Below the pieces are notes generated by a model. The model had not been told where the DNA came from. It worked only from the letters and a program-made list of their open reading frames with translations, and searched no databases. Shown here piece after piece: positions 1 through 39,984 of a DNA stretch of 39,984 nucleotides. Each line of letters starts with the position of its first letter. Position 1 is the first letter of the stretch. Where the stretch lies: the IMG/VR virus record IMGVR_UViG_3300046000_009554, positions 1 through 39,984 of that record; one strand, written 5' to 3'. Made by a program: the position numbers and the translations under genes. The stretch is from a virus.

Positions 1-777
1 AGTTGTCGCTGTTGCCGGTGTTGCCACTGGCGGGGTGAACTCACCCAACAACGAGCGGTGTCTTTCGATGAACCGCCTTGCCTCTGCTTTGAGGCCTTCA
101 TTCATTGCGGAGGCCACATCCGCAGGGCGGGCATGTGGGTTCTTCGCATACACCTCAGTTGCTACTTGATTGAGATACGCCTCGTCAAGGCCATTCTCGA
201 TGTGGTCCTGCAAAAGCTCGAAGCCTTGCTGCCTTGCCGTGGACGTCAGTTCGTGCATCGCGGACTCGTAGGAGCGCTGCGCCTGCTGCGCTTGATACGC
301 CTGCTGCTTCTGTTCAAGCTCGTCCACTTTTGCGGCGAGCGCTTCGTTCTGCTTGGCGAGCGGGTCGAGGCGCGCTGCGACGACGGGGCTGATGCGGTCG
401 GCCTGCTCAACACGCGCGAGCACTTCCTTCGGGTCGAGACCATGCGCACGGAAGAACGCGAGCGGGTCGTTCTTGAGCAGCGCTTCGGAGTCCTTTGCCC
501 GCTGGATGGCAGCGCGTTCGGCGGCGAGCGACGCGCGCTCAGCTTCGATGGCCTTGCGCTCCTCGGTGGCGCGAGCGGCTTGCGTTGCTTGGAAGCGAGC
601 CTGCACTGCACGCTCCGCTGCCTCTCGGTCTGGCGCTGGCGCTGCAACTGGTTGAACCAACGGAGGAGGCGCCACCGGTGCGGGCGTCTCTGCCACCTCC
701 GGTTCAACAAGTGGCGCCTCGGGTGGCGTGGCGCTGTCGTTCAGCGATGCGAGTCCTGCTTCAAGTCGTTCGTCCAT
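1..777 (-). CDS. Scaffolding protein, N-terminal part (gene crosses the contig ends)
   Basis: The frame opens with ATG at 777 after TAGGAG-ACCC and reads to base 1. Across the circle junction it continues as the segment ending at 39722, giving about 303 residues. The start is Pro/Ala/Glu-rich, followed by a long charged helix rich in Ala, Glu, Arg and Gln (about residues 50-165, coiled-coil-like, including AKQNEALAAKVDELEQKQQ), then a helical tail. It has no catalytic motifs. Acidic start, long coiled coil and a position between portal and major capsid are typical of podovirus capsid scaffolds, which guide procapsid assembly and leave before DNA packaging. The assignment rests on composition and synteny, not on a family motif. 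Portal ends 7 nt upstream. Confidence 0.8.
   Translation of the reverse strand, partial: MDERLEAGLASLNDSATPPEAPLVEPEVAETPAPVAPPPLVQPVAAPAPDREAAERAVQARFQATQAARATEERKAIEAERASLAAERAAIQRAKDSEALLKNDPLAFFRAHGLDPKEVLARVEQADRISPVVAARLDPLAKQNEALAAKVDELEQKQQAYQAQQAQRSYESAMHELTSTARQQGFELLQDHIENGLDEAYLNQVATEVYAKNPHARPADVASAMNEGLKAEARRFIERHRSLLGEFTPPVATPATATT
3..128. repeat. Terminal direct repeat, left copy (circle closure)
   Basis: Bases 3-128 are identical to 39859-39984, while bases 1-2 (AG) differ from 39857-39858 (CT). The repeat lies inside the scaffolding gene, and joining the copies keeps that frame open. This is best explained as assembly overlap of a circular or circularly permuted genome of 39,856 bp rather than a physical terminal repeat, although a short terminal repeat cannot be excluded. 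Confidence 0.9.
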
Positions 778-784
778 GGGTCTC

Positions 785-2716
785 CTATGCCTGCGCTGGC
801 ATCATTGGCGCCATATCCGCAGGCTGCGGCATGGGCGCGGTAGGCTGTGGCGGCTGCATCGCTGCCTCTGCTTGCGTGAGAATCTCGGTCACGCGCTGCT
901 CGTAGGTGCGCAGCATGTCGAGGCCGGGGTCGTCCTGGTCAACGCCCATCGCCTGCTCTCGTGCGAGGAAGAACGCGCAGCGTTGCTTGGCGTAGACCAA
1001 GTCCTGTACAGGCACAGGCTCACGCCATTCGTAGTCGCGAAGGATGCTCTCGATGTGCATGTCCGTGAGCGACTTGGGCGCGTTGCGAAGGTCGGTCTCT
1101 TCGTCGAGGTCGGGCAGCTCCAAGAGGCGCATCATGTCTTCGACGGTCATCGCGCCAGCCTGCACAAGCTCGCCAAGCTGCTGCTTGCGCGTGCCGAAGT
1201 CGCGAGAGAGCATCGACGTCGGGTGCATCGAGAGCACGTAGTCGTCGCGGTCCTGCATGACGTCGGCCCACTTGATGCGCTGAAGCATGCTCTTTGAGCG
1301 CGACACGTAGACCTCGTGCTCTGGGTCCTCTGAGAGCAAGTCGACGATGACGTGCGCAAGGTCGAGATGGAGCTTCTCGAAGGCCACTGCAACGGTCGTC
1401 AAGCGGTCATCACCGGTGTCGTTGTACTCGCGCAACGCTTCGCCGCTGGAGAGCCCCGCAGGCTTCTGGGAGGTTGCTTGGAGTCGACTGACGCCTGCGA
1501 TGTCGTAGGCGAACGATACGTTGCGGTCGAGCCACTCGAAGAGCTGCGGCGAGACGGGGTTCGGTGCGACGACGGTAGGCGGCGTGTCGCCTCGATACGC
1601 GATGACCTCTCCGATGGCGTTCGTCATGTTCGGCGCATCGACGATGGCGTGCTCTGGAAGGTAGACCTTCGAGGCGCCAAGAAGGCTGATGGTCTCGCGC
1701 ACCTTCGCCATGGTGCTCGTGATTTCGAGCTGGATGTCGGCGATGCTCTCCACGAGGCCCACGCCGTAGAAGCCCTCGTCGGCGCTTGCCCAGCGCACGA
1801 AGACAATGGGGAAGCGGTCGATGCGCTTCTTTTCGTCGCACAGCACAGCGTCACCAATGGCGATGACGTGGCGCCCATCCTCTGCGCCGTGCTTCGAGCC
1901 GAGGCGCCATGCCTCGACGATGCGCACGGGGTCGCACGAGGGGCTGTCGTGGTATTCTGGAGGGTCTGAGTCGCGTGGAACGAACTTCGCCTCGGCGATG
2001 GCCTTGCGGGCCTTGCGCGACAGCTTCTTGCGCTCCTCGCGCATCTCATGCTCTGCGCCCTCTTCAACCTCGGCTTCGTCCTCTGGCTTGTCCTCGCGCT
2101 CGTCCTCGTCGAGCATGGCCATGAGCACTGAACGGTCGAGCACTCGCGTAAGGTAGATGCTTCGAGGCTGCTCACGGCGCCCTTCGACAGGGTCGACCAT
2201 GACGTCCTGTGTGTCGACGCGCTCGACGACGATGCGCCCGTCGTGCGACGCGACGAAGAGGCCTCCGATGCCGTCAATCTCAGCGTCCCTGAACGCGGCA
2301 GTCGCCTTCGACGCAACGTTCGCGTCGCGGAAGATGCCCTCCATGTAACGGTTCGCGCGTGTTGTGCGGTCGCGCTGCGACCACGAGGCGCCGGTCGACA
2401 GGAAGACAGGCTTCGGGCGCTGGCGCGACGCCACGCGGGCCGTAGCCGTCTCGACGACGCTCTTGCACACGTTCACGGTGTACGACTCGCGCGCAAAGAA
2501 TGCGTTGAGCGCCTCGGCCATCTCGCGCGTCGTCTCAAGCGAAGACTCGAAGCCCTCGGCGTTGAACAAGGCGCGGTGCAGTGCGCGCTTGGCGATGCGC
2601 TTGGTGTTCGTCGTGGTCAGTTCGAGCGCGTCGAACGTGGACGTCACGAGCCTCCCAACTTCACCGGGTGAAGCCTTCCACCATGGGGCATGTCGTTTTA
2701 CCGGCGTCGGCGGCAT
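785..2716 (-). CDS. Portal protein (head-tail connector)
   Basis: This 643-residue protein is the expected size for a podovirus portal, the dodecameric ring at one capsid vertex through which DNA is packaged and ejected. The N-terminal half has a helical segment (residues 40-100) and a strand-rich part including DVMVDPVEG (171-179). An acidic insert lies at about 203-230. The segment around 403-433 (DIAGVSRLQATSQKPAGLSS then GEALREYND) matches the conserved portal signature after the wing/stem region. The C-terminus is Pro/Met/Gln-rich. The gene overlaps the terminase end by 19 nt and precedes the scaffold gene, the usual TerL-portal-scaffold order. Confidence 0.9.
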   Translation of the reverse strand: MPPTPVKRHAPWWKASPGEVGRLVTSTFDALELTTTNTKRIAKRALHRALFNAEGFESSLETTREMAEALNAFFARESYTVNVCKSVVETATARVASRQRPKPVFLSTGASWSQRDRTTRANRYMEGIFRDANVASKATAAFRDAEIDGIGGLFVASHDGRIVVERVDTQDVMVDPVEGRREQPRSIYLTRVLDRSVLMAMLDEDEREDKPEDEAEVEEGAEHEMREERKKLSRKARKAIAEAKFVPRDSDPPEYHDSPSCDPVRIVEAWRLGSKHGAEDGRHVIAIGDAVLCDEKKRIDRFPIVFVRWASADEGFYGVGLVESIADIQLEITSTMAKVRETISLLGASKVYLPEHAIVDAPNMTNAIGEVIAYRGDTPPTVVAPNPVSPQLFEWLDRNVSFAYDIAGVSRLQATSQKPAGLSSGEALREYNDTGDDRLTTVAVAFEKLHLDLAHVIVDLLSEDPEHEVYVSRSKSMLQRIKWADVMQDRDDYVLSMHPTSMLSRDFGTRKQQLGELVQAGAMTVEDMMRLLELPDLDEETDLRNAPKSLTDMHIESILRDYEWREPVPVQDLVYAKQRCAFFLAREQAMGVDQDDPGLDMLRTYEQRVTEILTQAEAAMQPPQPTAPMPQPADMAPMMPAQA

Positions 2717-4110
2717 TGCTGGATGACCTTTCTCTCGCGCGCCTTGAGCAACGCGGCTTCTTCGTCAAATGGAGGCTTGGTAGGTGGTGGCGTGTAGGTG
2801 AGAGCCCTACACTTCCTGGCGCCATATAGCAAGGTGTCCGAAAGATGGTCGCTCGCTGACACGTCGACGTCAGTGCGCGTCAGGTTCCACTTGAGGCCTG
2901 CGCACTCGTCGATGAGCGGCTGACACGCGGGGTCGAGCACAACGTCGCCATCGGCGAGCATGCCCGCGACGATGCGGCGTGCGCCTAGCTTGTCTTTCTT
3001 CTCGGCGCCCTCGAACCACTCGCCAAGGTTCTCGATGAAGTGTCGCCTGTAGCCTTCACCAAGGCCTCCGGTGTCCACGACGCACCACTTCAGCGGGAAG
3101 TCGTTCTTGATGCGCCTGATGGTCGCTACGATGCTATTGGGCGAGTCGCCTGGTGTTGCGTGAGACTGCACGACGTGCACGGGCACCTTTGTCGGCCCGT
3201 AGAAGATGCGTGACATACGTGAGAGTGGCATCGCGAAGACGCTGAATGCCGTGGAGGGCTTGCTCTCGGAGGTGCCAAGGTCGATGACGAGGCCGAACTC
3301 ATAGAGGTGCATCTCGTGCGTTGGGAAGGGCGCGAAGTTATGCGGGCCCATGGGGTAGACGAGTCCGCCAGCGTCAAGCGCCCACACGCCATCCCGAAGT
3401 TGCGCGCGCGTGATGGGGTCAAGCTCTTCGAGGCTCTGAAGGTACGCCTCTTGGTCGATGTGCGGGTTGTCAGCAAGCTTGGCGCTGATGAACGGACGTT
3501 GCTGGGTAGGGTCGTCGACGTAGCGACGCTTGACCCACTCGTGGCCAATGCCGCCAGGGTTTGCGCTTCCACGTCCAGCGAGCGGCACGTCACTGACCTT
3601 GGCGCGGCGTAGGCGACTGAACAGGTATTGGTACTCGTCAGCGCGCCATTGCGTGAGTTCGTCAACGCATATCGTCTGGTACTCGGCGCCCTGGTAGTTC
3701 TGGATGATGGTCGCTTTGTTCTCAGCGTAGCCGAACGTCAACGTCGAGCCGCTTGGAAGCTCCCATCGGTGTTCCTTCGCTCGCCAGCGTGCACCGGAAG
3801 GCGCGAGCCATTCAGCAGCGCGGTCCATGAGGGCGCCTGGTTGCGCCAAGTCGCTGAACGTTCGACGCAGCACAAGCGCGTTGTGGTCTGGCCGGTCAGC
3901 GTACTTGAGTGCACGCATGAGCAGCGCGGAAGACTTGCCACCGCCAGCTGCGCCGCCGTAGAGAGCGTCTAGGGTCGTGAGCGCAAGGAAGACGCGCTGC
4001 GCCGCCGTTGGCTCCTGGGGGCAGTACGGGATAGCCATTGCGGACGGCTTGTTGACGCGCACCGATTCCTCGATGGCGTCCAGTTCGGCCATGTCAAAGT
4101 AGTTGCTCAC
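2698..4110 (-). CDS. Terminase large subunit (TerL, packaging ATPase/nuclease)
   Basis: At 470 residues this is a complete two-domain TerL that powers genome translocation into the procapsid and cuts DNA. The ATPase half has a Walker A GGAAGGGKS at residues 52-60 and a Walker B TICVDE at 146-151. The RNase H-like nuclease half has the expected acidic residues in VIDLG (D277), CVVDTGG (D346) and SDHLSD (D421/D425). It starts with GTG at 4110, overlapping the upstream stop as GTGA. TerS lies eight genes upstream rather than directly adjacent. Which packaging strategy it uses (headful or unit-length) cannot be read from the sequence. Confidence 0.96.
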   Translation of the reverse strand: MSNYFDMAELDAIEESVRVNKPSAMAIPYCPQEPTAAQRVFLALTTLDALYGGAAGGGKSSALLMRALKYADRPDHNALVLRRTFSDLAQPGALMDRAAEWLAPSGARWRAKEHRWELPSGSTLTFGYAENKATIIQNYQGAEYQTICVDELTQWRADEYQYLFSRLRRAKVSDVPLAGRGSANPGGIGHEWVKRRYVDDPTQQRPFISAKLADNPHIDQEAYLQSLEELDPITRAQLRDGVWALDAGGLVYPMGPHNFAPFPTHEMHLYEFGLVIDLGTSESKPSTAFSVFAMPLSRMSRIFYGPTKVPVHVVQSHATPGDSPNSIVATIRRIKNDFPLKWCVVDTGGLGEGYRRHFIENLGEWFEGAEKKDKLGARRIVAGMLADGDVVLDPACQPLIDECAGLKWNLTRTDVDVSASDHLSDTLLYGARKCRALTYTPPPTKPPFDEEAALLKARERKVIQQCRRRR

Positions 4111-4451
4111 TCGGCCAACTTAGAGCCGCTCAAAACCAGCGCTTGACGCGCGAAGTTGCCAGCGCTGCCATCGCCCTTCTCCCATGAACCTAGGCCTTCC
4201 TCTGGCGTCAAAGGCGGTGCACTCTTCGTGGTGTCGATTGGCGGCCTACCCTCACGCAGTAGCACCTCGAATGCGCCGAGCGCCTCGATTGCAGTTGTGA
4301 GCGCATGCGCGTCCTTTGCGTTGCTCTCTTCGAGCCCATTCTTGAACCTCGTCAGACCGCGCACAGTGTTGATTGCGCGCCACTTCTCGGCGGCTTCAAC
4401 AGAGTCAGCGCGCATCCTACGCAGGTGTTCAATCGCGTCGGGAAGGTTCAC
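4107..4451 (-). CDS. Small conserved-type hypothetical protein in the packaging module
   Basis: A 114-residue soluble protein of unknown function. The N-terminal half is helical and charged, with residues 1-65 rich in Ala, Arg and Glu. The C-terminal third contains Pro/Gly-rich linkers. No catalytic motif or membrane segment is visible. It is translationally coupled at both ends: a 4-nt overlap with the gene ending at 4448 and a GTGA overlap with the terminase start. That coupling supports it being real and co-expressed with TerL, but it does not show a packaging role. Confidence 0.7.
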   Translation of the reverse strand: MNLPDAIEHLRRMRADSVEAAEKWRAINTVRGLTRFKNGLEESNAKDAHALTTAIEALGAFEVLLREGRPPIDTTKSAPPLTPEEGLGSWEKGDGSAGNFARQALVLSGSKLAE

Positions 4452-4639
4452 TTGAGCGCCTCCACTTGTTCGTCGGTTGCTTCATCGAGCCAGGTGCACC
4501 AGGGGGCACTCTCGTCTTCCTCAACGTGCTCCAAGTACATGCAGCCCGCGTCGTCTGGCACCCACGAGATAGATGCTGTCGTGCATCGGGGGCACGTGAA
4601 CGGCCCTTTGCGCTCTTGTAGCGTGTGCGGGAAGGTCAT
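4448..4639 (-). CDS. Small zinc-ribbon-like protein (63 aa)
   Basis: This 63-residue protein carries CPRC at residues 17-20 and further cysteines at C33 and C48. The pairing is compatible with a small zinc-binding or single-knuckle fold, but the second half is not a canonical zinc ribbon. The rest is strongly acidic (EEDESA, DEATDEQ). It overlaps both neighbours by 4 nt. No specific function is recognised. Confidence 0.6.
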   Translation of the reverse strand: MTFPHTLQERKGPFTCPRCTTASISWVPDDAGCMYLEHVEEDESAPWCTWLDEATDEQVEALK

Positions 4640-4947
4640 TCGCAGCTCATCGCAGGGTTGTCGCTAACGCACCCGCACGGCGTCCAGTTGCACCATGAGG
4701 GGCATTCGTCGCGAGGAGCGCACACGTACGGCGCATCGCTCGAAGTGGCGTCAGAGGGCGCGCCAGCGTCGACAACGGGCATAGGCGCACAATCGCAGCC
4801 AGAGGACGCCAGGAGAAGCGCGAGCATACACTTCGACGCGGCGCGTTCAGACTTGCGCACGCGTTGCTTCACCTTGGCGAATGCGCGCAGAACGACGCGA
4901 GGCATACGCGCTTGATTCGCTGGCAGTTTGGCGTCGCGCAGCTTCAT
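4636..4947 (-). CDS. Putative Cys-rich lipoprotein with a basic N-terminal extension
   Basis: The 103-residue product begins with about 40 Lys/Arg-rich residues. A short hydrophobic run, MLALLLASSGC, follows and ends in a lipobox-like cysteine at residue 51, although the -3 position is Ser rather than Leu/Val/Ile. Next comes an Ala/Asp/Ser/Pro spacer and a Cys-rich end with eight cysteines in about 35 residues. Translation from the in-frame ATG at 4827 would give an ordinary short lipoprotein signal. The tether composition is reminiscent of Myxococcota lipoproteins. The role is unknown: host-surface modification and outer-membrane disruption are both possible. It overlaps its neighbours by 4 nt at each end. 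Confidence 0.6.
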   Translation of the reverse strand: MKLRDAKLPANQARMPRVVLRAFAKVKQRVRKSERAASKCMLALLLASSGCDCAPMPVVDAGAPSDATSSDAPYVCAPRDECPSWCNWTPCGCVSDNPAMSCE

Positions 4948-5078
4948 GGAGTCACCACAGCTTGCCAGACATGCGCGACGATAAACGCACCGCCCGCGAG
5001 AATGGCGACGTTTAGCGCGACCACGCCAAGCATGAGCCCGACGAACATAGCGAACGCAGGTGCATCATGGCGCTTCAC
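4944..5078 (-). CDS. Small single-TM membrane protein (44 aa)
   Basis: This short gene starts with GTG at 5078, overlapping the upstream stop as GTGA. Its stop overlaps the next ATG as ATGA at 4944-4947. It encodes 44 residues: a short basic start (VKRHDAP), a long hydrophobic stretch at about residues 9-37 (FAMFVGLMLGVVALNVAILA then GGAFIVAHV) and a short polar tail. One long membrane helix is likely. It sits directly upstream of the lipoprotein gene, suggesting a functional pair. A holin-like role is possible but unproven, because the recognisable lysis genes are elsewhere (23.5-26.3 kb). Confidence 0.65.
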   Translation of the reverse strand: MKRHDAPAFAMFVGLMLGVVALNVAILAGGAFIVAHVWQAVVTP

Positions 5079-5329
5079 AGGCCCTCACCAAAGCACACGA
5101 TGTTCGCGAATGGAATAGTGGTGCCGTTGATGACGACGCCGACGCTCGTGACCTCCCAGGCGCTTCCCTTCATGCGCTCATCATCACTGCGAAAGCGCGT
5201 GATGCTCTCCGGGCGCGATGGCTTGTCAGGGAAGAACACGAAGACGGGGCGCGCGAAGTGACATGCCCAGGGCTTAGCTGGCGCATCGTCGACGGTCGTT
5301 GAACGAGAAGAAACGCGTTGAGTGCTCAT
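5075..5329 (-). CDS. Hypothetical protein (84 aa)
   Basis: Translation starts at the ATG at 5329, preceded by AAAGGAAA and overlapping the upstream stop as ATGA. This start is preferred to an in-frame one further out. The 84-residue product has a Ser/Arg/Thr-rich start and a strand-rich C-terminal half (VTSVGVVINGTTIPFANIVC) resembling a small beta domain. No family is recognised. It is coupled by GTGA to the small membrane protein downstream. Confidence 0.65.
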   Translation of the reverse strand: MSTQRVSSRSTTVDDAPAKPWACHFARPVFVFFPDKPSRPESITRFRSDDERMKGSAWEVTSVGVVINGTTIPFANIVCFGEGL

Positions 5330-5508
5330 GTGCTTTCCTTTGTGTCGATTGGCGCCCACTGCGGAGCGCTAGGAGGCGAAGGGACGAGGAACTGCGCGAA
5401 CCTTCCAGCGCGCCCTGGCTCATGCTCTGTAGGCAGAGCAGACGGCTCGCGAACGCTCTTTGGACGCGGCGCAAGGTTCGTGTGCCTGAACTCTTTCGAA
5501 AAGCTCAT
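5326..5508 (-). CDS. Short Pro/Arg-rich hypothetical protein (60 aa)
   Basis: A 60-residue, proline- and arginine-rich and probably disordered product starts at the ATG at 5508. The start has an AAAGGTCC ribosome-binding sequence and an ATGA overlap with the GNAT-like gene. Its stop overlaps the next start in the same way. No domain, signal peptide or membrane segment is visible. Support comes from translational coupling on both sides. Confidence 0.55.
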   Translation of the reverse strand: MSFSKEFRHTNLAPRPKSVREPSALPTEHEPGRAGRFAQFLVPSPPSAPQWAPIDTKEST

Positions 5509-5891
5509 GTAGGACCTTTCGTGAAGTGTAGGAGCGCGCGCCAGGGTTCTGGGCGCCAATCGTTCGCCTTGTGCGGCAAAGGCCATGCGCTGATTCGCTT
5601 GCAGCCGCTCGCCGCAAAGAGCTCACGCGCATAGCCTAGACCGCGTGCTTCGGGGCGCACATAGCAGGCGTGAACAGCTTCACCGTCGTGCGCCAGCCAC
5701 CCTAGAATCGTCGCAGGGTCGCCGTCGGGGTGCACGATGAGCACGCGCAGAACAGGCCACAAAGCGCGCGAGACGCCATCCATGACGCTTTCTGCGATGT
5801 GCCTATCTACTCCGCGCCTGGGGCCCTTTGTGCGCCACGTGAGGAGCACGAGCGCGGCATCATCCTGTGTTGCGTGGCGAATAGCGCTCAT
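5505..5891 (-). CDS. GNAT-fold N-acetyltransferase-like protein
   Basis: The 128-residue protein has the GNAT order. An N-terminal strand-helix (MSAIRHATQDDAALVLLTW) leads to a central strand (LRVLIVHPDG). The acetyl-CoA-binding motif A lies at about residues 73-92, with VHACYVRPEARGLGYARELF containing the R-x-x-G-x-A-type pyrophosphate loop. It is shorter than most stand-alone GNAT enzymes (about 140-170), and the C-terminal strand region is divergent. Phages carry GNAT-like folds both as enzymes and as structural proteins, so the substrate and even activity are uncertain. The start at 5891 overlaps the upstream stop as ATGA. Confidence 0.68.
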   Translation of the reverse strand: MSAIRHATQDDAALVLLTWRTKGPRRGVDRHIAESVMDGVSRALWPVLRVLIVHPDGDPATILGWLAHDGEAVHACYVRPEARGLGYARELFAASGCKRISAWPLPHKANDWRPEPWRALLHFTKGPT

Positions 5892-6043
5892 GTGCGCACC
5901 ACGCGTTGAACGACGCAAAGCACGCGCTCGACGTCTACGCGCTCCGGCTTGTCATGCTTGCGCGAGAGCTTGGCGGCTTCGATTGCGTGCGTACCAGCGT
6001 CGTGCATGCGCTTAGCCTTAGCGGCTTGCTTCCACGGCTTCAC
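5888..6043 (-). CDS. Small basic protein (51 aa)
   Basis: GTG at 6043 overlaps the TerS stop as GTGA, and the stop overlaps the GNAT-like start as ATGA. The 51-residue product is Lys/Arg-rich and helical in appearance (KPWKQAAKAKRMHDAG), with no membrane segment. Its position between TerS and the rest of the packaging genes suggests expression with them, and the basic charge would allow nucleic acid binding. No function is recognised. Confidence 0.6.
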   Translation of the reverse strand: MKPWKQAAKAKRMHDAGTHAIEAAKLSRKHDKPERVDVERVLCVVQRVVRT

Positions 6044-6480
6044 GTGAGCCACCCGTTGCGCCTTCCAATCGCTTCCCAGCGTGCGCGCGCCTCTTCCTCG
6101 TTCGCAGGCACCTCAGGCTTGTCCACGATGCTCTGTTCGAGCTGGAGCTTATCCCCGAAGCGCGAGGGACTGTGCTTAGAGAGAGCCCATTGCGCCGCTT
6201 TGACGTCACCTTGCCGCGCAGCTTCGAGAACCACGCTCCACAGTTCAGCGACGCTCGTGCCCATCGCGCGTTTCGCACGCGCAGTGAAAGCCGCAAAGTC
6301 AGATTCGCGCCCCTCGTGAAGGTCACGAGCACCTTTGCCGAGCCAGCGCAAAGTAGTCTCGTAGTGCACCCCGGAGATAGCGCATGCCGTATCGAGCATA
6401 TGCCCAGCCTCCAAAGCTTCGAGGATATCCCGCATCGCTTCTGCGGACGCTCCAAACACGACGATGCCTTTTGGACTCAC
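6040..6480 (-). CDS. Terminase small subunit (TerS)
   Basis: GTG at 6480, preceded by GAAGAAGAG, gives 146 residues. A helix-turn-helix lies at about residues 27-50 (MLDTACAISGVHYETTLRWL). The segment FAAFTARAKRAMGTSVAELW and then GDVKAAQWALSKHSPSRFG (91-109) resembles small terminase proteins that recognise the packaging site and load TerL. The C-terminus is acidic and charged. A longer reading frame extends upstream but overlaps the 6584-6940 gene and lacks a ribosome-binding site. GTG at 6498 is an alternative start without clear Shine-Dalgarno support. Confidence 0.83.
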   Translation of the reverse strand: MSPKGIVVFGASAEAMRDILEALEAGHMLDTACAISGVHYETTLRWLGKGARDLHEGRESDFAAFTARAKRAMGTSVAELWSVVLEAARQGDVKAAQWALSKHSPSRFGDKLQLEQSIVDKPEVPANEEEARARWEAIGRRNGWLT

Positions 6481-6542
6481 CTGCTCTTCTTCGCACACAA
6501 AATGCGCTTGCGCAACAAAACAACGCACATTCCACGCGAAAA

Positions 6543-6566
6543 GGCGCGCCCCGAAAAGAGCGCGCC
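6543..6566 (-). terminator. Weak terminator or attenuator hairpin upstream of TerS
   Basis: GGCGCGC at 6543-6549 pairs perfectly with GCGCGCC at 6560-6566 around a 10-nt loop. Read leftward, the stem is followed by TTTTCGCG. The T-run is short, so partial termination or attenuation between the 6584-6940 gene and TerS is more likely than a full stop. Confidence 0.4.
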
Positions 6567-6583
6567 AAAAATGCGCAAAACAG

Positions 6584-6940
6584 TCACGCGTCGTAGTACG
6601 TCGAAGGCATGAACTCAGGGTCAGCGCGTGGAAGCGAACGTGCGTTGCGCTGAATCTCGCACTCGACTTCAAACGCCCGCGCAAGCTCGTTCGCCACGTA
6701 CTCGCGTTCAGCCCTGCCCACCTTGACGCCCCACTCTTTGAAGTAGAGCCGGGCACCTTCAGTGACGTAGTAGAGCCAGAGCTTTGGCGCCTTGCTCGCG
6801 TCGTAGGTGCCCTTCCGCATGCGCTCCAAAAGCGCGGACTCAACCGCCTTGCGCTTAGGGTAGAGTGCTCCCTCGCTGGCAATCGCGAGGCCAAACTCAA
6901 CCGCAAGAACCGTATCAACCGCTGCGTTTTTCGTCGTCAT
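6584..6940 (-). CDS. Hypothetical protein, first gene before TerS (118 aa)
   Basis: The 118-residue protein is helical and charged, with aromatic residues in WLYYVTEGARLYFKEWGVKV at about residues 54-73 and an acidic, polar C-terminus. No known family is recognised. It follows a leftward promoter/operator region at 6958-6996 and precedes TerS by about 100 nt, so it may be the first gene under that promoter. ATG at 6940 is preceded by AGAAAGTGAGACAAG. Confidence 0.7.
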   Translation of the reverse strand: MTTKNAAVDTVLAVEFGLAIASEGALYPKRKAVESALLERMRKGTYDASKAPKLWLYYVTEGARLYFKEWGVKVGRAEREYVANELARAFEVECEIQRNARSLPRADPEFMPSTYYDA

Positions 6941-6957
6941 CTTGTCTCACTTTCTTT

Positions 6958-6996
6958 GATTAGAGTAGCATTCTACTTGCGCATGCGCAACAACAA
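6958..6996 (-). promoter_or_regulatory. Leftward promoter with palindromic operator
   Basis: On the minus strand a -10-like TAGAAT (6975-6970) sits just downstream of the perfect palindrome TTGCGCATGCGCAA (6977-6990). A second reading is TTGCGC-N17-TACTCT. The half-site matches the operators beside the XRE repressor at 18.0-18.1 kb. The 16-mer at 6958-6973 recurs with one mismatch at 7952-7967. Repressor control of the late operon is inferred. Confidence 0.55.
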
Positions 6997-7224
6997 TCAG
7001 CAAGCAACCCAACACCTAAGCTTAGGCGTCCACACCCATGGCGTTCGCCCTGATTCGCGGCAAGGAACGCCAAGAGAGCGTGCGAGTCTGCGGGCTGCTC
7101 TCTTGGCCTCACGAAGCGTCGTGTGCGAGCTTTTCACACGCAGATCGTCGCTATCGTCGTCATAGGTAAGCACTTCGTACTCGGTGCCCCACGATGCACC
7201 GTATACGACATCCGTAACACTCAC
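6997..7224 (-). CDS. Hypothetical protein (75 aa)
   Basis: The 75-residue protein has a strand-rich acidic N-terminus (YEVLTYDDDSDDL), an Arg-rich central helix (LREAKRAARRLARSLG) and a Trp-containing tail. No family is recognised. The arrangement resembles small phage proteins that interact with nucleic acid, but this is not evidence of function. It starts with an ATGA overlap of the upstream gene and ends before the 6958-6996 regulatory site. Confidence 0.6.
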   Translation of the reverse strand: MSVTDVVYGASWGTEYEVLTYDDDSDDLRVKSSHTTLREAKRAARRLARSLGVPCRESGRTPWVWTPKLRCWVAC

Positions 7225-7430
7225 GACGCCACCACCTTGCCGTGCGTCATTTCAATCCACTCACACGTTGGTGTGTGTTCTGCGCGCGCAAGCACCACGC
7301 CACCAAGCGAGTAGTCTGCGCGCTTGCTTGAAACCATGCGCTCGCAGTAGCGGCAGCGCGTTGGGGCGTTCTTGGCGGCTTCGATCTCGGCGAGAAGCGC
7401 CTTGTGTGCGTAGAGTTCGAGGGGGGTCAC
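7221..7430 (-). CDS. Small protein with CxxC-type zinc site (69 aa)
   Basis: A 69-residue protein with CRYCE at about residues 26-30 and HTPTC at about 52-56, spaced like a one-knuckle zinc-binding site. The N-terminus is a charged helix. It is coupled by ATGA overlaps to genes on both sides. No function is recognised. Confidence 0.6.
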   Translation of the reverse strand: MTPLELYAHKALLAEIEAAKNAPTRCRYCERMVSSKRADYSLGGVVLARAEHTPTCEWIEMTHGKVVAS

Positions 7431-7801
7431 GCCGCACCCCCAACGCGTGCGGCAGCCCGAGCGGCATCTTTGGCGCGGCTTGCGCTCATGAGCGCCTGAT
7501 TCTCGCGATACCAGGCGACGGCGCGAACGCTTGCGCCGTCGTAGACGCTGATAAGCCCGCGCTTGGGCGCATAGTCGCGCTTGGCATTGTAGACGACGCG
7601 CACGCGCATCATTTCGTCGCGCGTGGCCAGGTACTCGCTAACGAGCTTCGCTTCGTGCTCATCACGGCACGCCCAAGCGGCGTAGCTCGTCGTGCCCTTC
7701 GCCATGCCCCATCCGGACATAAAGCGGTCAGTCGCAACGACAAGCCAGGGGGCAAGCGCGAGTTGGTCAGCGGCAACATGGAAGGTGAAGGAAGCAGTCA
7801 T
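7427..7801 (-). CDS. Hypothetical protein, first gene of the leftward operon (124 aa)
   Basis: The 124-residue soluble protein has mixed strands and helices (YLATRDEMMRVRVVYNAKRD) and an Ala/Arg-rich C-terminal helix. No family is recognised. ATG at 7801 follows AGAAAGAGACCCACG. It is the first gene downstream of the leftward TTGCGC-N16-TAGGAT promoter, opposite the rightward operon starting at 7973. Confidence 0.65.
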   Translation of the reverse strand: MTASFTFHVAADQLALAPWLVVATDRFMSGWGMAKGTTSYAAWACRDEHEAKLVSEYLATRDEMMRVRVVYNAKRDYAPKRGLISVYDGASVRAVAWYRENQALMSASRAKDAARAAARVGGAA

Positions 7802-7840
7802 CGTGGGTCTCTTTCTACCGGCTCTCTTGCCAGTCCTGGT

Positions 7841-7868
7841 ATCCTACTCTCTTCTCGTCAGTGCGCAA
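7841..7868 (-). promoter_or_regulatory. Leftward promoter TTGCGC-N16-TAGGAT
   Basis: On the minus strand TTGCGC (7868-7863) is followed, 16 nt later, by TAGGAT (7846-7841, four of six matches to TATAAT). The predicted transcript would start near 7834, about 33 nt before the ATG at 7801. The same TTGCGC-N16-TA arrangement is seen at three other transcription starts in the window. Confidence 0.5.
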
Positions 7869-7875
7869 CTACTTT

Positions 7876-7910
7876 TTGCGCTTTTCTTTCGTCACGCGCA
7901 GAAAGCGCAA
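7876..7910. repeat. Inverted repeat in the divergent promoter region
   Basis: TTGCGCTTT (7876-7884) and AAAGCGCAA (7902-7910) form perfect 9-bp arms around 17 nt. The arms contain the same TTGCGC half-site as the operators near the repressor. A widely spaced operator or a hairpin are both possible. Confidence 0.5.
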
Positions 7911-7937
7911 TGAATACGGCGCGTTGCGAAATACCTT

Positions 7938-7972
7938 TTGCGCATCGTCGCGAATAGAGTAGCATTCAGCCC
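7938..7972 (+). promoter_or_regulatory. Rightward promoter, possibly leaderless
   Basis: TTGCGC (7938-7943), a 16-nt spacer and TAGCAT (7960-7965) face right. The expected +1 falls at about 7972-7973, on the ATG of the first rightward gene. That gene has no ribosome-binding sequence, which is consistent with a leaderless transcript. On the opposite strand, a shared GAATGCTACTCTA element may belong to another leftward promoter. Confidence 0.48.
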
Positions 7973-8113
7973 ATGCAAGCCAACGCCGATTCGCTGACCA
8001 TCGCCCTGTCAAGCTCTACACCTGCCAAGCGCCTGCCCGCGTCGTGGTTGCGTGAGCTTGCGAGGCGCGAGGCAGCGGAGCGGGCGCGCTTTGAAACCAC
8101 GTCCGCACACTGA
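7973..8113 (+). CDS. Short first gene of the rightward operon (46 aa)
   Basis: ATG at 7973 opens a 46-residue reading frame (MQANADSLTIALSSSTPAKR then LPASWLRELARREAAERARF). The start is Ser/Thr-rich and the C-terminus is an amphipathic basic helix. No Shine-Dalgarno sequence precedes it, but the promoter geometry predicts a leaderless mRNA starting at its ATG. A short regulatory peptide is possible. An opposing 75-codon frame on the other strand has no such support. Confidence 0.5.
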   Translation: MQANADSLTIALSSSTPAKRLPASWLRELARREAAERARFETTSAH

Positions 8114-8125
8114 AAGAGAAGCCCC

Positions 8126-8470
8126 ATGTCAAACGCACACATCGAAGCCGTCACACCATCCAGCCGCCCCCACATGTCACGCGAAATGGCCAAAGCGCTC
8201 CGCCCTAGCGAATGGATTGCGGCCGCAAGGCGCGCCGTAGGAGGCTCGCGGGGGGTCTACCGGAACACCCCCGTGTGCATCGTCGATGGTGACGCCGTCA
8301 CGGTAACGGGGGAGAGCTACTACTTCACGACTTTGAGCGGAAAGACGCGCGTTCAGTATCCGGGCGCTTACAAGTGGCGCACCGTCTATCATGCATCGAC
8401 TCTGTGCGTCGAGATCGGCCGGGATTGGCGCCCATCCGTGACGCGTCGCGACATCGAGCTTGCGCGCTGA
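8126..8470 (+). CDS. Hypothetical protein (114 aa)
   Basis: ATG at 8126 follows AAAGAGAAGCCCC. The 114-residue product has a helical start containing a tryptophan (RPSEWIAAARRAVGGSRGVY), then a beta-rich half with alternating short strands (VCIVDGDAVTVTGESYYFTT). No domain is recognised. It is the second gene of the rightward operon, 12 nt after the first. Confidence 0.65.
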   Translation: MSNAHIEAVTPSSRPHMSREMAKALRPSEWIAAARRAVGGSRGVYRNTPVCIVDGDAVTVTGESYYFTTLSGKTRVQYPGAYKWRTVYHASTLCVEIGRDWRPSVTRRDIELAR

Positions 8471-8521
8471 ACACCTACGCGCCAAGAGGATTGTATCACG
8501 CTCGCTACGTGAGGCGCGTCT

Positions 8522-9103
8522 ATGCCAAAATGCTACAAAAACAGGCATCTTAGGCCGTCGAAGTCTGGCGATGAAGTACTTCGCCAGCTTGACGAAGACG
8601 AAGCAATCGTCTTTCGCTTGGTCGGCTCAGACGTGCGCGCTTCTAAGCACATGACGCGCTTAGAAGCATGGTATCAATGGATACACGATAACCCTGGAGA
8701 CTTCGCGCTCTTGCTCTCAGAGCATCACGAGCGCGAAGCGCAACGCGAGCACGACGCACACAAGCTCGCGCAAGCGCTAGAGCACGCGGAAGACGATGAG
8801 CTTGCGTATGCGCTTAGCGTCGCGCGTGAGGCGCCCGAATGGAGCGAAGAGGCAAACCCGCACGACGAGGCGCAAGAGAGCGCTAGCGTGGCGCTGGGAG
8901 TCGTGGCGCTGCCCTTCGACGCGTCCGCTTTGCCGCTTCCCCCCGATGTCGACGCATGGGCAGAGGTGCGCGACGATGAGCTACGCGTGATGCCTACGCG
9001 CGCCCGATGGACTATCCAACGCGACCCTAGACGCTACCGCGCGCGAACCGCGCTACCTGCGCATGCGTTCATGTGCGACACGCGCACACACTACGGGCGA
9101 TGA
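8522..9103 (+). CDS. Acidic hypothetical protein (193 aa)
   Basis: ATG at 8522 follows GAGG-CGCGTCT. The product is highly acidic, with a central stretch of about residues 55-110 rich in Glu, Asp, His and Ala that is probably helical, followed by a Pro-rich linker and a basic C-terminus. No domain is recognised. The strongly acidic central part resembles DNA-mimic or adaptor proteins, but that is only a resemblance. Confidence 0.65.
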   Translation: MPKCYKNRHLRPSKSGDEVLRQLDEDEAIVFRLVGSDVRASKHMTRLEAWYQWIHDNPGDFALLLSEHHEREAQREHDAHKLAQALEHAEDDELAYALSVAREAPEWSEEANPHDEAQESASVALGVVALPFDASALPLPPDVDAWAEVRDDELRVMPTRARWTIQRDPRRYRARTALPAHAFMCDTRTHYGR

Positions 9104-9238
9104 GTGCTCGCGCGTTCATGTGCGAGGTGTACGACATGCGCGCATGTCCAGTGCTTCAAAGGCCGTGGTCCGTCCACTGTGAACGGCGCATTTCGGCCAA
9201 TGTTAGAAAACCGTTCGGGGAATCCTCTTCGAGCGATT

Positions 9239-9258
9239 GACGGAAAATCGATTCTGGA
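9239..9258 (+). repeat. 20-bp direct repeat, copy 1
   Basis: GACGGAAAATCGATTCTGGA occurs here, just upstream of the ribosome-binding sequence of the 9273 gene, and again exactly at 9733-9752. A 14-bp core (ACGGAAAATCGATT) recurs at 10302-10315. The core contains the palindrome AATCGATT. Candidate binding site for the protein encoded between copies 1 and 2, or a replication iteron. Confidence 0.85.
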
Positions 9259-9272
9259 AACGAGAGGCACCG

Positions 9273-9860
9273 ATGCCAAGAAAACACGCAAACGCACTCG
9301 CCATCATCATTCCCGAATGCACCGACTGGATGCAGCACTCTCCAGGGCTTCGGGACACTCTCAACAAGCCTGATGGGGGTGAGGCATGGGCCACAGTGTT
9401 TCGTGCCCTCCTGGCCTACGCCCAGCGCGGGGAAAGGCCCTTCGAGGATTGGTTGCCTGACCTAGCCGCGCATCTTCTGGAAGTAGAGCGCTTGCCCTAC
9501 GGCTCCGGCTTCGACGCGCCACTTCCCGTCACCTACGACGATGACATCTACTCGCGCGTCATCGCAGCAGTGCGCGCACGGAACGCCATCGAGCGCGGTC
9601 ACGGCGTGCCCCGCTACTGGCTCGCTCACCTCGCCGGATGCGCTCGGCGCACCATCGAGAACGCGTGCTTCAGAGGCGCACTCATCGCGGTCAATGCTGG
9701 AAACTTCGACGGCAGAGAATCGCCCTCGCATCGACGGAAAATCGATTCTGGAGCTGACGCCCGCGTGCGCCTGATTTGCCCAGAAAGCGCGCGCGCTTGG
9801 CTGGCATCGAGGGGTGTGGTTGTGGCCAGGTTGGAGCCAACCGCACCGTGTCTGTTTTGA
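9273..9860 (+). CDS. Putative DNA-binding protein beside direct repeats (195 aa)
   Basis: ATG at 9273 is preceded by GAGAGG-CACCG; a longer TTG start at 9237 would place the first repeat inside the gene and lacks a good ribosome-binding site. Residues 1-110 are mainly helical. Residues about 114-140 (RYWLAHLAGCARRTIENACF) look like a helix-turn-helix. The C-terminal segment SHRRKIDSGADARVRL is encoded partly by repeat copy 2, and the Arg-rich end reads through a hairpin. Copies of the 20-bp repeat at its start and inside its end, with a core copy downstream, fit an autoregulator or a replication initiator. No Rep family is recognised. Confidence 0.7.
   Translation: MPRKHANALAIIIPECTDWMQHSPGLRDTLNKPDGGEAWATVFRALLAYAQRGERPFEDWLPDLAAHLLEVERLPYGSGFDAPLPVTYDDDIYSRVIAAVRARNAIERGHGVPRYWLAHLAGCARRTIENACFRGALIAVNAGNFDGRESPSHRRKIDSGADARVRLICPESARAWLASRGVVVARLEPTAPCLF
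9733..9752 (+). repeat. 20-bp direct repeat, copy 2
   Basis: Exact copy of 9239-9258, 494 bp downstream, inside the 3' part of the 9273-9860 gene, where it encodes RRKIDSG. Copy 1 lies upstream of the gene in non-coding DNA, so conservation of all 20 bases is not explained by protein sequence alone. Confidence 0.85.
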
Positions 9861-9864
9861 CACG
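9847..9864. repeat. Hairpin at the end of the 9273-9860 gene
   Basis: CGTGTC and GACACG form a 6-bp stem around TGTTTT and enclose the stop codon. No T-run follows on the plus strand, so it is not a typical intrinsic terminator. Its 5' arm resembles the ACCGTGT element in the structured region at 10092-10113. Confidence 0.45.
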
Positions 9865-10030
9865 CTCTGTGCGTTTACGCGCTCGTGTCGTACATGCGCC
9901 TACCCCTCGCACATCCACCCACTGCGCACCCGAGCAGCACTGCCCATCCGCACCCTGCTCGCGCGCTCACCGCTGCGCAGAGGAGCAGCTTCCCCGCCGC
10001 CCTCCCGGTGCATCGGAAGCGGGAGAAGGG

Positions 10031-10150
10031 AGCGGAAGAGCACCCCCCTACCCCCCATCGCACTCTGGCACGCTATTTGCGGGACGCAGAGACCGTGTCA
10101 AAAAGTACACGGTGGATGGGAGGTCTCTATGGGGGTGCTCGCTGCTTCCT
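10031..10150 (+). ncRNA. Candidate structured RNA or origin hairpin
   Basis: GAGCACCCCC (10038-10047) is perfectly complementary to GGGGGTGCTC (10131-10140). Directly inside the 3' arm, separated by 2 nt, AGAGACC (10088-10094) pairs with GGTCTCT (10122-10128). Within that, ACCGTGT (10092-10098) can pair with ACACGGT (10107-10113) around CAAAAAGT, partly competing with the previous stem. GGAAG at 10034 and CTTCC at 10145 can extend the outer helix with a bulge. The three stems in one non-coding stretch support a folded element, but whether it acts as RNA or DNA is unknown. Confidence 0.45.
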
Positions 10151-10277
10151 CCACCGCTGCCTATCGGCATGCGTCTTCGGTCGCGTTGTCGCACCTGGCG
10201 TGAGCCAGCCTTCGGAAGATGGCCCAAGAGCGCACTGCGTTCAAGTGCAGATTTTGCGCGAAAGCTAGAAACTCGAA

Positions 10278-10293
10278 GTGCGCATATGCGCAA
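10278..10293. promoter_or_regulatory. Operator-like palindrome GTGCGC-N4-GCGCAA
   Basis: GTGCGCATATGCGCAA differs at one position from the TTGCGC-N4-GCGCAA form found twice beside the XRE repressor. It lies upstream of the promoter and of the core repeat at 10302, so repressor control of the helicase operon is plausible. Confidence 0.5.
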
Positions 10294-10301
10294 AGTATCC
10301 A

Positions 10302-10315
10302 ACGGAAAATCGATT
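10302..10315 (+). repeat. Third (core, 14-bp) copy of the direct repeat
   Basis: ACGGAAAATCGATT matches bases 2-15 of the 20-bp repeats at 9239 and 9733. It overlaps by two bases the TTGCGC of the downstream promoter, so a protein bound here could also control the 10360 operon. Confidence 0.75.
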
Positions 10316-10341
10316 GCGCTTTTGTGCGCATGTGCTAGTCA
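10314..10341 (+). promoter_or_regulatory. Rightward promoter TTGCGC-N16-TAGTCA
   Basis: TTGCGC at 10314-10319 and TAGTCA at 10336-10341 are separated by 16 nt, the same geometry as three other start regions. The -10 match is poor (TA plus weak remainder). It precedes the AAGGAG ribosome-binding sequence and the gene at 10360. Confidence 0.38.
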
Positions 10342-10359
10342 AACACCCAAGGAGATATG

Positions 10360-10671
10360 ATGCTGAAACTGACGCCGATTCTTGAACACATGGGCGCTTG
10401 CAATGAGTCTCTGACGTGGCTTCGCGAGAAGAACTTCGCAACGTTCGAGCAGGCTTTCAGCGCTTGCCCAGACGGATGTTGGATTGACTGGCTTGTAGAG
10501 GGCCTGATCTGCGAGAACAACCAGGCTTCGGCTTTGTGTAGCAGGGCGTGCGGGTCAAGCGATGAGCTTCTGAAGTTCTACGCGTCCCACTGCGAAGACA
10601 TCGAGCGATGGCTTGTCGAGTACGCGCACAAGCATGGATGCGCTGTGGAGGTGCGTCGTGACGCTGCTTGA
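10360..10671 (+). CDS. Hypothetical protein (103 aa)
   Basis: The start is the second of two tandem ATGs (10357 and 10360), giving AAGGAG a 5-nt spacing. The 103-residue product is acidic, with Trp and Cys residues (MLKLTPILEHMGACNESLTW; ACPDGCWIDWLV) and mostly helical. Cysteines are scattered and do not form a clear zinc knuckle. No family is recognised. Its end overlaps the next gene's start by 14 nt, consistent with coupling to the coiled-coil/KOW-like and helicase genes. Confidence 0.7.
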   Translation: MLKLTPILEHMGACNESLTWLREKNFATFEQAFSACPDGCWIDWLVEGLICENNQASALCSRACGSSDELLKFYASHCEDIERWLVEYAHKHGCAVEVRRDAA

Positions 10672-11215
10672 CCTGGCGCGAGAAATCCGCGCAATCCACA
10701 CGGAGCGCGACGAGGCGCAAGCGTTGGCAAGTCTTGCGCGCGATCAGCGTGCACGCGTCGAAGCCAAGAAGGCTACGCTTGAGGAGCGCATCGCGGCAGC
10801 CGAGACTCACCTGCGCCACGCGCTTGCGTGCGAGTACGACGGACACGCAGAGCACATCACCGCTGCGATGCGTGCGCTGCGTGGCGAGACTGCACCAGTG
10901 GCGCCCGTCGAGACCGCCGAGGTTGACGGGTTCCGCGTGGGTGACTTGGTCTCAAAGAGCACGTTCAAGGGCTATAAGCCAATCACTGGCGTGGGCATGA
11001 CGTTCGTCTACGTGAACGGCTACACGGCGCAGTTCGGGTCATTCACCCGCAAGCCCGTCGAAGTGGGCGACACGGTGCGGTGCGTCAGCGGCGCCTTCGC
11101 GGGCCGCACTGGCACCGTCGAGCAAGACCGCGTTGTATGCATGTACGTCGTCAGCTCTGGTGGCGAAGGCGCGTTTTGGACGGAGCCGTCGAAGCTCGTT
11201 GCGGTGGCCCCATGA
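10658..11215 (+). CDS. Coiled-coil protein with C-terminal KOW/SH3-like domain (paralog A)
   Basis: GTG at 10658 follows GGAGG-TGCGTC and gives 185 residues. Residues about 1-65 form a charged coiled coil (REIRAIHTERDEAQALASLA). The C-terminal half begins GFRVGDLV and contains RKPVEVGDTVRCVSGAFAGR, a pattern typical of KOW/SH3-like beta-barrels that contact nucleic acid or protein partners. The 13079-14329 gene has the same two-part plan and the same C-terminal signature, and the two flank the helicase. The function is unknown; a helicase partner or nucleic acid adaptor is inferred from synteny. Confidence 0.7.
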   Translation: MTLLDLAREIRAIHTERDEAQALASLARDQRARVEAKKATLEERIAAAETHLRHALACEYDGHAEHITAAMRALRGETAPVAPVETAEVDGFRVGDLVSKSTFKGYKPITGVGMTFVYVNGYTAQFGSFTRKPVEVGDTVRCVSGAFAGRTGTVEQDRVVCMYVVSSGGEGAFWTEPSKLVAVAP

Positions 11216-13086
11216 GCTGCGGCAAGTGGGAAGTCATCCACCACGGCGACCACCTCTGGGGCATCTCAAACCCATCGTTCAAAGGGTGCAGTTACTACCC
11301 AGGAGACGCGTGCGGAGGCTGTGAACACTGCGCCGTTCTTCAAGGGTGCGGCTCCGTCGAGGTCGCGTCAGAGCTTGACGCTCACGCAGTCGCGCTTGTG
11401 CTCAACTTGCTCGCGTTCGGGGTGCCCCGTGAGCCCGCGCGAGTGCCACGAGTGTGCGCGATGATGTACCAGCTACGCCCATACCAAGTTGAGGCCATCG
11501 GGAGCATCCTGCACGAGTGGGAGCGCCATCGCTCAACGTTGCTCGTGCTTGCTACGGGGCTAGGCAAGACGACCTGCTTCTCCGAGGTAGCGCGCATCAC
11601 GAAGAAGAGCGGTGGTCGAACGCTCGTCATCGCACATCGCATCGAACTTGTCGCACAGGCCGCAGCACGCCTTCGCACCGCTGGCCTCACCGTGCAGATT
11701 GAAAGCGGGGAGCAACGCGCATCGTGGCTTCAATGGCCACTCGCCGACGTAGTTGTGGCCACAGTGCAGACATTGAAGGGGCGCCGCCTCAAGCAGTGGC
11801 CACGAGACCATTTCGCGGTCGTTGTCGTCGACGAGGCGCACCGCTCACCGGCGAACGCCTACGGGTGCGTGTTCGACCACTTCAACACGGCGAAGGTGCT
11901 GGGCGTCACAGCCACGCCAGACCGCTCAGACGGCGTCGCGCTCGGCGGCGTGTTCGACTCTGTTGCGTTCGACTTCGGCCTCGTGGCTGGCATCGAAGGC
12001 GGCTTCCTATGCGACCTGAAGGCGCTCAACATCCCGCTCGACTCAATCAACATCGACGACGTGAAGGTCACGAAGCAAGAGCAGGGGCGTGACCTCAACG
12101 CGTCCGAACTCGCAGAGAAGGTCAGCGCGGAGTCGCCGATGCTCTCCATCGCCAGCGCCATCGTCGAGCACACGCTCGCGGAGAAGCGCAAGACGCTCGT
12201 CTTCATGCCCAGCGTCGAGACGTCGCACATTCTCGCCGCGAAGCTTGCAGCGCACGTAGGAGCCAACAAGGTGCGCTCGCTTGACGGCACGACTGACAAG
12301 TCGATTCGCGCACAGGTGCTTGAAGAGTTCCAGCGCGGGAGCATCGACTACTTGGTCAACTGCGCGCTTTTCACCGAGGGGTTCGACGCCCCGGTCGTCT
12401 CGTGCGTTGCCATCGTGCGCCCAACGAAGAGCCGTTCGCTGTATGCGCAGATGGTCGGCCGAGGCACCCGCACCTTTCCCGGCAAGACGGATTGCCTTGT
12501 GCTCAACTTCGCGCCGACGAACACGAAGCACGACCTTGCCACCATCGTCGACATCTTCGACGGCAAAGGCCTCGACGCGGTGACGCGGGCAGACGTCACG
12601 AAGGCTCTCAAGGAGGGCGTGGGCGTCCGCGAGGCGCAGGACAAGGCGAAGGAGCGCAGCGCGGCGCGCGAGCGCCGCTTGGCGCAAGAGCGCGCGAAGA
12701 GCAACCTGCTGGCGAAAGTCAGCTACACCGCAACGCCTCATGCACTCTGGAGCGAGCAAGTGCTCGGCGCAAAACCAGCGCACTACAGCGCAGGCATTCC
12801 AAGCGCATTCCCGCAACAGCTTGCGACGCTGAAGGGCTTTGGCGTGGAGCCCCAGAGCAACGAGACGGTCGCCAGCGCATCGGCGAAAATCAAGGCGCTC
12901 GCAGCACGCTCACGCAAGGGCCTGTGCTCGTACAAGCAAGGCGCGTTGCTGGCGAAGAAGGGGCTCGACCCTGACCTTTCGCGCGCGGAGGCGAAACTCG
13001 CCATCGATGCGCTGGTGGCGAACAAGTGGACAGCGAACGATGAAATGCGCTCGAAGTGGGCGCGGAAGGTAGCGACGAATGGATGA
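11212..13086 (+). CDS. SF2 DNA/RNA helicase with Cys-rich N-terminus
   Basis: The 624-residue protein starts at ATG 11212 (ATGA overlap). Residues 1-83 are Cys-rich (C26, C34, C37, C40, C46), suggesting a zinc-binding module. The helicase core starts at LRPYQ (88-92) and has Walker A ATGLGKTT (114-121), DEAH (207-210), TATP (233-236), then FTEGFDAP (387-394) and QMVGRGTR (413-420). An acidic/basic helix follows, then a C-terminal domain seen in other phage helicases (LATLKGFGVE and RKGLCSYKQGALLAK). It should unwind DNA using ATP in replication or recombination. Tandem Met at 84-85 could be an alternative start without the Cys region, but no good ribosome-binding site precedes it. Confidence 0.93.
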   Translation: MSCGKWEVIHHGDHLWGISNPSFKGCSYYPGDACGGCEHCAVLQGCGSVEVASELDAHAVALVLNLLAFGVPREPARVPRVCAMMYQLRPYQVEAIGSILHEWERHRSTLLVLATGLGKTTCFSEVARITKKSGGRTLVIAHRIELVAQAAARLRTAGLTVQIESGEQRASWLQWPLADVVVATVQTLKGRRLKQWPRDHFAVVVVDEAHRSPANAYGCVFDHFNTAKVLGVTATPDRSDGVALGGVFDSVAFDFGLVAGIEGGFLCDLKALNIPLDSINIDDVKVTKQEQGRDLNASELAEKVSAESPMLSIASAIVEHTLAEKRKTLVFMPSVETSHILAAKLAAHVGANKVRSLDGTTDKSIRAQVLEEFQRGSIDYLVNCALFTEGFDAPVVSCVAIVRPTKSRSLYAQMVGRGTRTFPGKTDCLVLNFAPTNTKHDLATIVDIFDGKGLDAVTRADVTKALKEGVGVREAQDKAKERSAARERRLAQERAKSNLLAKVSYTATPHALWSEQVLGAKPAHYSAGIPSAFPQQLATLKGFGVEPQSNETVASASAKIKALAARSRKGLCSYKQGALLAKKGLDPDLSRAEAKLAIDALVANKWTANDEMRSKWARKVATNG

Positions 13087-14329
13087 TCTGATGAACAAAG
13101 TGTCTGCGCTCATCGAAGCGCACGTGAAGAGCGAAGTCGATGAGCGCTCTACGTCGCTCAAGGTGGCCTACAAGGTCATCGAAGATGCACGGCGCGAGTT
13201 GAACGCGGTTCCGGGAGAAGGGCTCCTCGCGGCAGCCATGCGCACGTCGAGAGAACGCGACTCGCTGCGTGGGTCGGTGTGCGGCCAAACATCGAAGGAC
13301 GAGATTCGACGCGGCGCACGAGCGCTCGGCTTCTGGGAGAAGCTCGTCGAGACGCTCTGCATCGGCCCCGCAGACGAGGAGACCTTCGAGCATGTGATGG
13401 AGCGCATCCAGGTGATGAAGGAGTGGAAGCTCAACGCCGAGGGCTGCCAGAAGCAAATCGAAGTGCTCTGCGAGCGCATCACTGCTGTTCGAGCGGAGCG
13501 CGACGAGGCGAGGCGAACGGAGGCGAGCTTCACGGCACAGTTCGACATCATGCGCAAAGAACGTGATGAGGCATGTGCGCTGGCTGGTGAACGACTTACC
13601 GCCATTGACGGCCTGCGCGCCACCCTCAAAGAAGTGCGCGAGGACCGCGATAGCCTTGTGCGCGACGGCACATACGCACAGCACCAACTCAAGGAGCTTC
13701 TCTCGGCACTTGGGCTCACCAACTACACGAGCGACAAGCGTCTTGTCGAAGGCGCCCTCAAGGCGACGCGGGAGCGCGACGCGCGCCTTGTTGCAGAGCG
13801 CGATGCGCTTTCCGCGCAACTGCGCACCGCTCTTGAAATCCGCGACGGGTGGAGCATGAAGGCAAAAGACCTTGAGGCCGAACGCGACGAGACTGCCGCT
13901 TGCGCGCAATCGTGGCGCGAGAAGGCGCAAGCGCTCGAAGCGAAGCTGCTTGAGGTGCGCAAGGCGGCAGCGCAAGATGCGCCCGAGAAGCACGCGGCAT
14001 GTCCAGACGACGAGGAAGTGGAGGAGGCTGAAGGCTTCCGCGTTGGCGACCTCGTGCAACTTGCGAACATGCAGCCACCGCATGTGAAGTGGCAGGCGGT
14101 GACGAAGCTCGAAGGCGACGGCCGCGTTCATTATGGGAAGTACGGCGCCTATGCTCCGCACATGCTCGCACGCAAGCCTGTAGAGGCAGGAGACCGAGTG
14201 CGCATTGTTGGCGGGAACCCGTCGCACATCGGCGCGACGTTTGTCGTCAGGCGCATGTCAAACAACGGCCTAGCTGTTGGCGACCTTGGCTCGTGGTCCC
14301 TCCACAATATCGTCGCCATCGCTCCATGA
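13079..14329 (+). CDS. Long coiled-coil protein with KOW/SH3-like C-terminus (paralog B)
   Basis: ATG at 13079 overlaps the helicase end by 8 nt and follows GGAAGG. Residues about 1-300 are a very long charged helix, with recurring ERDEA/RAERDEA units. The C-terminal ~100 residues (GFRVGDLV; RKPVEAGDRVRIVGG; ending NIVAIAP) match the paralog A tail (GFRVGDLV; RKPVEVGDTVRCVSG; ending LVAVAP). The pattern suggests duplication and expansion of one gene around the helicase. A tethering or scaffolding role is possible; no enzymatic motif is visible. Confidence 0.72.
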   Translation: MDDLMNKVSALIEAHVKSEVDERSTSLKVAYKVIEDARRELNAVPGEGLLAAAMRTSRERDSLRGSVCGQTSKDEIRRGARALGFWEKLVETLCIGPADEETFEHVMERIQVMKEWKLNAEGCQKQIEVLCERITAVRAERDEARRTEASFTAQFDIMRKERDEACALAGERLTAIDGLRATLKEVREDRDSLVRDGTYAQHQLKELLSALGLTNYTSDKRLVEGALKATRERDARLVAERDALSAQLRTALEIRDGWSMKAKDLEAERDETAACAQSWREKAQALEAKLLEVRKAAAQDAPEKHAACPDDEEVEEAEGFRVGDLVQLANMQPPHVKWQAVTKLEGDGRVHYGKYGAYAPHMLARKPVEAGDRVRIVGGNPSHIGATFVVRRMSNNGLAVGDLGSWSLHNIVAIAP

Positions 14330-14802
14330 GCCTCGACGTCAACGACATCGGAGCCCTCCTCGTGCTTGCGCGCGTGCGAGGGCTTCGCGTTTTCGGCGCT
14401 CGTGCAGTCGCGCCGGAACTCACCGAGTGCGATGCGTGGGACGAGAGCGTCGTCGCGTGGCTGTGGTCGCATGCATGCTGTGCTGCTGACGCGGAGGTCT
14501 CTGTCGACGTGCAGCTTTGCGTCCTCGCCCGCGACGCGTTCATGCTCTCGATGCGCGTGCCGCGCGGAGAAGGCGCTGTGAGCCCGCAAGCGGCTGCTGC
14601 AATGCTCGGATGGAGCGTTGACCGTCTGCGCGCTCTCGAAGCCGCTGGAGGCGTGCGCACGGTGCGTCGCGGGGATGCGCGTTGGGTGCCGCTCGACGAG
14701 GTGGAGCGCTTGCGCGAGCCTGCGGAGATGACGCTCGACGAGGTTGACGCGCTACTTGCGCGATGCGCAAGGATGAGACAAGAGAACGCGGCGACCGAGT
14801 GA
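14326..14802 (+). CDS. MerR/excisionase-like HTH protein
   Basis: ATG at 14326 overlaps the previous stop as ATGA; a longer frame upstream is a shadow of the 13079 gene. The 158-residue protein has an N-terminal globular part with Cys pairs and a C-terminal winged-helix motif at about residues 86-126 (SPQAAAAMLGWSVDRLRALE then GGVRTVRRGDARWVPLDEVE), the classic MerR/HTH_17 arrangement of excisionases and small regulators. No integrase is present in the window, so a pure excisionase role is doubtful. It ends the rightward operon, just before a strong terminator. Confidence 0.75.
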   Translation: MSLDVNDIGALLVLARVRGLRVFGARAVAPELTECDAWDESVVAWLWSHACCAADAEVSVDVQLCVLARDAFMLSMRVPRGEGAVSPQAAAAMLGWSVDRLRALEAAGGVRTVRRGDARWVPLDEVERLREPAEMTLDEVDALLARCARMRQENAATE

Positions 14803-14842
14803 CGTTTCGTGTTCGGAGTTTCCTCCTTTCGCCGGATACGAC

Positions 14843-14882
14843 AAAGCCCGCTTAGAGTTCATCTAAGCGGGCTTTGCTTTTT
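14843..14882. terminator. Strong bidirectional intrinsic terminator
   Basis: AAAGCCCGCTTAGA (14843-14856) and TCTAAGCGGGCTTT (14862-14875) form a perfect 14-bp stem around GTTCA. Read rightward it is followed by GCTTTTT. Read leftward the stem is followed by a short TTTGTCG run. It separates the convergent rightward (ending 14802) and leftward (ending 14896) operons. Confidence 0.92.
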
Positions 14883-14895
14883 GACGTCGCTCAAC

Positions 14896-15177
14896 TCATC
14901 GAGGCGGTAGCCGCTCCATCGAACCGCTGCGCACAATCTTGACGCCGCGAACAACGCGCTCGACGGGGACCATGCCAAGCGCTTGCATGCGGTCGCGGCC
15001 CTCGATGCAGCCAAAGCACAGCGCGAGCTTGCCGACGTGGCGCTTCTTCGAGGTGACGTGGTGCGACGCGTAGCTCTCTGCGTGGCGCTCGGCGCATGCC
15101 TGATACGTGATGCGGCACGAGTACGGCTCGCACTTGACGACGTTCGAGAGCGACTTGAGGCGCTCGATGTCGGTCAT
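14896..15177 (-). CDS. Small Cys-containing phage protein (93 aa)
   Basis: The 93-residue protein contains CEPYSC (about residues 16-21), C28 and CFGC (about 54-57), a pattern suited to zinc binding, plus His-rich sequence (SHHVTSKKRH). It resembles small zinc-containing phage accessory proteins, but no named family is recognised. It is the last gene of the repressor operon, overlapping the gene before it as ATGA. Confidence 0.65.
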   Translation of the reverse strand: MTDIERLKSLSNVVKCEPYSCRITYQACAERHAESYASHHVTSKKRHVGKLALCFGCIEGRDRMQALGMVPVERVVRGVKIVRSGSMERLPPR

Positions 15178-15773
15178 GCGGCCCTCACGCTTCGCGCCAT
15201 CGCGATAAGAACCTCTCGAAACTCAGACGGTGTTTCCGACGCTCTACGCTTTCCAACTTTTGGGCGATGCTCCCCGCCTAACCTTGTTTTGTTGCCGCAC
15301 CACGAGACCGCTGATTTTGTCTCCGCATCGTTGACGCTGCCCCACTTCAGCGACGGGAGCTCGCACCCGAACGCATAGAGCCACGTTGCTTTCTTGGCAA
15401 CGTGCCCGTAACGCCCCTGCTCCACATGGCAGGCCCAGCCTCCGCATACACCACGTTGCCATCCACCATGTCTCGAAGGGGTTGGCAGCCCAAATACTTT
15501 AAAAGCGTCGCTGTACGCCGGATGTTCAAGCACGCCACCGACACGGCGGACGTTGGCAAGCGCTGACGCAAAACATCCACCATCGTCACCGCGCCTATAG
15601 CCCCACCGCGCTTCGCAGAGCGCAGCCAAACGGCACCATCGTGAACATGGCGGGTGCGCGACGACCGGGTGCATGCCGTCGTAGTTTCGCGCGTCACGCT
15701 TGATGTCCCACACGTCAACACCAGGGACGCGAGAGTACGGCCCATCCGCATAGACAAACAAAGCGGCAATCAC
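15174..15773 (-). CDS. PPC-motif protein resembling a degenerate cytosine methyltransferase
   Basis: GTG at 15773 overlaps the upstream stop as GTGA, giving 199 residues. The central part has VAHPPCSRW (about residues 38-46) and later VLEHPAYS (81-88). The order of PPC and then E-H-P is reminiscent of motif IV (PPC) and motif VI (EN-type) of C5-cytosine methyltransferases. The S-adenosylmethionine loop was not found, the protein is short, and the E-N pair is E-H. Proteins with this pattern are widespread in phages. A modifying enzyme is possible, but activity is uncertain. Confidence 0.55.
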   Translation of the reverse strand: MIAALFVYADGPYSRVPGVDVWDIKRDARNYDGMHPVVAHPPCSRWCRLAALCEARWGYRRGDDGGCFASALANVRRVGGVLEHPAYSDAFKVFGLPTPSRHGGWQRGVCGGWACHVEQGRYGHVAKKATWLYAFGCELPSLKWGSVNDAETKSAVSWCGNKTRLGGEHRPKVGKRRASETPSEFREVLIAMARSVRAA

Positions 15774-16084
15774 TGGCACCCCAACTGGTACCGCGCAAAC
15801 CACCTGTCGAGGATGCGCGCGCAAGCGCTGTACGAGCTGAAGAGCGGCTTCGTCGTGGCGTCTTTGACGGTCCACCCGTTCTTGATGCGCCAATGTGCGG
15901 TGCGCGAACTGATGCCGTTCGCGCGCGCAAGCGCTGCGATGTTGACCATGGGCGCCAACTCCGCGCCTGCATCCATGAGCCTGCGCACGCGCGGACGCGA
16001 GCACTTGAGCGCTTTTGCGGCGGCGTCAATGGACTCGCAGCGTGTACCGTCTGCGAGCATCACGGGGATGGGCGCTGGTCTCAT
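15770..16084 (-). CDS. Helix-turn-helix protein (104 aa)
   Basis: The 104-residue protein starts MRPAPIPVMLADGTRCESID, a pattern like NUMOD1-type modules seen next to homing endonuclease domains. It continues AAAKALKCSRPRVRRLMDAG (helix-turn-helix at about residues 20-40) and NIAALARANGISSRTAHWRI, a second HTH-like segment at about 48-67. No nuclease motif is present. It is probably a small DNA-binding protein in the repressor operon. It has 4-nt overlaps with both neighbours. Confidence 0.65.
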   Translation of the reverse strand: MRPAPIPVMLADGTRCESIDAAAKALKCSRPRVRRLMDAGAELAPMVNIAALARANGISSRTAHWRIKNGWTVKDATTKPLFSSYSACARILDRWFARYQLGCQ

Positions 16085-16647
16085 GGGTGCGCCCTCATGA
16101 GCGCCGTAGCGATTGCAAGCGCGTCAGCGATGGCCTCCTGCGCTTTCGCGTTGCGGTCTCGCTTCGTGCCTGCAGCGCGCTTCACGATGGGCCCGAAGCG
16201 GTTCAGCGCATACGAAACGTTGTCGTCCTTCGACGCCCACGACGACCCCGCGAGCGCCTTCTTTGCCTCACGTGCCGTGACGATGACGGGCTCGATGCCA
16301 AGCGCGTAGCAGACGCCGCGGACGGTACCGCATGCGAGCCCCGTGCACTTCGCCGCGAGCGCCGACTTGCTACCGCTGTGCGCTTCGATGCCGATGATGA
16401 TTCGCTCACCGCATCCCCGCTTGTCATCAGCGAGGCGGTACGCGACCACAAGCGCCTGCGCGACAGCGTCAACGCGCTCCCCGTCGCACTCGGCCTTGGA
16501 CAGCTTCGCGGACTTCGGCGCGGCCTTGGTTGGCGTGCACGAGACGTGTAGAACCTCGATGCCAAACGTGGGGCAGAAGACGGGGCGCTGCGTCACTGCG
16601 ATGCCAGTTGCCGCGAGGGACTGGTCGACTCCGATGTAGATAGTCAT
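16081..16647 (-). CDS. RuvC-like Holliday junction resolvase
   Basis: The start is ATG 16647 (ATGA overlap); an N-terminal extension in the same frame is a shadow. The 188-residue protein has an RNase H-like fold: VDQSLAATG (D8), IIGIEAHSGS (E88) and KAQEAIADALAIA (E171/D175), the acidic residues that bind catalytic metal. RuvC resolves four-way junctions made by recombination or replication and can trim branched DNA before packaging. Phage RuvC-like proteins can also act as branched-DNA endonucleases. It lies in the repressor operon rather than with RecT and SSB, which is unusual. Confidence 0.87.
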   Translation of the reverse strand: MTIYIGVDQSLAATGIAVTQRPVFCPTFGIEVLHVSCTPTKAAPKSAKLSKAECDGERVDAVAQALVVAYRLADDKRGCGERIIIGIEAHSGSKSALAAKCTGLACGTVRGVCYALGIEPVIVTAREAKKALAGSSWASKDDNVSYALNRFGPIVKRAAGTKRDRNAKAQEAIADALAIATALMRAHP

Positions 16648-16889
16648 GGCTTCACGTGCCTTTCGCGCCACGCCGCATTCACGGCCTCGTGGTGCTCTTC
16701 GTGCGTTCGCTTGATTGCTTGGATGAGCGCTGCGTGCGCTGCTTGTGGTGTCCCGCCTTCGCCGCAACACACAACGCGCTTCATGTTGGCAGCCTCTTGG
16801 AGCGCCGCGAGGTGCACCGTCGTCTCGTAGCCGCTGTCGGGGTGGCCAATCCAGCGCTGCTCTTTCCACGTCTCGACTTTGAAGGGCAT
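16644..16889 (-). CDS. Hypothetical protein (81 aa)
   Basis: The 81-residue protein has a mixed strand/helix N-terminus (MPFKVETWKEQRWIGHPDSG), a CC pair in VVCCGEGG and a charged helical end (KRTHEEHHEAVNAAWRERH). No family is recognised. ATG 16889 shares TGATG with the upstream stop; GTG 16892 is an alternative start. The stop overlaps the RuvC start. Confidence 0.6.
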   Translation of the reverse strand: MPFKVETWKEQRWIGHPDSGYETTVHLAALQEAANMKRVVCCGEGGTPQAAHAALIQAIKRTHEEHHEAVNAAWRERHVKP

Positions 16890-17218
16890 CACTGACCCCT
16901 CGCCTGAGCAGCACGGAAGACGTCGGCGATGGTCTTCACCTCATCATGCGTGAGCCCGTTCAGAAAGCTCCACATGCGCGCATAGAAGCGGTCGTTGATG
17001 ACGCGCTCGTCAGCCATGCGCGCACGGATAGCGGGCCACTCTGACGCGTGGAAAATCTTGCCGTCTTGCGTGTGCTCGCCGTCCCCAAAGAGTTGCGCGT
17101 AGCGTCCACCAGCATGGTCGATGCGCACCCATGTGGGACCAGCGGAGAGCACACGCTCGTTCGTCTCGCCGCCTTTGCACACAAGCACAACGTCGTCCCC
17201 TTTGCGGAATGGTCGCAT
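16889..17218 (-). CDS. Hypothetical protein (109 aa)
   Basis: ATG 17218 shares TGATG with the stop of the small membrane gene. The 109-residue product has an N-terminal beta part (GDDVVLVCKGGETNERVLSA, then WVRIDH), resembling a small barrel, followed by a charged helical C-terminus (RARMADERVINDRFYARMWS). No family is recognised. Confidence 0.65.
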   Translation of the reverse strand: MRPFRKGDDVVLVCKGGETNERVLSAGPTWVRIDHAGGRYAQLFGDGEHTQDGKIFHASEWPAIRARMADERVINDRFYARMWSFLNGLTHDEVKTIADVFRAAQARGQ

Positions 17219-17337
17219 CACTCGCCTCCTTCGATGCGCTTCGCGGCAGAGACCGCCCAAAGCACAAGCGAGACCCACGCAGAGAGACAGATGGCGGCGA
17301 AGATGGCGGCGAAGATGGCGGTCGCGGGAGCGGTCAT
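17218..17337 (-). CDS. Small single-TM membrane protein (39 aa)
   Basis: ATG 17337 overlaps the upstream stop as ATGA. The 39-residue product is almost entirely one membrane helix (AIFAAIFAAICLSAWVSLVL then WAVS) followed by a basic tail (AAKRIEGGE). The AIFAAIFAA start is encoded by tandem 12-nt repeats (AAGATGGCGGCG on the plus strand). It sits in the repressor operon, so a superinfection-exclusion or membrane role in lysogeny is conceivable, but unsupported beyond position. Confidence 0.62.
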   Translation of the reverse strand: MTAPATAIFAAIFAAICLSAWVSLVLWAVSAAKRIEGGE

Positions 17338-17738
17338 GGGAGCACCTCCGCGTTGGCCACATCGAACGGATGCGCCTTGGCGTTGTACGCGCCGATCCGC
17401 TGGCACGTCTCGCGCCTGTACTTGGACCCGTCCTCGCACTCGATGGTCTTCGGCGTGATCTTGACGATCTTCTTGTAGGCGATGGTGTCGAACGTCTCGA
17501 AGCCGCCTGGATGCGCCTTGACGCGCAGGTGTCCCTTGCGGTGCTTCGTGCGAACCTCGAAATGGGCTACTGAGGCCGGTAGTGAAGCAACCTTCGCAGC
17601 GACCTCCTCGCGCGAAATCTCGACACGGTCTGCCATGCGCATGACGCCGTCTGCGCCGACTGAGACCCTCACCTTCACCACGAAGGAAACCTCAACGCTC
17701 ATCACAGCGCGAACGTATTTAAGATACTCGTCGTTCAC
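17334..17738 (-). CDS. Hypothetical protein next to the repressor (134 aa)
   Basis: GTG 17738 overlaps the repressor stop as GTGA. The 134-residue protein has a strand-rich N-terminal half (SFVVKVRVSVGADGVMRMAD), a helix, and a basic middle (EVRTKHRKGHLRVKAHPGGF). C110 and C120 lie in the last quarter. No known family is recognised. Confidence 0.65.
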   Translation of the reverse strand: MNDEYLKYVRAVMSVEVSFVVKVRVSVGADGVMRMADRVEISREEVAAKVASLPASVAHFEVRTKHRKGHLRVKAHPGGFETFDTIAYKKIVKITPKTIECEDGSKYRRETCQRIGAYNAKAHPFDVANAEVLP

Positions 17739-18010
17739 GATGGCACCGTGATTCGCGCAGGAGGCGGCACGAGCGCAACGACGCGCTTGTCAGCGAGCGA
17801 GTCACCCTTCAACGCAAGCACTTCCGCAATCTTGTACGCGCACCGCGCACCGATGACAGGCAAGTCGGACTGCTCTGCGCGCTCAGCAGAGACGATGGTG
17901 CGCCGCGAGACGCCAGCAGCAGCGGCAAGCTCGCTCTGCGTGAAGTTGAAGGCGAGGCGCCGTGCGCGGAACTTGATTGAGAACTCAGAGAGCTTTTTGG
18001 TGTTGGCCAT
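17735..18010 (-). CDS. XRE-family (Cro/CI-type) transcriptional repressor
   Basis: The 91-residue protein has an N-terminal basic helix and a clear XRE helix-turn-helix at about residues 24-46 (TQSELAAAAGVSRRTIVSAE), followed by a short helical C-terminus. It has no peptidase or dimerisation domain of the long CI type. It is divergently transcribed from the 18124 gene across a 113-bp region with two TTGCGC-N4-GCGCAA palindromes. The TAATGT -10 places the predicted +1 on the ATG, so translation may be leaderless, as for lambda CI from its maintenance promoter. It is the likely regulator of the phage, but whether it maintains lysogeny is not shown. Confidence 0.85.
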   Translation of the reverse strand: MANTKKLSEFSIKFRARRLAFNFTQSELAAAAGVSRRTIVSAERAEQSDLPVIGARCAYKIAEVLALKGDSLADKRVVALVPPPARITVPS

Positions 18011-18015
18011 GTCGC

Positions 18016-18043
18016 ACATTAGCGCTTTTGCGCGCATGCGCAA
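18016..18043 (-). promoter_or_regulatory. Repressor promoter with operator O1
   Basis: On the minus strand TTGCGC (18043-18038), 16 nt and TAATGT (18021-18016) form a promoter whose +1 coincides with the repressor ATG at 18010. The palindrome TTGCGC-GCAT-GCGCAA (18028-18043) covers the -35 element and half the spacer, so binding there would block it. Confidence 0.6.
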
Positions 18044-18089
18044 GTTTCTGTCCGGTAAGCCTATTTGCGAGGGCTGCGTCGATTTGTTG

Positions 18090-18105
18090 TTGCGCAAATG
18101 CGCAA
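18090..18105. promoter_or_regulatory. Operator O2, TTGCGC-AAAT-GCGCAA
   Basis: A perfect 6-bp inverted repeat with a 4-nt spacer, identical in its arms to O1, 19 bp upstream of the rightward gene at 18124. It is probably an XRE repressor site controlling the RecT operon. The rightward promoter itself could not be placed with confidence. Confidence 0.6.
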
Positions 18106-18123
18106 GTCATGCGAAGGTTGGTC

Positions 18124-18456
18124 ATGGACGAAACAACGACGCCGGGAACGGCAAAGCGCACACACACAACGTTCAAGAGCGCTGAGGTGCTTGAGGACAC
18201 AGCGAAGGCGTACGACCTCACAGCCGACGCACTCCAGAAGAGCCTTGAGACGGCTCGCAACAAGGCAGCAGGCCTCCGCGCACTTGCAGCGATTGGTCGA
18301 CGCGTGAAGAGTGACGCCTACCCAAGCGTCAAGCCCGCTGGCTGGGAAGTCACGGTGCTCATCGCTGGGCTTCCGAAGCGTGGCAGCGGCGTCACGCTGA
18401 TGGACGCAACGCGAGACCTTGAGCGCGTTCTCGGAGGACTTGGGGAGGCCACGTGA
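18124..18456 (+). CDS. First gene of the RecT operon, hypothetical (110 aa)
   Basis: ATG 18124 has GAAGG six bases upstream. The 110-residue protein begins with a Thr-rich stretch, then a helix (AEVLEDTAKAYDLTADALQK), a basic segment and a beta-like segment (GWEVTVLIAGLPKRGSG). It is opposite the repressor gene across the operator region, the position of cro or antirepressor-like genes in temperate phages, but no helix-turn-helix is visible. No family is recognised. Confidence 0.7.
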   Translation: MDETTTPGTAKRTHTTFKSAEVLEDTAKAYDLTADALQKSLETARNKAAGLRALAAIGRRVKSDAYPSVKPAGWEVTVLIAGLPKRGSGVTLMDATRDLERVLGGLGEAT

Positions 18457-18701
18457 TTGACGCAATCGACGGCAAGGACATGCCGGACCCGCGCCCGGAA
18501 ATGACGGTCGAAGAGGCGAAGGCGGTTCTCTACGACTGCACGCGGCGCAATGTGAGCGGCGCGGCAGCGCTCGCCGTGCTCACAGGCCGCATCACGACGC
18601 TTGAGCGCATCATTCGCGTTCGCCTTGGCCCTGGCGCAGTGCCGACGACATCCATCCACAGCGGGCGACCGCTTTACGACGACAAGAGGAAGAGGCCATG
18701 A
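18453..18701 (+). CDS. Hypothetical protein (82 aa)
   Basis: GTG 18453 overlaps the previous stop as GTGA. The 82-residue product is helical (MTVEEAKAVLYDCTRRNVSG then LTTLERIIRV-like), with a basic C-terminus. It could be a small nucleic acid- or protein-binding helix bundle. No function is recognised. Confidence 0.6.
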   Translation: MIDAIDGKDMPDPRPEMTVEEAKAVLYDCTRRNVSGAAALAVLTGRITTLERIIRVRLGPGAVPTTSIHSGRPLYDDKRKRP

Positions 18702-18901
18702 AGTTCATAGTTCAAAGCGACGGCAGGGACGCGCGCACTTCAGAAGTTGAGGCAGGGACCTCAGAAGAGGCGGCGCTCGCATGGGCGCTTGAGTGGCTCC
18801 TCGATGACGAAGAAGACAGATGCCTCGTGTCCACCGATGGCGTTGCAGTGGCAAAGTTTCACATGTCCAAAGAGTGGACGGCAATGGAGATGAAGGCATG
18901 A
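18698..18901 (+). CDS. Acidic hypothetical protein (67 aa)
   Basis: ATG 18698 overlaps the previous stop (ATGA). The 67-residue product has an N-terminal strand (MKFIVQSDG), an acidic helix with Trp residues (EEAALAWALEWLLDDEED) and a second strand. Its layout is similar to the 20550 gene (strand, then EEWL-type helix, then strand), suggesting related small domains. No named family is recognised. Confidence 0.62.
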   Translation: MKFIVQSDGRDARTSEVEAGTSEEAALAWALEWLLDDEEDRCLVSTDGVAVAKFHMSKEWTAMEMKA

Positions 18902-19863
18902 GCACTGCACTCGCACGAAGCGTCGACGTCACGAACTTCGACACCCTCGACCGGCTCTCAAACGTGCTCGCACGCGCTGTCGACGCGTGCCCCAAGGCGT
19001 TCTTCGGCAAGCCCGCGACGGTCGCCGCCGTCATCCTCTTTGGCCAGGAGGTGGGTCTCACGCCAATGATGGCGCTGCGCTCGGTGCACGTCATCAGCGG
19101 CAAGATGGTCATGTCCGCCGAGTTGATGCTCACGCTGGCGCTTCAGCGCGGCGTCAAAAAGAAGTGGACCGAGGCGACGAACGAAGCGGCAACGCTCGTT
19201 CTCATTCGTGATGGCGAGGAAATGCTTCCGGTGCGCTTCACCATCGAAGATGCCAAGCGCGCTGAGCTTCTCGGTAATCCAACGTGGAAGAAGTTCCCGG
19301 GCAACATGCTGCGCGCGCGCTGCATCGCGAACGCCATTCGCATGCACTGCCCCGACGTGCTTGGTCCGTGCATCTACAGCGAGGAGGAGATGCGCGACCT
19401 GGAGGAGTCAGCGCCGCCTGCGCCCACGCAGAAGCGCGCAGAAGTCATCGAGAGCGTCGCGCCAGCAGGCGCCTACCTTGGCGACCTCACGGACGCTCCA
19501 GACAGCGGTATGCGCCTTGAAAGCACGAAGTCGCATATCAAGCACTGCGATACGCCGGAGAAGCTTCACGCATGGCTCAAGCACCGCGCACCGTTCATCA
19601 GGAATGCTGCGACGGTTGACGGCGCCAACAACGTTGCGCTCGTCGAGTACATCACCAGCGTCATCAAGTCGATGTCGAAGCGCGTCAAGCATGCTGACGG
19701 CAAGGTGGGCGTCGAGTCGGCCGTCATGCTCGACGCTGCTGGGCTCATGGGTGAGAAGAGCATCGCCGTCGTCATCGACACTACAGCGCAGCGCATCCAA
19801 GACAACAAAGACGCCGCCGAGGATGCAATCCGCGACGAGCAGGAAGGCGACGGTCCACATTGA
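18898..19863 (+). CDS. RecT-family single-strand annealing protein
   Basis: ATG 18898 gives 321 residues (ATGA overlap). The core resembles RecT proteins: LARAVDACPKAFFGKPATVA with a helix through residue 62, MVMSAELMLTLALQRG, then WKKFPGNMLRARCIANAIRM and CPDVLGPCIYSEEEM (about 130-165), the conserved annealase block. It should coat single-stranded DNA and promote strand annealing in phage recombination. The C-terminal ~120 residues are helical and variable. It is followed immediately by an SSB-like gene. No exonuclease partner was recognised. Confidence 0.82.
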   Translation: MSTALARSVDVTNFDTLDRLSNVLARAVDACPKAFFGKPATVAAVILFGQEVGLTPMMALRSVHVISGKMVMSAELMLTLALQRGVKKKWTEATNEAATLVLIRDGEEMLPVRFTIEDAKRAELLGNPTWKKFPGNMLRARCIANAIRMHCPDVLGPCIYSEEEMRDLEESAPPAPTQKRAEVIESVAPAGAYLGDLTDAPDSGMRLESTKSHIKHCDTPEKLHAWLKHRAPFIRNAATVDGANNVALVEYITSVIKSMSKRVKHADGKVGVESAVMLDAAGLMGEKSIAVVIDTTAQRIQDNKDAAEDAIRDEQEGDGPH

Positions 19864-20258
19864 GCGACAAGCAAAAGCCAGCATTCAAGGTGTCCGTCAA
19901 GCCTGAGCAAGGCGGCGGCAAAGCCGTTCAACTCGCGGCGTTCTGGCGCAAGGACGACGGCAAGCTTCGCGGCTCACTCGACGGCAAGATTGTGCAGCTG
20001 AGCGTCAAGCTTGAAGATGGGACAAACGAAGACGGAACGCCGCGATACGTGGTGCATCACGTCAAGCGCAAAGAAGGAAGCAAGTGGATGGACCACTACG
20101 TGAACCTCTTTGAAGAGGAGGGCTCTGCGTCGAAGTTTGCTGGCGCTGCGCAGGCTCCAAGCGGCGCGGACGACGACATCTTCGGCTCTCCGCAGCAGTC
20201 GAAGACGGGCATGTTCGACGGCAACGGCGACCTTGACGAGGACTCAATACCGTTCTGA
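19860..20258 (+). CDS. SSB-like protein with acidic C-terminal tail
   Basis: TTG 19860 overlaps the RecT stop as TTGA. The 132-residue product has a beta-rich N-terminal body (residues about 20-75, with aromatic and basic residues: FWRKDDGKLRGSLDGKIVQL), a Gly/Ser/Ala/Asp-rich linker and a C-terminal tip DEDSIPF. This acidic tip ending in Pro-Phe is a hallmark of bacterial single-stranded DNA-binding proteins, which use it to recruit partners. The OB-fold is not obvious by eye, so this could be a divergent SSB or RecT partner. The position beside RecT supports either. Confidence 0.7.
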   Translation: MSDKQKPAFKVSVKPEQGGGKAVQLAAFWRKDDGKLRGSLDGKIVQLSVKLEDGTNEDGTPRYVVHHVKRKEGSKWMDHYVNLFEEEGSASKFAGAAQAPSGADDDIFGSPQQSKTGMFDGNGDLDEDSIPF

Positions 20259-20263
20259 ACTTC

Positions 20264-20283
20264 GCGCGGCAATACCGCCGCGC
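20264..20283. terminator. GC hairpin just after the SSB-like gene
   Basis: GCGCGGC (20264-20270) pairs with GCCGCGC (20277-20283) around AATACC, six bases after the stop codon. No T-run follows, so termination would have to be atypical; attenuation or mRNA protection is as likely. Confidence 0.4.
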
Positions 20284-20445
20284 AGGCCATGCGGGCAGCG
20301 TGTCTAGACGCTTCTCGTGTGGAGCAACACCCAATGAATCGACACGGGTACGGCTCACCTCGGACGAGCCAATGCGCGGGTGAACGCGCCCGGGTGCTGC
20401 TCGCGCTTCGCCGCGCGAACCCGGTCATGGCCTTGGAGTGTGTGT

Positions 20446-20521
20446 GGTCACGAGTGCCAGAGCGGCGCGTGCACGTCGGGCTAGAGCCCCGAAAGTCCGG
20501 GTTCGATTCCCGGTGAGGCCA
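20446..20521 (+). tRNA. tRNA-like sequence (tRNA gene, decayed tRNA or att half)
   Basis: The T-arm CCGGG-TTCGATT-CCCGG is perfect, with the GGTTCGATTCC B-box. The 3' acceptor strand TGAGGCC plus discriminator A follows, with no encoded CCA. A 76-nt model has anticodon stem TCGGG/CCCGA, loop CTAGAGC (anticodon AGA, U33 present), D-stem GTGC/GCAC and acceptor GGTCACG with one mismatch and two G-T pairs; but the D-loop has 13 nt and only one base lies between acceptor and D-stem. A longer 93-nt model starting GGCCTTG at 20429 pairs the acceptor better but has no U33 and a 27-nt variable region. The T-arm half is convincing and the rest is not. Confidence 0.45.
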
Positions 20522-20549
20522 TTCGATATTATTTTTAGGAGGTTTTGAT

Positions 20550-20777
20550 ATGACGAAAGAGTTCACCGTTGGCTCTACAGACCCAAGTGCGTCGACGCTG
20601 AGCGTGTGCACGTATGACGTGCGCCACCCCGACCAAGCGGCGCGCCTCTGGGCTGAGGAGTGGCTCGACACGAGCGGCGACGAGTGCACCGTGCTCGTGA
20701 CGTGCGGCGAAGAGTCGTGGCGCTTTGACGTGAGCGTGACCGCGCCCGAGTACGACGTGAAAGAGGCAGCGACATGA
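20550..20777 (+). CDS. Small hypothetical protein with strong ribosome-binding site (75 aa)
   Basis: ATG 20550 follows TAGGAGG-TTTTGAT, one of the strongest ribosome-binding sites in the window, in an AT-rich patch. The 75-residue product has strand, helix (ARLWAEEWLDTSGDECTVLV) and strand elements, like the 18698 protein. No family is recognised. It restarts translation after the tRNA-like gap. Confidence 0.7.
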   Translation: MTKEFTVGSTDPSASTLSVCTYDVRHPDQAARLWAEEWLDTSGDECTVLVTCGEESWRFDVSVTAPEYDVKEAAT

Positions 20778-20977
20778 GCCGCGCACGCATCGGGTTCATC
20801 CGGCATGCTGCCGCGCTCATCTACGCCGCAGAGCTTCCGCACACGACGAAGCGCAGGATTGACGCTGGCTATGGAGTGGCCAGGCCAACCCTCGACGCCG
20901 CAAGCAAGCAAGCTGTTGAAGCCGCTACTGCGCTGGCTGATGCCCTTGACGCTGCCGGATTCAAGGAGGCCGTATGA
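20774..20977 (+). CDS. Hypothetical helical protein (67 aa)
   Basis: ATG 20774 (ATGA overlap) opens a 67-residue frame. It is Ala-rich and basic at the start (RARIGFIRHAAALIYAAELP), with a helical C-terminus (SKQAVEAATALADALDAAGF). No membrane segment is clear, and no family is recognised. Confidence 0.6.
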   Translation: MSRARIGFIRHAAALIYAAELPHTTKRRIDAGYGVARPTLDAASKQAVEAATALADALDAAGFKEAV

Positions 20978-21372
20978 ACCGCCGCACTGTCGACATCACC
21001 GTGGACGCATACGACGCGCCCTCTCTCATTGCCGTTGCTCGCGAGCGCGAGAGGCAGCGCGAGCTTGGCCACGATGACGCGATGGAGATGCCGATCGTGC
21101 GCGTGCTCCGCGAGATCCAATCGATCGGCCACATGGGCATCGCATGCGCGTCCGTGTTCCGCGCGGCGAACGACCAGGGCCGCGTCTCGTGCGCGACTGT
21201 GATGCTCGAAGAGGTCGCGGAGTCTGTCGAGGAACTGATGGAGCTTGAGCTGATGGGAGACGCCGAGCGCCGCCGCAGGTCCGAAGCCGCCGAGGTCGAG
21301 CTCACGCAAGCTGCGGCAGTGATGCTGCGTATCGCGTCGAAACTGCGCGCCGAGCGCTTGGGAGGCGAGTGA
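20974..21372 (+). CDS. MazG-like nucleoside pyrophosphohydrolase
   Basis: The 132-residue protein is all-helical, with two acidic motifs: LEEVAESVEELM (about residues 79-90) and AEVELTQAAAVMLRIASKLR (106-125). The spacing resembles the EExxE...ExxD metal-binding pattern of MazG-type pyrophosphatases, which hydrolyse (d)NTPs to monophosphates, although the second motif has Gln in place of Asp. Phage versions adjust nucleotide pools or counter stringent signalling. It starts with ATGA overlap. Confidence 0.58.
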   Translation: MNRRTVDITVDAYDAPSLIAVARERERQRELGHDDAMEMPIVRVLREIQSIGHMGIACASVFRAANDQGRVSCATVMLEEVAESVEELMELELMGDAERRRRSEAAEVELTQAAAVMLRIASKLRAERLGGE

Positions 21373-21974
21373 TGGAACGACCAATCATTTTCAACGACGC
21401 GATGGTGCGCGCGATTCTCAGCGGCGCGAAGACCGAGACGCGACGGCCCGTCACGCCGCAGCCCGTGGACTGCATCGTGAGCAGTCGCGAGGGCGACGGG
21501 ACGACCGTGACGAGCCCCACGCGCCGATGGGGGAAGCGTTGGATCGGGCCAGACCTTGCCGACCTCGCCAAGCTGTGCCCATTCGGCATGCCCGGTGACA
21601 CGCTTTGGGTGCGCGAAGCGTGGCGCGTCGAGTGGGGTGACACGCTTGTCTATTTTCGCGCGGATGGCGCGAGCGAGTGGCTGTCATGTGACCAGAGCGA
21701 AGAACCGGACGTGCGTAGGTGGTCAGACAAGCTCGCTGGCGGGCTCTGGGCGCCATCCATCCACATGCCGCGCTGGGCAGCGCGCACCGTGCTCGACGTG
21801 CTTGAGGTGCGCGTTGAGCGGCTGCAAAGCATGAGCGAAGAGGACGCGCGCGCCGAGGGCTTCGAGACGCGCGCGGCGTTCTGCGGCACCTGGGATGCCA
21901 TCTATCCGACGATGGGCATGCGCCACAATCCGTGGGTGTGGGTCGTGCGCTTCAAGCGCCAAGGAGGCGCGTGA
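21372..21974 (+). CDS. ASCH-domain protein
   Basis: ATG 21372 shares TGATG with the previous stop (GTG 21369 is an alternative), giving 200 residues. The N-terminus MERPIIFNDAMVRAILSGAK is followed by TETRRPV, the GDTLWVREAWR segment at about residues 74-84, WAPSIHMPRWAARTVLDVLE and NPWVWVVRF. This is the order seen in the phage-type ASCH family, a PUA-related beta-barrel thought to bind RNA or modified nucleotides. Its biological substrate is unknown. It follows the MazG-like gene in the RecT operon. Confidence 0.83.
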   Translation: MERPIIFNDAMVRAILSGAKTETRRPVTPQPVDCIVSSREGDGTTVTSPTRRWGKRWIGPDLADLAKLCPFGMPGDTLWVREAWRVEWGDTLVYFRADGASEWLSCDQSEEPDVRRWSDKLAGGLWAPSIHMPRWAARTVLDVLEVRVERLQSMSEEDARAEGFETRAAFCGTWDAIYPTMGMRHNPWVWVVRFKRQGGA

Positions 21975-22357
21975 TGAGCACTATCGACATCACGTGCACC
22001 GTGCCAGCGCCGACGCTCGCGCAGGTGCGCGCATGGCTCACGCGTAGCGGCTGGGAGGTGGATGGCCAGGCGCTGGAAAACGTTCGCTGGTCGCACCCGG
22101 AGCACGGTCGCGCATGGGTGCCGCGCGAGGAGCTTGCGGACTGGCTCACGTACATCTCCACGTGGATCGTGAATCGCGCATGGCAGGTCGGGTCGACGCC
22201 CGAGGCTGTCTACCGCGACATCGTGGGGCCCGTGACCGTCTATGAGGCTGTGACGTACGACGCGCTTGGACGCACCAGCCTCGGCTTCTACGCGCGACGC
22301 GAAAGCGCTCCGCAGGGTGGCGATGTGAGCATCGAAGAGCACGAGGTGCAGCCATGA
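21974..22357 (+). CDS. Hypothetical protein (127 aa)
   Basis: ATG 21974 has AAGGAGG upstream and shares TGATG with the ASCH stop. The 127-residue product has a DNA-binding-like start (TLAQVRAWLTRSGWEVDGQA), Trp-rich helices (ELADWLTYISTWIVNRAWQV) and an acidic C-terminus. No family is recognised. Confidence 0.65.
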   Translation: MSTIDITCTVPAPTLAQVRAWLTRSGWEVDGQALENVRWSHPEHGRAWVPREELADWLTYISTWIVNRAWQVGSTPEAVYRDIVGPVTVYEAVTYDALGRTSLGFYARRESAPQGGDVSIEEHEVQP

Positions 22358-22575
22358 CCCCCGCAACCGACTGCCCCGCGTGTCCCAAGTGCGCGATGCC
22401 ATGCGGCGCGCCACTACTCGGAAAGCACTACGCGACCTTCATGGGCTCCGTGGATGACATGCGGTGCCTCGCGTGTGGGCACCGATGGCGCGAAGACGAC
22501 CTCGACAAGTGCGCGCAGGCGTGGCGTGCGGAGTGCGCTTACGCGAAGAGCTTGCGAGATGAGGTGCAGCCATGA
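22354..22575 (+). CDS. Zinc-ribbon-like protein (73 aa)
   Basis: ATG 22354 (ATGA overlap). The 73-residue product carries CPACPKCAMPC (residues 7-17) and CLACGH (38-43), a two-knuckle zinc-ribbon pattern, and then a charged helix. It is likely to bind zinc and possibly nucleic acid. No specific family is recognised. Confidence 0.68.
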   Translation: MTPATDCPACPKCAMPCGAPLLGKHYATFMGSVDDMRCLACGHRWREDDLDKCAQAWRAECAYAKSLRDEVQP

Positions 22576-22901
22576 CCACGACCCGAGCACAGCTTGACGC
22601 GGCTGAGGCGTGGTTGCTGGAGGAGTGGCGTATAAACTTCGACACTTCACACCGCATCACGAGCGGTAAGAATGCCAAGCGGCAGTGGGCTACTGACGAG
22701 TTGGCAGCGCGCCGAGACACGCGCGCCAAGCTCGCCACCGCCATCCGCGCGATTCGCGCCCAGCGCCCCAACTGCATCAAGTGCGACGAGCGCCCGCAGA
22801 CGCTCGACAGCGGGCAGTATTGCTTCGCGTGCCTTGCTCGCGACCGCGCGGAGTACGCCGCGTGGGACGCGTCGCTGCGAGAGAGCGAGGTGCGCCCGTG
22901 A
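22572..22901 (+). CDS. Hypothetical protein with C-terminal Cys knuckles (109 aa)
   Basis: ATG 22572 (ATGA overlap). The 109-residue product has a long charged helical start and a C-terminal zinc-knuckle pattern, CIKCDERP (about 68-75) and CFACLARD (about 84-91). Its charged helix may be a coiled coil. No named family is recognised. Paralogy to the preceding zinc protein is possible but not clear by eye. Confidence 0.65.
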   Translation: MTTTRAQLDAAEAWLLEEWRINFDTSHRITSGKNAKRQWATDELAARRDTRAKLATAIRAIRAQRPNCIKCDERPQTLDSGQYCFACLARDRAEYAAWDASLRESEVRP

Positions 22902-23080
22902 GCGCCGCGCTCTCCCTAACGCCCGAGCAACTCGAAGAGCTCGCGAGCCTCACCGCGACGAAGCTGCACGCGTTGCTCGTGCCACCACCACCGCCCAAGC
23001 GCATCGAGCGCAAGCCCCGCGTCGCATCAGCGAAGGCCGCTGAGCACGTGGCGCGAAAGAACCGAAGGCAACCACGATGA
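22898..23080 (+). CDS. Small basic protein (60 aa)
   Basis: GTG 22898 overlaps the previous stop as GTGA. The 60-residue product has a helical first half (LTPEQLEELASLTATKLHAL), a PPPPP linker and a Lys/Arg-rich tail (PKRIERKPRV, AARKNRR-like), which could bind nucleic acid. No family is recognised. Confidence 0.55.
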   Translation: MSAALSLTPEQLEELASLTATKLHALLVPPPPPKRIERKPRVASAKAAEHVARKNRRQPR

Positions 23081-23301
23081 CCCTCCAGCAAATGCTCAGC
23101 GGCGAAGAGAAGCGCGCGGCCGTGCACCTGCAAATGCTCCGAGCGCACATCGTCGAAGCGGAAGCGCTCCTCGCTGAACCCAACGTGATCGGCGTGGGTC
23201 CGTGCCAAACGCTCATGCAGTCAGCAGCGGACTTGGCGATGACGCTGTCTCGCGTCGACGCACTGCGGCTCGCCATCGACCGCACGACAGGGCGCACGTG
23301 A
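23077..23301 (+). CDS. Hypothetical helical protein (74 aa)
   Basis: ATG 23077 (ATGA overlap). The 74-residue product is an amphipathic helix bundle (MLSGEEKRAAVHLQMLRAHI; LAMTLSRVDALRLAIDRTTG) with no motif. No family is recognised. Confidence 0.55.
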   Translation: MTLQQMLSGEEKRAAVHLQMLRAHIVEAEALLAEPNVIGVGPCQTLMQSAADLAMTLSRVDALRLAIDRTTGRT

Positions 23302-23501
23302 GCGCCGTCCGATACTTCACCGAAGAGCAGATCGAAGCGATGATCGATCGCGCCGCCGAAGCCGGAGCGATGCGCGCGATCGCTCTCATGCAAGGTGAGC
23401 TGAAGAAGCGCGTCGCGAAGCCTGCGCGCAGGAAGAAGCGCCAAGTGTCGCCGATGGGGCGTGGTTGCAGTCGAACAGTCATCACACGCCCCCGTCGATG
23501 A
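23298..23501 (+). CDS. Last rightward gene, basic protein (67 aa)
   Basis: GTG 23298 overlaps the previous stop as GTGA. The 67-residue product has a helical start (YFTEEQIEAMIDRAAEAGAM) and a very basic C-terminus (KKRVAKPARRKKRQV). Its last 20 nt overlap the end of the amidase gene on the other strand, so the two operons collide tail-to-tail with no visible terminator. Confidence 0.58.
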   Translation: MSAVRYFTEEQIEAMIDRAAEAGAMRAIALMQGELKKRVAKPARRKKRQVSPMGRGCSRTVITRPRR

Positions 23502-24171
23502 TGCCGAGCATGTAGCCCATCGCGTCAACCTTGGTGCTGCCTGGCATTGAACCATGCTCAGCAAAGCCACGGAACGCGCGCATCTCGGGCACGCTAAGGC
23601 GCTCCCGAGGCGCCGTGATTCGCGGGATGGCCACTTCGCCGTCAGTCTCGTCGCCGAGGTCGCAGAGCGCGTCAAAGAGCCAGCGCGCGGCCTCAAGCAT
23701 CGCCGCGCTTGGTGGCATGCACTCGATGCGTTGCGAGCCCCAGACGCGAAGCTCTGGCGTGTGCTCGATGCCGAGTTCGCGCGCCTGCTCTGACGTGCCA
23801 GGCCAAGTGAACTCGGTTCCGATGCTCCGCTGGATGACGTCGCGGCGTCCAACGTGCACAGCGGCGCACGTGCGAAGGTCGAGGTGCTGGAAGATGAGCC
23901 CATCCCACGTCACGCTGAAGTTGATGGACACGGTCAAGTCTTCGCCGTGCTTGTTCTTGCGGGCCTCCATCGCGCGGAAGAGTTTGCCGCCTGAGTTGAC
24001 TCCGTCGCGGCAATGTCCAGCCGTCCAGTGCGAGATGTGCAGGTCAACAGGCAGCCTGCGCGGCCTCGTCTCGCGTCCCTTCTGCCACATCGCGGACGGG
24101 TCACGCAGCACGCGATCGAAGCGCGTCGAGAGCACGCGCCCGCCGTGGATGATGCCGCGAGGGAAGGTCAT
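23482..24171 (-). CDS. N-acetylmuramoyl-L-alanine amidase (endolysin)
   Basis: The ATGA overlap favours ATG 24171 (229 residues); the ATG at 24198 is an alternative. The fold is Amidase_2/PGRP-like: ISHWTAGH (zinc ligand H48), VSINFSVTWDGLIFQHLDL (81-99), AAVHVGRRDVIQRSIGTE (H106 and catalytic-type E120) and EHGSMPGSTKVDAMG (H206 and D216 near the second zinc ligand). It should cut the bond between muramic acid and the stem peptide at the end of infection. No signal peptide or cell-wall-binding domain is visible, so it needs a holin. It is the last gene of the late operon. Confidence 0.87.
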   Translation of the reverse strand: MTFPRGIIHGGRVLSTRFDRVLRDPSAMWQKGRETRPRRLPVDLHISHWTAGHCRDGVNSGGKLFRAMEARKNKHGEDLTVSINFSVTWDGLIFQHLDLRTCAAVHVGRRDVIQRSIGTEFTWPGTSEQARELGIEHTPELRVWGSQRIECMPPSAAMLEAARWLFDALCDLGDETDGEVAIPRITAPRERLSVPEMRAFRGFAEHGSMPGSTKVDAMGYMLGIIDGGV

Positions 24172-24482
24172 CGTGAAGCCTCGTTCGTGCAGTGCCATGT
24201 CTCCGAGTACTCAGTCGATTCGCGGTAGCGCCTGCACCGTTGCGGCTCTGGCGGCTTGACGCATGCGGTCCACATTCCCACTGGCTCACCACCGAGCGCT
24301 TGGCACCAGTCGGCGCGGTCGTGGTAGTAGGTCGACACCCAGCCTAGGCAAACAAGGGACGCTAGAGCGATGCCCACGGCCCACGGCACAGGGTGCGCGG
24401 CAAGGTCGATGATGCCAATCGCAGCGTCGCCAAACTTGCTGCGTGCGTACTCAACAGGCTTCGCCGAATCGCGGTAGGTCAT
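24168..24482 (-). CDS. Single-TM membrane protein upstream of the endolysin (104 aa)
   Basis: ATG 24482 overlaps the upstream stop (ATGA). The 104-residue product has a short helical start, one TM helix (about residues 33-52, VPWAVGIALASLVCLGWVST) and a Cys-containing C-terminal half (C60, C74, C83, C98). The cysteines point to an exported, disulfide-capable tail or to a metal site. It could be a holin-like or spanin-related subunit because it precedes the amidase by a 4-nt overlap, but the family is not recognised. Confidence 0.65.
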   Translation of the reverse strand: MTYRDSAKPVEYARSKFGDAAIGIIDLAAHPVPWAVGIALASLVCLGWVSTYYHDRADWCQALGGEPVGMWTACVKPPEPQRCRRYRESTEYSETWHCTNEASR

Positions 24483-24664
24483 GCGCGCTCCCACTTCTCG
24501 ACGCGGCGAGAGTCTGAGAGGAAGTCAATCACCCCATCCACGCTGCGCAGCGCGACCTCGGCAACGCCGCCCCGCTTGGCTGCGTAGATGGCGCGCACCA
24601 CGAGCGTCACGCCATCGCGATTGACGACGCGGTCGCCTACCTTGAGGGGCTTCTCGGTGGCCAT
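24479..24664 (-). CDS. Small SH3-like beta protein (61 aa)
   Basis: ATG 24664 shares TGATG with the upstream stop. The 61-residue product LKVGDRVVNRDGVTLVVRAI then EVALRSVDGVIDFLSDSRRV is rich in beta strands, with a GDRV start like small SH3/KOW barrels. No membrane segment or signal peptide was found. Its location between membrane proteins of the lysis module is unexplained. Confidence 0.58.
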   Translation of the reverse strand: MATEKPLKVGDRVVNRDGVTLVVRAIYAAKRGGVAEVALRSVDGVIDFLSDSRRVEKWERA

Positions 24665-24963
24665 CAGCCGCCCTCTTTTGGCGCTGGCAGCGTGTCAGCG
24701 GTGCCACTTGGCTTGGCCGCATTCTTCGCGTCCACAGCGGCATCGTCGGCGCGTGTGTCGATGTGCCGCACACGACAAATCGCAGCGATAGCCTCGTCAA
24801 CGCTAGCGCCCTCGCGGAGCAGCAGCCCCACAACACCAAGGCCCGTGGCGATGACGCGCGCGATGATGTCGCCGGGAGCGGGGAGCGCGACGGATAGCGA
24901 TGTCGCTGCGCCTGCGAGGAGGGCAAGCGTGCGCGAGAGTTCTGCTTTGGGGTCGGCGCTCAC
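24664..24963 (-). CDS. Holin-like protein (99 aa, two hydrophobic segments)
   Basis: The 99-residue product has two hydrophobic stretches: about residues 12-28 (TLALLAGAATSLSVALP) and about 33-49 (IIARVIATGLGVVGLLL), and then a polar charged tail. Small size, two membrane helices and position near the endolysin suit a holin that makes membrane lesions. The first hydrophobic stretch is weak and Ser/Ala-rich, so this is only a candidate. It starts with ATGA overlap of the larger multi-TM gene. Confidence 0.5.
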   Translation of the reverse strand: MSADPKAELSRTLALLAGAATSLSVALPAPGDIIARVIATGLGVVGLLLREGASVDEAIAAICRVRHIDTRADDAAVDAKNAAKPSGTADTLPAPKEGG

Positions 24964-25763
24964 AGCGCACCCCCGGTCAGCGCCACAAGCTCAGCGGGAA
25001 GCGCGGGCATCTCGACACCAGCGACCGCCAGCGTCGCCGTCAGCGACTGCCACACGCTCAACGCGGATTGCGCCAAGGCGATACCATCAGCGAGCGTGAA
25101 GGGTGCGCCAGCAGCGGCAAGGGCGAGCGCAGTGACCCATGCGTCGTGGGTGTCGGCGGCGAGCTCGCACGATGCGAGAGCGGGCGCCCAATGCGCGCGA
25201 ACGGTCTCGACTGCGGCGATGGACGCCTCGCGATCGAGCGGGCCGTCTGCGATGGCGTGCTGCTCTCGTGAGCGCGCTACTTCGACCTCAGTGCAGGCTT
25301 CGTCGAAGACGTGGCCCGTGATGCTCGCGATGGTTGCGTGCGTCTGGAGCGCGGAGGGCGAGCACGCGGAGAGCGTCGAGAGCGTGAGGCCACCGATGAC
25401 CGCGAGCATGGTGTGACGCGCTGAGCTGCGGCGCTGCGGCACTGTGGGCGGGTCGTCAGCGAGCACTTCGCCGCCTGCACCGGGGTCGTCGTCCTCCCGA
25501 CGCGGGCACCCAGGCTGATGAACCGTGATGTCTGGATGCGGCACGCCGCAGTGAGGGCATGTCGCCTCTATGCGCTTGGGCTTCGGCGTTTGCACGTCGA
25601 ACACGGCGCGCATCACTGCGGCTGCGGTCGTGCCCAGCACCGCGAGGATGCCGAGTAAGTCGCTACGCTCGTCAGGGCCAGCGAAGGCGAAGACGGCAAC
25701 GATGCCTGCCACGACAGCGGCGACGAGGGCCACGGTGGGCCAGCGGATTTCGAGGGTCTTCAT
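24960..25763 (-). CDS. Multi-TM protein with internal lipoprotein-like signal (267 aa)
   Basis: The 267-residue product has two TM helices (about residues 10-29 and 34-54), a CPHC...C zinc-like motif (69-86), an acidic linker, then a third hydrophobic run MLAVIGGLTLSTLSAC (119-134) ending in a lipobox-like LSAC, followed by a helical domain. If translated also from the in-frame ATG at 25409 it would give a 149-residue lipoprotein. Such nesting recalls embedded o-spanins, but no Shine-Dalgarno sequence precedes that ATG. The full-length product could be a holin/antiholin or spanin fusion. The neighbouring coiled-coil gene is an i-spanin candidate. Confidence 0.6.
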   Translation of the reverse strand: MKTLEIRWPTVALVAAVVAGIVAVFAFAGPDERSDLLGILAVLGTTAAAVMRAVFDVQTPKPKRIEATCPHCGVPHPDITVHQPGCPRREDDDPGAGGEVLADDPPTVPQRRSSARHTMLAVIGGLTLSTLSACSPSALQTHATIASITGHVFDEACTEVEVARSREQHAIADGPLDREASIAAVETVRAHWAPALASCELAADTHDAWVTALALAAAGAPFTLADGIALAQSALSVWQSLTATLAVAGVEMPALPAELVALTGGAL

Positions 25764-26281
25764 CGTTGGGCTCCGTAGGGCTGCGTATCGACGCGGAAAG
25801 ACGGTGGTGTGTGACGAGGCGGCCTGCCAGCGCGCACCTCGGCATTGAAGGCGTGAAAGTCGCGGCGCATCTGCATCGCGTGCTCTTCGGCGCGAGCGCG
25901 CCCGAGGCGCTCCTCTTCGTTGGCCTGCAAGACGTTGCGAATCTCTTCGCGCGCGTCGGCGAGTTCGGCGCTCTTCATGCTGAGCTCAGCGCTCTTCGCG
26001 CGCATCTCTTTGCGGTCTTCTTCGCGCTCTCGCGTGGCCGTTGCGAGGGCGTCGCGGAGGGCCTGCGCGTCACTCTCGGTGATGCGTGCTTGTGACTCGC
26101 GCACGCGCGCCTCGGCGAGCATCTTCTGCGCTTCGGCGTCGAGCACGGCAGCTTCCGCATTGAGCTTCGCGACCCACGAGCGAGAGCGTCGCTCAAGCGC
26201 TTTCGAGATGCCGCCGATGAGCACCGCGAGAGCAGCGCCTACGGCGGGGATCGCGAGCAGCGATGTGAGCGCCTCCGACAT
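25760..26281 (-). CDS. i-spanin-like protein: N-terminal TM plus coiled coil (173 aa)
   Basis: ATG 26281 (GTG 26284 is an alternative) gives 173 residues. An N-terminal hydrophobic helix at about residues 7-26 (SLLAIPAVGAALAVLIGGIS) is followed by a long charged coiled coil to about residue 140 (AEARVRESQARITESDAQAL; EREEDRKEMRAKSAEL) and a Pro/Arg tail. This layout is that of inner-membrane spanins (Rz), which span the periplasm and fuse membranes during lysis of Gram-negative hosts. Its position next to the lysis genes supports this. It has no Rz-specific sequence signature. Confidence 0.65.
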   Translation of the reverse strand: MSEALTSLLAIPAVGAALAVLIGGISKALERRSRSWVAKLNAEAAVLDAEAQKMLAEARVRESQARITESDAQALRDALATATREREEDRKEMRAKSAELSMKSAELADAREEIRNVLQANEEERLGRARAEEHAMQMRRDFHAFNAEVRAGRPPRHTPPSFRVDTQPYGAQR

Positions 26282-26670
26282 CACTCAATTTCAGCGAGCG
26301 AGCGAATGACGATGCGCGCGTTGTTGATGAGCGTCCCTTCGTTCGCGAAGAGAATCTCGCCCGTCGTCACTGGCGGCGTTGGTGAGACATTGAGGTTGAT
26401 TGCGAGGATACCAGGCTGCCCTGCGAGAGCGCCCGCGACCTGCGTCACGACCTGCTCGCGCTGCGCAACGAGCATCCGCCCGAAGGCACGCGCGCGGCCC
26501 GCGTTCTGCGCTCGCACTTCGATGGTGGCGCCAGGCGTGTACGTGCCCGGTGCGCCGCCTGGGACGGCCGCGAGGAGGTCGGGAAGTTCGCGCATGAGCA
26601 CGCTGCGCACCTGCGAGATGAAGCGGGTGTCGGAGGCGCGTTCGGCTTGTTCGAGAAGGTTGGTCGGCAT
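26281..26670 (-). CDS. Hypothetical late structural protein (129 aa)
   Basis: ATG 26670 follows TGAGGA-ACC. The 129-residue product has a helical N-terminus and a strand-rich C-terminal half with Ala/Thr/Val (LAINLNVSPTPPVTTGEILF). No motif is recognised. It lies between the LamG-like tail protein and the lysis genes and is probably a virion or tail-associated protein. Confidence 0.6.
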   Translation of the reverse strand: MPTNLLEQAERASDTRFISQVRSVLMRELPDLLAAVPGGAPGTYTPGATIEVRAQNAGRARAFGRMLVAQREQVVTQVAGALAGQPGILAINLNVSPTPPVTTGEILFANEGTLINNARIVIRSLAEIE

Positions 26671-26676
26671 GGTTCC

Positions 26677-27384
26677 TCAGAGCCCGAATCGGGCCGTAAA
26701 ATAGGCGTTCACCTGGGCGACCTCGGCGTCGCTTAGCGCCCGGTTCCACGCGACTACGCATGCGATGTCGCCATCGAGCGCGAGGGTCCCGTCGTCGCGG
26801 AGGCCAATGCGAATCGCTGGCGTTCCCGTGTTCGCGAAAGCGACGCACGCTGCGGATGCGTCGACCGTGCCGTTCTTGAATATCTGCGCGGTGCCCGTGC
26901 CCGCTGGGTCGCGCCGTGCGCCAGTGGTGCACCACGTGGAGTTCGATACGGTCGTCGCTCCAAGCACTTCGCCAGCGAGGGCCAGCGCGCCAGCTGTGAA
27001 GCCGTCGAATGGACGCGCCGCAGCTCCAAGCGCTTTGCTGAAAAGGCATCCATTTGCGGCGGCCTTCTTGACGACCAAGAAGAACGTCCACGCGAGGCCT
27101 GCGATGCCCGCGTCGTGAGCAATGCTCAGATGGTCGGTGCGTGCTGGCACGAAGCGCCAGCAGTCGCGCCCACCTGGGCCTGCGCCAGCCACGAGAAGCG
27201 GGCGGTTTGCATCCGTCGCCTGCACGCCTGCGCGGGCGTTTCCGCTTAAGTCGAAGCCGTTCGAGAGACGGCCGCCCACAAGCGTGTCAAGCGGGTTCGG
27301 CTCAAGCCAAACAGACGGCGAGAGTGATGCAAGCGATGGTGCGCCGCCTCGTCGCGTCGAGCGTCTGTCGCGCTCGCGCCTCAT
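26677..27384 (-). CDS. LamG/ConA-like tail appendage protein (235 aa)
   Basis: ATG 27384 overlaps the upstream stop as ATGA. After a basic start (RRERDRRSTRRGG), the protein is beta-rich with the order expected for a laminin-G/concanavalin-like jelly roll: LPLLVAG-type core, TFFLVVKKAA, and the signature DGDIACVVAWNRALSDAEVA followed by QVNAYFTARFGL at the end. Such domains bind carbohydrate and occur in phage receptor-binding proteins and appendages. It could therefore be the adsorption protein or attach to it. No catalytic residues are visible. Confidence 0.7.
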   Translation of the reverse strand: MRRERDRRSTRRGGAPSLASLSPSVWLEPNPLDTLVGGRLSNGFDLSGNARAGVQATDANRPLLVAGAGPGGRDCWRFVPARTDHLSIAHDAGIAGLAWTFFLVVKKAAANGCLFSKALGAAARPFDGFTAGALALAGEVLGATTVSNSTWCTTGARRDPAGTGTAQIFKNGTVDASAACVAFANTGTPAIRIGLRDDGTLALDGDIACVVAWNRALSDAEVAQVNAYFTARFGL

Positions 27385-27764
27385 GCCAACTCGATGCCCA
27401 CGTCGACGGTGCCCGTCACGGTCGCCACGATGAGGTTGATGCCCGTCTCGCCATCGCTGGGCACAGGCACATCGCGCTCGTACACGCCAGCTTCGAGCAG
27501 GAGCCCAGCTGTCGCCGTGCCTGGGAACGCGAGCGAGTCAGTCGCGTCGAACGTGGTCACCGCTGCAACGCTTGGAACGATAGGCGCAAAGCGAATCTTC
27601 GCAGGCGCAGAGAGCGCGATGCGAATCTTGCTCCCCTTTGCCGCTGTGACGTTGAACGCAATGCCAGACGTGCCAACGCCAGTATCTTGCAACGCGCCAA
27701 CGCCGTTCGCGCCGCTGCACCGAAGAAGATTGTATGCGCTGTCGCTTGCTCCACCATATTTCAT
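27381..27764 (-). CDS. Beta-rich structural protein (127 aa)
   Basis: ATG 27764 overlaps the stop of the 955-residue gene (ATGA). The 127-residue product is almost wholly beta, rich in Thr, Ala, Gly and Val (VTAAKGSKIRIALSAPAKIR; VATVTGTVDVGIELA), with no charged clusters. It lies between the internal virion protein and the LamG-like gene, so a tail-fibre tip, adaptor or head decoration protein is likely. The family is not recognised. Confidence 0.62.
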   Translation of the reverse strand: MKYGGASDSAYNLLRCSGANGVGALQDTGVGTSGIAFNVTAAKGSKIRIALSAPAKIRFAPIVPSVAAVTTFDATDSLAFPGTATAGLLLEAGVYERDVPVPSDGETGINLIVATVTGTVDVGIELA

Positions 27765-30628
27765 CGTCTCGACTCCGCGCGCTGTGATTGAAGGGGCGTG
27801 CCTTGGGTCAAGGCCGAAAGCGCGCTGCTCTGTGAGCGTGTAGGCGCGCGTGTAGGTGCAGGTGCGTTCTGCTGCTGAGGTTGACTCAAAATCGCCGCCT
27901 GTGTCAAGGCGATGGAACGAGGCGTCAACGAGGCGTCCGACTCGAAGCCCATGAGCGAGCCGAGCGCAAGGCGCGTCGAGTACGGGAGCACGTCGTCAGC
28001 ACGTGCATGCTCGATGAGCGCCTCCTGCGCGGACTGCACCATCCACGCGTGCATCTCAGGATAAAGCGTCCGCATCACCTCGACGCTCTCAGGCGTGAGT
28101 TGCCCTGTTTCGAGGTCGTCGACAATCGTCAACGGCGTGTAGACGGCGCGTGCGTAGCGAAGGAAGCGCGCACGGTCTGGAACGCTTGGCGGGAGCCTGC
28201 GTGCAACGGTGGGCAGCGCGGCGCCGAGCGGCGCCGACTCGCGCGGAACCTTCGTCGCCAAGAACTGCGCGCCACGCACGCCAAGTTGCACCATTTCGTT
28301 GCGAGTCTGCGGCGCGACTTCGTGCATGTCCTCGGTCTGCGCTTCGAGCCGACGCATGAGTGCCAACGGGTCCTGCGCCCGCTCCTGCGCCTCCGCAGCG
28401 GTCTTCTCGTACTCGGACAACGCAACCATCGACGTCAGCCGTCGCGTCGCCACACGCGCACGCTCAGCGGCGCTACGGGCCTGCGCCGCGCCTCGACGTG
28501 CAGCAGGCGCCAAGCGGTTCTCGATGGCTTCACGTGACGCATCGATGCTCTTGCGGATGTAGGAGCCCACGCCCTCGCGCAGACGCCCCTTTGTGCGCGC
28601 TGCGGCACGCTCGATGGCGCCAAGCGCGCGCGCACGCATCGCGGGGTTGGCGAGCGCTGTTGCCGCGACGACGCCGAGAGGGCCACCAGCGAAGAAGCCT
28701 ACAGCCTGCGCAGCGAGGGCCCGTTCGACGCCGGTGCCAGATTCGAGTGCGCGGAACTGGTTGACGGCCTTGACGCGTCCGAGGATTTCGTCGAAGTTCG
28801 TGATTGCTTGGCGCGCTGCTGCTGCGCCTGCGCGGGCACGAGCGGCCTTCTCGATGTCCATGCCCGTGTTGTCGGCCATGCGGTCGAGAAGCTCTGCGTG
28901 CGCCGCAAGAGACTCGCGGAAGACTCGCTCGCGGGTGTCGTTCGCTGCAGTGCCAGCGGAGCGCACGAACGCGTCAGTCGGCGACGAGTTCATCTCCATC
29001 ACGCGACGCCACGCACTCGCTGGGTCGCGGTCGCCCTCGGCGAGGAAAGCGCGCCGGAAGTTGTTGCGCCACGTGAGGTGGTTTGTGTAGGCCTCGTTGA
29101 CGTCGCGCTGCGTGTTCGCGATGCGGCCCCACATACCCTCGTCTTCGAGAGGCACGCGGATGGCGTCGTCGTAGAAGGTCTGCATGTCTCGACGAAGCGC
29201 GCTGTTCGGCGGGAGCGGGCCAATCTCGCGACCAATGCGCCGCTTGAGTTGGTCCATTGCCTCGAACATGTCAGCGGCAATCTGACGCGTGGGTGCGCCG
29301 CTCGCTGCGCTGCGGTCAATCATCTCGCGCACCGCGTCAGCGTGACCTTGGATGCGCCGCGCTGCGATGCCCTGGCCGCCCTCGTAAAGCCGCACGTCGT
29401 CGACGACGGCCCTGCTCATGTCAGACGCTTCCTGCGCCACGCGACGGGCGAGGTTCACTTGGTCGAGGACGCGCGCGTCACTCACCTGCTCTTCGATGAG
29501 CCCACGCTTGACTGCCCACCCTTCGAGCACCTCCTGGCTGACGCCCTCGGCCGCATCAACGTCGCGCAGAATCTGGCGTGTCGCACGCTCGAAGATGTCT
29601 TGGTCGGGCTGGCCCAACGAGAGCACATCTCGACGAATGCGCTGGCCCGCTGCGCTGCGCGCGTTGCCGATGGTGCGGATGAAGTCTTCGTTGCCACCGG
29701 TGATGAGCGACGATGCGCGCGCCATCTGGTTGTTAGCAGCTTCGTAGAGGTCCGCGACACCTTCCTCCAAGTCAAAGCCCTGCGAAGCGCGCCACGCACG
29801 CGATGCGACGTCGCCAACAGCTTCGCGCACAGGACGCGAGAGCCGCAGTGCGCCGTTGCGCAGAGTCGCGCCGCCGCCGTAGAGCAAGCCTCCCGTTGCG
29901 CCTCCAAGCAGTGCGCCCATGCCCACGTCAGTGAGCAGCGATTCCACGGTCAGAGGACGGTTGCCGAAAGCGTCCTCGTTGACAGCGTTCTGGAGGCCCC
30001 CCAGGGCCCCCTCTGTAGCGCCACCAGCAACGCCTCGCGCGAGAGCTTGGCGAATGGAGCCCGCCGCAAACTGGCGCGCAGCAAGGCCCTCCGCTGCGGT
30101 GCCAAGGTTCTCAACGATGAGCCCAGGGGCAGCGAGCGTGCGTCCGGCAATGCCCAAAGCGCCACGCTCGGCCACGTTTGCTGCAAGGCTTTCGCCAGCG
30201 GTGAGCAGTGCGGGCAGAACTGCGCCCGCCATCTCACCACCAAAGAACGCGTTTGGGTTCGCGCTGCGAAGGTCGCGATAGTAGTTCGTTGCTGGGGTGT
30301 CAGTGAGTTCATGCGCGAGGTCTGCTGACTGCGCGATGGTGCTTGCGAGGCCTGGGATGCCAGCGGTGAACCCAGCCACCGTTGACGCCACCTGTCCGCC
30401 GATGCCGCCGTAGTCGATGCGCGCCTGCCGTGCAGCCGCCTCGTCTGGCGTCTCTGGGTGGAAGAGTTGTGCGCCCGATGAAGAGCGCGCATCGAGCATC
30501 GCCTGCGCTTGCTCTGGCGTCGCGTCGTACACGCGCCCGTCAACGCCAACCATGGGAACGGTTTGCGGTGCCACGGCTGAGGCGGAAGCCTGTGCCTCCG
30601 CTTGCGCTGCGAGTTCTTCAGGGTTCAT
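27761..30628 (-). CDS. Internal virion/ejection protein (955 aa)
   Basis: ATG 30628 overlaps the preceding stop (ATGA). The 955-residue protein is Ala/Gln/Arg-rich and mostly helical. Residues about 80-290 have Gly/Ala-rich hydrophobic stretches (STVAGFTAGIPGLASTIAQS; GMGALLGGATGGLLYGGGAT), which could be amphipathic or membrane-inserting, and the remainder is long helix. Size, composition and place after the nozzle match the large podovirus internal virion proteins ejected into the host envelope (gp15/gp16-like role). No lytic transglycosylase or nuclease motif is visible. Confidence 0.75.
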   Translation of the reverse strand: MNPEELAAQAEAQASASAVAPQTVPMVGVDGRVYDATPEQAQAMLDARSSSGAQLFHPETPDEAAARQARIDYGGIGGQVASTVAGFTAGIPGLASTIAQSADLAHELTDTPATNYYRDLRSANPNAFFGGEMAGAVLPALLTAGESLAANVAERGALGIAGRTLAAPGLIVENLGTAAEGLAARQFAAGSIRQALARGVAGGATEGALGGLQNAVNEDAFGNRPLTVESLLTDVGMGALLGGATGGLLYGGGATLRNGALRLSRPVREAVGDVASRAWRASQGFDLEEGVADLYEAANNQMARASSLITGGNEDFIRTIGNARSAAGQRIRRDVLSLGQPDQDIFERATRQILRDVDAAEGVSQEVLEGWAVKRGLIEEQVSDARVLDQVNLARRVAQEASDMSRAVVDDVRLYEGGQGIAARRIQGHADAVREMIDRSAASGAPTRQIAADMFEAMDQLKRRIGREIGPLPPNSALRRDMQTFYDDAIRVPLEDEGMWGRIANTQRDVNEAYTNHLTWRNNFRRAFLAEGDRDPASAWRRVMEMNSSPTDAFVRSAGTAANDTRERVFRESLAAHAELLDRMADNTGMDIEKAARARAGAAAARQAITNFDEILGRVKAVNQFRALESGTGVERALAAQAVGFFAGGPLGVVAATALANPAMRARALGAIERAAARTKGRLREGVGSYIRKSIDASREAIENRLAPAARRGAAQARSAAERARVATRRLTSMVALSEYEKTAAEAQERAQDPLALMRRLEAQTEDMHEVAPQTRNEMVQLGVRGAQFLATKVPRESAPLGAALPTVARRLPPSVPDRARFLRYARAVYTPLTIVDDLETGQLTPESVEVMRTLYPEMHAWMVQSAQEALIEHARADDVLPYSTRLALGSLMGFESDASLTPRSIALTQAAILSQPQQQNAPAPTRAPTRSQSSALSALTQGTPLQSQRAESRR

Positions 30629-33267
30629 TCCAGGTTCCTGCCTGACCCAGACGAGCGCGCGCGAATGAGCGGCACCCGCTGGCGTGCGGGCTCACTCGTG
30701 GTCGGCACTGGCGTTTCTGCGCGAGGAGCGACGCCAAGTTGCGCCGTCACGGCATCCTGGTCAGCAACGTTCGACGTGGCACCCGCAGTGTTCCCAAGTA
30801 CGGCAGCCTGCTCGCTGCGAAGCACTTGAAGACCGATGCGTGTGCCCTGTTCTGTCCCGTCCCCGAGCAACAGGTCTCGGTAGAACTGCGTCTCTCCCGC
30901 GTGGCCACCAGCGCCCGACATGAAGCGCTGGTGCGCGTCGATGAGTGCGTCCGCATGGCGGCGTAGCAACGCGCCCTCCGGCGTGGCCTGGTCTGGCAAG
31001 CGGCCATCGAACACGCCAAACCCCGGCACGTCGCCACCGCTTGCGAATGCGTCTTCGAGCACACGAAGATGCGCGTCTGCGGCGTTCAAACGGTTCATCA
31101 CCTCTGCTGGCATCGACATCCGCTCAAGAGTCCCGGGCGGCAACCCTGCGCGAGCATTCGCGGACTCCGCATCCATGCCACCAGCGAGAAGCGTGTTCCC
31201 ATTCGTGAGGCGACGGCCGAACTCAATCGATGAGACGGAGCCCTCTGCGCCAGTGCCAGTTGCCATGCGCGCGCCGTTCTCGACGGGAGCACGCTCGCCT
31301 TGGAGCCCGCCCTGCGGGACACCAGAGAGCGCCAGAGCGTCCACCGTGGGGGTTCCGGTCAACTGTGCGTTCTGTGCGTTCTCCATGCGCGTCGCCTGTT
31401 GCGCTGGCGTGAGCCGCGTCCACTCTTCCCAGCTTCCATACGGCGCACGTCCGCGCATCGCTGCCGCTGCTCGACGCGCCATTTGCTGCTGGAGGCTGCC
31501 CGCTTGCGCTTCCTGGTAGCCAGCCTGTGCGTTGCGAAGGCGAATCTGCGCCTCGGTGTTGCCCGCCGAGAGAAGGAACTCCATTTCAGCGCGTTCTGCC
31601 GCCGCGCGAGCCTCATCCGCTGCGTTGGAGAGTTGCTCTCGGAGGTTGCCCGCCCGGTCGCCAGCTTCGGCACCGTTCGTGCGCTGCGCTTGAATCTCGA
31701 CTTGTGCCGCAGCCTGACGAAGAGCGTTCTCGCGATAGGCGTTGTCGGCTGCTTCGCGCGACTGGAACTCTTGCCGCACGTTCGCGAGGATGTTCTGCTG
31801 GTCGCCGACTGCGTTGCGTGCAGTGTCGAGGTCCGTGCGCTGCGCTGCAAGGTCGCGCTCGATGTTCTGTTGCACCATTGCGAGCGCTTGGTTCGGGCCA
31901 CCAGACACGCCGCTGCCAATGCCGCCCAAGACGACAGCGATGACGTTGGCGATGCCGCTAGCGCCCTGCATCGCGCGCGACGGGTCGATGCGAATCGCTG
32001 CTGCGCGGTCCGCTGCGCGTTGCACTGCTTGGCGAGCGCGACCCTCGGCCATGCGTCGGTCGTTCTCGTTCTGCTCAAGACGACGCTGACGTGCGATTTC
32101 GACGTCAGCGATACCTTCTCCCGCCGCCTGTGCGTCCTGTGCACGCTGCTGCGCATAGCGGACATTGAGCGCAAGCGTGTCGCGTTGTGTGTCGAGCGGG
32201 GAGCGCTGCGGCGTGCGCATGCCACTGCCGTTCATCAGTGCGTCGACGCCGTTGGGCGCGAGCGCGGACGGCATCTCAGCGGTGCCACCTGGCGCGTTCG
32301 GGAGGCCTGCGACGTAGGGCGCAGTCTGGCGACGAGGGACGCCTACGCGTGGACGAGCGCGTGGCTGTGGAGCCAGCGGCATGCCGTCTGGACCGGCTGG
32401 CTCCATCGAGGTTTCGATGGTGATGTCGCCGCCATGGTACACAGGTATCTCGCCGCCGTCGTAAACAGGAACCGGCATTGAGCGCATCGCAGCGTAGTCC
32501 TCTGGGCGCATTTCGCTCTGCATTGGCGCAGATTCAGGAACCTGGCCACTTGGCCCCGTGTACGCTGCTTCAGACGATGCGGGCACACCGACCGGCTGCA
32601 CACGCGAAAAAAGCGTGCCGTCGTGAACGCTGTAGACTTCGTCGATTGAAGGCGCGTCAGATGGCATTGCCGGGATGTCCATGGGGCCACGAACGACCCG
32701 CGGCGCACGCGAAGAGTGAGCAATCGGCGGCTCTGGCAGCGCCGGGGTCATCGCGGAAAGGTGGCGCACTGCGTCAGCAGCGCTCGGCCCAACGCGCGCG
32801 CCCGGTGGCGTAGCGATGTCGGACGCATACCGAGCGACCGTCTGCTCGTCGAGTCCCCTCGCACGAAGTTCGTCAGCTGTCGCGTCGCTTGGTAACTCGG
32901 CCATTCGTCGTGCAACGGCCTGTTCCAGTTGGTACTCTGGCGTCAGCCGGTTCTCTGCCATCGCCTGGGTGAGCGCCGCCTGACTCCTGCCAGCGAGCAC
33001 GGGGGCAAGCTGCACGAACGGCTGCCCGCCGAATGGCACCTGCTCTTGCACAGGCTGGCGTGGGACGGCAAGGCGCGGCATGCGCACGGCCTCAAGCTGG
33101 ATTGGTGGCGTAGGCGACGCAGGGACGCCTGCGTTCAAGCGCGCTTGTTCAAGCGCTGCGCGTTGCGCAGCTTCGGCGGTTGGCGTGTCTTGGAACGCAG
33201 AGAAGTCTGGCGCGGGTGCGCCGCGACGAGGGCGCACGACGCGCGGGCCTGGCATTCGCTGGTTCAT
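30625..33267 (-). CDS. Internal virion/ejection protein with disordered N-terminus (880 aa)
   Basis: GGAGG-AATGGGCA precedes ATG 33267, which overlaps the upstream stop, so this start is preferred to one six codons longer. Residues about 1-350 are Pro/Ala/Ser/Met/Glu-rich and probably disordered (PVYDGGEIPVYHGGDI). Residues about 380-600 are a Gln/Ala/Arg/Glu coiled coil (AAERAEMEFLLSAGNTEAQI), and the end is more globular. No enzymatic motif was found. Its position between two other internal-virion-like genes suggests a large ejected protein. Confidence 0.72.
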   Translation of the reverse strand: MNQRMPGPRVVRPRRGAPAPDFSAFQDTPTAEAAQRAALEQARLNAGVPASPTPPIQLEAVRMPRLAVPRQPVQEQVPFGGQPFVQLAPVLAGRSQAALTQAMAENRLTPEYQLEQAVARRMAELPSDATADELRARGLDEQTVARYASDIATPPGARVGPSAADAVRHLSAMTPALPEPPIAHSSRAPRVVRGPMDIPAMPSDAPSIDEVYSVHDGTLFSRVQPVGVPASSEAAYTGPSGQVPESAPMQSEMRPEDYAAMRSMPVPVYDGGEIPVYHGGDITIETSMEPAGPDGMPLAPQPRARPRVGVPRRQTAPYVAGLPNAPGGTAEMPSALAPNGVDALMNGSGMRTPQRSPLDTQRDTLALNVRYAQQRAQDAQAAGEGIADVEIARQRRLEQNENDRRMAEGRARQAVQRAADRAAAIRIDPSRAMQGASGIANVIAVVLGGIGSGVSGGPNQALAMVQQNIERDLAAQRTDLDTARNAVGDQQNILANVRQEFQSREAADNAYRENALRQAAAQVEIQAQRTNGAEAGDRAGNLREQLSNAADEARAAAERAEMEFLLSAGNTEAQIRLRNAQAGYQEAQAGSLQQQMARRAAAAMRGRAPYGSWEEWTRLTPAQQATRMENAQNAQLTGTPTVDALALSGVPQGGLQGERAPVENGARMATGTGAEGSVSSIEFGRRLTNGNTLLAGGMDAESANARAGLPPGTLERMSMPAEVMNRLNAADAHLRVLEDAFASGGDVPGFGVFDGRLPDQATPEGALLRRHADALIDAHQRFMSGAGGHAGETQFYRDLLLGDGTEQGTRIGLQVLRSEQAAVLGNTAGATSNVADQDAVTAQLGVAPRAETPVPTTSEPARQRVPLIRARSSGSGRNLE

Positions 33268-34037
33268 TGCCCATTCCTCCACCATGCGCCGCCTTGGCCA
33301 GTGGGAGCGAAAAGGCCCTCCCGGCGCTGGCGAAGTTGGTCTGCGAAGTTGGCATGTGCCGTCTGCGCCTGCTGTTGTTGCAAGCCAGGAAGCGCCTGCT
33401 GAAACTCGTACTCTGCTTGCGTGCGCGGGGGCGCCATAGACTGCCCCACGGCAGCGGCCCCGGCGCCTTGCAGCATCGGCTGCGGCTGCGCGCCGATAGC
33501 GCTCGCGAACCCTTGTGCACTCGCGTTGCCGCCTTGCTGTGGCTGCCCACCGATAGCGCCCATGAGACCTTGCACCGCACCACCGATACCACCGCCGCCC
33601 TGCGGAGCACCGCCGCCGAGCATGCCGCCAACAGCCTGCGCGCCACCACCGACAGCGGTGCCCACGCCAGGGATGAGACTTGCGACGCTGCCCGCCGTCT
33701 GGAGCATGCTTCCGAGCATCTGACGCCCACGCGCTTCTTGTGCGAGTCGCTCTTGGTCGGCTTGCTGGTTCAGCGATTGGAAGCGCTGCTCAAGCGCGTT
33801 GTTCGTGTTGACGGCGTTCTGCGCCTGCGCCTGAAAGCGCTGACGGCCCGCTTGACGCTGCGCAGCGAAGGGGTTTGCACCCTGCCCGACGAGACCTCGG
33901 ATGTCGCCTTGCGCTTGCGCTTGCGTCATCTGCCGTTGACGGCTGGCGTTCTGCAAGATGTCGCGCGCATAGACGCCCTGGCCGCCTGCGAGGCTCGCCA
34001 ATGCGCTGACTGGTTGCGTACCAAAACCGAGAGCCAT
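33264..34037 (-). CDS. Internal virion protein, Gln/Gly-rich (257 aa)
   Basis: ATG 34037 follows AAAAGGTGATCC, 3 nt after the nozzle gene. The 257-residue product is a Gln/Ala-rich helix (LGQ-type, RQRQMTQAQAQGD) around a central Gly-rich hydrophobic segment (LIPGVGTAVGGGAQAVGGML; GGGAPQGGGGIGGAVQGLMG). Small Gln/Ala-rich virion proteins just after the nozzle are typical of podovirus core or ejection proteins. The low-complexity middle may be membrane-active. No catalytic motif is visible. Confidence 0.68.
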   Translation of the reverse strand: MALGFGTQPVSALASLAGGQGVYARDILQNASRQRQMTQAQAQGDIRGLVGQGANPFAAQRQAGRQRFQAQAQNAVNTNNALEQRFQSLNQQADQERLAQEARGRQMLGSMLQTAGSVASLIPGVGTAVGGGAQAVGGMLGGGAPQGGGGIGGAVQGLMGAIGGQPQQGGNASAQGFASAIGAQPQPMLQGAGAAAVGQSMAPPRTQAEYEFQQALPGLQQQQAQTAHANFADQLRQRREGLFAPTGQGGAWWRNGQ

Positions 34038-34040
34038 GGA

Positions 34041-37000
34041 TCACCTTTTTGCTGAGGCGCTGAGCGCACGACGCACAGTGCCAGACTTTACGCCAATTTC
34101 TAGGTCGACTGAGATAATCTCGTGGCCCCGTCCTGGGGTCGCGGCAGGGTTCTCCCCGATGACCTCGCCAAGCGTCAGGTACTCCTCGATTTTGAACTGG
34201 ATTGCGGCGCACTTCTGGATGTTTGGACGAAGCGACAAGAGCACGCGCCCGTCGCTGTTTCGCATCGCAATGAGGTCCGCCTCGTACCATCGATGCTCTT
34301 CAGTGGGAATCGTGGCGTAGTCGTAGAACACGGTCACGCGGATGTGCCCGGTGAAGTGATACGCAAGGAGCGTTGCGCGCCATGCACGCTGAAACCCAGC
34401 GATGCCGCCTACCTTGAACCACGCCGTCTTGAGCGACTGGAGGTGCGTTGCGTTGGTCCAGTCAGCGCGCGCCTCTTCGCTGACGACGGTGTCTGCTGCG
34501 CCCACAACGCTGTCGCCGATGACTGCGTGATGCGTGGTGTCAGCGCACTGACGCGTCGACCATTGGTCTCGAAGGAAGTCCCACACGACCATGAGCCCCG
34601 TAGCCGCCCATGAGCCCAGCCACGCGCTCGTCGCACCAAGCCATCGGACTTCAGACTGGTCAGGCACGAGGACGCCGCAGAATCGCCCCGTGGTGGCCGT
34701 CTGCACCTTGTCTCCGATGAATCGCAGCGCGAGACTGCGGTCGAGCGTGTAGAAGCCGCGCTGCGACTGGAACGCGACGCCGAACGGACCCTCGACGATG
34801 GACTGCGCGCTGACGCACCCGACGTCACCAGAGAGCATTTGCGGCGACTGGAGCGTAGAGCCTTCGCCAAGTGCATCGCCGGGCGAGCCAGAGACGATGA
34901 AGATGCGGCGTTGCTTGAAGACGATGATTTTGTCGTCGATGGCAGCGATGCCCACACAGTCGCCGCCTTCGCTTGGAACTATGAACTCCAACTCGGTCGC
35001 GAACTCAGGCGCAACGGTTGGCTGGATTGGCTTCGAGGGGAGCACCGTGTTGCGCTTCTCAGCGCTGAGCGCCCAAAGCCTGTTTTGCGTGCTTGTGATG
35101 TCGAGCACAGCGGGCGGCGCCGACGTCTCCAGTTCCGTTGCGAACCATGGCAGAGGCCCAGCGCTGAGCGTGGTGACGTACACCGAAAATGGCGCCACGT
35201 TGTATTCCGGGTTCGCGTCGACGCCTTGCCCTCGCGTGAAGTACACAAGCACACAGTCGAGCCATGCGGTGGAGCGCTTGGGCTTGAGCCGAGCGGTCAG
35301 CGCTTCAGCTTCTGGGTTGTCGAACGCCGCCTGGAACACGTCGAGGTAGAGGTCGACGCCGCGCTCCTGGTAGAGGACCATCTCGGCGAGCGGAGGAAGC
35401 GGCACTGCGACGAGGCGGCTGTAGGGAGACGGCGCCGTGCCCACGAACGCGTGGGACGAGCACCCGCCGTTGCCAAGCGGGTTCGCATCGCTGACGTACG
35501 GCGTGGGCGCCCCTCGGTGCTCGTTGCCGTATTGGTCGACCCATACCCACGCGAAGCGGATGAACACCTCTGACGAGGTCGCAAGCGTGTTCAAACCAGC
35601 GCCAGTTGTGATGATACCCGTGATGATCGGCGCGTCGCCACGTGAAAGCGTGAGCATCGCAGACAGGTTGGAACCTGCCATCGACACGCCAGCGCCATCA
35701 CCGAAGAGCCGCGTTGAGTTTGCGCTCACCGTTCGCGTTGGCGGGGGGTTCGCGACTTGCGAGCGCACGAGGTCAACACGCACGTCCCCGTCTGCTAGTT
35801 CGGCTGGACCAGTCGCCACATGGTAGCCGAAAAACAGCGCGCCGCTGCTGTCAACGCACGTGTGCGACTGGCCTATTTTGTACGAACCGACGTTGATGTC
35901 TTCGTAGACAGCCGACGAGAACGCGCACGCCACGCGCACGATTGCCGCCGTGCCGCCCGCGTTGTCGCCCATGCGCACGATGCGCCCAGTTCGTGGCTCA
36001 GTGCCAGCGCGGAGCACGTAGACGCTCTCGCCCCAGCTGCTGATGTAGCGTGGCTCTCCGAAGATGAATGTGTTGGCGAGGTGGAACTTGTAGGCGAAGG
36101 TGCCGTTCGTCTCGAAGACGTGCACTTCGGTGCCCCACACCTGCGTCGTGGTCCCAAAGGGTGCGCCAGGGCCATCGGCACTGATGAGCACAGCGGTGCG
36201 CGTGGAGTCCCAGCGAGCAAGCGCGACGCGCGTAGGCGCAGTGACGGCCCACCCAGCGGTCGACCACGAGCCAAACGAGCCTGAAAGGTTGGCAGCGCAA
36301 AGGCGCACATTGGGTATCAAGTTCGCGCAGATGACGCGACTTGCTGAAGCGTCGTAGAAGACAGTCGTCAACGCATAGGAGGCGTCAACAAGCGAGGCGT
36401 TGCCACTGTCGCTCTTGAGGTGGAGGATGCTTGTGGAGGCTCCGGTTGGGAACACGACGTAGACGTCGCCGCCGTTGACCGTGCACCCGAACTTGGCGCC
36501 ACTGGAGTACGTGCCCGTGAAGTCCGCTGCGCTGCCGAATGTGTAGGTGCCAGACGATAGCGTGTAGTCCGCGAAGCCGATGCGATTCGACTGCGTCTGC
36601 CCGACGATGGTGAAGCGTCGCGTCGAGGAGCCTGTTTCCACGCCCAGCACGTACGCACGCCCTTGGACGAACCCGGTGACAAGCGTAGGGCCCGAGATGA
36701 TGCGCAGAGCGCCGTCCGCAACATCGAAGAACGTCGCGTAAGTGCCAATCGACGTGAGCGCGCCGGTGCCATCGCGTGCGGCCTTCGCGTACACGACACA
36801 CATCACGTCAGCGACGATTGCGATGTCGACGTTGAACACGTCGTCGCCACCACGCACGAGCGGGTCAACGAGCGTCGCCGAGGGGATTGGCGCGTTCTCG
36901 TTCGTCTCGCGCCACAGTGCAGAAACGGTGTCGAAGGTGAAGGTGCCCTTCGTCGTCTTCGCGACGGTAGTGCCGTCTGCCTCGGCCACGGAGATGATTT

Positions 37001-37184
37001 GTCCCGTCGAACCCGGCAAGCCCGTCGAAGGCTTCAGGTCCATCGAGTAGCTCTTGCCAGCGATGCCCGTGCGCGGGAACCGGATGTTGGATGCAAGCTC
37101 GTTGCCTTCGACGAGGGCGCGCGCCTTGTCGTCCGCTTGGCCAGAGCCGATAGGAACCGAGACAACCTGTCGTTGCAGCGTCAT
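34041..37184 (-). CDS. Tail nozzle-like protein (tail tubular B role, 1047 aa)
   Basis: ATG 37184 overlaps the previous stop (ATGA); an upstream extension in frame is a shadow. The 1047-residue protein is beta-rich, with repeated VYVLR, YVVF and AWLGSW-type strands that may form a propeller. The C-terminal region contains IVFKQRRIFIVSGSPGDALG and VAFQSQRGFYTLDRSLALRF, segments seen in podovirus nozzle proteins. In such phages this protein forms the hexameric nozzle below the adaptor ring and sits after the tail-tubular A gene, as here. Length and synteny support this, not a named motif. Confidence 0.78.
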   Translation of the reverse strand: MTLQRQVVSVPIGSGQADDKARALVEGNELASNIRFPRTGIAGKSYSMDLKPSTGLPGSTGQIISVAEADGTTVAKTTKGTFTFDTVSALWRETNENAPIPSATLVDPLVRGGDDVFNVDIAIVADVMCVVYAKAARDGTGALTSIGTYATFFDVADGALRIISGPTLVTGFVQGRAYVLGVETGSSTRRFTIVGQTQSNRIGFADYTLSSGTYTFGSAADFTGTYSSGAKFGCTVNGGDVYVVFPTGASTSILHLKSDSGNASLVDASYALTTVFYDASASRVICANLIPNVRLCAANLSGSFGSWSTAGWAVTAPTRVALARWDSTRTAVLISADGPGAPFGTTTQVWGTEVHVFETNGTFAYKFHLANTFIFGEPRYISSWGESVYVLRAGTEPRTGRIVRMGDNAGGTAAIVRVACAFSSAVYEDINVGSYKIGQSHTCVDSSGALFFGYHVATGPAELADGDVRVDLVRSQVANPPPTRTVSANSTRLFGDGAGVSMAGSNLSAMLTLSRGDAPIITGIITTGAGLNTLATSSEVFIRFAWVWVDQYGNEHRGAPTPYVSDANPLGNGGCSSHAFVGTAPSPYSRLVAVPLPPLAEMVLYQERGVDLYLDVFQAAFDNPEAEALTARLKPKRSTAWLDCVLVYFTRGQGVDANPEYNVAPFSVYVTTLSAGPLPWFATELETSAPPAVLDITSTQNRLWALSAEKRNTVLPSKPIQPTVAPEFATELEFIVPSEGGDCVGIAAIDDKIIVFKQRRIFIVSGSPGDALGEGSTLQSPQMLSGDVGCVSAQSIVEGPFGVAFQSQRGFYTLDRSLALRFIGDKVQTATTGRFCGVLVPDQSEVRWLGATSAWLGSWAATGLMVVWDFLRDQWSTRQCADTTHHAVIGDSVVGAADTVVSEEARADWTNATHLQSLKTAWFKVGGIAGFQRAWRATLLAYHFTGHIRVTVFYDYATIPTEEHRWYEADLIAMRNSDGRVLLSLRPNIQKCAAIQFKIEEYLTLGEVIGENPAATPGRGHEIISVDLEIGVKSGTVRRALSASAKR

Positions 37185-37423
37185 GGGATTGGCGTTCCGA
37201 GTAGGCCTGCAACCGCTGCTGCGAGGCGCGTGATAGCTTCGTCCTTCGTCGTAGGCGCAGGCGTAGCCCAATCCGACGCTGTGGCCGCGTAGACGCCGCT
37301 GGACGTCCCCAGCGCATTCACGTCTTGACGCATCTGGTCGAAGCCTCGTTGCGCGGCGTCAAGCGTCTTGTCGTGGTCAGGAAGGCCCGTGCGCGTAAGT
37401 GAAACGCGGCGCGCGAACGTCAT
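37181..37423 (-). CDS. Small virion-operon protein (80 aa)
   Basis: ATG 37423 overlaps the adaptor stop (ATGA). The 80-residue product has a charged, partly helical start (DKTLDAAQRGFDQMRQDVNA) and a helical end (DEAITRLAAAVAGLLGTPIP) separated by a Ser/Thr/Ala-rich linker. No family is recognised. It may be a tail-assembly or short fibre-joining protein, since it sits between the adaptor and nozzle genes. Confidence 0.6.
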   Translation of the reverse strand: MTFARRVSLTRTGLPDHDKTLDAAQRGFDQMRQDVNALGTSSGVYAATASDWATPAPTTKDEAITRLAAAVAGLLGTPIP

Positions 37424-38076
37424 CGACGCACCCGCACAACGCGCTTACGCTTGAACGAGTCGCGACTCTTCGTCGCGGGCACAATCTCGCGCTGCCAAAC
37501 TTGGTCGCGCATGCCCATCCACACGCTCACGTCCGTTTCCTCGGCGCCGAGCACTTGAATGGTCGTGTCGTAGACGACCCACGCATCCCAGCCTGGAAGG
37601 CAATGCAGGAGGTCAGCATCAGAGCCTAGGATGGTGGGCGTGGGGATGAAGTAGTACTCAATCGTCGCGTCCGCTGACGGCGACGGGAGCATTTCGAGTT
37701 GCGGTGCGCCCCCGAGGATTCCCGCGAGACGGTAGAACCATGGGCCTTCCGGCAAGTCGTTGTTGAGGATGTCGCTGCGCTCAAGCGTCTGGAACGGGTC
37801 AAGGTCGCGACGTGTGCCGTCTGCGAGGATGACCGTCACGGAGCGCAACTGCCACACCGCCGCAGAAAGCGTGATGCCGGTCGTCCCAGCGGTCATCGTC
37901 GCGGTGTTGACGCTAAGCAAAAGAGAAGAGGCCCCATCCGCAAGCCCTGCGAAGAGCGAGCGAATGGAGCCGTTCAACATCTCGTTGAGTTGAGCATCGG
38001 TCGGACGCTGAGCGTTCTCAGTGTCGGTCGTGACGCGCACGCGGTTGCGTAGCGCCAAAAGAGACACTGAGTGCAT
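37420..38076 (-). CDS. Tail tubular A/adaptor-like head-tail protein (218 aa)
   Basis: ATG 38076 follows AAGGA-CTCCCG. The 218-residue product has a helical start (LNEMLNGSIRSLFAGLADGA), a beta core (ITLSAAVWQLRSVTVILADG) and a tail with IEYYFIPTP, LLHCLPGWDAWVVYDTTIQV and VWMGMRDQVWQREIV. The layout and size resemble adaptor proteins that join portal to nozzle in podoviruses. The C-terminus is Arg/Lys-rich. Assignment rests on size, fold-like pattern and position before the nozzle. Confidence 0.72.
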   Translation of the reverse strand: MHSVSLLALRNRVRVTTDTENAQRPTDAQLNEMLNGSIRSLFAGLADGASSLLLSVNTATMTAGTTGITLSAAVWQLRSVTVILADGTRRDLDPFQTLERSDILNNDLPEGPWFYRLAGILGGAPQLEMLPSPSADATIEYYFIPTPTILGSDADLLHCLPGWDAWVVYDTTIQVLGAEETDVSVWMGMRDQVWQREIVPATKSRDSFKRKRVVRVRR

Positions 38077-38085
38077 CGGGAGTCC

Positions 38086-38490
38086 TTACGATTGCGGGCC
38101 GGAGAAGACGAGTTCGACGGTGATTTCGCTGCCAGCCGCAAGGTCCGCGACGGCGCCAGACGTCAGCGTCGAGAACTTCACGGTGCGAGCCGTGGCGCCT
38201 GTTTGGAGGCGGTCGGGGATGCCCACGCGAACATCTTGCGTGATTGTTGGCACGCCCGACGCGGCGCCGACGCGCACGTTGACGTCGCAACGCAGCAAAC
38301 TGCCTTTGAAGCGCTGGTCCCAGACGATGGTGTACTGCCCGATAGCGGTGCGCGTGATGGCCATCGCGCCCTTGTTCGAGCCGCGCCACGTGGACGCTGC
38401 GGGGACCGCGCCGGTGCCACCCACGACGAACGTGATAGCTGCCTTGGTCTGCTTCGGCCCAAAGGCGCGAAGGTCGTTCTCGGTGCTCAT
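38086..38490 (-). CDS. Small head/virion protein (134 aa)
   Basis: ATG 38490 comes 2 nt after the capsid stop; the in-frame extension upstream overlaps the capsid gene and is a shadow. The 134-residue product is beta-rich with Thr/Val/Gly/Ala (TKAAITFVVGGTGAVPAAST; ARTVKFSTLTSGAVADLAAG) and resembles head-decoration or head-fibre proteins. No catalytic motif is visible. The place directly after the capsid suggests a decoration role, but this is inference. Confidence 0.62.
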   Translation of the reverse strand: MSTENDLRAFGPKQTKAAITFVVGGTGAVPAASTWRGSNKGAMAITRTAIGQYTIVWDQRFKGSLLRCDVNVRVGAASGVPTITQDVRVGIPDRLQTGATARTVKFSTLTSGAVADLAAGSEITVELVFSGPQS

Positions 38491-38492
38491 GG

Positions 38493-39710
38493 TCAGACCG
38501 CCACACGAATGCTGTTGCCAGGAGCGCGGCAGGCAAGCTCGGCGTAGTAGCCGATGCGGCCCTCGACCGTGTCTTCGCCCTCCATCATTTTGAAGTAGTT
38601 CCCCTGTCCGCCCTCGGAGTGGTCGATGGGGCCGGGGCACTCGCCCTTCGAAAGGAGCGTCCAGTCGTCGAGCTTCAGGCCCCAGCACACATCGATGGGG
38701 CAGTCGGCGTCGGCGATGACCGGCACGACGCCAGCGGGCGTGCGCACGGAGAGCGCGGTGTAGCCGAACTTCTCGTCAGCCGACTTGAGGTCCGTGGTCG
38801 CCTTGTTGTCGAGCTGAAGCTCCAAGTCGGCCCAGCGGTCGGGGTGCATGAAGTAGTGCGTGATTTTCGCACCATTCTTTGCGGCGTACGCACGCGAGCG
38901 CTGGATGGTCTCCAGGAGCGGGAGAGACGCGTTGTAGCGCAAGCCACCGAGGCGCGAGGAGTCGAGCGCACGGTTCACGCCATACAACGTGTCGGTGGGC
39001 GCCGTTGCGGGGATGTAGCGGTCGAGGCCCGTGATTTTCAGGCCGATGTCGCCGTTCTGGAAGAGGAAATCGTTCACGGCCAGCGCTGCCACGGTGCCAC
39101 CGCCGCAGGTGATGCTCGATGCGCCCTCGTCGCGGTTGACGGCAGTGACCGTCATCGTGCCGACGCGGAGCGTGCCAGCGGACGTGCCGTCCGTGGTCTG
39201 CGCCTGGAGCACCATGCCGACCTCGAAGAAGGCGACGTCGTTCGAGTTCGTGAAGGTGATGACGTTGCCGCCTGGGAGCGTCGCAACGCGAGCCTTTGCG
39301 CCGCCGCCATTGCGGTAGAGCGCGTTGCCGAGCGAGGAGTAGAGGCCCTCGTAGGACGCATCAATCTCGCTCTTGCGAGCGGTCAGGTAGCTCGTGGCGT
39401 CACCCATCGAAGACGAGCGCACGACCTCACCGTCAATCTGGATGACGGCGTAGTCCTTCTTCGCCAGGGGGATGACGAACTGGCCAAACTTCGCGTTGCC
39501 GGATGCCGCCTTCGCTGCGGTGAGAGTGGCGCTGCGGCCAACGTTGTTCGCGTACTGGATGGGCTGCTTGTACGACTCGCCACCCCACTTCGTGTTCTTC
39601 TTGATCATCGCAAGAAGGGGGTGGTCGTAGAGTCCCAGCTTCGGAATCTCGCCGGGCGCGTACATCGTCTTCATGGCGTTGTTGAAGTTCGCCATACTGA
39701 GAGCTACCAT
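38493..39710 (-). CDS. Major capsid protein (HK97-like fold, 405 aa)
   Basis: ATG 39710 follows AGGTGAACC. The 405-residue product starts with a helical arm (MANFNNAMKTMYAPGEIPKL), then a beta/alpha body with YKQPIQYANNVGRSATLTAA, a charged helix KSEIDASYEGLYSSLGNALY, and the C-terminal half GAKITHYFMHPDRWADLELQ and GVVPVIADADCPIDVCWGL, ending TVEGRIGYYAELACRAPGNS. This N-arm, extended loop and P-/A-domain pattern is that of major capsid proteins. It lies directly after the scaffold gene, and the length matches podovirus capsids. Confidence 0.9.
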   Translation of the reverse strand: MVALSMANFNNAMKTMYAPGEIPKLGLYDHPLLAMIKKNTKWGGESYKQPIQYANNVGRSATLTAAKAASGNAKFGQFVIPLAKKDYAVIQIDGEVVRSSSMGDATSYLTARKSEIDASYEGLYSSLGNALYRNGGGAKARVATLPGGNVITFTNSNDVAFFEVGMVLQAQTTDGTSAGTLRVGTMTVTAVNRDEGASSITCGGGTVAALAVNDFLFQNGDIGLKITGLDRYIPATAPTDTLYGVNRALDSSRLGGLRYNASLPLLETIQRSRAYAAKNGAKITHYFMHPDRWADLELQLDNKATTDLKSADEKFGYTALSVRTPAGVVPVIADADCPIDVCWGLKLDDWTLLSKGECPGPIDHSEGGQGNYFKMMEGEDTVEGRIGYYAELACRAPGNSIRVAV

Positions 39711-39721
39711 GGTTCACCTGT

Positions 39722-39984
39722 TCATCCGGGCTTGCCGGAGAAAATCGCAACGGCGCGTTCAAGGCGCTCGTCTGCGGTCAGTTCTTTGGGGAGACCGCTG
39801 CTCGCTTGCGATGCGACGGCCTGCGTGATGGTCACCTTGGGGGGCGCCGCGCTGGCCTTTGTCGCTGTTGCCGGTGTTGCCACTGGCGGGGTGAACTCAC
39901 CCAACAACGAGCGGTGTCTTTCGATGAACCGCCTTGCCTCTGCTTTGAGGCCTTCATTCATTGCGGAGGCCACATCCGCAGGGC
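39722..39984 (-). CDS. Scaffolding protein, C-terminal part (continues at 777 across the join)
   Basis: This fragment is open from the window end to the stop at 39722. On the closed circle, the frame starting at 777 continues here without a stop. The C-terminal part contains an alternating Ala/Thr/Pro linker (TPPVATPATATKASAAPPKV), then a helix (PKELTADERLERAVAIFSGK). Scaffold C-termini are usually the part that binds coat protein. It ends 11 nt before the major capsid start. Confidence 0.8.
   Translation of the reverse strand, partial: PADVASAMNEGLKAEARRFIERHRSLLGEFTPPVATPATATKASAAPPKVTITQAVASQASSGLPKELTADERLERAVAIFSGKPG
39859..39984. repeat. Terminal direct repeat, right copy
   Basis: Bases 39859-39984 duplicate bases 3-128 exactly, indicating the contig closes into a circle of 39,856 bp. 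The two bases before each copy differ (AG against CT). Confidence 0.9.

Follow-up and report, generated by a model that had tools for sequence, protein, structure and literature searches.

Positions 9198-10362 of an uncultivated virus genome are tentatively read, with a confidence falling just short of even, as a phage control module, in which a DNA-binding protein, probably P0002 (the 195-aa product of the gene at 9273-9860), would act on dispersed sites and thereby control both its own expression and the early operon downstream. The sites are three copies of a short direct repeat, which most likely serve as binding sites for a phage protein that acts in regulation or starts replication. The window, meaning the whole stretch of DNA that was analysed, is the IMG/VR record IMGVR_UViG_3300046000_009554 with a length of 39,984 nucleotides, and all positions below refer to it. 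If right, this reading locates the control or origin region in a group of uncultivated phages, and it provides a small set of sites together with one candidate protein, all of them accessible to in vitro work in the absence of the host.

Genome organization

The two ends of the window share an exact overlap of 126 bp (3-128 with 39859-39984), as is found with a circular or terminally redundant genome, here of ~39,856 bp (~39.86 kb after removal of the overlap). The genes for the small and large subunits of the terminase and for the portal run leftward from ~7.8 kb down to 0, and those for the major head protein and an internal virion protein run leftward at 27-40 kb. The rightward genes start from 8.1 kb and include 9273-9860, a ResIII-type helicase gene (phrog_16, E 1.4e-87) and the gene for a RecT-like protein, and the gene of a RuvC-like resolvase (16.1-16.9 kb) points leftward. 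As had been noted in the preliminary description, neither a known Rep nor a DNA polymerase was recognised among the proteins scanned (which took in some but not all of the small ORFs), and the same scan yielded no integrase and no recognisable parABS. Where the rightward genes give way to a leftward gene, a strong hairpin at 14843-14885 (AAAGCCCGCTTAGA...TCTAAGCGGGCTTT, followed by GCTTTTT) makes a convincing putative terminator.

Sequence, position and chance expectation of the repeats

The 20-bp sequence GACGGAAAATCGATTCTGGA occurs exactly at 9239-9258 (copy 1) and 9733-9752 (copy 2), and its 14-bp core ACGGAAAATCGATT occurs exactly at 9240, 9734 and 10302, all on the + strand and within a span of 1.08 kb. 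Copies 1 and 2 are identical over 20 bases, and copy 3 (10302-10315) is the 14-bp core alone; the copies are spaced by 494 and 568 bp, respectively, and their common orientation is that of the genes. Copy 1 is located in the leader of the gene 9273-9860, 15-34 bp 5' of the ATG at 9273 and shortly ahead of GAGAGG (9263-9268, + strand), the putative ribosome-binding site, which reads GAGAGA in the relative designated L004 below. Copy 2 is located within the 3' third of the same gene, and copy 3 lies in the downstream gap, 42-55 bp 5' of the ATG at 10357, between two inverted repeats with TGCGC arms; copies 1 and 3 occupy the leaders of consecutive genes. Both the sequences and the placements given for the three copies in the preliminary description were reproduced exactly. 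The promoter that it had placed next to copy 3 was not recovered, since no sigma-70-like promoter was recognisable on the + strand at copies 1 and 3 or in the non-coding region, and the gap offers a single promoter-like match, of sigma-54 type, 222 bp upstream of copy 3. Its description of the core as palindromic holds for the 8-bp AATCGATT and fails for the conserved 14-20 bp, which are asymmetric and point in the same direction at all copies.

Throughout the whole genome, no further copy of ACGGAAAATCGATT with at most 2 mismatches was found; it is the sole 14-mer that is present three times, and AATCGATT is confined to the three repeat sites (0.22 occurrences expected). Dinucleotide shuffles gave zero occurrences of the 20-mer at a tolerance of 3 mismatches, and a mean of 0.15 matches for the 14-mer core at a tolerance of 2. 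When the genome was simulated by Markov models, a 20-base direct repeat of any sequence appeared in 1 of 200 simulations, and any 14-mer with at least three copies appeared in 4 of 200. TGCGCAA was also considered as an additional operator word and was rejected (20 found versus 16 expected).

Conservation of the module in related viruses

The only near-complete relative found was IMGVR_UViG_3300031787_000312 (L004), accompanied by a fragment (L005) and a third record (3300042311_001139) which ends before the gene 9273-9860. All three copies are kept in L004, at 9968, 10462 and 11030 with the same 494/568 bp spacing, and copy 1 is kept in L005, its 20 bp being identical in both. Absence of the repeats from relatives with the same gene had been named beforehand as a finding that would speak against the preliminary description; the repeats are present in this one relative and this one fragment. 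The search of IMG/VR with the 20-mer returned the same records only, and the DNA of the module gave no match in phages and plasmids.

The block of similarity to L004 extends from 9198 to 10362 at 92% with sharp edges, the left one being just after the upstream gene and the right one coinciding with the ATG of the gene downstream. This downstream gene (10357-10671, + strand, 104 aa, without family), is the first of the downstream operon, and in L004 its place is taken by an unrelated gene. Both genomes are mosaics, and the third-position divergence between them ranges from 0.4% to 33% by gene. The internal virion protein gene at 34041-37271 stands at 0.4%, with many other genes at 15-30%, and its near-identity with the relative appears to be the result of a recent exchange.

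The orphan gene 9273-9860

The gene at 9273-9860 (+ strand) is real and protein-constrained, since 43 of its 52 differences from L004 are held by third codon positions and none by second positions. No homologue of P0002 was found in Pfam, PHROGs, NCBIfam, PDB, phage records (including by tblastn) or GTDB genomes, and the search in IMG/VR gave near relatives only. By eye, residues ~112-181 resemble a winged helix-turn-helix (RYWLAHLAGCARRTIENACFRGAL, a variable wing and VRLICPESARAWLASRG), and part of the putative wing is encoded by copy 2, which makes P0002 a candidate DNA-binding regulator or initiator. No helix-turn-helix model of Pfam matched P0002, and the AlphaFold (AF2) predictions for P0002 in full and for the C-terminal part alone had pLDDT values of 46 and 41, too poor to be read; because there is neither a family match nor a confident structure, DNA binding by P0002 is conjectural. 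The HTH_17 model finds another locus in this genome, not 9273-9860, namely a weak match at 15947-16033 (- strand, E 1.8e-4, below the cut-off), which falls on, or immediately precedes, the start of the leftward gene 15174-16004 (phrog_12600 family).

Copies 1 and 2 carry the repeat in different reading frames relative to the gene, and the repeat is for this reason not a protein-level feature. The copy 2 codons CGA CGG AAA ATC GAT TCT GGA, which encode RRKIDSG, are the most atypical 7-codon stretch of the gene (rank 1 of 189), and six of the seven, all except ATC, are minor codons in the phage. Such codons suggest selection on the DNA and point to a word that may have been retained, or inserted, on account of the DNA sequence itself.

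The non-coding region and its structured element

The region 9861-10345 (485 bp) is conserved with L004, 5.2% of its aligned positions being different versus 22% of the third positions of the gene. One frame of it is open in both genomes; a coding role was rejected, as the region has no codon-position bias and the frame is broken by two 1-bp indels. Because the genomes are mosaic with stretches of near-zero divergence, the high identity of this region could in part be due to recent exchange, and a claim of purifying selection on it was softened in view of the 0.4%-33% range by gene.

Within this region, 103 nt at 10038-10140 are predicted to fold into a three-way junction, with a perfect outer stem of 10 bp (10038-10047 with 10131-10140), an inner stem carrying a bulged A, and two hairpins at the junction. 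The z-scores of the fold are -4.8 for the + strand and -6.0 for the - strand, and the minus strand gives the top fold among 1332 windows sampled genome-wide, above the terminator at 14.85 kb; the absolute fold energy is no outlier because the genome is GC-rich. Five differences from L004 were found in this element, all of them lying in a loop or shifting a bulge, and the fold of L004 is the stronger one on both strands (-58.0 vs -54.0 kcal/mol for the + strand and -62.4 vs -58.3 kcal/mol for the - strand). No compensatory pairs were scored by RNAalifold in this comparison, Rfam and tRNA searches gave no match, and an 18-mer of the element was found in IMG/VR in the same records only. The hairpin at 9844-9874, at the end of the gene (CGTGTC-TGTTTT-GACACG), and the one at 10084-10114 in the structured element are mutually inverted copies, and the former matches the structured element of the relative over 31 bp at 94%.

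The sigma-54-type site TGGCACGCTATTTGC (10066-10080, + strand) is an exact match to the -24/-12 consensus (GG-N10-GC, TGGCACG-N4-TTGC), the only one in the genome, and is conserved in L004; it coincides with a hairpin of the element, and the match may for this reason be a coincidence. Further downstream, a perfect 14-bp palindrome, TGCGCATATGCGCA, lies at 10279-10292, and the inverted repeat TGCGC-TTTTGT-GCGCA at 10315-10330 overlaps the last base of copy 3, which is also conserved in L004. Across the genome, the AT content of 150-bp stretches is highest at 10243-10392 (54% versus a mean of 36%), which contains copy 3; much of this stretch belongs to the non-coding region, and its right end lies within the following gene, beyond the ATG.

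Proposed mechanism and alternatives

According to the favoured reading, the module would comprise the leader, the orphan regulator gene and the 485-bp non-coding control region for the following operon. A sequence-specific binder, most likely P0002 itself, would recognise an asymmetric site of 14-20 bp around AATCGATT. Its binding at copy 1 would limit the expression of P0002, and its binding at copy 3 would control the downstream early operon, including the ResIII-type helicase; copy 2 inside the gene would be an auxiliary or elongation-blocking site, and the structured element together with the sigma-54-like site would be a transcript or promoter feature of the control region. Since the sites occur in two consecutive leaders and once inside the first of the genes, a small regulon with P0002 as the most economical binder is suggested, and a site in the regulator's own leader, the mark of an autoregulated operator, is present as copy 1 before the ATG at 9273. 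The reading is further favoured by the strong protein-level constraint on the gene, the sharp limits of the similarity block, the single exact sigma-54-type site and the outlier fold. DNA binding by P0002, its targeting of the three sites and the direction of regulation are inferred, and what counts against the reading is that there are only three sites and essentially one relative, that no sigma-70 promoter is recognisable on the + strand at copies 1 and 3, and that recent exchange could account for the high identity of the non-coding part. The autoregulated binder put forward in the preliminary description accordingly stands in part: the positions of the sites, their conservation at fixed spacing and the odd codons at copy 2 argue for it, and the lack of a DNA-binding family match and the unreadable structure predictions argue against it. 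If the main reading is right, the orphan family to which P0002 belongs would probably bind its targets in a sequence-specific way.

A replication origin, in which P0002 would be the initiator on the three sites, the AT-rich DNA by copy 3 would be unwound and the fold would serve strand opening, priming or primase loading, is compatible with the regulatory reading and is by itself considered unlikely. Copy 3 lies, as an origin would have it, in the most AT-rich DNA of the genome, which is however expected at promoters too, and the strong fold adjoins this area. The raw cumulative GC-skew minimum falls at 10065, and in the relative just beyond the module; since mean correction moves the minimum to about 17.8 kb in both genomes, the skew was given less weight. 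A helicase gene is located downstream, the proteins scanned include neither a polymerase nor a known Rep, and phage origins in or beside the initiator gene have a precedent in lambda O (PMC5043065; PMC7157519), but no initiator family matches P0002. An iteron-type origin in the defining sense, the other suggestion of the preliminary description, is not supported: a tandem or phased iteron array is excluded, only three single copies ~500 bp apart being present. The looser origin reading keeps some weight owing to the AT-rich 150 bp, the structured element, the raw skew minimum and the published precedents. That all of this amounts to a new phage replication module, with an orphan initiator family, three dispersed sites (one in its own gene), a three-way-junction fold, an AT-rich opening site and no recognisable Rep or DNA polymerase, is thought rather improbable.

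The repeats might also be a by-product, namely a 23-bp segment that was duplicated from the leader into the gene, or in the opposite direction, and then maintained by protein constraint, with copy 3 as a chance partial match. Identical 20-bp copies would follow from a recent duplication as well, the atypical codons of copy 2 would be accounted for by a recent insertion too, and with the low local divergence of non-coding DNA, unchanged copies are not very improbable. This explanation is nevertheless held to be quite doubtful, as an exact third 14-bp copy less than 600 bp away is very unlikely by chance and L004 keeps all copies at identical spacing. Control at the RNA level, with the leader repeat as an mRNA element (a protein or small-RNA target) and 10038-10140 as a structured RNA (such as an element for antitermination or processing, or a small RNA with a regulatory or priming function), would fit the sense orientation of copies 1 and 3 in 5' leaders, the outlier fold with five differences that all preserve or strengthen it, and the precedent of RNA-based phage replication (PMC7157519), but is judged very unlikely in view of the missing Rfam match, the missing compensatory pairs and a minus-strand fold no weaker than that of the plus strand, as with a DNA palindrome.

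Comparison with known systems

The stoperators of mycobacteriophage L5 and cluster A are asymmetric 13-bp sites bound by a monomeric repressor (PMC9283540). The control module proposed here shares with them short asymmetric sites oriented with transcription (three of three on the + strand), promoter or intergenic positions and a phage-encoded regulator, which is a candidate here (PMC9283540). Unlike the stoperators, which number more than 20 genome-wide, the present sites are three within 1.08 kb, one of them inside a gene, and P0002 shows no match to annotated phage repressors (tblastn versus phage records, and PHROGs), which sets it apart from an L5-like repressor. The start-associated sequences of cluster K mycobacteriophages are conserved short repeats near gene starts, some with adjoining inverted repeats (PMC3203893). 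They resemble the present sites in being short repeats near gene starts with inverted repeats alongside (PMC3203893), whereas the present ones stop 15 and 42 nt short of the start codon, are only three and have an unrelated sequence. The present sites belong neither to the stoperators nor to the start-associated sequences.

The lambda ori is an array of 19-bp iterons within the initiator gene O (PMC5043065). A site for a putative DNA-binding protein inside its own gene and AT-rich DNA in the region are common to both, whereas single sites ~500 bp apart are found here and the AT-rich part is ~400 bp downstream of the gene. In parABS mycobacteriophages, prophage origins are RNA-based (PMC7157519); these likewise comprise a non-coding region in a genome without recognisable RepA (PMC7157519), whereas here no parABS was recognised among the proteins scanned. 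A phage regulator with dispersed sites is an already known kind of system, and the structured non-coding element is an added find.
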